From positions 1-39,712 of the IMG/VR virus record IMGVR_UViG_3300023174_000333: DNA of 39,712 nucleotides. The stretch is one strand, 5' to 3'. The notes beneath the pieces were generated by a model that was not told where the DNA came from, did not search any database, and saw nothing but the letters and a program-made list of their open reading frames with translations. The DNA comes from a virus. Position numbers and translations under genes: made by a program. The first letter of the stretch is position 1. Each line of letters opens with the position of its first letter. Below, in pieces: positions 1 through 39,712 of the stretch.

Positions 1-1540
1 AAAAATTAACGCATTTAATCGTGATATGAATTATCACGGCCTTATTGATTACCTATTTGCGTTCTTCCCTGCAGTTGTAGAGCAGTACCGTGCCTATGGC
101 CGTATTGCAATGGAGCGTCCAGAGTTCCCACAACAGATTTTCCAAATGAGTCAGATTCCCAACTATCTTGGTAATGTTCAACAAGACCAGTATGGCAACG
201 AATATACAGAAGTAGTATTACCTATCTTGGGTATCAACGCTCGCTTATCAACTGACTGGTGGAATGCTATTAACCCTACGGGTGGAACAGTACTTTCTGC
301 TAGCCCGTTTGCAACTGCTGCTTACAACGAAATCTCTAAGAGCAAGAAGTTGCCACAGCGCATTAATGACTTGATTCTTCCGTTTGGAACTCAGGCTAAT
401 TCAGCGGGCGCACTAACACCTAGCACAATTCGTCGTACGGTTCAGGCTATTCAAGCCACTATATTGCGAAATGGTGAACAATTCAACCGAGATGTTGATA
501 TGTTTATGGCTATGAAGCGCAAAGACTTCAAAGATGACTATGGTTTAGAACCATCAGGTACTGACTTAACTCAGATTCAGAATGAATCAAAGAATGATGC
601 AGTTACACTATCAGTAGTTCGCGCTATCGGTGCAGGTGTATTACCATCTCAACCACGTTATGTTAGCCCACTTGAGAAGTATGCTGACTTGCTAGGCAAG
701 TATACAAAGGAATTTGGCGCAGAAGGAACTGAAAAGTTTACTAACGACTATCCAGAACTATATATGCTTGCAGATAAGTTGACAGATACTACATCTGGTA
801 TCCGCAGCGATGAAACTGCAGTTGCTTTAGTTAAGAAGAATGGCAAAACTGTCGCTAAGATGGTTGCTAATATTGACAAGGGTAACTTGCGCGTACTTGG
901 CGCTGTATTTAACGATGATGACTATGCATTCTCTAGTTCCGCTAGAGCATACCTAACAACTAACAACATCCCAGGAACTGGCAAACGATTCCAAACAGAA
1001 GCAGATGCACTAGACGTAGCAACTGGTTCTATCGTAAATCAAGGCTGGCGTGACTGGAACAAGATGATTAAGGTTGTTAAGCAAACTATCCTTGATGACG
1101 GCAAGAATCCAAATGTTGGATATGGTAAGAAGATTCTTGACTTGTATAAGAAGAACTTTGAAGACCAAATGAAAACAGATAACAATCTGTGGTGGAATGA
1201 TAAGAACGGTAAGAATTTCTCAAGTACAAAGAACAACACTATTGATGTGTTAACTATTGCAGCAAACACACCAGAATTATGGAAAGACTTGGCTAAACAG
1301 CCACGTTGGCACAGCATCGTAGATTATCTAAACTTCCGTTACCACGTAAAGGAAGAACTAGAAAAGCGCGGTGCTGCTATTACTTCTGATAAAGCAGTAG
1401 ATATACGAACACAGGTTGACCTTTATACAGCAAACCTAATGTCACAAGATATTAACTTTGAGAATTTCTATAATAGATATCTTGATGGAGATACATTTGA
1501 TTATGTACACGAAGAAGTGGTTAAGGGGAAGATTAAATGA
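1..1540 (+). CDS. C-terminal part of giant internal virion protein (joins 36348-39712)
   Basis: The frame is open from the first base to TGA at 1538-1540, with no start near the edge. Base 1 completes the codon left unfinished at 39711-39712, so this is the last third of the 1634-residue protein begun at 36348. It is mostly hydrophilic and predicted helical, without a catalytic motif I recognise. The stop overlaps the next start (ATGA), so translation is probably coupled. By position (after portal and protease, before the LysM protein and capsid genes) and size it is inferred to be an internal or ejected virion protein of a podovirus-like particle. An internal ATG at 26 exists but is not needed if the map is circular. 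Confidence 0.8.
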   Translation, partial: KINAFNRDMNYHGLIDYLFAFFPAVVEQYRAYGRIAMERPEFPQQIFQMSQIPNYLGNVQQDQYGNEYTEVVLPILGINARLSTDWWNAINPTGGTVLSASPFATAAYNEISKSKKLPQRINDLILPFGTQANSAGALTPSTIRRTVQAIQATILRNGEQFNRDVDMFMAMKRKDFKDDYGLEPSGTDLTQIQNESKNDAVTLSVVRAIGAGVLPSQPRYVSPLEKYADLLGKYTKEFGAEGTEKFTNDYPELYMLADKLTDTTSGIRSDETAVALVKKNGKTVAKMVANIDKGNLRVLGAVFNDDDYAFSSSARAYLTTNNIPGTGKRFQTEADALDVATGSIVNQGWRDWNKMIKVVKQTILDDGKNPNVGYGKKILDLYKKNFEDQMKTDNNLWWNDKNGKNFSSTKNNTIDVLTIAANTPELWKDLAKQPRWHSIVDYLNFRYHVKEELEKRGAAITSDKAVDIRTQVDLYTANLMSQDINFENFYNRYLDGDTFDYVHEEVVKGKIK

Positions 1541-2295
1541 GTGACCCAAACGTAGTAGGGCCTAATAAGTTCAATGCAGCAACGCCTACTCCTCGACCAA
1601 CTCCAACTCCAACACCTACGGGTGGTGGCTCCACATTAATTGATAGAATCAATAAGAGCCTTGCTGACAAGGGTATTAAGACCATAACTGGTACTGATGC
1701 TACAGCCATATCATTAATTGACACTATAGCGCAGGATAAGGCTAGAGCGGTTGTTATTGGCAAGATGCTCAAGGCTAGAGGTAAGTCTGTTGGTGCTTCT
1801 GCGGAAGCAATCAAGAATCTTTTTATCAGTGAGCCAGAATTGGCAACTATTGCTGCACAAGCAGGAGATGACTACAACAAGTTAATTTCACTTCTTAATG
1901 CAGACTTTATTCCAGAACTTGGTAAAAAACCAGCGGCTGAGGCATTTACTGGCCCATCTCGCAGCATCTATAAGTACACTGATGATGACCTTGATTTGCT
2001 TATCAAGAATGTGTACCAAGAGAAGGCTATGCGCCTTCCAAGTACAGAAGAACTTGCTAAAGAACGCGCTAAGATTCGTCCAGCACTTGAAAAGGGAACT
2101 GTTTCTACAACCAAGTTCGTTAAAAACGCTAAGGGTGTAATGGAGCAAGTTACTGTTCAAGAAGGTGGACCTACTAAGGAAGCCGTTGCTACAAGTATTG
2201 AAGAGCGACTAAAACAACAGAACCCAGATGATATTGACCGTGCAGCACGTATTGGTTTCTCTAACTGGCTATCACAGAATGCGTCAGGTGCGTAA
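1537..2295 (+). CDS. Putative internal virion protein, Pro/Thr-rich N-terminus
   Basis: This 252-residue protein begins with a proline-threonine linker (residues about 15-30, alternating TP) followed by a helical, charged body. No enzyme motif is visible. The start overlaps the stop of the giant virion gene (ATGA) after a good GGGGA ribosome site, and its stop overlaps the next start (TAATG), so it sits in a tightly coupled late operon. The location between the giant protein and the LysM protein suggests a minor virion or internal core component. That is inference from position only; the family is not recognised. Confidence 0.75.
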   Translation: MSDPNVVGPNKFNAATPTPRPTPTPTPTGGGSTLIDRINKSLADKGIKTITGTDATAISLIDTIAQDKARAVVIGKMLKARGKSVGASAEAIKNLFISEPELATIAAQAGDDYNKLISLLNADFIPELGKKPAAEAFTGPSRSIYKYTDDDLDLLIKNVYQEKAMRLPSTEELAKERAKIRPALEKGTVSTTKFVKNAKGVMEQVTVQEGGPTKEAVATSIEERLKQQNPDDIDRAARIGFSNWLSQNASGA

Positions 2296-3152
2296 TGGCA
2301 GACGGTACAGAGACAGCGGCATCCTACGGCATCAGTGAAGCATTATTAGCATCACACCCAGAACTTAGAGCAGTCTATGAACTATTCAAGGCTGGTAATA
2401 CTGGTAAAGCACTTGAAGAGTTATTCAAGACAGAATATTACAAGACAATGTCCTCGGTTGTCAAGACACGTGAAAAGCAAAAACTAGAACAGCCAGAAGT
2501 ATATGCTGATAGCGTCCAGAAGTATAAACTTCTTGCTCGAAAGCGTCTTGTAAATACTGGTATTAAAATTGATACAGCAACATTTGATGCGCTTGTAAAT
2601 GACGCGTTTGCTAAAGGAATGTCAGATGACCAACTCGACCAGGCTATTGCAGCATCTGGTAAGATTACTGGTTTTGGCGGTAATATTCTTGGAGATACAA
2701 CTACCCTTAAAACTTATGCGGCTTCATTTGGTGTAAACAATCTTCTCAACGATGCATACTGGACAAGCAAGCAAAATGCATTGTTCCAGGGAACTGTTAC
2801 AACAGAAGATATCCAAAAGGAAATCCGCGACCTATCCGCAAGTGCATTCCCAGCATATGCTGATGGAATTGCCAATGGTTTAAGTATTGCATCTCAGGCG
2901 TCAAATGTTATTACATCTTACGCAACATTCTTGGAACTTGACCCAGAGACAGTTGACTTTAACAACCCTACTGTTCGCAAGATTACACAGTACATTGACC
3001 CAGCAACTGGCAAGCCAGCAAGAATGCCACAGTGGATGGTTGAGAAGACCATTAAAAGCGACCCAGCGTGGGGATTTACGAAGAACGGCCAAAAGGCTAT
3101 TGACGATTTAACACTTAAAGTTTCAAATGACTTCTTTGGAGGAGCGCGATAA
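2295..3152 (+). CDS. Putative internal virion protein
   Basis: A 285-residue, mainly helical protein with no signal peptide, membrane segment or catalytic motif that I recognise. It is coupled to both neighbours through TAATG stop/start overlaps at 2293-2297 and 3150-3154. The C-terminal third is rich in short proline turns (PATGKPARMPQWM). Its place in a block of three consecutive genes between the giant protein and the scaffold/capsid genes suggests a structural or ejected protein. Function unknown. Confidence 0.72.
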   Translation: MADGTETAASYGISEALLASHPELRAVYELFKAGNTGKALEELFKTEYYKTMSSVVKTREKQKLEQPEVYADSVQKYKLLARKRLVNTGIKIDTATFDALVNDAFAKGMSDDQLDQAIAASGKITGFGGNILGDTTTLKTYAASFGVNNLLNDAYWTSKQNALFQGTVTTEDIQKEIRDLSASAFPAYADGIANGLSIASQASNVITSYATFLELDPETVDFNNPTVRKITQYIDPATGKPARMPQWMVEKTIKSDPAWGFTKNGQKAIDDLTLKVSNDFFGGAR

Positions 3153-4657
3153 TGGCAATTGCAGACCCAAAGAGTCCTACGACCGCAGTACGCGTCGAAA
3201 AGGGTGATACACTTAGCGCTATTGCTAAGGCGAATGGTTTAACGCTTTCTGAAATTAAGGCACTCAACCCAGCGCTAACATCTGACCCTAAGTACAATGG
3301 TGGAAGCACAATCTTTAGTAACACTAAAATTAACATTGCTCCGCCAACGCCTGCAGCACCAGTATCATCTGGTGGATTTACTGATTCTCAAAATGCAGCA
3401 CGTCTAGAAGCGCAAGCAAATGCCGCAGCAGAAGCCAAAAGATTAGCAGATGCAGAAGCAGCCGCAGATGCAAAAGCGGCGGCGGATGCTAAGGCAGCCG
3501 CAGATGCAAAGGCCGCAGCGGACGCTAAAGCCGCAGCCGATAAAGCGGAAGCAGATGCAGCAGCAAAAGCAGCAGCAGATAAAGCAGCAGCCGATAAGGC
3601 CGCAGCGGATGCGCTACTGGCAAATGCTAGAACAGAAGCCGAAAGACAAGCAGCGCTTCGCGCTCAAGCAGAAGCAGAAGCCGCAAGACTACGTGCTCAA
3701 GCCGCTGCAGATGCAGCAGCAAGAGCAGCAGCAGCATCGGGTACTGGTAACATTAATACTTCTACTACTCTTAAGACTCCAACAGCAGCAGAAACAGCGG
3801 CAGCAGTTGCTAAAGCAACAGAACTTAGCGTAGCAGATAAGCAAAGATTAGACGCTATTGAAGTAATGAAGGCGCGTTTTAAGCAATACGGACTTGAGAC
3901 TTTAGTTGAGAAGATTCGTCAGTTGGCTATTGAAGGTGCAACTGAATCAACAATTACTTTACAATTACAAGAAACTCCAGAATACCAGACACGCTTTAAG
4001 GCTAACGCGGCCCGACTAAAGAGTAACCTAACGGTGCTTGCGCCAGCAGAGTATCTTGCAGTTGAAGACTCATACCGTCAGACACTTCGTGCCTACGGAC
4101 TAAAGCAGTTTGATACAGATGAATATGTTAGCCAGTTTATTGCTAACGATGTTTCTCCAACAGAACTTTCCAATCGCGTTCAATTGGCTGTCCAACGCGT
4201 ACAAAATGCAGACCCAGCAATTAGCAAGACTCTCCGTGATTACTACGGTATTGGTCAGGCTGACTTGGTTGCATACACATTGGACCCAGCAACACAGTTT
4301 AAGAAGATTGAACGTCAAGTACAAGCAGCAGAGATTGGCACAGCAGCACGTATCCAGGGTCTTGAAACTGGAGTTACTGTTGCAGAACAACTCGCCGCAC
4401 AAGGCGTTACTCAAGCAGAAGCCCAAAAGGGTTATGCAACAATTGCAGATATTCTCCCAACTGCAGAGAAGTTAAGTGCCATTTATGGTACAACTCTTGA
4501 AGGTTATGGACAATCAAGTGCTGAGCAAGAAGTATTTAATAGCCTGGCATCTGCACAGCGAGCGCGTCAAAAGTTGACTGCTCGTGAAGTCGCACAATTT
4601 GGTGGAACTTCTGGTCTTGCAAAGACCGCACTTTCTACTGGAAGCGGACAAATATAG
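3152..4657 (+). CDS. LysM-domain virion protein with Ala-rich coiled coil
   Basis: This 501-residue protein has three parts. Residues about 14-60 form a LysM domain (EKGDTLSAIAKANGLT, then LNPAL), a fold that binds peptidoglycan or chitin-like N-acetylglucosamine chains. Residues about 75-195 are an alanine-lysine-aspartate helical repeat (AAADAK units, then AAADKA), probably a long coiled coil or stalk; the DNA there is a tandem repeat with varied codons. The rest is a globular domain of unknown fold. GGAGG precedes the start. In a virion context a LysM protein probably touches the cell wall during genome entry. It has no hydrolase motif, so wall binding rather than cleavage is inferred. Confidence 0.82.
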   Translation: MAIADPKSPTTAVRVEKGDTLSAIAKANGLTLSEIKALNPALTSDPKYNGGSTIFSNTKINIAPPTPAAPVSSGGFTDSQNAARLEAQANAAAEAKRLADAEAAADAKAAADAKAAADAKAAADAKAAADKAEADAAAKAAADKAAADKAAADALLANARTEAERQAALRAQAEAEAARLRAQAAADAAARAAAASGTGNINTSTTLKTPTAAETAAAVAKATELSVADKQRLDAIEVMKARFKQYGLETLVEKIRQLAIEGATESTITLQLQETPEYQTRFKANAARLKSNLTVLAPAEYLAVEDSYRQTLRAYGLKQFDTDEYVSQFIANDVSPTELSNRVQLAVQRVQNADPAISKTLRDYYGIGQADLVAYTLDPATQFKKIERQVQAAEIGTAARIQGLETGVTVAEQLAAQGVTQAEAQKGYATIADILPTAEKLSAIYGTTLEGYGQSSAEQEVFNSLASAQRARQKLTAREVAQFGGTSGLAKTALSTGSGQI

Positions 4658-4774
4658 AATCCTGAACGGACCCATCGGCCCCGTCAGCGTATTAGACCGA
4701 TAGCAAGAGCCAATCTGTTTCCCCGAATAGAATCTGTGGCTTGCGAACTACAACGAATAGAAGGGTGGGTTGCT
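4658..4774 (+). promoter_or_regulatory. Leader region before scaffold gene with repeated 9-mer
   Basis: A 117-bp gap in an otherwise tightly packed operon. It contains two direct copies of CGAATAGAA (4724-4732 and 4754-4762, 30 bp apart) and a possible long stem pairing ATCGG near 4674 with CCGAT near 4697. A GTG in frame with the scaffold lies at 4736, but the strong purine run AAGGGTGGG just before ATG 4775 favours the latter. The element may set the high scaffold and capsid expression, as promoter or leader; this is inference. Confidence 0.35.
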
Positions 4775-5248
4775 ATGAGCAACAACTACTGGGATGAAGA
4801 AGACGAAGACGATACAACAATCACTGGCAATGAAACTGAAAATGACTTGCAAAAGAAGTTAAGAAAGAAGATTCGTGCCGACGAAAAGCGTATCAAAGAA
4901 CTCGAAGAAAAACTTGGTACTTTTACCAAGATTGACAAAGAGCGAACCGTCAAAGAAGTCCTAGAAAAACAAGGTGTAAATGCTAAGGCTGCACGACTAA
5001 TCCTCAAAGATTTAGACGACGTTAACGAAGAGTCAGTTAATAACTGGCTTGAAGAAAACGGCGAACTCTTTGGTTATAGTCCAGCAGAGGCTTCACCTGC
5101 AAACAGTGAAGAAAACCGTGCTGCTATACGTAAGCAGGACAATCTCACTGCAGGTGCAATAACACCTGACCGAGCAGAAGATATGGAAATGAGAATCGAC
5201 CAAGCGCAAAGCACGGAAGAACTCCAACGTATTCTTTACTCACAATAA
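4775..5248 (+). CDS. Capsid scaffolding protein (probable)
   Basis: A 157-residue very acidic protein. Residues about 5-13 are nearly all Asp/Glu, followed by a charged coiled coil (about 25-55) and a short C-terminal helix. Size, acidity and position immediately upstream of the major capsid gene match phage scaffolding proteins. ATG 4775 is chosen because AAGGGTGGG lies just before it; an upstream GTG at 4736 would add 13 residues. In this family the scaffold assembles inside the procapsid and is removed, often by proteolysis. The protease at 35359 would be the obvious candidate to cleave it. Confidence 0.75.
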   Translation: MSNNYWDEEDEDDTTITGNETENDLQKKLRKKIRADEKRIKELEEKLGTFTKIDKERTVKEVLEKQGVNAKAARLILKDLDDVNEESVNNWLEENGELFGYSPAEASPANSEENRAAIRKQDNLTAGAITPDRAEDMEMRIDQAQSTEELQRILYSQ

Positions 5249-5282
5249 ATCATAGTTCCTAACATCACCTTGGAGGTGAGAA

Positions 5283-6236
5283 ATGCCTACAAACTTTACA
5301 TCGACGGACTCAGCGTCCCTCGGAGGTACAAGTAATAGCGCAGGTCTAGTACAGAAGGCGTACGATAAATTTATCGAATTCGCTCTTCGTGACGAACCAC
5401 TTATTCGTTCAGTAGCAGACAAGCGCCCAGTATCCCCAACAACAAACGGTAACGTTGTTGTTCTACAACGCTATGCAGACCTTGCTAACGCTACAACAGC
5501 GCTTACCGAGACATCTGACATTGACGGCGTAACAATCGGAACACCTACATCTGTGACTATCACAATGCAGGAATTCGGTAACGCTACAACCAACACACGT
5601 GCTCTCAAGTTGTTCTCATTGAACAATGTTGACCCAGACATCGTGACACTTATGGCTCGTAACCAGGCAGATTCAATCGACGCACTTGCTATGACAGCAC
5701 TTCGCGGCGGTACAAACGTAATCTACTCAGGTTCAACAGCAACATCAACAGCAACAGTTACAGCAGCAGCAACATTGTCTACAGCCAACATTGGCCGTGC
5801 AGTTGCTAAGTTGCGCGGTAACAAGGCATCAGGCAAGCGCGGTCAGGACTACTGGGCTGGAGTTCACCCAGACGTAGCACACGACCTAATGCTTGAAGCA
5901 ACATCTGCTGGATGGGTTGTTCCTAACGCATACGGTATCTCACAAGACCGTATCTGGGCTGGAGAAATCGGCCGCTACAAGGGTGCTTACTTTGTAGAGT
6001 CACCACGTTTATACGTGGCAACTGATGGTGCATCATCTGCAAAGGTGTATCGCACAATCCTCTGCGGACAGCAAGCACTTGCAGAAGCAGTGGCAGAAGA
6101 GCCACACACAGTTATCGGTCCAGTTACCGATAAGTTGAACCGCTTCCGTCCAATCGGATGGTACGGCGTACTAGGTTTCGCACGTTTCCGTGAAGAAGCA
6201 CTATTCCGCATCGAATCAGGTTCATCAATCGCTTAG
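5283..6236 (+). CDS. Major capsid protein, N4-gp56-like
   Basis: 317 residues. The pattern around residues 70-150 (ALTETSDIDG, then VTITMQEFGN, then a Gln-Ala-Asp helix and an ALRGGTN turn) matches the N4-gp56 family of HK97-fold coat proteins. That family forms the capsid shell of N4-like and many aquatic podoviruses. The ribosome site is strong (GGAGGTGAG, 5 nt before ATG). The gene follows the scaffold and is closed by a hairpin at 6251-6272, consistent with a high-level transcript end. Codon choice is regular and dominated by GCA, ACA and GTA, as expected for a highly expressed gene. Confidence 0.85.
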   Translation: MPTNFTSTDSASLGGTSNSAGLVQKAYDKFIEFALRDEPLIRSVADKRPVSPTTNGNVVVLQRYADLANATTALTETSDIDGVTIGTPTSVTITMQEFGNATTNTRALKLFSLNNVDPDIVTLMARNQADSIDALAMTALRGGTNVIYSGSTATSTATVTAAATLSTANIGRAVAKLRGNKASGKRGQDYWAGVHPDVAHDLMLEATSAGWVVPNAYGISQDRIWAGEIGRYKGAYFVESPRLYVATDGASSAKVYRTILCGQQALAEAVAEEPHTVIGPVTDKLNRFRPIGWYGVLGFARFREEALFRIESGSSIA

Positions 6237-6250
6237 TTGATTGACAGTAG

Positions 6251-6274
6251 AGCAGGGGTTTCGGCCCCTGCTTT
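6251..6274 (+). terminator. Hairpin after capsid gene
   Basis: Perfect 8-bp stem AGCAGGGG / CCCCTGCT (6251-6258 and 6265-6272) with a 6-nt loop, followed by only a short T run. It lies 15 bp after the capsid stop. It probably works as a partial terminator or RNA-stabilising hairpin that sets capsid mRNA above the downstream genes. Confidence 0.6.
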
Positions 6275-6298
6275 ACGGTAAGTTCATTAAGGAGAACA

Positions 6299-6568
6299 AT
6301 GGCAACTTATATATTCAGGACTCCATACGTGGAGGAAGGCCCAACAGGGCATCACCGTCTGTTCTACTTTTTCAAATTAAGACAAGGTCTAACAGTAACC
6401 AGAGATGGCTCAACATTTAGAACTGGTCGCTTCTTTACACAAGACCAACTAAATGATGTAGATGAATATTGGCTAGGTGGCCACGAATCATCTGTATCAG
6501 AGGCAACAAAGGCAGCGTTAATCGCTGGCGGCATTGGCGTCACAGAGGCAAACTTTACAGTAGAGTAG
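6299..6568 (+). CDS. Small structural-region protein of unknown function
   Basis: An 89-residue protein with an aromatic-rich first half (YIFRTPYVEEG, then RLFYFFKLRQG) suggesting a small beta-rich fold. AAGGAG lies 5 nt before ATG. Its position directly after the capsid gene, before the tail-connector genes, suggests a capsid decoration or head-completion role. I recognise no family, so the role is inference from place and size only. Confidence 0.68.
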   Translation: MATYIFRTPYVEEGPTGHHRLFYFFKLRQGLTVTRDGSTFRTGRFFTQDQLNDVDEYWLGGHESSVSEATKAALIAGGIGVTEANFTVE

Positions 6569-6575
6569 GGACGAA

Positions 6576-7025
6576 ATGGACTGCGACCACATTAGCAAAG
6601 TCGTTAAAGATGGATATAATTTAATAGATGGACAGATGCATTCTACAGTTCTTCTGTGGGGATGCACCAAATGTGATGCAACATCAACAAAACCTTTGTA
6701 TGATATAACCATAGCATTTGCAAGTAAAGAATCTTGTGAAGAAAACTGCGACTGCTTTGGCTGCAAGGCTAGAGGATTGCAGATGAATACAGGAGATGCA
6801 GGCAGACCCGTTGGTAAGAAAGAATGGGAAGGCCGATTAAAGTTTTATAAAGATGCTAGAAACCAAGGCATCCAACCCGCAGGAACGCAGAGACTTCAAG
6901 TCGAAGCAGCATACAAAGCAAGTGAAACATTGGGTAAAGCATACGATGCTGGCACAATGGGTGTAAGAGCAGACAAAGTTACGAAATCCGTAGCGGCAGT
7001 AATGAAAGAAACTGGAGCAGCATAA
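6576..7025 (+). CDS. Zinc-ribbon-like protein of structural region
   Basis: 149 residues. The N-terminal half has Cys/His positions compatible with a zinc site (CDHI near residue 3, CTKC near 30, then CEENCDCFGC near 54-63). The C-terminal half is a basic helix-rich segment. The stop overlaps the next start (TAATG at 7023-7027), so it is translated with the following basic proteins. The function is not recognised; a nucleic-acid-contacting virion or assembly role is possible. Confidence 0.7.
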   Translation: MDCDHISKVVKDGYNLIDGQMHSTVLLWGCTKCDATSTKPLYDITIAFASKESCEENCDCFGCKARGLQMNTGDAGRPVGKKEWEGRLKFYKDARNQGIQPAGTQRLQVEAAYKASETLGKAYDAGTMGVRADKVTKSVAAVMKETGAA

Positions 7026-7189
7026 TGTCAGCAAAAGGTGAGAAGTACAAGTCAAAGTCAGCAATGAAAATGCACGAAAAGAAAGAACCAATGTCAGCGA
7101 TGGTTATGGAATACGGCAAGAAGAAGGCTATGGCCAAGAAGGCTGTTGCTAAGAAGGCTATGCCAAAGAAAATGGGTAAGAAGAAGTAA
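7025..7189 (+). CDS. Very basic 54-residue protein
   Basis: A short gene starting at ATG 7025, overlapping the previous stop. The product has about 19 lysines in 54 residues, and the C-terminal half repeats KKA/AKK units (MAKKA, VAKKA, MPKKM, GKKK). Such tails resemble histone-H1-like or polyamine-like DNA-condensing peptides. It is the first of four consecutive small basic genes. Codon use alternates AAG and AAA rather than being a simple repeat, which supports real coding. DNA binding inside the capsid is inferred. Confidence 0.65.
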   Translation: MSAKGEKYKSKSAMKMHEKKEPMSAMVMEYGKKKAMAKKAVAKKAMPKKMGKKK

Positions 7190-7190
7190 T

Positions 7191-7394
7191 ATGGCAACCA
7201 ACCCTAGAGAAGCAGCGTATCAAGCCTCTAAGAAGCCAACTCCAACACCTAAGAAAACACCAACAATTAAAACAGGCCCCACAGGTGCAGAGAAGTTACT
7301 TCAAAAGTATCTTAGAGAAGGTATGAGTCTTGATAAGGCACGTAAGAAGGTTTCCAACGAAACTGGTATTTGGCCAAACGGATATACAAATTAA
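7191..7394 (+). CDS. Small basic protein with Pro/Lys linker
   Basis: 67 residues starting at ATG 7191, one base after the previous stop. A Lys/Pro/Thr-rich segment (residues about 13-30) is followed by a compact helical segment (TGAEKLLQKYLREG, then ARKKVSNETG). The stop TAA shares its last base with the next ATG. A longer frame upstream lies inside the previous gene and is not needed. No family recognised; it belongs to the basic-protein cassette. Confidence 0.65.
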   Translation: MATNPREAAYQASKKPTPTPKKTPTIKTGPTGAEKLLQKYLREGMSLDKARKKVSNETGIWPNGYTN

Positions 7395-7555
7395 TGAAAA
7401 AAGCAACTGGAGCAAAGAAGGTCGGTAAAGTCCTTCACGAGTTTAAGGCTGGCACATTACACTCTGGTAAGGGTGGCAAAGTAGTTAAGTCTCGCAAGCA
7501 GGCTATTGCTATCGCTATGAGCGAAGCAAAGATGGGTAAAAAGAAAAAGAAATGA
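7394..7555 (+). CDS. Small basic protein, DUF6496-like
   Basis: 53 residues starting at ATG 7394 (TAATG overlap). The core, with KVLHEFKAGTLHSG then SRKQAIAIAMSEA, matches the pattern I know for DUF6496. That is a short basic family found in phages and bacteria and not characterised. The protein ends in six lysines. It is coupled to the next gene by an ATGA overlap at 7552-7555. The family name is from memory and should be confirmed with a profile search. Confidence 0.72.
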   Translation: MKKATGAKKVGKVLHEFKAGTLHSGKGGKVVKSRKQAIAIAMSEAKMGKKKKK

Positions 7556-7830
7556 AAGATTCAAGACTAAGTCGTGCTGGTGTATCTGGCTTTAATAAGC
7601 CAAAGCGCACACCTTCTCATCCAAAGAAGTCACACGTTGTTGTGGCTAAAGTTGGCAGTGAAGTAAAGACGATTCGTTTTGGTCAGCAAGGCGTTTCTGG
7701 TTCACCTAAGAAAGCAGGAGAGTCAGCAGCCTATGCTGCACGACGCAAGTCTTTCAAGGCTCGTCACGCTAAGAACATTTCTAAAGGCAAGATGTCAGCA
7801 GCATACTGGGCTGATAAGGTTAAGTGGTAA
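7552..7830 (+). CDS. Conserved basic phage protein (ends YWADKVKW)
   Basis: 92 residues, strongly basic. It contains SRAGVSGFNKPKRTP near the start, a KTIRFGQQGVSG segment near residue 40 and a C-terminal ARRKSFKARHAKNI block ending YWADKVKW. This composition and ending are familiar from a conserved small protein of many aquatic phages; I know of no assigned function. It closes the four-gene basic cassette between capsid and tail modules, consistent with a virion DNA-binding or assembly role (inference). Confidence 0.75.
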   Translation: MKDSRLSRAGVSGFNKPKRTPSHPKKSHVVVAKVGSEVKTIRFGQQGVSGSPKKAGESAAYAARRKSFKARHAKNISKGKMSAAYWADKVKW

Positions 7831-7850
7831 TTTAACTAAGGTAGGGGACA

Positions 7851-8531
7851 ATGAGCGAAAAGTTAGCAATCGCCTGGTGCGATAATGGTATGGTTGATGG
7901 CAAGTTTATGCAAGGCGTTACAGACGTAATGCTCCATTCAGGAGTTGAAGTCGTGACTACTTTACGTAGCCAAGGCAATCAAATTGCAAGACAGCGTGAC
8001 AAGGTGATTAATTACTGGTACGACAACAACAAATCCGACTGGCTACTATGGGTAGACTCAGATGTTGTTATCAGTCCAGACACTTTTAGGTTACTTTGGG
8101 ATAATAAAGATGTGGAAGAACGCCCTATCCTTTCGGGGGTTTACTTCACAACTGACCAACCCGAAGAAACATTAATGACACCAATGCCAACATTGTTTGA
8201 CTTCGTAGTTAACAATGACCAAATTGGTGTTAAGCGGATTCATCCTCTACCAAATAACAAACTTGTAAAAATTGGTGCAGCAGGTATGGGGTTTGTGTTG
8301 ATGCACAGAACCGTAGTTGACAGAATTCGTAAGGCAATACCAGAAGGTCCTTTGTTCTCAGACATAGGACACGGAAAGAACTTTTTGGGTGAGGATATAT
8401 ACTTCTTCGCTCTTTGCGACAAGGCTGAAATACCAGTCTGGGCGCATACAGCAGCAACAGTTCCGCATATGAAGCGGTTCTCATTCGATGTTAATTACTA
8501 CGATGCATTCGTGGGAGACAAGAGGAAATAA
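7851..8531 (+). CDS. GT-A-type glycosyltransferase-like protein
   Basis: 226 residues. It has the GT-A layout: an N-terminal alternating beta/alpha segment, a clear DxD motif at residues 69-71 (LLWVDSDVV) for nucleotide-sugar/metal binding, and a later acidic GEDIYF segment that could supply the base. No membrane segment is present, so it acts in the cytoplasm. AGGGGAC lies just before ATG and the stop overlaps the next start (TAATG). Family membership is well supported; the acceptor (virion protein, DNA or host surface precursor) cannot be told. Its placement among head and tail genes favours decoration of a virion protein. Confidence 0.78.
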   Translation: MSEKLAIAWCDNGMVDGKFMQGVTDVMLHSGVEVVTTLRSQGNQIARQRDKVINYWYDNNKSDWLLWVDSDVVISPDTFRLLWDNKDVEERPILSGVYFTTDQPEETLMTPMPTLFDFVVNNDQIGVKRIHPLPNNKLVKIGAAGMGFVLMHRTVVDRIRKAIPEGPLFSDIGHGKNFLGEDIYFFALCDKAEIPVWAHTAATVPHMKRFSFDVNYYDAFVGDKRK

Positions 8532-9454
8532 TGACAACTACGCTGACCAATATGATTGATGAGGTTCAGGTCAATCTTGCTGGATATACATTCCAACAGG
8601 ACCGCTCGACCTATATTACTGCCCCAGTCACTACTACAACTTCATCATCTGCGTCACCATTGGTCCTATCACTGGGTTCAACAGACTCAGTAGGTAAAGG
8701 TATAGTTGAAATTGACGAAGAACTTCTATGGATTGATTCATATGACCGCGTTGGTAATACAGCAACAGTAGCACCGTATGGCAGAGGGTACCTTGGTACA
8801 ACCGCAGCCACACATAGTGCAGACGCTAAAGTATCCATTGCACCTACATTTCCTCGCTTTAACATTAAACGCGCAATCAATGACACTATTCGCTCACTTG
8901 GTTCAAATATCTTTGCTGTAAAAACAACAACATTCACGTTTAATGCTGCTCAATCAACCTATGCATTCAACAACTTAAATATTAAAAATATCATTAGTCT
9001 TACCTGGGAAGCCATTGGGCCTACAAAAGAATGGGTTCCAATTCGCCGTTGGGACTTTGATGCAATAGCAGATACAACTACATTTGGTGCAGGCGCACAA
9101 ACTGTTACTCTTGGAGAGGCTCCAATTCCAGGACGTACAGTAAAAGTTATATATGCTACTGACCCAGATGCATTTACAACCAATACACAGGATTACGCAA
9201 CTCAAACAGGACTTCCAGAATCAACTCGGGACGTAGTTATTCTTGGTGCAGCGTATCGTTTGCTAGCCTTTCTTGACCCAGCACGTGCGGCTCAAACAAG
9301 CCCACAGGCTGACGAGACAGATAGCAAGCGACCATACGGTTCATCACAGTCTGCTACAAAGCAACTATATGCGCTTTACACACAGCGTCTTAATGAAGAG
9401 ACAAAAGCGCAACAACAAAACTACCCACCACGAGTTCATTTCTCACGCCGATAG
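8531..9454 (+). CDS. Head-tail adaptor / tubular-type protein (probable)
   Basis: 307 residues. The N-terminal 100 residues form a beta-rich segment with a DEELLWIDSYD turn like those in phage connector and fibre proteins. This is followed by helices (FNIKRAINDTIRSLGSNIF), a beta region and a long C-terminal helix with QTSPQAD then QLYALYTQRLNEE. The combination and its place after the capsid genes and before the fibres fit the adaptor or gatekeeper that docks onto the portal ring in podoviruses. The assignment rests on context and general features, not on a diagnostic motif. Confidence 0.55.
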   Translation: MTTTLTNMIDEVQVNLAGYTFQQDRSTYITAPVTTTTSSSASPLVLSLGSTDSVGKGIVEIDEELLWIDSYDRVGNTATVAPYGRGYLGTTAATHSADAKVSIAPTFPRFNIKRAINDTIRSLGSNIFAVKTTTFTFNAAQSTYAFNNLNIKNIISLTWEAIGPTKEWVPIRRWDFDAIADTTTFGAGAQTVTLGEAPIPGRTVKVIYATDPDAFTTNTQDYATQTGLPESTRDVVILGAAYRLLAFLDPARAAQTSPQADETDSKRPYGSSQSATKQLYALYTQRLNEETKAQQQNYPPRVHFSRR

Positions 9455-9462
9455 GAACCTGA

Positions 9463-11844
9463 ATGACAACTAGAAAATACTCATCCCGCTCACAGCAAAC
9501 AACACTGTCTGCACCTATCACGTCTTCTGCAACAACGATGACTGTTGGTTCAGGCTCTTCTTTGGTAGTAGCAACAGTACCAAATGGTCAGACCTTTACA
9601 GTAGTAATTGACCCAGATACAGCGCTCGAAGAAATTGTAGATGTCACCAACTGGTCGTCTGGTAATACACTAACAATTGCCAGAGGCGTAGATGGTTCAT
9701 CTGGTATCGCTCACTCAGCAGGTGCAGTAGTAAAGCATATGGCTATTGGCCGCGACTACACAGAAGCCAATCAGCACATTGAGAACGTAACATCCGCTCA
9801 CGGTTTAACCACAGCAAACGTAGTATCAACTACTGATACTGGTACGGTTACTAGCACAATGATTGCTAACGGCACCATTGTTAATGCTGACATTAACGCT
9901 TCCGCTGCTATTGATAAGACTAAGATTTCAGGAACAGCGATTACCGCTGCCGATACAGGTACTGTCACAAATACAATGCTTGCTGGCTCCATAGCCCCTG
10001 CTAAGGTAACTGGAACTGCAATTACTGCAGCAGATACTGGAACAGTAACAAGCACTATGATTGCAGACGGAACAATTCTTAACGCAGACATTAATGCGTC
10101 TGCTGCTATTGCTGCAACAAAGATTTCAGGAACTGCAGTTACACAGGCAGATATTGGAACTGTTACAGGTACAATGATTGCAAGTGGAACCATTGTAGAT
10201 GCTGATGTATCTAGCAGTGCAGCAATTGGCAAGACTAAAATTTCTGGTACAGCAGTAACCCTATCTGATACAGGCACAGTTACATCCACTATGATTGCTG
10301 ATGGAACTATTGTCAATGCAGATATTAATGCAAGCGCTGCAATTGATTGGACAAAGATTGCTCCATCATCAACAGTATCTGCAACAGAACTTGGCTACCT
10401 TGATGGTGTAACTTCCGCTATCCAAACTCAAATTGATACTAAGTTGGCAACTGCAACAGCATCAAGCACGTATGCTCCGCTAGCAAGTCCAGCATTGACT
10501 GGAACACCAACGGCCCCAACTGCAACCGCTGGTACTAATACTACTCAGGTAGCAACCACAGCCTTCGTAAAGACTGCAGTAGATAACGTGGTAGCAGCAG
10601 CACCTGGTGCGCTTGATACTCTTGATGAACTTGCTGCAGCCCTTGGTGATGACGCCAACTTTGCAACAACAGTAACCAACTCAATTGCAACCAAACTTGC
10701 CACAGCAGGTGGCACTATGTCTGGTGCTCTTGCAATGGGAACAAATAAGATTACTGGTCTTGGAACCCCAACAACTTCTACAGATGCTGCTACAAAGGCA
10801 TATGCAGATACTATGGTTCCTCTGGCTGGTGGAACAATGACAGGCGCCTTAACACTTTCTGGCGCTCCTACGGTTGGACTCCACGCAGCAACTAAGACTT
10901 ATGTAGATGCAGTTGGTTCAGCCGTTAGTGCTGATGCCGCTGCCGCTGCAGCAAGTGCAGCCGCTGCTGCTGCTTCATATGATTCTTTTGATGACCGCTA
11001 TCTTGGCGCTAAGTCAACTGCTCCATCTGTAGATAACGATGGAAATGCTCTGGCTGCTGGTGCTTTATATTGGAATACGACAAGCAGTGCAATGCAGGTT
11101 TGGAGTGGTACAGCGTGGGGTGGAATAACTTCTGCCGTATCATCTTCTCGTTGGAGTAAGACAGCATCTGGTGGTGAAACGACACTTACTGGAACAGATG
11201 ATGCTAGCGTAAGTTTGAGTTATACTGCTGGTTACGAACAAGTTTACCTTAACGGTGTTTTGCTTGCACGTACAGCAGACTACACGGCATCTAGCGGAAC
11301 ATCTATTACTGGATTGTCACCAGCACTTGCTGCGGGTGATATCGTCGAAGTTCTTTCTTGGACACCATACAGCGTATCAACCGCTCTTGCAACTACAGTT
11401 GTAGATGCTAAAGGTGATTTGCTCGTAGCAACAGCAGACAATACTGTTGGCCGTCTTGCGGTAGGAACTAATGGATTTGTACTCACAGCAGATTCAACTC
11501 AAACTACAGGCGTTAAGTGGGCTGCTCCTTCTCTTGATTTAACAATCAATGCGCAGACAGGTACAACTTACACTCTAGTATCTACAGACTTAAATGATTT
11601 AGTTACACTTACAAACGCTTCTGCAATTACTTTGACATTGCCACCTTCTGTCTTTACGGTAGGTCAGCAAATTCACCTTGCTCAACTTGGTGCTGGTCAG
11701 GTAACTTTTGCTCAAGGTTCTGGTGTAACTATTAACTCAACTGGCGCAACAGCCACTGCTCCTAAGATAAGAGCACAGTATGGAACTGCAACAGCAATTT
11801 GTACAGCAAGTAATACTTTCTTAGTGATTGGAGATATAGCCTAA
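9463..11844 (+). CDS. Tail fibre with tandem 39-residue repeats
   Basis: 793 residues. After an N-terminal anchoring region come five tandem repeats (nt about 9832-10374). Each is about 39 residues (one shortened to about 27), built on DTGTVTSTMIADGT then NADINASAAI then TKISGTA, typical of a trimeric beta-helical shaft. Next are linker blocks common in fibres (ATTAFVKTA, APGALDTLDELAAALGDD, LAGGTMTGAL) and an Ala-rich coiled coil near nt 10920-10980. The last 105 residues (from nt about 11530) are a receptor-tip domain repeated in the next gene. It likely recognises the host surface. Confidence 0.88.
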   Translation: MTTRKYSSRSQQTTLSAPITSSATTMTVGSGSSLVVATVPNGQTFTVVIDPDTALEEIVDVTNWSSGNTLTIARGVDGSSGIAHSAGAVVKHMAIGRDYTEANQHIENVTSAHGLTTANVVSTTDTGTVTSTMIANGTIVNADINASAAIDKTKISGTAITAADTGTVTNTMLAGSIAPAKVTGTAITAADTGTVTSTMIADGTILNADINASAAIAATKISGTAVTQADIGTVTGTMIASGTIVDADVSSSAAIGKTKISGTAVTLSDTGTVTSTMIADGTIVNADINASAAIDWTKIAPSSTVSATELGYLDGVTSAIQTQIDTKLATATASSTYAPLASPALTGTPTAPTATAGTNTTQVATTAFVKTAVDNVVAAAPGALDTLDELAAALGDDANFATTVTNSIATKLATAGGTMSGALAMGTNKITGLGTPTTSTDAATKAYADTMVPLAGGTMTGALTLSGAPTVGLHAATKTYVDAVGSAVSADAAAAAASAAAAAASYDSFDDRYLGAKSTAPSVDNDGNALAAGALYWNTTSSAMQVWSGTAWGGITSAVSSSRWSKTASGGETTLTGTDDASVSLSYTAGYEQVYLNGVLLARTADYTASSGTSITGLSPALAAGDIVEVLSWTPYSVSTALATTVVDAKGDLLVATADNTVGRLAVGTNGFVLTADSTQTTGVKWAAPSLDLTINAQTGTTYTLVSTDLNDLVTLTNASAITLTLPPSVFTVGQQIHLAQLGAGQVTFAQGSGVTINSTGATATAPKIRAQYGTATAICTASNTFLVIGDIA

Positions 11845-12419
11845 TGAGTCGCGCTAGAACAAACGCAGATAACGTCGCTGGTGACATTTCGGGCGTAACA
11901 GCCTCGACAGGGTTAACAGGTGGTGGAACTTCTGGTACTGTATCTGTATCTATTGATACAGCAGTAACAACAGACCTTTCAACAGCACAGACACTAAGTA
12001 ACAAGAACCTAACAAGTGGAACTAATACATTCCCAACTTCGCTTGCTACGCTCACTGGAACTCAGACACTTACAAATAAAACTTTAACTGACCCTAAGGT
12101 CGACCTAGCAATTAATGCTCAGACTGGAACAACTTACACATTCGTCTTAGCCGACGATTGCAAACTTGTTACAGCATCCAATGCATCTGCTCAAACATAC
12201 ACAATTCCTCCAGTGTCATCAGTAGCATACAATACTGGTACTCAACTTAACATTGTACAAAAGGGTGCAGGGCAAGTGACATTTGCTGCTGGCTCTGGAG
12301 TAACTATTAGAAGCACTGGGGCATCTGCCGCAGCACCTAAACTTCGTGCTCAATATTCATCTGCAACTGCTATTTATGAAGGTTCAGATGTGTGGTATGT
12401 GATTGGAGATATAGCCTAA
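11844..12419 (+). CDS. Second short tail fibre sharing the C-terminal tip domain
   Basis: 191 residues. The N-terminal half has fibre motifs (STGLTGGGTSG, then TQTLTNKTLTD). The C-terminal 104 residues closely match the end of the preceding 793-residue fibre: both have INAQTGTTYT, GAGQVTFA, GSGVTI and RAQY segments and end VIGDIA. The nucleotides around the two stop codons are nearly identical. The gene is coupled to both neighbours by TAATG overlaps. It is read as a paralogous tip or an alternative adhesin produced by duplication. Confidence 0.82.
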   Translation: MSRARTNADNVAGDISGVTASTGLTGGGTSGTVSVSIDTAVTTDLSTAQTLSNKNLTSGTNTFPTSLATLTGTQTLTNKTLTDPKVDLAINAQTGTTYTFVLADDCKLVTASNASAQTYTIPPVSSVAYNTGTQLNIVQKGAGQVTFAAGSGVTIRSTGASAAAPKLRAQYSSATAIYEGSDVWYVIGDIA

Positions 12420-14020
12420 TGCCTATTATTGGAACAGTCGCATCTGCAATTTCAGGTCGTCTTGGTTTGCTTGTTGATTATCTTGTAGTCGCAGGTGGAG
12501 GCGGTGGAGGCCGCTCAGGAGGCGGTGGAGGCGCAGGTGGTATGCGCTCAACTGTAACCGCAACAGGCGGCGGTGGTAGTTTAGAATCCGCACTAACTCT
12601 TGCATTGAATACTTCCTATACAGTAACCGTCGGCGCTGGTGGCGCTGGAAATAACACAGACGGTTCTTTTGGTGATAACGGTTCTAACTCTGTTTTTTCT
12701 ACTATTACTTCTACGGGCGGAGGCGGTGGTGGTTCTTATTCTTCTAATGGAACTGCTGGCGGTTCTGGCGGTGGCGGTGGAACACAAGATGGAACAGTAA
12801 GAACTGGTGGTGCAGCATCTCCAACTGGTCAAGGTTACGCTGGCGGTAGCGGTTCTGGTCAATCTGGTGCTGGTCGTTCATCTGGCGGTGGCGGAGGTGC
12901 TGGTGCCATTGGTGGCACAGCAACATCTGCTGTTGGTGGCAACGGTGGCAATGGAGTTGCAACTTCAATTTCAGGAACATCAACAACTTACGCTGGTGGT
13001 GGTGGTGGTTCTGGTAACACTATAGGAACTGGTGGCACTGGTGGTGGTGGAGCAGGTAATTCAACCGCAGGAACCGCAAACACTGGTGGTGGTGGTGGTG
13101 GTATTAAAGATACTCTTGGCGCTAATGGCGGCTCAGGTATTGTTATCACTCGTTACTCTGGTTCTGTACAAAAAGCAATTGGCGGAACTGTAACCACATC
13201 AGGTGGAAATACTATTCATACATTTTTATCATCAGGCACATTTAATACTACTGCTCCAAAAGCAACTGGTGGAACAATTACCATAAGTGGTGGATATATT
13301 ATTCATACATTTACTTCTGATGGAACATTTACTCCTAGTCAAAACTTATCTTGTGACTATTTAGTTGTTGCAGGCGGTGGTGGTGGTGCTGGTGACGCTG
13401 GCGGTGGTGGCGGTGGTGGTGGTTTGCGCTCAACCGTAACCGCAACGGGTGGTGGTGGAAGTTTAGAAACACCATTATCTTTAACATCAGGAACTAATTA
13501 CACGGTAACTATTGGTGCTGGTGGAACTGTGACTTCTGCAACAGCAGGAAACCAAGGTAATAATTCAGTATTTTCTACAATTACTTCTACAGGTGGAGGC
13601 GGCGGTGGTAGCGGTGCCGCTGGTCAAGGAACTACTGGTGGTTCAGGTGGCGGAAACCGCATTGGCGGCAAAGCGGGTACTACTAATCAAGGTTATGCTG
13701 GTGGTAGTGGAAATAACGCTAGTCCTTATTCTGCTGGTGGAGGTGGTGGAGCAGGTGCTGTTGGTCAAACAAACAGCGCTGGTAATGGTGGAAATGGTGG
13801 AGCGGGTGTAGCCACAAGCATTTCAGGTTCATCAGTTACTTATGCAGGCGGTGGTGCAGGTAATGGTGAAAATTCTAATGGTTCAGGTGGTAGTGGTGGT
13901 GGTGGTGGTGTTTCAACTCCTGGAACTGCCAACAGAGGTGGCGGTGGTGGTGGTCAATTTGCAAACACTAGCACAGGCACAGGTGGTTCAGGTATAGTTA
14001 TAGTTCGATACGCAGTCTAA
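12419..14020 (+). CDS. Glycine-rich adhesin with two tandem copies
   Basis: 533 residues, starting at ATG 12419 (TAATG overlap). Two related halves each begin DYLVVAGGGGG and continue RSTVTATGGGGSL and NSVFSTITSTGGGGGG. Each then has long glycine runs and closes GGSGIVI-RY (first unit to about nt 13150, second from about nt 13350 to the end). Such glycine-rich modules are known at phage tail tips, where glycine helices pack into a sandwich carrying specificity loops. A short linker between units itself contains two similar GGTxTxSGGxxIHTF strands. It probably determines host range. Confidence 0.8.
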   Translation: MPIIGTVASAISGRLGLLVDYLVVAGGGGGGRSGGGGGAGGMRSTVTATGGGGSLESALTLALNTSYTVTVGAGGAGNNTDGSFGDNGSNSVFSTITSTGGGGGGSYSSNGTAGGSGGGGGTQDGTVRTGGAASPTGQGYAGGSGSGQSGAGRSSGGGGGAGAIGGTATSAVGGNGGNGVATSISGTSTTYAGGGGGSGNTIGTGGTGGGGAGNSTAGTANTGGGGGGIKDTLGANGGSGIVITRYSGSVQKAIGGTVTTSGGNTIHTFLSSGTFNTTAPKATGGTITISGGYIIHTFTSDGTFTPSQNLSCDYLVVAGGGGGAGDAGGGGGGGGLRSTVTATGGGGSLETPLSLTSGTNYTVTIGAGGTVTSATAGNQGNNSVFSTITSTGGGGGGSGAAGQGTTGGSGGGNRIGGKAGTTNQGYAGGSGNNASPYSAGGGGGAGAVGQTNSAGNGGNGGAGVATSISGSSVTYAGGGAGNGENSNGSGGSGGGGGVSTPGTANRGGGGGGQFANTSTGTGGSGIVIVRYAV

Positions 14021-14033
14021 CTAAGGGGACAAA

Positions 14034-14243
14034 ATGACAAAAGAAAACAATGTAACTAAAATAAAAGAAACTAAATCAACTCAATGCTTTTCATATGAAG
14101 TTAATATGTTGGTACATATCATTGCAGATGATGAAACAACTGCAAAAGCACAACTAGATGAAAAAGGTGGCATCGTTACAAAGCGTGATGTCAAGTTGGT
14201 AAACACAGTAACGCTTTATGGCGAAGATAAGGATAAAAAATAA
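14034..14243 (+). CDS. Small protein of unknown function in tail region
   Basis: 69 residues preceded by AAGGGGAC. The sequence alternates charged beta strands and a helix (EVNMLVHIIADDETTAKAQL, then VTLYGEDKD), giving a likely small alpha/beta fold. The stop shares a base with the next start. No family recognised. It may be a fibre chaperone or tail accessory, judging only from its place after the adhesin. Confidence 0.65.
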   Translation: MTKENNVTKIKETKSTQCFSYEVNMLVHIIADDETTAKAQLDEKGGIVTKRDVKLVNTVTLYGEDKDKK

Positions 14244-14584
14244 TGGCACATTGGGCAAAAGTAGAAGATGGCATTGTTACTCAGGTTAATGTAGTTGAAG
14301 ATGATTTCCTACAAGCAAACCCTGACCGTTATACAGGTACTTGGATTAAAACCTCGTACAACACACACGGTGGAGTTCACACTTTAGGTGGTACGCCATT
14401 GAATAAAAATTATGCAGGCATTGGATACACCTTTGATGGCGTTGGCTTTGCTCCGCCTAAACCATATACTTCTTGGACATTAAACCAAGATACCTATCTT
14501 TGGGAAGCACCAGTTGCTAAACCCGAGGGTCTATTTACGTGGGATGAAGAAACACTTTCTTGGGTTGAATTCCCAGTAGCGTAA
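14243..14584 (+). CDS. Conserved aquatic-phage structural accessory protein
   Basis: 113 residues. The start (MAHWAKVEDGIVTQVNVVE), the middle (TSYNTHGGVHTLGG, then NYAGIGYTFDG) and the closing WDEETLSWVE are the hallmarks of a small protein widely shared by cyanophages and other aquatic phages. It usually lies among tail-fibre genes, and I know of no established function. The start overlaps the previous stop. A minor virion or fibre-associated role is inferred. Confidence 0.75.
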   Translation: MAHWAKVEDGIVTQVNVVEDDFLQANPDRYTGTWIKTSYNTHGGVHTLGGTPLNKNYAGIGYTFDGVGFAPPKPYTSWTLNQDTYLWEAPVAKPEGLFTWDEETLSWVEFPVA

Positions 14585-14616
14585 TAATATTTTTAACTAT
14601 TTAATGGAGGTGTGCC

Positions 14617-16803
14617 TTGGCGGGTAGAGATATAACCGAAGAGATTGTCGTACCAATTGGTATCGGCTCTACTGGTTCAGTCTGGCAGAATACAGATATT
14701 GCATACGACGTTGCACTCGGTGGTATGCCATTTGTTTATGCAACTAACGATGCAAGGCCACACATCCGTCAGACAGCACCTTACAAAAAGGACCAGTTTG
14801 ATAATGGGAAAGAACCAGGTGAGCAATCACTTACTGGTTGGTGGTTACGTTCTCAATCGTCATTCCACTCTGGTTCAGGTATTAGGTTCTATGACCCATC
14901 CGCTGGCGAAACTGTTGAACACAGATTTACGGATAGCAAGGGTGTTAATGTTTGGACTAAGGGACAAGTAACCCTACTTAAAGACACTGCTGCTACGCAC
15001 TACACGTCTGGCTCAATCCAGACAGAAGGTAGACCATTTCAGATTGCTCGCTCAATCCAATATGGAACTACTAATGGCGTTTTATTGTGGGATGAGTACG
15101 ACGTAGATAAAATTGCAGAAGATGGAACTGTTACGCATTTTATTGATTATGCAGCAGGAACTGATTATCCAGTTTATGCTATCTGCGATGACGGCACCTA
15201 TGTTTACTGGATTACTAATATTCTAAATACTGGAACTCCAAGACTGCGTGTATATAAAAAACTATTAACTGGCGTTTCTGGTGCTGGTGATACACTTATG
15301 ATTAGCGACAACGGAATTACTGTAACTAATGCAGTAATAGAGTATGTAAAAGACCGTATTGTTATGTGTATCAATAATAAGATATACGAAATATCATCTT
15401 CTGCATCTACCCTTCCTTCTCCTGTATACACACATAGCGACACTGATATTGTATTCTCAAGCATTACCGCTTCTGGTCCAGCCATCTATGTAGCAGGTTA
15501 TAGCGGAACCCAATCAAGTATATTTAAGTTTACTCTTAATACCTCTGGTGTTATGCCAACTCTTACTACTGCTATCACTGCAGCAGAAATGCCAGTTGGA
15601 GAAATCATCCATAAGATTTATTACTATCTAGGTTATATGATGATAGGAACCAATAAAGGAATTCGTGCAGCCATTGTTTCAGACCAAGATGGTTCAATTA
15701 ACTACGGTCCTCTTATTGTGGAAACCACTCAGCCTTGCTATGACTTTGCGGCACGAGACAGATTCGTCTGGTGTGCAACAGGTGTAGATGGAGCGCCAGG
15801 AGTTATCCGTATTGACCTCGGTAATCAGATAGAGACTTTGCGTTTTGCTTATGCTAATGACTTATACGTTAGTGGCACGACTGGTTACAGTACAACAACC
15901 TGTGCATTTGCTGGAACAACAGACCGATTAGTGTTTGCTACTACAGCACTTAATGCTGGCTCAGTAAACAATAAAGCACTCACATCTAATGTAGCAACCT
16001 TAACTACATCTGCAGCACACGGACTAGCCGCTGGCGACCAAGTGTGGGTAGAGGGTGTTGACGCTACGTTTAATGGCAAATACACGGTTATCAATGCACC
16101 AACTACTACAACATTTACTTACGCTAAGACTGCATCTAACGTAGCATCTACTGCGGTGTCTCCTGTTGGTAAAGTCAACAAAGTTGGCAGTATTAATATC
16201 GAATCAAGTGCAACATTAACTCCCAGCGGATACGTAACTACAGGTTATATCCGTTATGGAACTCTTGAGCCTAAAAACTTTAAGCGTCTTCTTGCACGTG
16301 GTAACTATACCTTTGGTTCAATGACTCTGGAAACAGTTGACAAGAATGGGGTTGAGTATGACCACATTACATATAGCGGAGAAATTGAACCAGTTGAGGT
16401 TACAACTAGCCAGCCAGAAATTGCGCAAGAATATGTAGCCTATAAGTTTATTATTTCTCGTGATGCAACTGATGCGACCAAGGGTCCAACATTCAAGGGA
16501 TACCAAGCAAAGGCAACAATTGCTACCCCTAGACAGCGCCTAATGCAGTTCTATGTATATAATATGGATACTGAATCAGACCGATATAACGTCCAGTTTG
16601 GATATGCTGGCCGTGCAAATGACCGACTAAATACTTTAGAGGACATCGAAGAATCTGGTGATATTGTTACTTGGCAAGACCTAAACACAAAGGAGTCACG
16701 TCAAGTGCAAATCGAAAGCATTCAATACATTCGAGTAACACCTCCAGATAAAGAATCATCTGGTAACGGTGGAATTCTACAGATAACGGTTAGGACAGTA
16801 TAA
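14617..16803 (+). CDS. Large tail protein, probable tail nozzle or propeller
   Basis: 728 residues with a TTG start at 14617, supported by GGAGG 6 nt upstream and no ATG nearby. The body is beta-rich with repeated short strands (YVYWITNIL, IVMCINNKIYEISS, AIYVAGYSG) suggesting a propeller of 5-7 blades. A small beta module follows near residues 455-515 (LTTSAAHGLAAGDQVWVEGV). The size and position as the last large virion gene before lysis resemble tail nozzle proteins of podoviruses. Fold and role are inference; virion location is likely. Confidence 0.65.
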   Translation: MAGRDITEEIVVPIGIGSTGSVWQNTDIAYDVALGGMPFVYATNDARPHIRQTAPYKKDQFDNGKEPGEQSLTGWWLRSQSSFHSGSGIRFYDPSAGETVEHRFTDSKGVNVWTKGQVTLLKDTAATHYTSGSIQTEGRPFQIARSIQYGTTNGVLLWDEYDVDKIAEDGTVTHFIDYAAGTDYPVYAICDDGTYVYWITNILNTGTPRLRVYKKLLTGVSGAGDTLMISDNGITVTNAVIEYVKDRIVMCINNKIYEISSSASTLPSPVYTHSDTDIVFSSITASGPAIYVAGYSGTQSSIFKFTLNTSGVMPTLTTAITAAEMPVGEIIHKIYYYLGYMMIGTNKGIRAAIVSDQDGSINYGPLIVETTQPCYDFAARDRFVWCATGVDGAPGVIRIDLGNQIETLRFAYANDLYVSGTTGYSTTTCAFAGTTDRLVFATTALNAGSVNNKALTSNVATLTTSAAHGLAAGDQVWVEGVDATFNGKYTVINAPTTTTFTYAKTASNVASTAVSPVGKVNKVGSINIESSATLTPSGYVTTGYIRYGTLEPKNFKRLLARGNYTFGSMTLETVDKNGVEYDHITYSGEIEPVEVTTSQPEIAQEYVAYKFIISRDATDATKGPTFKGYQAKATIATPRQRLMQFYVYNMDTESDRYNVQFGYAGRANDRLNTLEDIEESGDIVTWQDLNTKESRQVQIESIQYIRVTPPDKESSGNGGILQITVRTV

Positions 16804-17000
16804 TGACAACTTCCAATTGGGCTTCGCTTATCGTTGCCGTAATTGCTATCGTCACAGCGTTTGCTGGGTCGGTAAGATGGCTAGTTAAGCACTACTTGTA
16901 TGAGTTGAAACCCAATTCAGGAAGTTCGCTAAAAGACTCAGTCATTAGACTAGAGGAAAAAGTAGAAATCCTTTATCAGATTTTAATAAAAGAGAAATGA
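16803..17000 (+). CDS. Small membrane protein, holin or antiholin candidate
   Basis: 65 residues: one N-terminal transmembrane helix (residues about 7-27), then a linker and a C-terminal amphipathic coiled coil (LKDSVIRLEEKVEILYQIL). The start shares a base with the previous stop (TAATG). It is immediately upstream of the endolysin. The single-helix plus coiled-coil design is common among actinophage lysis-cassette membrane proteins. With the 62-residue protein at 17456 there are two membrane proteins flanking the endolysin; which one makes the lesion cannot be told. Confidence 0.65.
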   Translation: MTTSNWASLIVAVIAIVTAFAGSVRWLVKHYLYELKPNSGSSLKDSVIRLEEKVEILYQILIKEK

Positions 17001-17006
17001 GCAATA

Positions 17007-17459
17007 ATGAAACCTGTAGTCAAGAAAGCCACTCCTGCTGCAATTGCTGTTCTCCGTCAAGCGACGGCATTAAGACCAAATCGCAAGAAAGCCTCAGATG
17101 GGCTTCTGCCTTCTGCTGCTCACCTAAAACAGAGTCCTAACTCAGACCACAACACAGGGTTTGGGGTAGACCTGACTCACGACCCTAAAAACGACATTGA
17201 TGGCCGTGCTTTCTTTGAGAAACTCAAAGACGATAAGCGCGTCAAGTATCTAATTTTTAGTGGCAAGATTTGGTCAGAAGAGCAAGGCGAACGAAACTAT
17301 ACTGGCATCAATAAGCACGAACATCATTTGCATATCTCAATTGAGGATAAGTCAGGGAACGACACTTCCCCTTGGTTCCCTTGGTTAGGTACAGCAAGCA
17401 CAGTCAACAAAGTAAAAGCAGCGGTAAAACCCCTGCCCAAGAAGAAGGAGACAAAATGA
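17007..17459 (+). CDS. Endolysin, M15-like D-Ala/L-Ala-type peptidase
   Basis: 150 residues. The zinc-peptidase pattern of the VanY/M15 family is visible: SDHNTGFGVDLTH supplies His48 and Asp55 (SxHxxGxxxD), and HHLHIS supplies the HxH pair near 107-109. The domain fills the whole protein, without a separate wall-binding domain. It would cleave peptide cross-links in peptidoglycan at lysis. No signal peptide is present, so release depends on a holin. The stop is inside the start of the next gene (ATGA at 17456-17459). Confidence 0.8.
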   Translation: MKPVVKKATPAAIAVLRQATALRPNRKKASDGLLPSAAHLKQSPNSDHNTGFGVDLTHDPKNDIDGRAFFEKLKDDKRVKYLIFSGKIWSEEQGERNYTGINKHEHHLHISIEDKSGNDTSPWFPWLGTASTVNKVKAAVKPLPKKKETK

Positions 17460-17644
17460 ACAAAGATAAACTAAAGGCAATCGTAGCAACCTACCTACGT
17501 GCAGCAGTAGCATCAGTCATCGCACTCTATCTAGCAGGAGTTACAGACCCAAAGGCTCTACTATCTGCAGCAGTCGCTGCTGTGGCTGGCCCAGTCCTCA
17601 AGGCGCTTGACCCTAACGCAACAGAGTTTGGCAAGACTAACTAA
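17456..17644 (+). CDS. Holin candidate
   Basis: 62 residues starting at ATG 17456, with GAAGGAG 5 nt upstream; a longer upstream frame overlaps the endolysin and is discarded. Two hydrophobic segments (about 10-26, VATYLRAAVASVIALYL, and 33-48, rich in Ala/Val/Leu) are joined by a short TDPKA turn. The pattern fits small two-helix holins of actinophages. It closes the late operon, followed by hairpins at 17658-17672 and 17687-17729. Confidence 0.7.
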   Translation: MNKDKLKAIVATYLRAAVASVIALYLAGVTDPKALLSAAVAAVAGPVLKALDPNATEFGKTN

Positions 17645-17657
17645 TTACCCCCATATA

Positions 17658-17672
17658 GGGCCTTAACGGCCC
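17658..17672 (+). terminator. GC-rich hairpin after lysis cassette
   Basis: GGGCC / GGCCC stem with a 5-nt loop, extended by an A/T-rich outer stem, 14 bp after the holin stop. No T tract follows, so it is either the first part of a double terminator or an RNA-stabilising structure. Confidence 0.45.
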
Positions 17673-17686
17673 CATAGAGACAAGAA

Positions 17687-17729
17687 ACCCCCTTACCTTA
17701 GTGATTATACTAGGGCGAGGGGGTCTTTT
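17687..17729. terminator. Terminator between convergent late and leftward transcripts
   Basis: Stem ACCCCC (17687-17692) with GGGGGT (17719-17724), then CTTTT on the + strand. On the - strand a short A/T-rich stretch follows the stem. It lies between the end of the late operon and the stop of the leftward 54-residue gene, so it probably serves rightward and perhaps both transcripts. Confidence 0.65.
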
Positions 17730-17743
17730 GTTGTTTCTAAAGG

Positions 17744-17908
17744 TTAATCGTCTTCGTCGAACTCATAGTCTTCTAAGTCTTGCAGTAGAAGTGACATATT
17801 CCTATGATGTCGTCTATGACGCCATTCTTCAATTGCTGCTGTAATAATATTAACTGAAAATAGACCCACTGATGAGCCAAAGAACACAGCCCAGAATGTA
17901 TTTGACAT
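17744..17908 (-). CDS. 54-residue membrane protein with acidic tail
   Basis: This short leftward gene starts at ATG 17908 behind an excellent AAGGAG (4-5 nt spacing) and ends at TAA 17744. The product has an N-terminal hydrophobic helix (residues about 5-25, FWAVFFGSSVGLFSVNIITA). An Arg/His-rich stretch (EEWRHRRHHR) that should face the cytoplasm follows, then an acidic C-terminus (DYEFDEDD). It is the only leftward gene outside the 24-31 kb block and has its own consensus promoter at 17986-18013. Function unknown; a membrane-acting early role such as superinfection exclusion or host-process inhibition is one possibility. Confidence 0.7.
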   Translation of the reverse strand: MSNTFWAVFFGSSVGLFSVNIITAAIEEWRHRRHHRNMSLLLQDLEDYEFDEDD

Positions 17909-17948
17909 AGTACTCCTTAGATATTATAATATATATAACATATCATAT

Positions 17949-17963
17949 AAGGCCAAAGGCCTT
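17949..17963. other. Inverted repeat in divergent promoter region
   Basis: AAGGCC-AAA-GGCCTT, a perfect 6-bp stem with a 3-nt loop, extended imperfectly by A/T pairs. It lies in the 5' leader of the leftward 54-residue gene, downstream of its -10. It could act as attenuator, RNA-stability element or operator. Confidence 0.45.
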
Positions 17964-17985
17964 TATATAATTACTTACATAATTA

Positions 17986-18013
17986 ATTATACTCATAAAT
18001 CTTGGAATGTCAA
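17986..18013 (-). promoter_or_regulatory. Leftward consensus promoter
   Basis: On the - strand TTGACA (18013-18008) and TATAAT (17991-17986) are separated by 16 bp, both perfect matches to primary-sigma elements. Predicted transcription runs through the 17949-17963 inverted repeat to the 54-residue membrane protein. Confidence 0.72.
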
Positions 18014-18027
18014 ATAGTTATAACAAA

Positions 18028-18057
18028 TTGACAGTAACCCAATTCGTACGTTATACT
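18028..18057 (+). promoter_or_regulatory. Rightward replication promoter, probably leaderless
   Basis: TTGACA (18028-18033) and TATACT (18052-18057) with an 18-bp spacer. The expected start of transcription, about 7 bp beyond the -10, coincides with the A of ATG 18064, and there is no ribosome site before it. A leaderless mRNA, common in actinobacteria, is the simplest reading. Confidence 0.72.
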
Positions 18058-18063
18058 TCAATT

Positions 18064-18255
18064 ATGTCTATCGAACTAGAAGAATACACATTACCTGAGC
18101 ATATGTCCTATTCGGCATTCTCAACTTACCTAACCTGTGGCTACCAATACTACCTCGGACGTCTCCTGAACAAGCAGGAATCTCCTTCGGTGTGGTCTGT
18201 TGGTGGCTCTGCATTCCACCTTGCGTGTGAAAACTACGATAAGGAAACACTATGA
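18064..18255 (+). CDS. N-terminal half of Cas4/RecB-like nuclease (split gene)
   Basis: 63 residues, with ATG 18064 chosen because it falls at the predicted transcription start; an earlier ATG at 18007 lies upstream of the promoter. The sequence has the N-terminal signature of Cas4/AddB-like nucleases: SYSAFSTYLTCGYQYYL with Cys25, then GGSAFHLACE with the His52/Glu56 pair. It ends at TGA overlapping the next start (ATGA). The nuclease core and the other three cysteines are in the next ORF, so this half cannot be a complete enzyme. It is a two-subunit protein, a frameshifted single gene, or an assembly error. Confidence 0.75.
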   Translation: MSIELEEYTLPEHMSYSAFSTYLTCGYQYYLGRLLNKQESPSVWSVGGSAFHLACENYDKETL

Positions 18256-18863
18256 GCGTAGATACTTTATGGCAAACGGCTTGGGATGAGTGCAAGGGAG
18301 ACCTTGACCTAACCAACGCTCGTGTGGGTGGCCGTGCAACTAAGGCTAACCCTAACAAGGAAGACCAGACATTCTGGCAAACAGCAGGCCCACGATGGGT
18401 CGAAGGATATATCGCTTGGAGAGAAGCAAACCCTGACTGGAAGATTTGGCGAGCGCCAGATGGCAATCCAGGCATCGAACTTGCCCTGACCCCAGTAGTA
18501 GCGGATGTCCCAGTAAAAATGATTATTGACCGCGTGTTTGAGGTCAACGGACAGTTGGTTATCTGCGACCTTAAAACGTCACAGCAAACTCCATCTAGTA
18601 GTCTCCAACTTGGTTTCTATAAACTCGGGCTAGAACAGACCTTCGGGATAGAAGTTAAGTGGGGAAACTATTATATGGCGCGTGGTAACTCCACGTCAGA
18701 GATGGTAGACCTGTCAGAGTATACTTATGACAAAATGGAATACCTGATAAAACAATTTGACACAGCACGTAAGACTGGTATATTCTTACCCAACACAAAC
18801 AACTGTCAGTATATGTGCGGGTTAACCGAATACTGTCAGTTCTCTACTAAGAAGGATAAATAA
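18252..18863 (+). CDS. C-terminal half of Cas4/RecB-like PD-(D/E)XK nuclease
   Basis: 203 residues. Asp93 (MIIDRVFEV), Asp106-Leu-Lys108 (ICDLKTS) and the QxxxY-type motif near 119-123 (QLGFYKLG) form the PD-(D/E)XK active site of RecB/Cas4 exonucleases. Cys185, Cys189 and Cys195 (NNCQYMCGLTEYC) are three of the four ligands of the iron-sulfur cluster in this family; the fourth is Cys25 of the preceding ORF. It likely processes DNA ends during replication or recombination. It starts at ATG 18252 within an ATGA overlap and has an adjoining frame to the N-terminal half. Confidence 0.82.
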   Translation: MSVDTLWQTAWDECKGDLDLTNARVGGRATKANPNKEDQTFWQTAGPRWVEGYIAWREANPDWKIWRAPDGNPGIELALTPVVADVPVKMIIDRVFEVNGQLVICDLKTSQQTPSSSLQLGFYKLGLEQTFGIEVKWGNYYMARGNSTSEMVDLSEYTYDKMEYLIKQFDTARKTGIFLPNTNNCQYMCGLTEYCQFSTKKDK

Positions 18864-19265
18864 ATGGCCGAAGACTGGAAGTTACAAGTCAACTATAAGT
18901 TGGCAACAGGCGACCTTATCAACATCCGTGCTAACAGCGCAGATGAACTAAGTGTCCTCCTTGAGGGCATTGGCGACTATGCTACTCAGATTCACGCAAC
19001 TCAACGACTATTGTCTCAGGCGGCTACCTTAGCCCCCCTGTCGACTACAGATTCCACTACAAGCACAACGCCTCCGCCTTACTCAACTCCGCCCCAGGCG
19101 CAGACTCCATCAGGTATGGCAGCGGCGCCAGTACAGGGTGGACCGACGTGCCAGCACGGACCGCGCAAGTACAAGTCGGGAATCTCAAGCAAGACGGGAA
19201 ATCCATACGCGATGTGGGTCTGTCCGATGCCTCAGGGCGCGGACCAATGCAAGCCAGTCAACTAA
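18864..19265 (+). CDS. Zinc-finger ssDNA-binding protein candidate
   Basis: 133 residues. An N-terminal alpha/beta region (to about 50) is followed by a Pro/Thr/Ser linker (55-90). The C-terminal zinc motif has Cys96-x-His98, then WVC120 and Cys129, with a basic RKYKSG then KTGNPYAMW core. This tail resembles the C-terminal zinc knuckle of actinophage replication accessory and ssDNA-binding proteins. Its position between the nuclease and the DnaB-like ATPase fits. The role is inferred. Confidence 0.62.
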   Translation: MAEDWKLQVNYKLATGDLINIRANSADELSVLLEGIGDYATQIHATQRLLSQAATLAPLSTTDSTTSTTPPPYSTPPQAQTPSGMAAAPVQGGPTCQHGPRKYKSGISSKTGNPYAMWVCPMPQGADQCKPVN

Positions 19266-19308
19266 AACAAGAACTATTTCCATTTTAACTAACTAGAAAG
19301 GGAGGCCA

Positions 19309-20091
19309 ATGCGTACTCTAGTACGTTCAGTAGGACGAGCATCCATTGGTGGGGAACCCCTTCCTAGTTGTTTTAAGGCATTTGAAACGAACAAGATTAT
19401 CATTCGTCGTTCAGAAGTTTCTATGTTTGCGGGTGCTCCAGGGGCAGGCAAGTCAACGCTGGCTCTGGCACTCGCACTCAAAACCAATGTGCCAACATTG
19501 TACATATCTGCGGATACCAATGCACACACAATGGCTATGCGTTTAGCATCTATGATTTCGGGGAAGAGTCAGTCGGATGTTGAACAGAAACTTAATACTG
19601 ATGTTGGTTGGACAAAGGCAGTCCTCCAAAAGGGAAGTCATATAGTCTGGTCGTTTGAATCATCGCCTACATTGGAAGATATCGTAGAAGAAGTACAAGC
19701 ATTTGAAGAACTTTGGGGATGCTCCCCATCAATGATTGTACTTGATAACTTGATGGACGTGGCCACAGATGGTGGCGAAGAGTTCGCATCTATGCGAGCG
19801 ATAATGAAGGAGTTGAAGTACCTTGCGAGAGCGACTAACGCAGCGATTGTGGTTTTACACCATACTTCGGAAGCAGTTCCTGGGAATCCTTGTCAACCAA
19901 GAAGCGCAATCCAAGGTAAGGTCTCTCAGTTACCTGCGCTTATATGTACGCTCGGCACGGTTGGCACATCGATGGGCGTGGCATCAGTCAAGAATCGCTA
20001 TGGAAGAGCCGACCAAAACGGAACGCTTATGACGTGGCTGGCATTCAACCCTGAGTATATGTACATAGAAGATATCCCAGAGAACGCATAA
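19309..20091 (+). CDS. DnaB-like replicative helicase (RecA-fold ATPase)
   Basis: 260 residues. Walker A is GAPGAGKST at 42-50 and Walker B is MIVLDNLMD near 145-153. Later sensor-like VVLHHTSE and an arginine-bearing VKNRYGRAD follow. The protein corresponds to the C-terminal RecA domain of DnaB/RepA helicases and lacks the N-terminal DnaB domain, so it is a short version. It would unwind DNA at the fork and load the primase encoded 0.9 kb downstream. GGGAGG precedes the start. Confidence 0.82.
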   Translation: MRTLVRSVGRASIGGEPLPSCFKAFETNKIIIRRSEVSMFAGAPGAGKSTLALALALKTNVPTLYISADTNAHTMAMRLASMISGKSQSDVEQKLNTDVGWTKAVLQKGSHIVWSFESSPTLEDIVEEVQAFEELWGCSPSMIVLDNLMDVATDGGEEFASMRAIMKELKYLARATNAAIVVLHHTSEAVPGNPCQPRSAIQGKVSQLPALICTLGTVGTSMGVASVKNRYGRADQNGTLMTWLAFNPEYMYIEDIPENA

Positions 20092-20645
20092 TGGAATATC
20101 CTAACTGGTTTGCTGGAGCACAGCATAATTTTGAAACTCATCTAACTCAATTCAAGGGCAAGCCCGACCTTAAATTTATTCAGGTTGGCGTGTTTACTGG
20201 AGATGCAACTGTATGGTTGCTAGATAACATCCTTACTAACAAATCTTCTGTCTTAATTGATGTTGATACTTGGCAAGGTTCAGATGAAGAAGAGCACAAG
20301 AAGATGGATTTTGAAGGTGTATTTTCTTATTACGAAACACGCACCCAAGGCTACCCTAACTTAGTCGTATTCAGATGTAAGTCGGAAGACTACCTGCCAA
20401 CAGTCAAAGAAAACACAGTAGATTTTATTTACATAGATGGAAACCATACCGAAGAAGCAGTTCGTTTGGATATAGTAAACAGTTGGACACTACTAAAGAG
20501 TGGTGCTATACTAGCATTTGATGATTACCTGTGGCGTGGCGGACCAGATTCTCCCAAGCCAGCCATTGATTGGTTCTTGGAAGAATATAAAGATGCAGTA
20601 AACGTATTAGAGCACGGCTATCAGGTGTGGGTGCAGAAGAAATGA
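20091..20645 (+). CDS. SAM-dependent methyltransferase, Methyltransf_24-like
   Basis: 184 residues of the class I Rossmann type. Motif I is degenerate (FIQVGVFTGDAT), followed by an acidic end of strand 2 (VLIDVDTW). The hallmark FIYIDGNHTEEAVRLDI and the GAILAFDDY segment are typical of family 24, many of whose members methylate sugars or small molecules rather than DNA. The target is unknown. It is inserted between helicase and resolvase and overlaps both neighbours, so it is co-expressed with replication. No DNA-recognition domain is visible, so it is probably not a restriction-protective DNA methylase. Confidence 0.75.
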   Translation: MEYPNWFAGAQHNFETHLTQFKGKPDLKFIQVGVFTGDATVWLLDNILTNKSSVLIDVDTWQGSDEEEHKKMDFEGVFSYYETRTQGYPNLVVFRCKSEDYLPTVKENTVDFIYIDGNHTEEAVRLDIVNSWTLLKSGAILAFDDYLWRGGPDSPKPAIDWFLEEYKDAVNVLEHGYQVWVQKK

Positions 20646-21013
20646 CAACTAGAAAATCTCACAAGGCTAGAGGAGCAACCTTTGAATCCGATATTAGAGA
20701 TTGGTTTCGTAATCACGGCTTCGACGCTGAGCGTCTTGCTAGGGCTGGTGCTAGGGACGAAGGCGACGTCGTGGTCAAGACGGACTTCCTCGGGAGCATC
20801 GGCATCATCGAGTGTAAAGCGCCAGGCGCAAGTGGCAAGATTACTCTCCCAGGTTGGACAGCGGAAGCGCAAGTAGAAGCAGACCATTATGCAGAGGCTC
20901 GCAACATAGATAGAAATGCAATTTTACCAGCAGTTATTATTAAAGCAAGAGGTAAGAGCATCGACGATGCTTACCTGGTACTAAGATTAGGGGATGTATT
21001 CGGTGATGACTGA
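20642..21013 (+). CDS. Holliday-junction resolvase-like endonuclease (Hjc type)
   Basis: 123 residues starting at ATG 20642 (ATGA overlap). RGATFESDIRDWF gives Glu15, RAGARDEGDV gives the acidic pair near 39-42, and IIECKA gives Glu57-x-Lys59. Together these form the PD-(D/E)XK site of archaeal Hjc-like resolvases, with the same spacing and the GF-A-R-A-GA pattern. It probably resolves branched recombination and replication intermediates before packaging. Confidence 0.8.
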   Translation: MTTRKSHKARGATFESDIRDWFRNHGFDAERLARAGARDEGDVVVKTDFLGSIGIIECKAPGASGKITLPGWTAEAQVEADHYAEARNIDRNAILPAVIIKARGKSIDDAYLVLRLGDVFGDD

Positions 21014-21374
21014 TGACCTACCAGATATTGTAGCGGTGTTACGTCACTACGGCGCCAACCTTAACCGCACTACTGGTCAAGTCAACGTCAAGTGTCCGTT
21101 CCACAATGACTCCCACGCAAGTGCGAGTTTCAATACAAGAGAAAACATTTTTAATTGCTTCGCGTGTGGTATGCAAGGCAATAGCATTCAAATAATTGCT
21201 AAACAAGAAAGGTGCGATATACGTGAAGCAAAGTCAATCGCAGAAGGAATTACTGGGCAGAGCAACGAGCAAGTACGCGGAGAATATACATCTGGCGGAA
21301 GATTACCTCGCAAGTCGGGGAATAACGCGAGAGGTGGCTCGGGCTTGTCGATTAGGCGTAGTCTCGGAACCTGA
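21006..21374 (+). CDS. Primase zinc-binding part (CHC2), split gene
   Basis: 122 residues from ATG 21006. Residues 30-60 form the CHC2 zinc finger of DnaG primases: CPFH at 30-33 and CFAC at 51-54, with SHASASFN between. The stretch beyond residue about 80 (Gly/Arg/Ser-rich) looks like out-of-frame translation of the next ORF, which overlaps from 21223 in the +1 frame. The functional portion probably ends near residue 80. In family terms it selects the priming site on ssDNA and works with the Toprim part encoded next. Confidence 0.8.
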   Translation: MTDDLPDIVAVLRHYGANLNRTTGQVNVKCPFHNDSHASASFNTRENIFNCFACGMQGNSIQIIAKQERCDIREAKSIAEGITGQSNEQVRGEYTSGGRLPRKSGNNARGGSGLSIRRSLGT

Positions 21375-21855
21375 TGTCGGACACGAAGCGTTCCAAAATC
21401 GTCTCTCGATTCCTTACATTACTAAAACTGGTGTTGTTGACCTACGTTTTAGGTCGCTTAATCCAGCGGTGGAACCGAAGTATATGGGAATGACAGGCGC
21501 AGAAACAAAGATGTTTAATGTGCTAGACATAGAGCGAGCAGGCGATTGGATTGCGGTATGCGAAGGTGAACTCGATACAGTTACTCTTAGTAAGTGCGTT
21601 GGCATCCCTTGCATTGGAGTTCCTGGTGCGAACTCGTGGAAGAAGCACTACACTAGACTCTTGGCAGACTTTGAGCGAGTGTTTGTGTTCGCTGACGGCG
21701 ACCAACCAGGAAAAGAATTCGCCACTAGTCTTGCCAGAGAACTTCCAGTTACAATTGTTACAATGCCAGACGGAGAAGATGTCAATTCTGTCTACGTCAA
21801 GTACGGCGCAGATGCAGTTAGAGAAAAGATGGGACTGGGATTAGACGATGAATAA
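21223..21855 (+). CDS. Primase Toprim catalytic part, split gene
   Basis: 210 residues if started at GTG 21223, which has AGAAAGG about 10 nt upstream; a TTG at 21196 directly follows a stop. YLASRGITREVARACRLG is the DnaG segment before the catalytic core. EGELD at 114-118 and ADGDQPGKE at 157-165 are the Toprim metal-binding motifs. It would synthesise RNA primers together with the zinc-finger part in the overlapping ORF. Cluster A mycobacteriophages also show a primase in two overlapping ORFs, so the split may be natural. Confidence 0.8.
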   Translation: MKQSQSQKELLGRATSKYAENIHLAEDYLASRGITREVARACRLGVVSEPDVGHEAFQNRLSIPYITKTGVVDLRFRSLNPAVEPKYMGMTGAETKMFNVLDIERAGDWIAVCEGELDTVTLSKCVGIPCIGVPGANSWKKHYTRLLADFERVFVFADGDQPGKEFATSLARELPVTIVTMPDGEDVNSVYVKYGADAVREKMGLGLDDE

Positions 21856-22210
21856 GATACCTGATTGCCCTGAGTGTGGGCAACCATTTGATAATATATT
21901 TGAGGCAACAGACCACCTCCTTGAGGATGATGAAGAAGAGTTTAACCCAGAATTACTGCTACCCAATGGGTTTAGTTTAATGATTGGTTCTTTACTCCGT
22001 ACGATTTATAAGAGTGCTCAAAACCCTGACAAGGTTGAGGACATAGTCCAGGATACATACGCGACACTATACGCTGCGCAACACGACCCGACTCATATGA
22101 AAGGCTTTATAGAAGACCTTATCGTACGAGAACAGATGTATGATATCGAAGAAGAACTGGTCGAACTATTAGATAAGAAACCAAACAATGACAACGAAAG
22201 CGGAGCGTGA
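21848..22210 (+). CDS. Small zinc-motif acidic protein
   Basis: 120 residues. CPEC near residue 7 starts a possible half zinc ribbon (DCPECGQPF), and the next 20 residues are acidic. The remainder is helical (LMIGSLLRTIYKSA, then VEDIVQDTYATLYAA). The start overlaps the primase stop by 8 bases, so expression follows replication genes. No recognised family. Confidence 0.65.
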   Translation: MNKIPDCPECGQPFDNIFEATDHLLEDDEEEFNPELLLPNGFSLMIGSLLRTIYKSAQNPDKVEDIVQDTYATLYAAQHDPTHMKGFIEDLIVREQMYDIEEELVELLDKKPNNDNESGA

Positions 22211-22216
22211 AGAGAT

Positions 22217-22591
22217 ATGGCAGATTATAACCCCACTGGTAGAACAAGGATACACGGTGGTATCCTACGAGAAGCAATCTCAGATGTTAAAGATAGTAAT
22301 CGAGGTTCCTCTGTTGAGTTCAACAACGACGTAGCCGACGTAACCTCAGGTCTATTCGACCTGCTCATTAGCAAGCATAAAGACTACGGCCCAAAGAATA
22401 TTTCACAAAGTCCTGGCGGTCCACTCAATGGACTGCGAGTACGTATGTGGGATAAACTGGCACGTATAAATAACTTAGTAGAGTCTGGTGCTAAGCCAGA
22501 GAACGAAAGCCTTGAAGATTCTTTCAAGGATATGGCGAACTATGCAATCATCGGGTTGCTAGTCTTACAAGGAAAGTGGCCTAACGAATGA
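22217..22591 (+). CDS. DUF1599-like (nucleotide-modification-associated) protein
   Basis: 124 residues. KHKDYGPKN, then GPLNGLRVRMWDKLARINNLV, then SFKDMANYAIIGLLVLQGKW is the pattern of the DUF1599 / Nmad-type family found in many phages. These are predicted to act with nucleotide-pool or modified-base enzymes. No partner base-modification enzyme is recognised here except possibly the methyltransferase at 20091. The stop overlaps the next start (ATGA at 22588). Confidence 0.75.
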   Translation: MADYNPTGRTRIHGGILREAISDVKDSNRGSSVEFNNDVADVTSGLFDLLISKHKDYGPKNISQSPGGPLNGLRVRMWDKLARINNLVESGAKPENESLEDSFKDMANYAIIGLLVLQGKWPNE

Positions 22592-22881
22592 AAATCTTCG
22601 GACCATACAAAGGAAGTAAACAAAACGGTGGCCGCCCTATCTACGTTATCAAGCGTAAGAAGAAGGATGGAAGCACCACAACCACATCTACCAACAAGGC
22701 TCGCAAAGATTACGAAGATGCGACTGGAAAGACCTTACCTAGAGGTTCAGAGGTAGACCACAAGAACAACAAAGGTCGTGCGGGTGATGACCGCCTCTCT
22801 AACCTTCGCGTTATCAGCAAGAAAAAGAATGTCGGAATTGAAAACAAGCGACGTGCTAAGAAAGCGACGAAGAAAAAATAA
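22588..22881 (+). CDS. HNH endonuclease-like protein
   Basis: 97 residues. The basic N-terminal half (IKRKKKDGSTTTT) precedes an HNH-type core: GSEVDHKNN supplies the first His, LSNLRVIS the Asn, and KKKNVGIENK the closing Asn/basic part. HNH proteins near replication genes may be homing nucleases or recombination nickases. Start and stop overlap both neighbours, so this is integrated into the operon rather than a recent insertion. Confidence 0.75.
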   Translation: MKIFGPYKGSKQNGGRPIYVIKRKKKDGSTTTTSTNKARKDYEDATGKTLPRGSEVDHKNNKGRAGDDRLSNLRVISKKKNVGIENKRRAKKATKKK

Positions 22882-23624
22882 TGAAAACCATAGTATGCGT
22901 GTCCGATTTACAGATTCCTTATCACGATAAGCGAGCGGTTGCTAATCTTACTGCTTTCATTAAGGCCTACAAGCCTACCGAAGTAGTATCAGTCGGCGAC
23001 GAAATGGATATGCAGACTATTTCAAAATGGGCAAAGGGAACTCCGTTAGAATATGAACGTTCTATCGGGCGTGACAGGGACGAAACAACGAGGGTGCTCG
23101 AGCAACTTAAGGTCAAGCATATCATTCGGTCAAACCACACGGACCGACTGTTTAATACAGTTATGATGCGCTCGCCAGGCCTGCTCGGGCTACCTGAGTT
23201 GGACTTACCAGAGTTCCTGCGCCTCCCTCAAATCGGCGCTACATACCACGAGAAGCCCTATGAATTGGCTCCTAATTGGTTGCTAATGCACGGCGATGAG
23301 GGTTCTATGAACTCTACTGGCGGTCTTACCGCATTAAGTTTAGCAAAGCGCACAGGTAAATCAATTGTCTGTGGACATACACATCGAATGGGTCTTGCTC
23401 ATCACACTACCGCTTACAGCGGTGGTCAAGCAAAGACTGTATGGGGTATGGAAGTTGGCAACCTTATGGATTACAAGAAGGCAAAATATATTAAGGGTGG
23501 CTTGTTTACGTGGCAGCAAGGCTTCGGTATGCTCTACGTTGACGGCAAGACTGTTATCCCAGTCACAATCCCAATCGCTAGAGATGGTTCGTTTATTGTA
23601 GAAGGCAAAGTGTGGGGTCGATGA
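22881..23624 (+). CDS. Calcineurin-like metallophosphoesterase
   Basis: 247 residues with the five MPE motifs: VSDLQIPYHD (Asp9, with Gln at the usual His), VGDEMD at 38-43, RSNHTDR at 83-89, LLMHGDE near 138, and CGHTHRMG near 160-170. The fold binds two metals and hydrolyses phosphodiesters. Phage members are often DNA-repair or nucleotide-processing enzymes, or lambda-phosphatase-like. It sits between the HNH and sigma-like genes; the substrate cannot be inferred. Confidence 0.82.
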   Translation: MKTIVCVSDLQIPYHDKRAVANLTAFIKAYKPTEVVSVGDEMDMQTISKWAKGTPLEYERSIGRDRDETTRVLEQLKVKHIIRSNHTDRLFNTVMMRSPGLLGLPELDLPEFLRLPQIGATYHEKPYELAPNWLLMHGDEGSMNSTGGLTALSLAKRTGKSIVCGHTHRMGLAHHTTAYSGGQAKTVWGMEVGNLMDYKKAKYIKGGLFTWQQGFGMLYVDGKTVIPVTIPIARDGSFIVEGKVWGR

Positions 23625-24322
23625 ACTGGGAACAGATTGAACCCTGGGACTACATTGTAGTCAGCGTAGCCGCTGAGTATCATAAGCGCTACGATATGGT
23701 TGAGTTAGAGGATATCAAACAGGAACTATATCAATGGTTTTTGGAGCATCCTAATAAGTTAACTGAGTGGGAATCAATCGGTAAGCGTGATGCGAAGAAC
23801 CTTATCTATCGTTCGCTTCGCAATCAAGCATTAGATTATTGTCAAAAGTGGAAGGCTAAGTCTATTGGATACGAAGTATCTGACTTGTTCTACTACGAAC
23901 CTGCTATGGTAGAAGCATTACTCCCGCCTGTGTTGCGCGGTGAGTTCGGTGTGATGCCAGTATTAAACCTTGGTAAAACAGGACGACCACCAGCACCATC
24001 AGAAGGTGGTAATATGATGGCGATGATGGTCGAGATTAACTCAGCCTATAATAAACTATCTAAAGAAGATAAGGTCGTTCTCTTCTTTAAGTATGCTGAG
24101 TCCCTGGATTATGCTGCTATTGCTGCCGAGATGGAACTAGGCTCAGAAGATGCAGCGCGTATGCGCCACAACAGAGCCATTAAGAAATTGATTACACGTA
24201 TTGGTGGATTCAGACCACATCTAGATAAAGATTCTCCCGATAAAGTTACCGAGATGCCAGACGAGATTGTAAGCACCGACGATGATGCCACCGATAACGA
24301 TGGGCATCAGGAAACCCACTAA
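23621..24322 (+). CDS. Sigma-factor-like protein
   Basis: 233 residues starting at ATG 23621 (ATGA overlap). Residues about 20-80 resemble region 2 (DIKQELYQWF, then NLIYRSLRNQALDYCQKW). Residues about 145-200 resemble region 4, a helix-turn-helix: LSKEDKVVLFFKYAESLDYAAIAAEM, then ARMRHNRAIKKLI. The C-terminal tail is acidic. Such proteins in actinophages are predicted to redirect host RNA polymerase to late promoters. It is the last rightward gene and converges, with a 5-bp gap, on the leftward block. Confidence 0.7.
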   Translation: MNWEQIEPWDYIVVSVAAEYHKRYDMVELEDIKQELYQWFLEHPNKLTEWESIGKRDAKNLIYRSLRNQALDYCQKWKAKSIGYEVSDLFYYEPAMVEALLPPVLRGEFGVMPVLNLGKTGRPPAPSEGGNMMAMMVEINSAYNKLSKEDKVVLFFKYAESLDYAAIAAEMELGSEDAARMRHNRAIKKLITRIGGFRPHLDKDSPDKVTEMPDEIVSTDDDATDNDGHQETH

Positions 24323-24327
24323 GTATT

Positions 24328-24801
24328 TCAACTCGGTAGGTCACGCTCCGCTGGGTCGACCCACGTCTCGGCGTAATGTTCGTCCATAGATTGATTCTCT
24401 GCCTGTCTTGCTTGTCGTAAATGTTCTAGTATCTGCCCAATAGTTATCAGATAACCCCTTGAAGGGTTGGGTGGAATGTTACACGCTATCGGTCTTCCGA
24501 CTTCCCATAACGCTTCTTTCAATCTCCACAATGGAACGATAACTGTGGAGTCTTCTAGCATAAATGCCCAATGCGTAGCCTTACTCACTCTAATACCTGA
24601 TGGCTTCCAAGCACTATCGCTTACGTAAAAGCATTCTGTTTCAATGTAGACGTTGCCAGTTTCTATCCAACGCCTGTCAGTTTTGACTTCGACGGTGTCT
24701 AGGGAAAGCAGGTCTGCGACCCTGCTCTCACCTAGTTCACCTGCTCTAAGGTCTAAGTCCCAATTCGAATCTTTCAAACTATTCTGCCATTTCTTTTTCA
24801 T
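24328..24801 (-). CDS. PD-(D/E)XK-like protein, end of leftward operon
   Basis: 157 residues. GELGESRVADLL is followed by VEVKTDRRWIETGNVYIETEC, a pattern of acidic residue, E-x-K and a further Glu typical of small PD-(D/E)XK nuclease-like proteins. The C-terminal part is helical and charged. Its start lies inside the previous gene's 3' end (24779-24801 overlap). The last gene of the leftward block, it converges with the sigma-like gene without a visible terminator. Nuclease activity is inferred; the substrate is unknown. Confidence 0.66.
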   Translation of the reverse strand: MKKKWQNSLKDSNWDLDLRAGELGESRVADLLSLDTVEVKTDRRWIETGNVYIETECFYVSDSAWKPSGIRVSKATHWAFMLEDSTVIVPLWRLKEALWEVGRPIACNIPPNPSRGYLITIGQILEHLRQARQAENQSMDEHYAETWVDPAERDLPS

Positions 24802-24925
24802 ACATCGCTAGACTAAGTTCGTCTAACTGCTCCTTGATTTGGTCGATGAGACCTTCTCGATACAGCAACTCTTCCTCTGTATAGACCACGCCGTCATCGT
24901 CTTCTTTATTGTATTCGTATTGCAT
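24779..24925 (-). CDS. Small acidic protein
   Basis: 48 residues, starting at ATG 24925 just after the previous stop, with GGAGGAT as ribosome site. It is acidic (KEDDDGVVYTEEEL) with an amphipathic helix in the second half (LIDQIKEQLDELSLAMYE). Good ribosome site and tight spacing support it as a real gene. Unknown function. Confidence 0.62.
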   Translation of the reverse strand: MQYEYNKEDDDGVVYTEEELLYREGLIDQIKEQLDELSLAMYEKEMAE

Positions 24926-25102
24926 TTATCCTCCTGTTGAGTAGAAACCAGTCCCATTAAACTTTACTGGTGCTGCATAGTATACACGCTTCATATCCTC
25001 TTTGCAAGTTTCGCAAATAGGTATGACCTCTGCTTCTGACATAGGACGTTGGACAGATACTTCTAGATTGTCCACATCGCATTTATACTCATACGTTGCC
25101 AC
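24926..25102 (-). CDS. FmdB-like zinc-ribbon protein
   Basis: 58 residues with a GTG start at 25102 behind GGAGG. The start ATYEYKC, a CETC knuckle near 30-33 and the ending RVYYAAPVKFNGTGFYST match the FmdB/zinc_ribbon_8 family of tiny regulators. Cys8 with Cys30/Cys33 leaves one ligand uncertain (a normal member has four). The role is probably a transcription or host-interaction zinc ribbon. It is conserved enough to be confident of coding. Confidence 0.72.
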   Translation of the reverse strand: MATYEYKCDVDNLEVSVQRPMSEAEVIPICETCKEDMKRVYYAAPVKFNGTGFYSTGG

Positions 25103-25105
25103 GTA

Positions 25106-25357
25106 TTACCTCCGCATAGTTTGTGTCGGACGGAGTGTATGATTATCATACAGCCTTTGGCGTTGCTGTGCCATAGCCTCCTGAATACCGACATAGTTAT
25201 CTAGAGATTGGCAAATCTTCTTAGCCAGTTCTCTGCCTTCTAACCTATTATAACCAAAGGTGGCAAGTTTGTCTATTACTTTTTGCACACGAGGCTCTTG
25301 CTTATAAGCATCAGGCCTAAAGACTTGCAACTGGCCCTGTCTGACTCTTGTTATCAT
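25106..25357 (-). CDS. Small basic helical protein
   Basis: 83 residues from ATG 25357, overlapping the previous stop; an upstream TTG would add three residues. It is helical and basic (YKQEPRVQKVIDKL, then ELAKKICQSLDNYV). The C-terminus is encoded across one copy of the 15-bp palindrome (LYDNHT) and one copy of the GTTTGTGTYGG motif (PTQT), at 25137-25151 and 25119-25129. No recognised family. Confidence 0.65.
   Translation of the reverse strand: MITRVRQGQLQVFRPDAYKQEPRVQKVIDKLATFGYNRLEGRELAKKICQSLDNYVGIQEAMAQQRQRLYDNHTLRPTQTMRR
25119..25129 (-). repeat. Motif M copy 1 (GTTTGTGTYGG)
   Basis: GTTTGTGTCGG read on the + strand, inside the coding end of the 83-residue gene, 7 bp from palindrome copy 1. 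Confidence 0.6.
25137..25151. repeat. Palindrome P copy 1
   Basis: GTATGATTATCATAC with T and A flanks (17 bp symmetric). Within the 83-residue gene, encoding YDNHT in the leftward frame. Confidence 0.75.
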
Positions 25358-25737
25358 CAGTACCAACCTTTCCTATTGTGATGGTTCAACGCTTGGCAAG
25401 GTGAGCCATAGCGGTATAGAATATAAGCAAATCCACGCTCAATTTGCCGTGTTGCTGGTGTTTTCGGGTCCATTCCTAGTATCTGAGGTATACCCCCAGC
25501 ATTCTTACCCATTACTTTGACTTTATTATACGCTTCGGGTCTCCAATTGGATTCCTTCTGCCATAACTTTTCCAAGCAGACGAATTGCTTGTCCGTCCAC
25601 GCCAACATTACATCTCTTGCATATGCTTTACTATCTGCAACACCCCACTTATGCGGTTGCTTCGGGGGTTCGTGTCCTGTATGCGTAACTCCGAATAGCA
25701 TAAATAATGCTATCAAGAGTATCAGTATTTTTCTCAC
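25357..25737 (-). CDS. Secreted lysozyme-like (SLT-fold) protein
   Basis: 126 residues with a GTG start (25735-25737) behind AAGGTGG. Residues 1-20 form a signal peptide or N-terminal anchor (KILILLIALFMLFGV). Residues about 50-126 resemble the short actinobacterial transglycosylase-like domain: LWQKESNWRPEAYN provides the catalytic Glu62 and the usual ESxW. AGGIPQILG and the closing GSPCQALNHH also fit. Two cysteines (54 and about 114) could form a disulfide outside the cell. It would cut glycan strands in the wall. Being in the leftward, likely early, block it is unlikely to be the main lysis enzyme. Confidence 0.74.
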   Translation of the reverse strand: MRKILILLIALFMLFGVTHTGHEPPKQPHKWGVADSKAYARDVMLAWTDKQFVCLEKLWQKESNWRPEAYNKVKVMGKNAGGIPQILGMDPKTPATRQIERGFAYILYRYGSPCQALNHHNRKGWY

Positions 25738-25740
25738 GTG

Positions 25741-26079
25741 TTACCACCTTACTAGAGGTATCATCTTATCTGCGAAGTCCATAGCCCGCCCCATATCTGA
25801 TTGCGGCCCATAGTTCTCTCTTGTCCTGTTTAGCATAGCGATTCGCTCGCCAGCAAGTAACCCACCCCAAATACCGTGAGGTAAGTTTTCTGATTTCATT
25901 CCTTCTTCGAGACATCGTTCCTTTGCAGGACACGTATTGCATTGTTCGATAGCATAGGTGATGCTCTGCACCAACTCTGCGCGTCTAGCCATAGAAGGTC
26001 GACCGTTCTCGTTCTCAGGGAACCAGTAATCTGCATTCGGGTCGTTCGTGCAGTTACCTACTAGCGGTTCACTCTTCAT
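25741..26079 (-). CDS. WhiB-family transcriptional regulator
   Basis: 112 residues. The four conserved cysteines Cys10, Cys47, Cys50 and Cys56 (C..C-x2-C-x5-C) would hold a 4Fe-4S cluster, and GIWGG at 69-73 is the signature turn. WhiB proteins are confined to actinobacteria and their phages, where they bind the primary sigma factor and modulate transcription; a phage WhiB in TM4 blocks a host WhiB and septation. The gene starts within the end of the previous one. The C-terminal tail after residue 85 is less basic than in host WhiB proteins. Confidence 0.9.
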   Translation of the reverse strand: MKSEPLVGNCTNDPNADYWFPENENGRPSMARRAELVQSITYAIEQCNTCPAKERCLEEGMKSENLPHGIWGGLLAGERIAMLNRTRENYGPQSDMGRAMDFADKMIPLVRW

Positions 26080-26182
26080 TCATCTCATCCCACATTCGGT
26101 CAGGGTCGTCTTCGAACTCTTCATCGTCGTCGTCCATTCCTAGTGCAAATGGGTCTCCGTCAAGCCACATTGGTTCACTCAT
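26069..26182 (-). CDS. Very acidic 37-residue protein
   Basis: 37 residues from ATG 26182, overlapping the previous stop by 8 bases. Half of the residues are Asp or Glu (MDDDDEEFEDDPDRMWDE). A longer upstream frame would run through the previous gene in another frame and looks like an artefact (poly-Lys/Met). Such short acidic peptides are candidates for DNA-mimic or polymerase-binding proteins; none is recognised. Confidence 0.52.
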   Translation of the reverse strand: MSEPMWLDGDPFALGMDDDDEEFEDDPDRMWDEMNEE

Positions 26183-26375
26183 CTTCTTCATCACCACCAA
26201 TGAACTCATCATCTTCATCGTCTTCTTCTTCGAGTTCTTCAATCGTGATGTCGTCGACCTCGCCAAAGTGCGCATAGTCTTCATACATCCAGCCCTGCTT
26301 CTCTGCTTCTACGTCACTATCGGCTTCTACTTCGTAGAAATAAGTGACTTTCACCTTCACATTATATCTAGCCAT
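26175..26375 (-). CDS. Small protein with acidic tail
   Basis: 66 residues. The first 30 form a beta hairpin-like segment (YNVKVKVTYFYEVEADSD) and the last 22 are almost all acidic (EELEEEDDEDDEF, then GDEEDE). It overlaps both neighbours by 8 bases, typical of coupled translation. A similar design, beta core plus acidic tail, is seen in small host-takeover proteins, but no homology is claimed. Confidence 0.62.
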   Translation of the reverse strand: MARYNVKVKVTYFYEVEADSDVEAEKQGWMYEDYAHFGEVDDITIEELEEEDDEDDEFIGGDEEDE

Positions 26376-26742
26376 TGTATTTATCCTCCAGTATTGAGTC
26401 TAGCACATATTCGAACTCGGGTCTACTTGCCATTTCAGGCTCATCTGTATCCCAAATGATTTCGTATCCGTAACTCTCATCCCATATAAGCCGTCCTGCA
26501 TACAGCACACGAGCACCATTGACTAACTCAAAGTCCTTAGCCCAAGCAGTTTCTCGTCGCAGTCGTTGCTTCACATTGAATGACTCAAGCATCTCATCAA
26601 CTGTTACTTCTCGTTCATCTTCTTGTCCTAGCAGTAATCGTGCATCTGCTATCTTTCTATCTGTATGATAATCATACGCGTTGCCTGATGTGAGTAGGTG
26701 GATGTAATCCAGCACTACTTCACGCACTTTTTCTGTATCCAT
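26368..26742 (-). CDS. Unknown leftward protein (124 residues)
   Basis: 124 residues preceded by a purine-rich AGGGGGTAGAG. It begins with an amphipathic helix (MDTEKVREVVLDYIHLL) and ends in an aromatic acidic part (WDESYGYEIIWDTDEPEM). One palindrome copy (26663-26677, the only copy with the opposite central base) encodes AYDYHT near residue 22. No family recognised. Confidence 0.65.
   Translation of the reverse strand: MDTEKVREVVLDYIHLLTSGNAYDYHTDRKIADARLLLGQEDEREVTVDEMLESFNVKQRLRRETAWAKDFELVNGARVLYAGRLIWDESYGYEIIWDTDEPEMASRPEFEYVLDSILEDKYNG
26663..26677. repeat. Palindrome P copy 2
   Basis: GTATGATAATCATAC, the only copy with A at the centre on the + strand. Inside the 124-residue gene, encoding AYDYHT. 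Confidence 0.75.
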
Positions 26743-26744
26743 CT

Positions 26745-26954
26745 CTACCCCCTGTTGTATGCTGGATAGTATACAGGAACTATCTCAGCGTTGTCAAGTT
26801 TTACAGCCCATTCAAGAGCCTCATCCAACGTCGGGAATGTGCCGTATCGCACAGTCCCTTCATCAGTATCAGTTTCAGTAATGTAGCCCATTACCCACAT
26901 CCCCCACAAGGGTTCTGCTATCTTAATCTCCTTAGAAGTCGAAGTGCTTGTCAT
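26745..26954 (-). CDS. Small alpha/beta protein of unknown function
   Basis: 69 residues if started at ATG 26954, which overlaps the amidotransferase end by 23 bases; a start at 26966 is an alternative. It contains GMWVMGYITETDTDEGTVRYGTF followed by a helix DEALEWAVKL, a compact strand-strand-helix layout. It lies directly after the glutamine amidotransferase and may be its small partner, by position only. Confidence 0.55.
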   Translation of the reverse strand: MTSTSTSKEIKIAEPLWGMWVMGYITETDTDEGTVRYGTFPTLDEALEWAVKLDNAEIVPVYYPAYNRG

Positions 26955-27774
26955 AATACCACGCATTCTGAGGTTTGTGTTGGTCGCGCATCCACTTGCT
27001 ATCGGCTGGCACATAGCACAGGCAACTGTCGCCGTATGACCCTGTGCAGTCGAAGCAGGTGTAGCACATCTCGCAGTAGTAAGGGTTAGCATCCTCAAAT
27101 GCTATCGTCCTACACGACGGACACTCGAAGTCTTCCAAAACTTCCGTATCTGTATGATTATCATACGCCAGCGCCGTCGCACTACTGGGCTTGATGTAAC
27201 TCGACCACGTTGATGGCTTGTATGTATCGTTAGACCACCACATTCCTTCATTATCCCAGTAGCCACTAGACTCGTTGATAATGTAGCATTGGTCGCCAGC
27301 CTTCGGGTCAAGTGTAAGGATAGCAACCTTGCTACCACTAGCCCACTTGCTTACTATCTTCCATACATTGTCGTCGTCAAGGGCTTTGACGCCACCAATA
27401 GTCGGAAGGGTATCCTCTGCAAAGATACGCGTATCGCTACGCTTATCAGTTGCGTGGATTTCTATGTCGAGGATACCATTGTGTGCTAGATAGGTATCAT
27501 CTCTACCACCAACCTTGAAGGGGTGGCAGTTCTCTTCATTCTTTACGCCGTGTGTTGCATATCTAGCGTGGAACATAGCGTAACTATTTGGGTATTCTTT
27601 GCGAACGTCTAAGAACTCCTTAATGATTTTCTTAGCGGACATACCCTTGCCTGTGATAATCTTATCACCAGCAATTACTGCATAGCCAAAGCCGTGTGGA
27701 TTATTACACGAGGCACACTCTAAATCTTTTTTACGAGGAGTAGAGTTGGGAGAGCATACGACCAATAAGCACAT
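26932..27774 (-). CDS. Class II glutamine amidotransferase with zinc-ribbon tail
   Basis: 280 residues. Met-Cys at the N-terminus would expose Cys2 as the Ntn nucleophile. NPHGFG (25-30), HARYATHG (69-76), HPF (84-86) and LAHNG (96-100) are the class II glutaminase motifs that bind glutamine and form the oxyanion hole. The C-terminal 70 residues carry about seven cysteines (CPSC, CEMCYTCFDC, CLC), a probable zinc module not usual in this family. It would release ammonia from glutamine for a ligase, and the gene immediately upstream is an amidoligase. A palindrome copy lies in the 3' part (27152-27166). Confidence 0.84.
   Translation of the reverse strand: MCLLVVCSPNSTPRKKDLECASCNNPHGFGYAVIAGDKIITGKGMSAKKIIKEFLDVRKEYPNSYAMFHARYATHGVKNEENCHPFKVGGRDDTYLAHNGILDIEIHATDKRSDTRIFAEDTLPTIGGVKALDDDNVWKIVSKWASGSKVAILTLDPKAGDQCYIINESSGYWDNEGMWWSNDTYKPSTWSSYIKPSSATALAYDNHTDTEVLEDFECPSCRTIAFEDANPYYCEMCYTCFDCTGSYGDSCLCYVPADSKWMRDQHKPQNAWYYDKHFDF
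26973..26983 (-). repeat. Motif M copy 2
   Basis: GTTTGTGTTGG on the + strand, within the end of the glutamine amidotransferase gene, read in a different codon frame from copy 1. Confidence 0.6.
27152..27166. repeat. Palindrome P copy 3
   Basis: Perfect 15-mer inside the amidotransferase gene, encoding AYDNHT. Confidence 0.75.
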
Positions 27775-27788
27775 AATCTATCCTATCT

Positions 27789-27803
27789 GTATGATTATCA
27801 TAC
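27789..27803. repeat. Palindrome P copy 4
   Basis: Perfect 15-mer spanning the TGA stop of the amidoligase and ending 14 bp before the amidotransferase ATG. Confidence 0.78.
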
Positions 27804-29003
27804 GTTTTGTAGTTGATTAGCAACCTTTGCTAACCTAGCATTGAGTTCGGGATACAGAGCAGCATTGTCCTGTATGTATGAGGTGAAGTTGTCCTGCGAT
27901 AGTGAGCCTTGACGCACATCTCTGACCGACATACCTCTAGTATACTCAACGCTGGCGTGCGCTAAGTCGATGAATGATTTTACTGTTTCGCTATTCACGC
28001 TACTTCTAAAGATACGCATCTCTAGTGTGGCGTGGTTCTGTGTATTGACCGCAGAGTAGCGGTCGCTATTGCGTGAGTTATCTAACTTGTTTTTGAGGTT
28101 ACGTCGCGACTTCCATTCTCGGTTGCCGTCTGCATCCTCTGATACATAGTCAGTATTAGCGTCGTCGAACTTAGCCCAACGGCTAGATGAGCGACCTGCT
28201 ATTGCTTCGTATAGTGTCTGATTATCATACACTAATCGAAGGAAGCGGTGCATATGCGCACCACCATTGAAACCAGCACGTGAGATGTGAATGTGCAAGC
28301 CTGCGGTAGGCGCATCCCACGCTTTTACCTTGATGCCATTCCTGCTTCGTAAGGCTTCGAGGGTATTCCACAATTCGTAGGCTTCGTTCTTGTAAAAATC
28401 GTGGGTCATAGGGTGCGTAACTATCTCAAAGCCACAGTTCAGAGAGCCATCACTCTTGAGATACGCTAGGCTTAGTTGCTCTAGTCTGCTCGCATATTCT
28501 GCGGAGTCAGAGCGATTTTGTCGTGCTTCTACTTCGATTTCTAGCCCGAAGAATAAGCGTTCTTCCTTGTCGGTGGTGTGGAAGATAGGGTCAGGGCGGT
28601 AAGAGTAATCGTGGATTACCCGCGCATCATCTCCGTCGTGGTCGCTACATCCGTGAGCGTAATACGCATCACAGTCCTCGCACCAACTTGTATTGCCTAC
28701 GCAGTCCTCACAGTAGGAATTGTTAGTGTCCTCTGTGTAGTAACTAGAGCCTGTGTGATACTCATTACAATCATCACAATAGTTAGCGTGGTTTTCCATA
28801 CAAGTTTGGCACCACATCTCACTTTGGTCGACGTAATACCAGTCGTCATTTTCCCAACCAGTATCATCACAATGCTCACAGATACGCTTGCAATTTTCAC
28901 AACTCACATCTCCTGAATAAGAGATGAGGTGCGCATCATCTTCGCTAACTTCGGTCATACAACCGCTACAAGTTAGGAGAACGATGTCTTCGTCTGCATC
29001 CAT
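27798..29003 (-). CDS. Amidoligase-like protein with N-terminal Cys clusters
   Basis: 401 residues. Residues 12-119 hold about seven Cys-x2-Cys pairs (12/15, 35/38, 42/45, 65/68, 76/79, 98/101, 108/111), an array of treble-clef or zinc-ribbon knuckles. The C-terminal two thirds match the amidoligase_2 (COOH-NH2 ligase) fold: FFGLEIEVE (151-159), KSDGSL (183-188), GFEIVTHP (191-198), GLHIHIS (235-241). These enzymes are predicted to join carboxyl and amino groups using ATP, sometimes attaching peptide tags or modifying cell-wall peptides. GAAAGGAT precedes the start and a palindrome copy lies 21 bp upstream. The TGA stop is inside another copy (27789-27803). Confidence 0.8.
   Translation of the reverse strand: MDADEDIVLLTCSGCMTEVSEDDAHLISYSGDVSCENCKRICEHCDDTGWENDDWYYVDQSEMWCQTCMENHANYCDDCNEYHTGSSYYTEDTNNSYCEDCVGNTSWCEDCDAYYAHGCSDHDGDDARVIHDYSYRPDPIFHTTDKEERLFFGLEIEVEARQNRSDSAEYASRLEQLSLAYLKSDGSLNCGFEIVTHPMTHDFYKNEAYELWNTLEALRSRNGIKVKAWDAPTAGLHIHISRAGFNGGAHMHRFLRLVYDNQTLYEAIAGRSSSRWAKFDDANTDYVSEDADGNREWKSRRNLKNKLDNSRNSDRYSAVNTQNHATLEMRIFRSSVNSETVKSFIDLAHASVEYTRGMSVRDVRQGSLSQDNFTSYIQDNAALYPELNARLAKVANQLQNV
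28216..28230. repeat. Palindrome P copy 5
   Basis: GTCTGATTATCATAC, one mismatch in one arm. Inside the amidoligase gene, encoding VYDNQT. Confidence 0.65.
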
Positions 29004-29024
29004 AATTTATCCTTTCGATACTCC

Positions 29025-29039
29025 GTATGATTATCATAC
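29025..29039. repeat. Palindrome P copy 6
   Basis: Perfect 15-mer ending 21 bp before the amidoligase start, just upstream of its ribosome site. Confidence 0.78.
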
Positions 29040-29072
29040 GAGAGGCGTTGCTATTTAGTTATAGGTAGAACC

Positions 29073-29258
29073 TTACACTACGGCCTTGCGTAAGTCAAGT
29101 ATCGCGTCAGAAATCTTTGAGCGTAGACTCTCCACCTCAATAACGAGAACCTTGAAATCGTTGCGGCTGTGGATGTCCTGTTGCGCTCGCAACGCCATTC
29201 TAATCACTTCCACTTCACGTGGCGTGAGGTCGAGCAGTAGGTTTGTGTCGGCGCTCAT
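29073..29258 (-). CDS. Small helical protein of unknown function
   Basis: 61 residues, predicted as two helices (TPREVEVIRMALRAQQDI, then LVIEVESLRSKISDAILDL). The start overlaps the previous stop (ATGA). One copy of the GTTTGTGTYGG motif lies across its first codons. Likely a small dimeric coiled-coil protein. Confidence 0.62.
   Translation of the reverse strand: MSADTNLLLDLTPREVEVIRMALRAQQDIHSRNDFKVLVIEVESLRSKISDAILDLRKAVV
29241..29251 (-). repeat. Motif M copy 3
   Basis: GTTTGTGTCGG on the + strand, at the first codons of the 61-residue gene, read in the third codon frame. Confidence 0.6.
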
Positions 29259-29407
29259 TCGTCGTCCTCTTCTGAACCATCCAGCCCGAAGTCTTCCATA
29301 ACTGCCATTACGGCATCATCAAGGTCGGCTATGAGCAGTTCGATTTCGTCAGGGTTCATTGAGCGAACCATTCCAGCGGTGATACTAGACTCCCATACGT
29401 TCTTCAT
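29255..29407 (-). CDS. 50-residue acidic protein
   Basis: 50 residues from ATG 29407 (overlapping the previous stop) to TGA 29255. Acidic, helical (NPDEIELLIADLDDAVMAVMEDFG, shown in part) with an acidic tail GSEEDDE. Overlapping start/stop codons on both sides support it as a real gene of the chain. Unknown function. Confidence 0.58.
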   Translation of the reverse strand: MKNVWESSITAGMVRSMNPDEIELLIADLDDAVMAVMEDFGLDGSEEDDE

Positions 29408-29559
29408 TTCTTCCCCTTCTTACGGATAATCTTAGCGATACGCAAAACAACAACGATACCAACTACCAACAGGATAGTGCGCCAAAAGACATACACATCA
29501 CCGAAGTAGGTTGTAAGGCTGATGCCCCACTTGCTAGCCTCTAGGTTGAACAGTTCCAT
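29404..29559 (-). CDS. 51-residue single-pass membrane protein
   Basis: 51 residues from ATG 29559, preceded by GAAAGGA, with a palindrome copy 24 bp upstream. An amphipathic N-terminus is followed by a transmembrane helix (about 29-45, RTILLVVGIVVVLRIAKI) and a lysine/arginine tail (RKKGKK), implying the tail faces the cytoplasm. An early membrane protein of unknown role. Confidence 0.62.
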   Translation of the reverse strand: MELFNLEASKWGISLTTYFGDVYVFWRTILLVVGIVVVLRIAKIIRKKGKK

Positions 29560-29583
29560 TTCATTTCCTTTCACTAAGTTGCT

Positions 29584-29598
29584 GTATGATTATCATAC
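29584..29598. repeat. Palindrome P copy 7
   Basis: Perfect 15-mer with T/A flanks, 24 bp before the 51-residue membrane protein start and 5 bp from the tRNA-like element. Confidence 0.78.
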
Positions 29599-29603
29599 AA
29601 CGT

Positions 29604-29647
29604 GCCTATCGTGAGAATCGAACTCACGACTATGCGCCAGCATAGGC
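29604..29647 (-). other. tRNA-like acceptor/T-arm remnant
   Basis: On the - strand a GCCTAT stem (29647-29642) pairs with ATAGGC (29609-29604). Next to the 3' strand is a perfect T arm: GTGAG-TTCGATT-CTCAC (29627-29611). D and anticodon arms are absent, only about 13 nt lie between, and CCA is not encoded. It could be a decayed tRNA, an attP core derived from the 3' end of a host tRNA, or a tRNA mimic. It lies between two leftward genes just upstream of palindrome copy 7. Confidence 0.55.
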
Positions 29648-29659
29648 TACCAGATGGTA

Positions 29660-29851
29660 TTACTCAGCCCACTCCGAGTATTCGTCATCTTCGGTTTCCA
29701 GTAAGATTTCATCAAGGGAGATGTCTACGCCGTAAGCATCTTCCTCTAGTAGGATTTCTGCTAGTTCTTCATCTGTAAAGATGTCGTGGGCAATTTCTAA
29801 CGCCTCTAAGTCTAGGTCGCTATCGTGCATTTTCTTACTCCATTCACTCAT
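29660..29851 (-). CDS. Acidic 63-residue protein
   Basis: 63 residues, with about 40% Asp/Glu (ALEIAHDIFTDEELAEILLE, shown in part; ending ETEDDEYSEWAE). The start overlaps the previous stop by 8 bases. Helical and acidic; another candidate small host-interaction protein. No family recognised. Confidence 0.62.
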   Translation of the reverse strand: MSEWSKKMHDSDLDLEALEIAHDIFTDEELAEILLEEDAYGVDISLDEILLETEDDEYSEWAE

Positions 29852-29996
29852 AGGTTTGCGCCCTGTCTAGGGCTTGGATACCGCGAAGGCGCATAGCCTC
29901 TTTGGCCTTTACTTCATCATCATTGTTCTTGATGATTTCTGCTCTGATAGCACCACGCGCTTCGGCGATAAGTGCTTCCATTTCGTCTAACTTCAT
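29844..29996 (-). CDS. 50-residue helical protein, first gene after twin promoters
   Basis: 50 residues from ATG 29996 with GAAAGGAT 7 nt upstream. A longer frame upstream would start in the palindrome and is unnecessary. The sequence is one long charged helix (MKLDEMEALIAEARGAI, then DEVKAKEAMRLRGIQAL). It is the first gene downstream of the leftward promoters at 30071 and 30173, and palindrome copy 8 sits 25 bp upstream of the start. Confidence 0.62.
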   Translation of the reverse strand: MKLDEMEALIAEARGAIRAEIIKNNDDEVKAKEAMRLRGIQALDRAQTYE

Positions 29997-30021
29997 TGTG
30001 CTATCCTTTCGTTTAGAGCCT

Positions 30022-30036
30022 GTATGATTATCATAC
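30022..30036. repeat. Palindrome P copy 8
   Basis: Perfect 15-mer with T/A flanks, 25 bp before the 50-residue gene start. Copies 8, 9 and 10 are spaced 100 and 102 bp. Confidence 0.78.
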
Positions 30037-30070
30037 AAGGCTTACTGCGTAGTGCAACCTTCATACTCTA

Positions 30071-30099
30071 AGAGTAGTCTAGCCCCACCTAGAAGTCAA
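30071..30099 (-). promoter_or_regulatory. Leftward promoter A
   Basis: On the - strand TTGACT (30099-30094), 17 bp spacer, TACTCT (30076-30071). A 13-bp palindrome (TACTCT-A-AGAGTA, 30064-30076) overlaps the -10. Palindrome copy 9 is centred about 65 bp upstream of the predicted transcription start. Confidence 0.62.
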
Positions 30100-30121
30100 G
30101 TTCTGCGGGAAACTATTTCCT

Positions 30122-30136
30122 GTATGATTATCATAC
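30122..30136. repeat. Palindrome P copy 9
   Basis: Perfect 15-mer with T/A flanks, 22 bp upstream of the -35 of promoter A. Confidence 0.78.
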
Positions 30137-30172
30137 ACGCTTTCGGCTTCGCTTTCCTAACTTCATAAGACT

Positions 30173-30201
30173 AATCTACCCTATCGCCAGCCATAAGGCA
30201 A
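30173..30201 (-). promoter_or_regulatory. Leftward promoter B
   Basis: On the - strand TTGCCT (30201-30196), 17 bp spacer, TAGATT (30178-30173). Palindrome copy 10 lies 22 bp upstream of the -35, exactly the same offset as copy 9 from promoter A. Confidence 0.55.
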
Positions 30202-30223
30202 GTATCGCCAGCATTTATTTTCC

Positions 30224-30238
30224 GTATGATTATCATAC
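30224..30238. repeat. Palindrome P copy 10
   Basis: Perfect 15-mer, 22 bp upstream of the -35 of promoter B. Confidence 0.78.
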
Positions 30239-30295
30239 AGAAGCCACGCGAGCGCCACAGGGTGCGCCTCAGATGCGCCACGCTGCGCAGCAAAA

Positions 30296-30316
30296 GTTTG
30301 TGTTGGTTTGTGTCGG
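30296..30316 (-). repeat. Motif M copies 4 and 5, overlapping tandem
   Basis: GTTTGTGTTGG directly followed, with a shared G, by a second unit ending TCGG. Located between palindrome copy 10 and the terminator. Confidence 0.65.
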
Positions 30317-30332
30317 CCGATTTTCGGGCGCG

Positions 30333-30362
30333 AAAAAACCCCCGCCGATTTCTCGGCGAGGG
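30333..30362 (-). terminator. Strong intrinsic terminator of the 208-residue gene
   Basis: On the - strand a 10-bp stem (CCCTCGCCGA with TCGGCGGGGG, one T-G pair), a GAAA tetraloop and TTTTTT. This separates the 208-residue gene's transcript from the promoters A and B that start the rest of the leftward block. Confidence 0.85.
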
Positions 30363-30375
30363 CTTTCGGTTCGGG

Positions 30376-31002
30376 TTAGTTCTTTACCATTGAGCGCTTA
30401 GCAACGGGAACCAAGACCTCAAGCAACGCGGTGAGCGTTTGCAGGTCTGATGTCTTGAGTTCTTTTAGGTTCTTGAGAGTGCGAACCTCAAGCAAGGCTT
30501 GAGATACGATAGACTCAATGGATTTTGTGGCTACCTTTTCGCTTTTCGCGTTGGTTCGGGATTTTGTTTGTGTTGGTGCGATTTTCTCAAGGTCTGCAAC
30601 TGTCGCGCATTTTGCAACGGCCTCGGCGTATCCCTCGGCGCCGATTTCTCGGCCTACGCGCTCGGATAGTTTGAGCAGGTCTGAAACTGTTTTTGCCTCG
30701 GCGTCTGAAATCTTGCTAACGATTTCGGAGAAAATCGGGAACCATTGGACGTGTGATTTTCTAAGCGTTGGGGCATTTCCATTTTTAGATGCCTCGGCGA
30801 TAGATGCCTGAACTGTGCGAATTGTGGTCTTGCCAGTTTTTAGCATTTCGGCGATTTCTAAGACGAACTCAATTTCGCCATTGTGATTTATGAGGTTTGA
30901 GTAAGCGGTAACGATTTCAGCCATTGGAACTATCTCGGTCTTTTCTACCTTGATTTTTGCAGGTGCTGAATTGTTAGTTGTTTTCACTGTTTTTTGAGCC
31001 AT
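30376..31002 (-). CDS. Unknown 208-residue leftward protein with its own promoter and terminator
   Basis: 208 residues, helical, rich in Lys/Glu/Ala/Thr. It has a basic N-terminus (KTVKTTNNSAPAKIKVEK), a central helical region (KTTIRTVQASIAEASKNG could be the second half of a helix-turn-helix) and a C-terminal helix (LKTSDLQTLTALLEVLV). No family is recognised. It is a monocistronic unit with an extended -10 promoter flanked by two CCAA-N5-TTGG operators and a strong terminator. Monocistronic, operator-controlled and lying at the origin side, it is a reasonable candidate for an autoregulator or replication initiator; this is inference. Confidence 0.68.
   Translation of the reverse strand: MAQKTVKTTNNSAPAKIKVEKTEIVPMAEIVTAYSNLINHNGEIEFVLEIAEMLKTGKTTIRTVQASIAEASKNGNAPTLRKSHVQWFPIFSEIVSKISDAEAKTVSDLLKLSERVGREIGAEGYAEAVAKCATVADLEKIAPTQTKSRTNAKSEKVATKSIESIVSQALLEVRTLKNLKELKTSDLQTLTALLEVLVPVAKRSMVKN
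30566..30576 (-). repeat. Motif M copy 6
   Basis: GTTTGTGTTGG on the + strand inside the 208-residue gene (encodes PTQT). Confidence 0.6.
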
Positions 31003-31033
31003 TTTTTATTTTCCATTTCTAGTGGGTTTTACC

Positions 31034-31054
31034 TGAACCAAGCGGTTTGGTTCA
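31034..31054. promoter_or_regulatory. Operator O1 (CCAA-N5-TTGG type)
   Basis: Perfect 8-bp arms TGAACCAA and TTGGTTCA around GCGGT. It lies between the predicted transcription start and the ATG of the 208-residue gene. It shares the core CCAAGCNNTTTGG with O2, 39 bp away centre to centre. Confidence 0.65.
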
Positions 31055-31062
31055 TTGAGATA

Positions 31063-31071
31063 AAGATACCA
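31063..31071 (-). promoter_or_regulatory. Extended -10 promoter of the 208-residue gene
   Basis: On the - strand TGGTATCTT (TGn followed by TATCTT). A good -35 is absent at the usual place, which suits an extended -10 type. It is bracketed by O1 downstream and O2 upstream, so a protein bound to both could repress it. Confidence 0.5.
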
Positions 31072-31075
31072 GTTC

Positions 31076-31090
31076 GCCAAGCATTTTGGC
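31076..31090. promoter_or_regulatory. Operator O2 (CCAA-N5-TTGG type)
   Basis: GCCAA-GCATT-TTGGC, 5-bp arms with the same 5-bp spacing as O1 and 11 of 13 identical core bases. It overlaps the -35 side of the promoter. Confidence 0.6.
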
Positions 31091-31120
31091 ACCATTTCGG
31101 GAAATTATTTTTTGGGGTTT

Positions 31121-31135
31121 GTATGATTATCATAC
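31121..31135. repeat. Palindrome P copy 11
   Basis: Perfect 15-mer at the outer edge of the 208-residue gene's control region, centre about 72 bp upstream of its predicted transcription start. Confidence 0.75.
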
Positions 31136-31136
31136 G

Positions 31137-31164
31137 CTCAGGAAACTCTCAGGAAACTCTCAGG
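31137..31164. repeat. 11-bp tandem repeat (2.5 copies)
   Basis: CTCAGGAAACT repeated twice, then CTCAGG. The 11-bp period keeps each copy on the same helix face. It lies just inside palindrome copy 11. Confidence 0.7.
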
Positions 31165-31169
31165 TCTAT

Positions 31170-31183
31170 CGAACAGATGTTCG
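31170..31183. promoter_or_regulatory. LexA/SOS box
   Basis: CGAAC-AGAT-GTTCG, a perfect match to CGAAC-N4-GTTCG, the Gram-positive and actinobacterial LexA site, preceded by T. It directly abuts the Crp-type site at 31184. It suggests control by host LexA; the regulated promoter is not certain. Confidence 0.65.
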
Positions 31184-31199
31184 TGTGACGTGGCTCACA
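31184..31199. promoter_or_regulatory. Crp/GlxR-type site
   Basis: TGTGA-CGTGGC-TCACA, a perfect match to TGTGA-N6-TCACA used by cAMP-binding Crp and GlxR regulators, including those of actinobacteria. It is 30 bp before the GC-rich start of the DnaA-box cluster. Confidence 0.6.
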
Positions 31200-31201
31200 T
31201 T

Positions 31202-31212
31202 GTTTGTGTTGG
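31202..31212 (-). repeat. Motif M copy 7
   Basis: GTTTGTGTTGG on the + strand, 2 bp beyond the Crp-type site and 24 bp before the first DnaA box. Confidence 0.6.
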
Positions 31213-31236
31213 CGACACGCCCGACCGCGTTGTGAA

Positions 31237-31281
31237 GTATCCACAACTTTATACACAGCCTGTGGAAAAACCTGTGGATAA
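31237..31281. promoter_or_regulatory. DnaA-box cluster, probable replication origin
   Basis: Four 9-mers within 45 bp: GTATCCACA (31237), TTATACACA (31249), and on the other strand TTTTCCACA (31261-31269) and exact TTATCCACA (31273-31281). Three have one mismatch to the DnaA consensus. With flanking 11-bp repeats and the AT-rich tract to the right, this is the best origin candidate in the window. Confidence 0.6.
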
Positions 31282-31302
31282 CTCCCCCCTCAATTATCCT
31301 GT

Positions 31303-31324
31303 GAATTGTCTGGGAATTGTCTGG
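31303..31324. repeat. Second 11-bp tandem repeat
   Basis: GAATTGTCTGG twice in direct tandem, to the right of the DnaA boxes. Same period as the repeat at 31137-31164 but different sequence. Confidence 0.65.
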
Positions 31325-31524
31325 GAGATAGTCCCATCATAGATAAATCGGCATAACTATTTATAGATTTATCGACAATTAGAACACCCCAGAGTTGTTA
31401 AAAACGACCCCGCCCCCCACTTATAGTCTCTGAAAATAATTTTCTGTTATATTAAGGGGGGCTATATATAGGGATAGACTTACTGCGATTTTTATGTATT
31501 TTGAGCGTAAATAAAAAGATTATT
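31325..31524 (+). other. AT-rich gene-free tract, possible unwinding element
   Basis: 200 bp rich in A/T, with runs such as TATATATA and TTTATAGATTTATC, broken by two C/G islands (near 31409-31419 and 31457-31462). No ORF with a start and ribosome site is seen on either strand. It lies between the DnaA boxes and the hairpin array, where a duplex-unwinding region would be expected. Confidence 0.4.
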
Positions 31525-31599
31525 ACCGAACTGTGTTCGGTTTTACCTGTTTGAACAGGTTATCTATAGTATATAAATACTATTACGGAGTCGCTCCGT
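31525..31599 (+). other. Four consecutive perfect hairpins
   Basis: H1 31525-31541 ACCGAAC-TGT-GTTCGGT. H2 31545-31560 ACCTGTT-TG-AACAGGT. H3 31566-31583 ATAGTAT-ATAA-ATACTAT. H4 31585-31599 ACGGAG-TCG-CTCCGT. All arms are perfect, different in sequence, and separated by 1-5 A/T bases. They lie 100 bp before the terminase start. H1 also resembles a LexA box with a 3-bp spacer. Confidence 0.7.
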
Positions 31600-31631
31600 T
31601 TAAGACTCCGCTCCTCCTATATATGATATAT

Positions 31632-31637
31632 TATAAT
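31632..31637 (+). promoter_or_regulatory. Possible late -10 (TATAAT)
   Basis: A TATAAT about 60 bp before the terminase ATG, without a convincing -35. A late promoter served by an altered polymerase, such as one using the phage sigma-like protein, would look like this. Weak evidence. Confidence 0.3.
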
Positions 31638-31698
31638 AAAAATGCCATAATACTGCCCGTTTGGTGGGACCGTTAAATCGGCGTTATTAGGAGTTGAA

Positions 31699-33567
31699 AT
31701 GGGACGCAAGCCAGGGGTACAATCGGTACCAAAAGAAGAGGCTCAGGCCAAAGTACTAGCCCTATTAGAACAAGGGTCTACTATTACAGCGGCTATGGCC
31801 GCCGTCGGTCGCAACGACACCACCTTCCGTCAATGGTCTATGGTGGATGAAGACTTCAAGGAAAAGGCAGATAAAGCCCGCCTTGCAGGCAAAGGCATTA
31901 AGGCTGACCTGGCAGACCTCAAGGACATCTCCTATGAGGACTTTTCAATCCAGTTCCTGGATACCAAACTTTTTGACCATCAGTTAAACTGGATTGACCT
32001 CATCGAAGGCCGTGAGCCTAGGTGGCAACCAGCGGCAATGACTTACGAACCTGGCGACCCAAAGCGCGTTCTAATTAACGTGCCGCCAGAGCACGCCAAG
32101 TCAACCACAATTACAACCAACTATGTTTTGCACCAAATCGTAACTAAGCCCAACACCCGCGTTATCGTAGTTTCTAAGACACAGGGTATGGCGCGTAAGT
32201 TTCTGGGGGCCATTAAAACTAGGCTCTCACATCCAGCCTATATGAAACTCCAGACGGCCTTTGGCCCTAACGGTGGATATAAAGCAGATTCCACACAATG
32301 GTCTGCCGATATGATTTACCTTGGCACTGGTCGAGACTCAGGCGAAAAAGACCCCACAGTCCAGGCCCTAGGTTTTGGCTCCCAGATTTACGGTGCTCGT
32401 GCAGACCTCATCATCCTTGATGACGTGGTTATGGGCAGCAATGCCCACGAGTGGGAAAAGCAAATTGAGTGGCTACAGAAGGAAGTTATCACGCGTCTTG
32501 GACGTCACGGTAAACTTGTCATCGTAGGCACCCGTGTGTCCCCAATTGACTTGTACAAGATGATACGTTCAGGCGAACAATGGACAGGTGGTAAATCTCC
32601 ATTTACCTACTGTGCTATGCCAGCAGTATTAGAGTTCGACGAAGACCCTAAGAACTGGAAGACCCTTTGGCCTGCAACTAACATTCAAGAGAATGATATA
32701 GATGAGGTTTTAGAAAATGGACTTTTTCCGAAGTGGGATGGACCCTCGCTCTTTAAGCGTCGCTCTGAGGTCGCTCCGTCAGTATGGGCTATGGTCTACC
32801 AGCAAGAAGACGTCCAGTCCGACTCCATATTTTCGCCAACAACAGTTGCAGGATGTGTTAACGGTATGCGAAAGCGTGGACCGCTTAAACCAGGTACTCC
32901 AGGACACCCGCGAGCAGTCGAAGGCGCCTACACAGTAATTGGCTTTGACCCAGCAGTAGCAGGACGTTCTGCTTTTGTGGCAGTAACTTACAATCGTGCT
33001 GATGGGCATATCTATGTTTTAGATTGCGTCAATATGTCCGACCCTTCTCCACAGAAGGAGCGAGCGCTTATTGAAGAATGGGTCGAGAAGTATCGGCCAC
33101 AAGAGTTCCGTGTAGAAATCAACGCCCACCAAAAGGCGTACTCGATGGATACAGACTTAAGAGATTTCCTTACTATGTGGGGATGCCGCTTAGAGCCGCA
33201 CTTTACAGGTAAAAACAAATGGGACGTAGGTTTCGGTGTGGCTTCAATGTCGCCGCTATTTGGTAGTGCTAAAGATGGGCGCTTCTTGGATAACGGTATG
33301 ATTGAGATTCCAAGCAACGAAGGTTCAGAAGGACTCAAGTCCTTGGTCCAGCAGTTGATTACCTGGAAGCCTGATACTAAAAACCCAACTGACTGTGTTA
33401 TGGCTCTATGGTTTGCGGTTATCCGTGTACGTGAGTTAATGCAAATCTCAAGCAAAGTCGGACAATATCAAACCAATCGATGGGCTACACGCGCTCAACG
33501 AGCATCACGAAATTCACTCAATTTAGACGAGGCCTTTGCACAGCAATGGGCAGAGAACTACGGATAG
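31699..33567 (+). CDS. Terminase large subunit with N-terminal HTH
   Basis: 622 residues. Residues about 14-60 form a helix-turn-helix (TITAAMAAVGRNDTTFRQW). The ATPase begins at about 125 with Walker A NVPPEHAKSTT and Walker B ADLIILDDVV near 235-245. The RNase H-like nuclease has FDPAVAG near 415, an acidic VEINAHQK near 474 and DCVMALWF near 565. It cuts and translocates DNA into the capsid. No separate small terminase gene lies upstream, so the N-terminal HTH may recognise the packaging site. AGGAG precedes the ATG. Confidence 0.9.
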   Translation: MGRKPGVQSVPKEEAQAKVLALLEQGSTITAAMAAVGRNDTTFRQWSMVDEDFKEKADKARLAGKGIKADLADLKDISYEDFSIQFLDTKLFDHQLNWIDLIEGREPRWQPAAMTYEPGDPKRVLINVPPEHAKSTTITTNYVLHQIVTKPNTRVIVVSKTQGMARKFLGAIKTRLSHPAYMKLQTAFGPNGGYKADSTQWSADMIYLGTGRDSGEKDPTVQALGFGSQIYGARADLIILDDVVMGSNAHEWEKQIEWLQKEVITRLGRHGKLVIVGTRVSPIDLYKMIRSGEQWTGGKSPFTYCAMPAVLEFDEDPKNWKTLWPATNIQENDIDEVLENGLFPKWDGPSLFKRRSEVAPSVWAMVYQQEDVQSDSIFSPTTVAGCVNGMRKRGPLKPGTPGHPRAVEGAYTVIGFDPAVAGRSAFVAVTYNRADGHIYVLDCVNMSDPSPQKERALIEEWVEKYRPQEFRVEINAHQKAYSMDTDLRDFLTMWGCRLEPHFTGKNKWDVGFGVASMSPLFGSAKDGRFLDNGMIEIPSNEGSEGLKSLVQQLITWKPDTKNPTDCVMALWFAVIRVRELMQISSKVGQYQTNRWATRAQRASRNSLNLDEAFAQQWAENYG

Positions 33568-33574
33568 GAAACCA

Positions 33575-35344
33575 ATGGCATTATCAATGGACCAGGTAGT
33601 AGCAAGAGTCGAGGCTCTGCGCTACCGCAATATTGAACGTGATTCTCGCAACCAAGATGTTCTTGCTGTGCGCAAAGGTAAAATCTCAGATGTCTATCCT
33701 GACTTCTTTCCAGATGGTATCGATGCCAACGTAGTTGCCAACTTTATCGACATTGTGGCTCGTGACCTTTCTGAGGTTATGGCTCCACTTCCAGCGGTTA
33801 ACTGTTCAGCAGTTAGCCAAACAAGCGACAAGGCGCGTCAGTTTGCTGACAAGCGTACACGTATCGCTTCAAATTATTTTGCCCATTCTGACCTATCTGT
33901 ACAAATGTACTCTGGGGCAGATTGGTACATCACATATGGTTTCGTCCCTTTCGTAATCGAATTAGACGAAGAAAGCAAGTTGCCGCGTATCCGCGTAGAA
34001 AATCCTGTTGGGGCTTACCCAGAATTTGACCGCTACGGACGTTGCGTTGCATTTGCCAAACGATATGCTATGACACTAGGCGAACTCGTATCTCAGTTCC
34101 CTGATTATGAATCCCAACTTCTTGGCCGTCAAGGCTATGAGCAGGATTTAACTCATCAGTTAGAGATGATTCGTTACTATGACTCAGAGCAGTCTATCGT
34201 TTACATCCCAGAAAAGAAGAACTTAGTTCTATCTCGTGCGATGAATCCAGTCGGAAAGATGATGGTTGTAGTTGCACGTAAGCCATCTATCGACGGTGAA
34301 ATGCGTGGTCAGTTTGACGACGTGCTTGGTATCCAATTGCTTCGCAATCGCTTTGCGTTGCTTGCAATGGAAGCGGCTGAAAAGTCAGTCCAGGCACCTA
34401 TTGTCCTGCCACAAGATGTGCAAGAACTTCAACTTGGTGGAGACGCTGTTATTCGTACATCGAACCCAGCGGGAGTCCGTCGAGTTGAACTTAATATTCC
34501 AGCAGGAGCATTTACGGAGCAGAACTTGCTCAATGCTGAACTCCGAGTTGGCGCTCGTTACCCAGAAAGCCGTACAGGAAACATTGATGCTTCCGTAGTT
34601 ACAGGCCAGGGTGTTCAAGCACTTATGGGTGCTTTTGATACACAGGTAAAATCAGCACAGGCTATCTTTGCTGCATCGCTTCGTGATGTTATCTCTATCT
34701 GTTTTGAAGTTGATGAGAAGATTTTCTCAGAAGAAAAGACTATTCGTGGCGTAGACTCTGGTTCTCCTTACGAAGTAAAGTATCGTCCAACCCGCGACAT
34801 TAAGGGTGACTACTCTGCAGACGTTCGTTATGGAATGCTCGCTGGACTTAACCCAGCACAGGGTCTTATTTTTATGCTCCAAGCACTTGGTGGAGGTCTT
34901 ATCTCTAAAGATATGGCTATGCGTGAACTTCCATTTACAGTTAACGTAACACAAGAACTTGAAAAGATTGAAATTGAAAAACTTCGTGATGGTTTACTAT
35001 CGGCACTTAGCGCAACAGCACAGGCGATTCCGCAGATGGCGTCTCAAGGACAAGACCCATCATCGATTATCAAGAACATTGCTTCGGTGATTCAAGCACG
35101 TCAGAACGGTAAAGCATTAGAAGATGCTATTGCCGACACGTTCGCTCCCGAGCCACAAGTTCCTCCTGCTGGGGTACCAGGTACTCCTGTTGAGCAGCCG
35201 TCCCCTGTTCCAGGTGGCGCTCCAGTAGGAGGCGCTCCTTCCGCAGGACCACAAGCACCACCGCCAGACGTAATGAGTTTAATCTCAGGTCTTACTGGTA
35301 CTGGCGCAGCACAATCGAGAGTTAGTACTTCACGTAGACGATAA
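33575..35344 (+). CDS. Portal protein
   Basis: 589 residues from ATG 33575; a start 39 bp upstream lies inside the terminase gene and is discarded. It starts with helices (DQVVARVEALRYRNIERDSRNQ). Long aromatic-containing strands, SGADWYITYGFVPFVIEL and the middle helix AVIRTSNPAGVRR-type stem follow. The end is a Pro/Gly-rich tail (about 540-589). This is the portal architecture of actinobacterial and aquatic podovirus-like phages, forming the 12-fold ring at the capsid vertex. It lies directly after the terminase, as is usual. Confidence 0.82.
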   Translation: MALSMDQVVARVEALRYRNIERDSRNQDVLAVRKGKISDVYPDFFPDGIDANVVANFIDIVARDLSEVMAPLPAVNCSAVSQTSDKARQFADKRTRIASNYFAHSDLSVQMYSGADWYITYGFVPFVIELDEESKLPRIRVENPVGAYPEFDRYGRCVAFAKRYAMTLGELVSQFPDYESQLLGRQGYEQDLTHQLEMIRYYDSEQSIVYIPEKKNLVLSRAMNPVGKMMVVVARKPSIDGEMRGQFDDVLGIQLLRNRFALLAMEAAEKSVQAPIVLPQDVQELQLGGDAVIRTSNPAGVRRVELNIPAGAFTEQNLLNAELRVGARYPESRTGNIDASVVTGQGVQALMGAFDTQVKSAQAIFAASLRDVISICFEVDEKIFSEEKTIRGVDSGSPYEVKYRPTRDIKGDYSADVRYGMLAGLNPAQGLIFMLQALGGGLISKDMAMRELPFTVNVTQELEKIEIEKLRDGLLSALSATAQAIPQMASQGQDPSSIIKNIASVIQARQNGKALEDAIADTFAPEPQVPPAGVPGTPVEQPSPVPGGAPVGGAPSAGPQAPPPDVMSLISGLTGTGAAQSRVSTSRRR

Positions 35345-35358
35345 ATAAGTAGGGGACA

Positions 35359-35928
35359 ATGACAACACTAGTAGCGATTCAAGGTGATGGCTGGTCCGTG
35401 TTGGGTTGTGACTCACGCTCTAGTGATGAGAGTGGCCGTCCAATAAATATGGCCACACATAAAATTATAGAAAACAACGGAATTCTTATTGCAGGTTCTG
35501 GTGCAGGTCGTGGTTCTAATATTTTGCAATTTGGTTGGAAAGCACCTAAGCCTACAGCCTCAGAAGATTTAGATGTATTTATAACTCAGAAATTTATTCC
35601 ATTAATGCGACAAGCATTTGTTGATGCTGGTTATGATATGAAAGAGGACGGGGATGCAGCAGCGCACGATTCATCCTTTCTTGTCAGCGTTCGCGGAGTT
35701 ATTTATCCTATCTTTGAAGATTATTCTTGGGATAGGGATATTCGTGGCATCTACTATTCTGGCAGTGGTGGTGATGTTGCCCTTGGTGCTCTTGCAGCAG
35801 CCAACGTTAAAGCGCTTACTAAACCCGAATCGGTAGAAAAAGCAGTACGTAAAGCAATTCAAATTGCTGCGCAATGGGATATCTACACAGCAGAACCAAT
35901 TATAACTAAAATTCAGTATACTAAGTAG
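35359..35928 (+). CDS. Proteasome/HslV-like N-terminal-threonine protease
   Basis: 189 residues starting MTTLVAIQGDGW. Removal of Met exposes Thr1. Asp17 (LGCDSR) falls exactly at the family position. A Lys at 34 (THKII) is within one residue of Lys33. YYSGSGGDVALGAL matches the Ser/Gly129 loop of proteasome beta subunits, and AAQWDIYT matches the Asp166 helix and the HslV IYT segment. These are the catalytic elements of the T1 Ntn-hydrolase family. The position after the portal is that of the prohead protease in most phages. AGGGGAC precedes the start. Confidence 0.8.
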   Translation: MTTLVAIQGDGWSVLGCDSRSSDESGRPINMATHKIIENNGILIAGSGAGRGSNILQFGWKAPKPTASEDLDVFITQKFIPLMRQAFVDAGYDMKEDGDAAAHDSSFLVSVRGVIYPIFEDYSWDRDIRGIYYSGSGGDVALGALAAANVKALTKPESVEKAVRKAIQIAAQWDIYTAEPIITKIQYTK

Positions 35929-35937
35929 GAGGTTAAG

Positions 35938-36348
35938 ATGGCGCTACCCGCAGAAAATAATTTCAAAGTGTCAGGCACAGGCGGTGCAGGAACCAACGGA
36001 CAACCAACTACATACATTCCAGGTATGAAATCACTTGGCTCAACAGGTGAATCTACAATGGCACAACAGCAAGGCGCAATGATGTACAGTGCCGCTGCTG
36101 AGCGCCCTGCACAAGCAGAGTTAGTTCCCCTTACGGCACCAACTACTCTTCCAGGTCAGTCAGTTATGGACGGCGCACCTATTGGTCCTGGCGCAAATTC
36201 AGTAGAAGGCTTGCCAATGCAGCCATCTGGAGACCCAGACATTGATGAGATTCGCGCTTACTATCCTGTACTACAGTTTTATGCATCACAACCTGGTGCA
36301 TCACAAGGAACTAAAGACTATGTAACCTACCTGGGGACAATTATTTAA
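35938..36348 (+). CDS. Small Gly/Pro-rich structural-region protein
   Basis: 136 residues. The first 90 residues are low-complexity Gly/Ala/Thr/Pro (GTGGAGTNGQPTTYIPG, then LTAPTTLPGQ), and the end has a compact segment (DIDEIRAYYPVLQFYA). AGGAGG precedes the start and the stop overlaps the giant gene start. Disordered proteins beside the protease are often its substrates or scaffolding helpers; this is inference. Confidence 0.62.
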   Translation: MALPAENNFKVSGTGGAGTNGQPTTYIPGMKSLGSTGESTMAQQQGAMMYSAAAERPAQAELVPLTAPTTLPGQSVMDGAPIGPGANSVEGLPMQPSGDPDIDEIRAYYPVLQFYASQPGASQGTKDYVTYLGTII

Positions 36349-39300
36349 TGAGTATGCTTGATTATTTAGGTAACTTGCAGAATAAACTTAAAGGTAAACA
36401 GGTTGCTAGCGGTCCATACAACTCAGATGGACGTATTAATTTTGGTACGGCAATTGACGTTGCTTCCAGTCTGCCTAAAAACCCACAGTCATTTAATGAC
36501 CGTGCAGAAGAAGCACGTTTAGCGTTTCTTAAATTTACTGGTGAGAACCTAGGAACTACTTCTGGAATTAAGAAGAGTCTTCCACTCGCTGTTATTCCAG
36601 GTATTAATGCTATTGGCGCTCCCTTACTTGCAATCAATACAGCAACATATGGGCTTGCAGAACTTGACAAGAAAACCGATGGCAAAATGTCTAAGGTTAT
36701 GATGGCTGGAACTAAGGGCCTACGCTCTAACTATGCTTTTGTACAGGATGTTGCACGTCACAATGCTGGACTAGGTATGCTTGCTGGTCTTAATATGATT
36801 GCTGGCGGTGTTATTGGTGGAGTTGCTGGTTTTGCTGCTGGATTCTTTGGCGGTGCAGGCGTTGGCGCTATTCCTGGTGCTGTTGCTGGTTTTGGTATTG
36901 GTGCTCAACTTGCTGGTAAAGCAGGAAGAGACATTGCTGAAAGAGGAACTCTTGGAAAGTCTTTGCAGAAATCTGCAATTCTTTCAGAGTCTGAACAAGG
37001 ACAAAAACTTTATAACTTTGGCACAGATGTAACACGTCTTGCTGGTGAAGTTGTTGGATTAATTCCAGGCGAAGCAGCAGAAAACAATGTTCTCAAGGAT
37101 ACCAATCGTGGTATTGGTGCTGCAGTTGCAGGTATCTTTAACTTTGGCTTTGAAGTAACGGCTGCTGCTGATATTAAAGCAACTAAACTTGCTGGTATTA
37201 CGGCACGTGGCGCACTTACTGGTGCAGTTGCTCCAGGAAAATACGGTTTAACTTCTAGCCTACTTGCTCGCACAAAAACAGCAGACCTTCTTCGCGGAGA
37301 CCGCATTGAAGGAACTGTAGATTTAATTAAAAAGACTGTAGATGGAGAAAAAACTCCTTTAACAGCAATTATGGAATTCAATCAGAAGAATGATGTCCCA
37401 ACCGTTTTACAGCGTCCAGAATACAAGGATAATCCTGCAGGAGTTATTGCAGCCAACTTAGTTTCTGGTAAGTCTTTTGAACAACAGGGACTTATTATGC
37501 GTGTTGGACTCGGCGATGTTACTGCAATCAAGGAACTTGAGACAAAGCATCCAGCAACATTTGCAGAACTACTGCGTCAAGAAGGTATCTTCGATACACT
37601 TGAAGCACGTAACCCGTTTGCATCTACTAAACTTCCTCAGCACGATATGCTTAAAGGCCGCATTCTTGAAGCAGAAGATGTTATTAAGGCTGAAATTATT
37701 GACCTTCGTGGACAATACTCTTGGTTAAACAAGGCTCTTAAACTTGATAGCGCTCTACAGGATAGAGGCGTATCAAAATTTACTTGGGTTGAAAAATATC
37801 GTAACGATATGGCTATGCAGCGCTCTGCCAATAAACTCGAAGGCGGAATCGACGACGTAACAGTCCGTGAGACCAAAGTTGGCGAAGCAATTCAAAAGGT
37901 TTACCAACGAAATGGTTCATCTGTTGTTGTTCGTACAATTCAGCGTGGTATTGCTGGCATTGAGCGAGGCTTAGATGATGCTCCACACGCAACAGTTAAC
38001 TTTAACGACAACCTACAGGGTGTAAGCCGCGTACGTACTACAATGCGAGCCGCTATTACCAACAAGGTTCTTCCTACTTTGGAAGCACGTGAAATTTACA
38101 ATTCTTTTGTAACGGCAAAAACTGAAACAGCAAAACTTGAAGTCATTAAAAAGATTGAAGAACGAGTATTCGAGCAGGTAGCAAATAAGTATAATATACC
38201 TGCAAGTATCAAAGATATGGTTCTTAACGAATACATAACATTAACTCGCCAAAATCAAAGCAAGGCCAAGGAAGCAAACTCCCAAGGTAATGCCTTTATG
38301 ATTGAAAATGGTGAAGTAATTCAGGACCCACAACTTATCTCACAGTTGGCTAACGGCTCCTACTTGCCAGATGTAGAACTTATCGATAAAGCATTTAAGC
38401 GTTATGCTAAAAAGCGTGGAGCAGAAGCAAGCCTTCCAGTCAATGCAGCGCTAATAGGCAAGACTGTTCTAGATGAGTTCCAATCAATTTGGCGTACATT
38501 TACTTTGGCTCGTACAGGTTTTCCTATTAACATTATTCGTGACTCAACTCTTCGTACTTGGGGAGATGGAGTACTACTGTACTCATTGATGAATCTATCA
38601 AAGTCTGGCGTTGATGCAATGCTTGGCGCTCCAGCAAAGGTTTCAGAAATTCGTCAGTGGTCCAATAAGATTACAAACCGCGAAAGCAACTTAAATAAGA
38701 TTCGTAACGATATTAAACTTTACGACAACTCAATTAAAGATGCAGAACGCGGACTCAAGAGTTTTAAGTATGACCCGCTAAAGCCGCCTAAAGAAATGCC
38801 AGATGACTTGGTTCGCACACTTGCTTACTTAAAAGAGTCTAAAGAAATGGTTGCTGAACTACGCCGTCAAGAAAATGCTATTATTAAGAATATCCCTTCT
38901 AAGGTTGTCGGTCCAGACAAGATTACTATTGAAGGATATGATTTCCCAGCAGCCCTTTCGGGGCGCTTTGGTGAAATGGCTATGGCTAAACTTAGAGGCA
39001 AGGATGATATCCGTGCATTGACAGCATCTGTGCGTCAACTTGAAATGGCCGCAGTACGTCGTGACCGTAATGGTGGATATGCAGTCAAGGCTGTAGATAA
39101 TGAAGATGTGCATTTGCGTTCTTGGGATAGTGTATTAAATAATACACTTCGTAACGATGAAGTAAGCCGTAAAATTATGGAACTTCGCCTTAAAGGTATG
39201 GATGCCGCTAAGATTGAGACAGAAGTAGCGACTTGGATTCGTAGCAGCGGTTCTACAGATTTGTTTGAGCGCTTTGGCTATGATGCTAATTTTAGAACAC

Positions 39301-39712
39301 AGATGAAGTTGTCTGATGCAAAGGTTATCTATCAGAAAGCCAATGCAGCAATCAATCAATTTGCTCCAGACCTTAGACTACAAAAGATGATTATGGAAGA
39401 TAGAGTCAACATTGTTGACTTGAAGAAGATGTATCCAGATATCGAAAAGCGTCCAGATGTAATTTCTGACTTAGCGCTTGACTTAACTGGACAGAGCAAT
39501 CTTGTTCGTTCGTTTTCTGACTTAACCAAGAAAGCAGTTGCTTCACTTGCAACCTGGGCGCCTTCAAAACTATCTTACAACCCATACTACACAGCACAGT
39601 ATGAACTTAAACTACAGAGTATGATTGCTGTTGCAAGCAGTCAAGGGCGCGTACTTAAACTTTCCGACAAGGCTCAGTTTGAATCAGTTGCTCGTGATTA
39701 TGCAATGAGTCA
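36348..39712 (+). CDS. N-terminal part of giant internal virion protein (joins 1-1540)
   Basis: The frame opens at ATG 36348 (TAATG overlap) and runs off the window edge two bases into a codon. Joined with 1-1540 it encodes 1634 residues. Residues about 140-195 form a glycine-zipper hydrophobic hairpin (MLAGLNMIAGGVIGGVAGF, then GAGVGAIPGAVAGFGIG), as in proteins that insert into membranes. The rest is helical with charged coiled coils (near 780-850). In podoviruses such huge internal proteins are ejected to build the channel for DNA entry. A glycine-zipper and size fit; no lytic domain is recognised. Confidence 0.82.
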   Translation, partial: MSMLDYLGNLQNKLKGKQVASGPYNSDGRINFGTAIDVASSLPKNPQSFNDRAEEARLAFLKFTGENLGTTSGIKKSLPLAVIPGINAIGAPLLAINTATYGLAELDKKTDGKMSKVMMAGTKGLRSNYAFVQDVARHNAGLGMLAGLNMIAGGVIGGVAGFAAGFFGGAGVGAIPGAVAGFGIGAQLAGKAGRDIAERGTLGKSLQKSAILSESEQGQKLYNFGTDVTRLAGEVVGLIPGEAAENNVLKDTNRGIGAAVAGIFNFGFEVTAAADIKATKLAGITARGALTGAVAPGKYGLTSSLLARTKTADLLRGDRIEGTVDLIKKTVDGEKTPLTAIMEFNQKNDVPTVLQRPEYKDNPAGVIAANLVSGKSFEQQGLIMRVGLGDVTAIKELETKHPATFAELLRQEGIFDTLEARNPFASTKLPQHDMLKGRILEAEDVIKAEIIDLRGQYSWLNKALKLDSALQDRGVSKFTWVEKYRNDMAMQRSANKLEGGIDDVTVRETKVGEAIQKVYQRNGSSVVVRTIQRGIAGIERGLDDAPHATVNFNDNLQGVSRVRTTMRAAITNKVLPTLEAREIYNSFVTAKTETAKLEVIKKIEERVFEQVANKYNIPASIKDMVLNEYITLTRQNQSKAKEANSQGNAFMIENGEVIQDPQLISQLANGSYLPDVELIDKAFKRYAKKRGAEASLPVNAALIGKTVLDEFQSIWRTFTLARTGFPINIIRDSTLRTWGDGVLLYSLMNLSKSGVDAMLGAPAKVSEIRQWSNKITNRESNLNKIRNDIKLYDNSIKDAERGLKSFKYDPLKPPKEMPDDLVRTLAYLKESKEMVAELRRQENAIIKNIPSKVVGPDKITIEGYDFPAALSGRFGEMAMAKLRGKDDIRALTASVRQLEMAAVRRDRNGGYAVKAVDNEDVHLRSWDSVLNNTLRNDEVSRKIMELRLKGMDAAKIETEVATWIRSSGSTDLFERFGYDANFRTQMKLSDAKVIYQKANAAINQFAPDLRLQKMIMEDRVNIVDLKKMYPDIEKRPDVISDLALDLTGQSNLVRSFSDLTKKAVASLATWAPSKLSYNPYYTAQYELKLQSMIAVASSQGRVLKLSDKAQFESVARDYAMS

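Follow-up and report, generated by a model that had tools for sequence, protein, structure and literature searches.

Pairs of genes encoding an amidoligase and a class II glutamine amidotransferase, or glutaminase, occur in unrelated phages, having been noted in UFV-P2/LUZ24-like phages (PMC3890496), in phage tf (PMC3517423), in the Methylophilales phages MEP401/402 (PMC10580990) and, as an amidoligase plus a glutaminase, in Phage-ZRK32 (PMC10945688); none of these four papers demonstrates a function or target for the pair. For phiEco32, PMC10580990 refers to Iyer et al. (2009), and for Mycobacterium phage Marvin, the annotation of which also records such a pair, to Mageeney et al. (2012). In the LUZ24-like phages, of the type treated by Iyer et al. 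(2009), the amidoligase adjoins the glutaminase in an early block (gp16-gp22) that additionally encodes a COOH-NH2 ligase, a RimK-type ATP-grasp protein and a gamma-glutamyl cyclotransferase. Their amidoligase is devoid of a cysteine array, and the C-terminus of their glutaminase features only two CxxC pairs.

The window analyzed here, by which we mean the whole 39,712-nt stretch, shares with the LUZ24/phiEco32 type an amidoligase gene (AL) directly adjoining a glutaminase gene (GAT), in a leftward gene block whose regulatory sites suggest that it, too, is an early block (Table 1). Unlike the LUZ24-like phages, it appears to carry the bare pair: searches of the 39.7-kb record, which may be incomplete, return no RimK ATP-grasp or gamma-glutamyl cyclotransferase match where the controls are positive, and the COOH-NH2 ligase family PF14395 is matched neither in this record nor in any control genome. 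The closest described counterpart is gp105/gp106 of Marvin (cluster S), an orthologous pair in the same order, with hhalign E-values of 8e-35 for the ligase domain of AL and 2e-38 for GAT. Marvin gp106 keeps the C-terminal cysteine module of GAT, and its amidoligase likewise has N-terminal cysteine fingers, albeit in a shorter array (7 N-terminal Cys) and with an extra C-terminal region. The initial annotation of this locus held that phage pairs with such zinc arrays are little described; given the pairs known from LUZ24-like phages, tf, MEP401/402 and Marvin, the last with smaller cysteine modules, this cannot be maintained. The pair itself is already known, and its zinc-rich two-gene form is a variant, real and well conserved, of that known enzyme pair.

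Table 1. Positions of the features discussed, numbered along the window.
Feature	Positions	Strand	Evidence
AL, amidoligase with N-terminal cysteine array, 401 aa	27798..29003	-	PF12224, fold, model
AL residues 12-119, tandem zinc-finger array, LIM-like spacing	28647..28970	-	15 invariant Cys, Foldseek
AL residues 145-401, GS-like ligase domain	27801..28571	-	invariant residues, model, motif comparison
GAT, class II glutamine amidotransferase (glutaminase), 280 aa	26932..27774	-	Pfam, fold, invariant residues
GAT residues 218-253, C-terminal Cys module CxxC-x12-CxxC-xx-CxxC-x7-CxC	27016..27123	-	invariant Cys
up61, 61-aa protein, gene 5' of and adjoining AL	29073..29258	-	homologue or comparable small ORF in almost every testable relative
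208-aa protein, no known family, first gene of leftward block, likely palindrome-binding regulator	30376..31002	-	co-divergence with palindrome
Palindrome copy	25137..25151	.	repeat search
Palindrome copy	26663..26677	.	repeat search
Palindrome copy within GAT	27152..27166	.	repeat search
Palindrome, AL-GAT junction, upstream of GAT start	27789..27803	.	repeat search
Imperfect palindrome within AL, one mismatch	28217..28229	.	repeat search
Palindrome GTATGATTATCATAC, upstream of AL start	29025..29039	.	repeat search
Palindrome copy	29584..29598	.	repeat search
Palindrome copy	30022..30036	.	repeat search
Palindrome copy	30122..30136	.	repeat search
Palindrome copy	30224..30238	.	repeat search
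Palindrome copy upstream of 208-aa gene	31121..31135	.	repeat search

The source record is a virus contig that encodes a WhiB protein, and among phages only OX376640/1 match it closely at the DNA level, OX376640 being LanE43-AprE7. Phages E7 and F5 infect Ca. Planktophila (PMC10202952), and the host of the window phage is probably a freshwater member of the Actinomycetota. Neither AL, GAT nor up61 is detected in E7 by HMM, nor AL or GAT in F5 by tblastn, and RNA-family and tRNA searches of the window find none. Elsewhere in the window, a Ntn/HslV-like protein that starts M-T-T (35359-35928; PF00227, E 1e-4, and HslV models) is encoded between the portal and a gene for a structural protein, where a prohead protease is usually found, and a PD-(D/E)XK nuclease domain (18007-18863) is split over the overlapping ORFs 18007-18255 and 18252-18863, which could be explained by two separate genes, by programmed frameshifting or by an error. 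The leftward block also encodes an FmdB-family zinc ribbon protein (24926-25102).

AL scores 37.5 bits against the Amidoligase_2 profile (PF12224; curated cut-off 22), which also matches 53 of 53 relatives (E <= 0.01) that are 48-86% identical to it. Both motifs on which the initial annotation founded its amidoligase call, FFGLEIEVE and GLHIHIS, are found in the protein, and the structure predicted from the 53 sequences (pLDDT 87) agrees with that call. Residues 145-401 of the model superpose on YbdK (1r8g; Z 12.2, rmsd 4.0, 221 aligned) and on glutamine synthetase (GS; Z 12.2, rmsd 3.5, 188 aligned; synthetases score about 12), and Dop and PafA are likewise among its Foldseek matches. YbdK, GS and PafA/Dop have the same ligase fold as AL, at a great distance in sequence; to our knowledge, none of them carries a zinc array or has a partner glutaminase. 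Invariant across the 53 ligase domains are E155/E157/E159, K183, D185, E193, H237/H239, R315 and E328/R330, among which E155xE157, H237xH239 and E328xR330 correspond to FGPEPE, GMHCHMS and EVRF of GS (E. coli GlnA) and to LGIELE, QHVHV and EVRV of E. coli YbdK. This mapping rests on the fold and on the identity and order of short motifs, and hhalign of the AL profile to the single GlnA and YbdK sequences gives no significant alignment. With the expected motifs present and invariant, the metal/ATP site is, as judged from the sequence, complete, and the loss of ATP-binding residues that the initial annotation named as telling against an amidoligase is not what one sees. A scan of a genome collection with two AL patterns yields 15 pattern matches and 0 relatives, with no chromosomal homologue seen; a PDB sequence search with AL returns kinase matches by chance only, and in PADLOC neither AL, GAT nor up61 matches a defence family.

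The assignment of GAT as a class II glutaminase has held up equally well. The protein opens with Met-Cys and contains HARYATHG and LAHNG, as first noted along with its cysteine cluster, and across 50 sequences C2, H69-A70-R71, A73-T74-H75-G76, L96-A97-H98-N99-G100 and also D114 are invariant. We take C2 to be the nucleophile and R71, N99-G100 and D114 to bind glutamine, roles assigned from what is known of GlmS. The window protein itself falls just below the Pfam cut-offs (GATase_4, its top family, 22.7 vs 23 bits; GATase_6, 23 vs 27; E 5e-5), and these two profiles match 50/50 of its relatives; the nearest NCBIfam models are those of GlmS and PurF. Its structure model (pLDDT 75, weaker toward the C-terminus) adopts the Ntn glutaminase fold, with Z 13.5, rmsd 4.0 and 179 aligned residues against the GlmS glutaminase (1xff), and Z 12.5 against EgtC.

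The cysteine array of AL consists of the seven CxxC pairs initially reported plus C119 (C12, 15, 35, 38, 42, 45, 65, 68, 76, 79, 98, 101, 108, 111 and 119), all 15 of which are invariant across the 53 sequences. The spacing of its first part, C-x2-C-x19-C-x2-C-x3-C-x2-C-x19-C-x2-C, resembles a LIM pair, and is followed by C-x2-C-x18-C-x2-C-x6-C-x2-C-x7-C. Foldseek gives weak PDB matches of the model to the LIM proteins LMO2 (2xjy, E 8.5e-3), FHL1 (2cup) and Lhx3 (2rgt). Because the LIM profile PF00412 finds no match in AL at E <= 1, we call the array LIM-like rather than a LIM domain; a PDB sequence search with the array alone likewise yields nothing significant. The eight C-terminal cysteines of GAT (C218, 221, 234, 237, 240, 243, 251 and 253) are invariant in the 50 sequences, in a low-confidence part of the model. 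Both modules would be expected to bind zinc. LIM modules usually bind protein, and the proposal that these modules might engage nucleic acid or a host protein fares accordingly: the zinc-type, LIM-like character stands, and we found no support for the array as a nucleic-acid binder, the spacing and the weak fold matches pointing to LIM-like modules instead. Array size differs among relatives. As in the window, AL and GAT are adjacent in MEP401/402 and in Caudoviricetes MW202733, where the amidoligase has either one finger (MEP401) or a multi-finger array similar to that of the window (MW202733), and the glutaminase of both is without the module; LUZ24 lacks the array altogether. It follows that the array has been added to a shared AL-GAT core, as would befit a role in targeting. 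A strict docking code between AL array and GAT module is not supported, MW202733 having the one without the other.

The two genes are strictly paired. Among 97 distinct IMG/VR contigs (80 GAT loci plus further AL loci), AL and GAT are adjacent in 92/92 that have both, always in the order AL then GAT and separated by -80 to +37 nt; each of the 5 contigs with one gene only is cut at a contig end. A terminase-anchored census avoids selection on AL or GAT, and 18 of its 80 loci reach 7 kb or more on the side in question; these comprise 16 with both genes, 2 (L219 and L220) with neither, and 0 with one alone. AL and GAT are thus gained or lost together, and the rarity of adjacency in relatives that the initial annotation named as refuting its reading is not what one sees. 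The pair is also retained in Marvin, MEP401, MW202733 and, more distantly, LUZ24. The amidoligase of Clostridioides phage AR1086-1 has no neighbouring glutaminase, so a GAT is not obligatory for the amidoligase family. Upstream of AL, phmmer finds a up61 homologue in 77 of the 81 loci that can be tested, and 3 of the remaining 4 show a comparable small ORF; up61 has no match in L219 or L220, nor is a homologue detectable in Marvin. Its only well-kept acidic residues are D55 (95%) and E15 (91%), and its candidacy as a Pup-like substrate of AL is unsupported, as the C-terminus is not conserved. Near the position of the 208-aa gene, L219 and L220 have a SprT-like metalloprotease gene, with a HETAH motif by eye.

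The families and folds, the intact active-site motifs, the invariant cysteines and the strict pairing together suggest, with a probability of roughly 0.6, that AL and GAT are the two subunits of a glutamine-dependent amidoligase whose reaction, during infection, alters a macromolecule of the host or the phage. Upon removal of the initiator Met, the N-terminal Cys of GAT would serve as the nucleophile for hydrolysis of glutamine to glutamate and ammonia, and AL, with its GS-like fold and Mg-ATP, would convert a target carboxylate into an acyl phosphate, which the ammonia would then attack to leave an amide on the target. The LIM-like fingers of AL and the smaller cysteine module of GAT would dock the target and/or join the subunits, with both proteins presumably produced together with the leftward regulatory block. 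That the target is a protein can be put forward only tentatively, and as a candidate we rank it somewhat ahead of a peptidoglycan stem peptide. Weighing against an amidoligase are the class II fold that GAT has in common with EgtC-type hydrolases, the non-significance of the alignment when AL is compared with GS or YbdK by sequence profile alone, the solitary amidoligase of AR1086-1 and the low-confidence modeling of the GAT cysteine module.

The first of these points leads to the main rival reading, distinctly unlikely in our estimation, in which AL, as a YbdK/GshA-type ligase, would couple an amine with glutamate or some other amino acid and GAT would be an EgtC-like gamma-glutamyl amide hydrolase, so that a peptide or metabolite would have a glutamyl group added and removed or trimmed by the pair. 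Fold comparison hardly separates this from amidation, YbdK being level with GS as the best match to AL and EgtC nearly tied with GlmS as that to GAT; GATase_4 as top Pfam family and the company of RimK, a COOH-NH2 ligase and a gamma-glutamyl cyclotransferase around the LUZ24 pair are also in its favor. The RimK and cyclotransferase domains are, however, those that the window record does not reveal with working controls, and the NCBIfam models nearest to GAT are those of GlmS and PurF. A role as auxiliary metabolic genes, supplying free amides to the host for nitrogen or amino-acid metabolism, seems very unlikely, with fifteen invariant array cysteines a better match for a macromolecular target than for a small metabolite. 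Such a role has been proposed for Phage-ZRK32, which has an amidoligase, a GAT, a glutathione synthase and a gamma-glutamylcyclotransferase, but the growth effect of that phage is not linked to its amidoligase and GAT genes (PMC10945688).

The peptidoglycan variant is a special case of the glutamine-dependent amidoligase, and an unlikely one: stem-peptide carboxylates (D-isoglutamate or diaminopimelate) would be amidated, altering lysis or excluding later phages, by analogy with AsnB-type enzymes or with MurT/GatD, although GatD is a class I GAT. Binding of wall precursors is not known for LIM-like arrays, and AL and GAT feature no visible wall-targeting domain. Glutamine-dependent amidation of peptidoglycan does exist in bacteria in the form of MurT-GatD, but MurT resembles Mur ligases (PMC3267633), and the folds of both subunits differ from those of AL and GAT. 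An anti-superinfection modification of the wall was proposed for phiEco32 by Iyer et al. (2009), as cited by PMC10580990. Wall amidation and a metabolic role are, on balance, less supported. The form seen in the window is a bare two-gene core plus a large zinc-type array; most phages of this freshwater group retain it, and the culturable mycobacteriophage Marvin has an ortholog, which makes it a good form to test.

The palindrome that AL and GAT were initially said to share is real, with copies upstream of both starts, but it is not private to them. GTATGAT(T/A)ATCATAC occurs in 10 exact copies plus one near-copy within 25137-31135, and its 13-base core gives 23 strand-matches vs 1.4 expected, a number attained in 0/100 shuffles. 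Each of 78 relative genomes has at least 5 copies of a palindrome of its own at corresponding places, for 33 consensus strings overall, some of which are trimmed forms of one another; a copy lies at the AL start in 72/78 and within 60 nt of the GAT start in 48/78. The palindrome is a block-wide family of sites, and no such repeat is found in L219, L220 or E7. Several odd-length types contain TATAAT, which hints at overlap with promoters.

The protein that varies with these sites is the 208-aa product of the first gene of the block, for which Pfam and PHROG searches give no family at a meaningful E-value. Its mean identity is 65.5% between genomes with the same palindrome vs 12.3% otherwise, the largest gap among the gene families of the block area, and where AL is 70-100% identical it is 79.5% identical in pairs that share a palindrome and about 35% in pairs that differ. 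Genomes L106 and L110 are a case in point: AL is 95% identical and the 208-aa protein 36%, with different palindromes at equivalent sites (-606/-604 and 1206/1206 from the AL start). Once AL identity is corrected for, genomes with the same palindrome show an excess of 24.3 points in this protein vs 0.1 in GAT, 2.4 in the ORF at the WhiB position, 7.7 in that at the sigma position and 8.8 in up61. Of 2000 permutations 0 reach the value of 24.3; as free permutation leaves some relatedness in place, we give the control genes equal weight. Since the 208-aa protein and the palindrome diverge in parallel, regardless of the other genes, the protein is probably a regulator that binds the palindromes as operators.

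We consider it probable that a new type of regulator of about 208 aa binds about 10 dispersed palindromic operators at fixed places in the block, and that among freshwater actinophages the regulator and all its operators have on many occasions changed specificity in concert, the intervening genes staying as they were; that this system also holds AL-GAT in its regulon is to us an even call. Within that regulon, our proposed reading of AL-GAT is that of a zinc-finger-guided enzyme amidating a chosen host macromolecule. The link between palindrome and regulator is more surprising than the enzyme pair itself, and provides a test case for how a phage changes the specificity of one regulator and about 10 separate sites at once. 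The nearest known parallel is the stoperator/immunity-repressor system of cluster A mycobacteriophages, in which many dispersed sites answer to one phage regulator (PMC9283540, PMC6550527), as is proposed here. Cluster A stoperators are asymmetric (PMC9283540), whereas the sites in the window are palindromic and found in one gene block, and the candidate regulator, of no known family, is recognized by its co-divergence with them.
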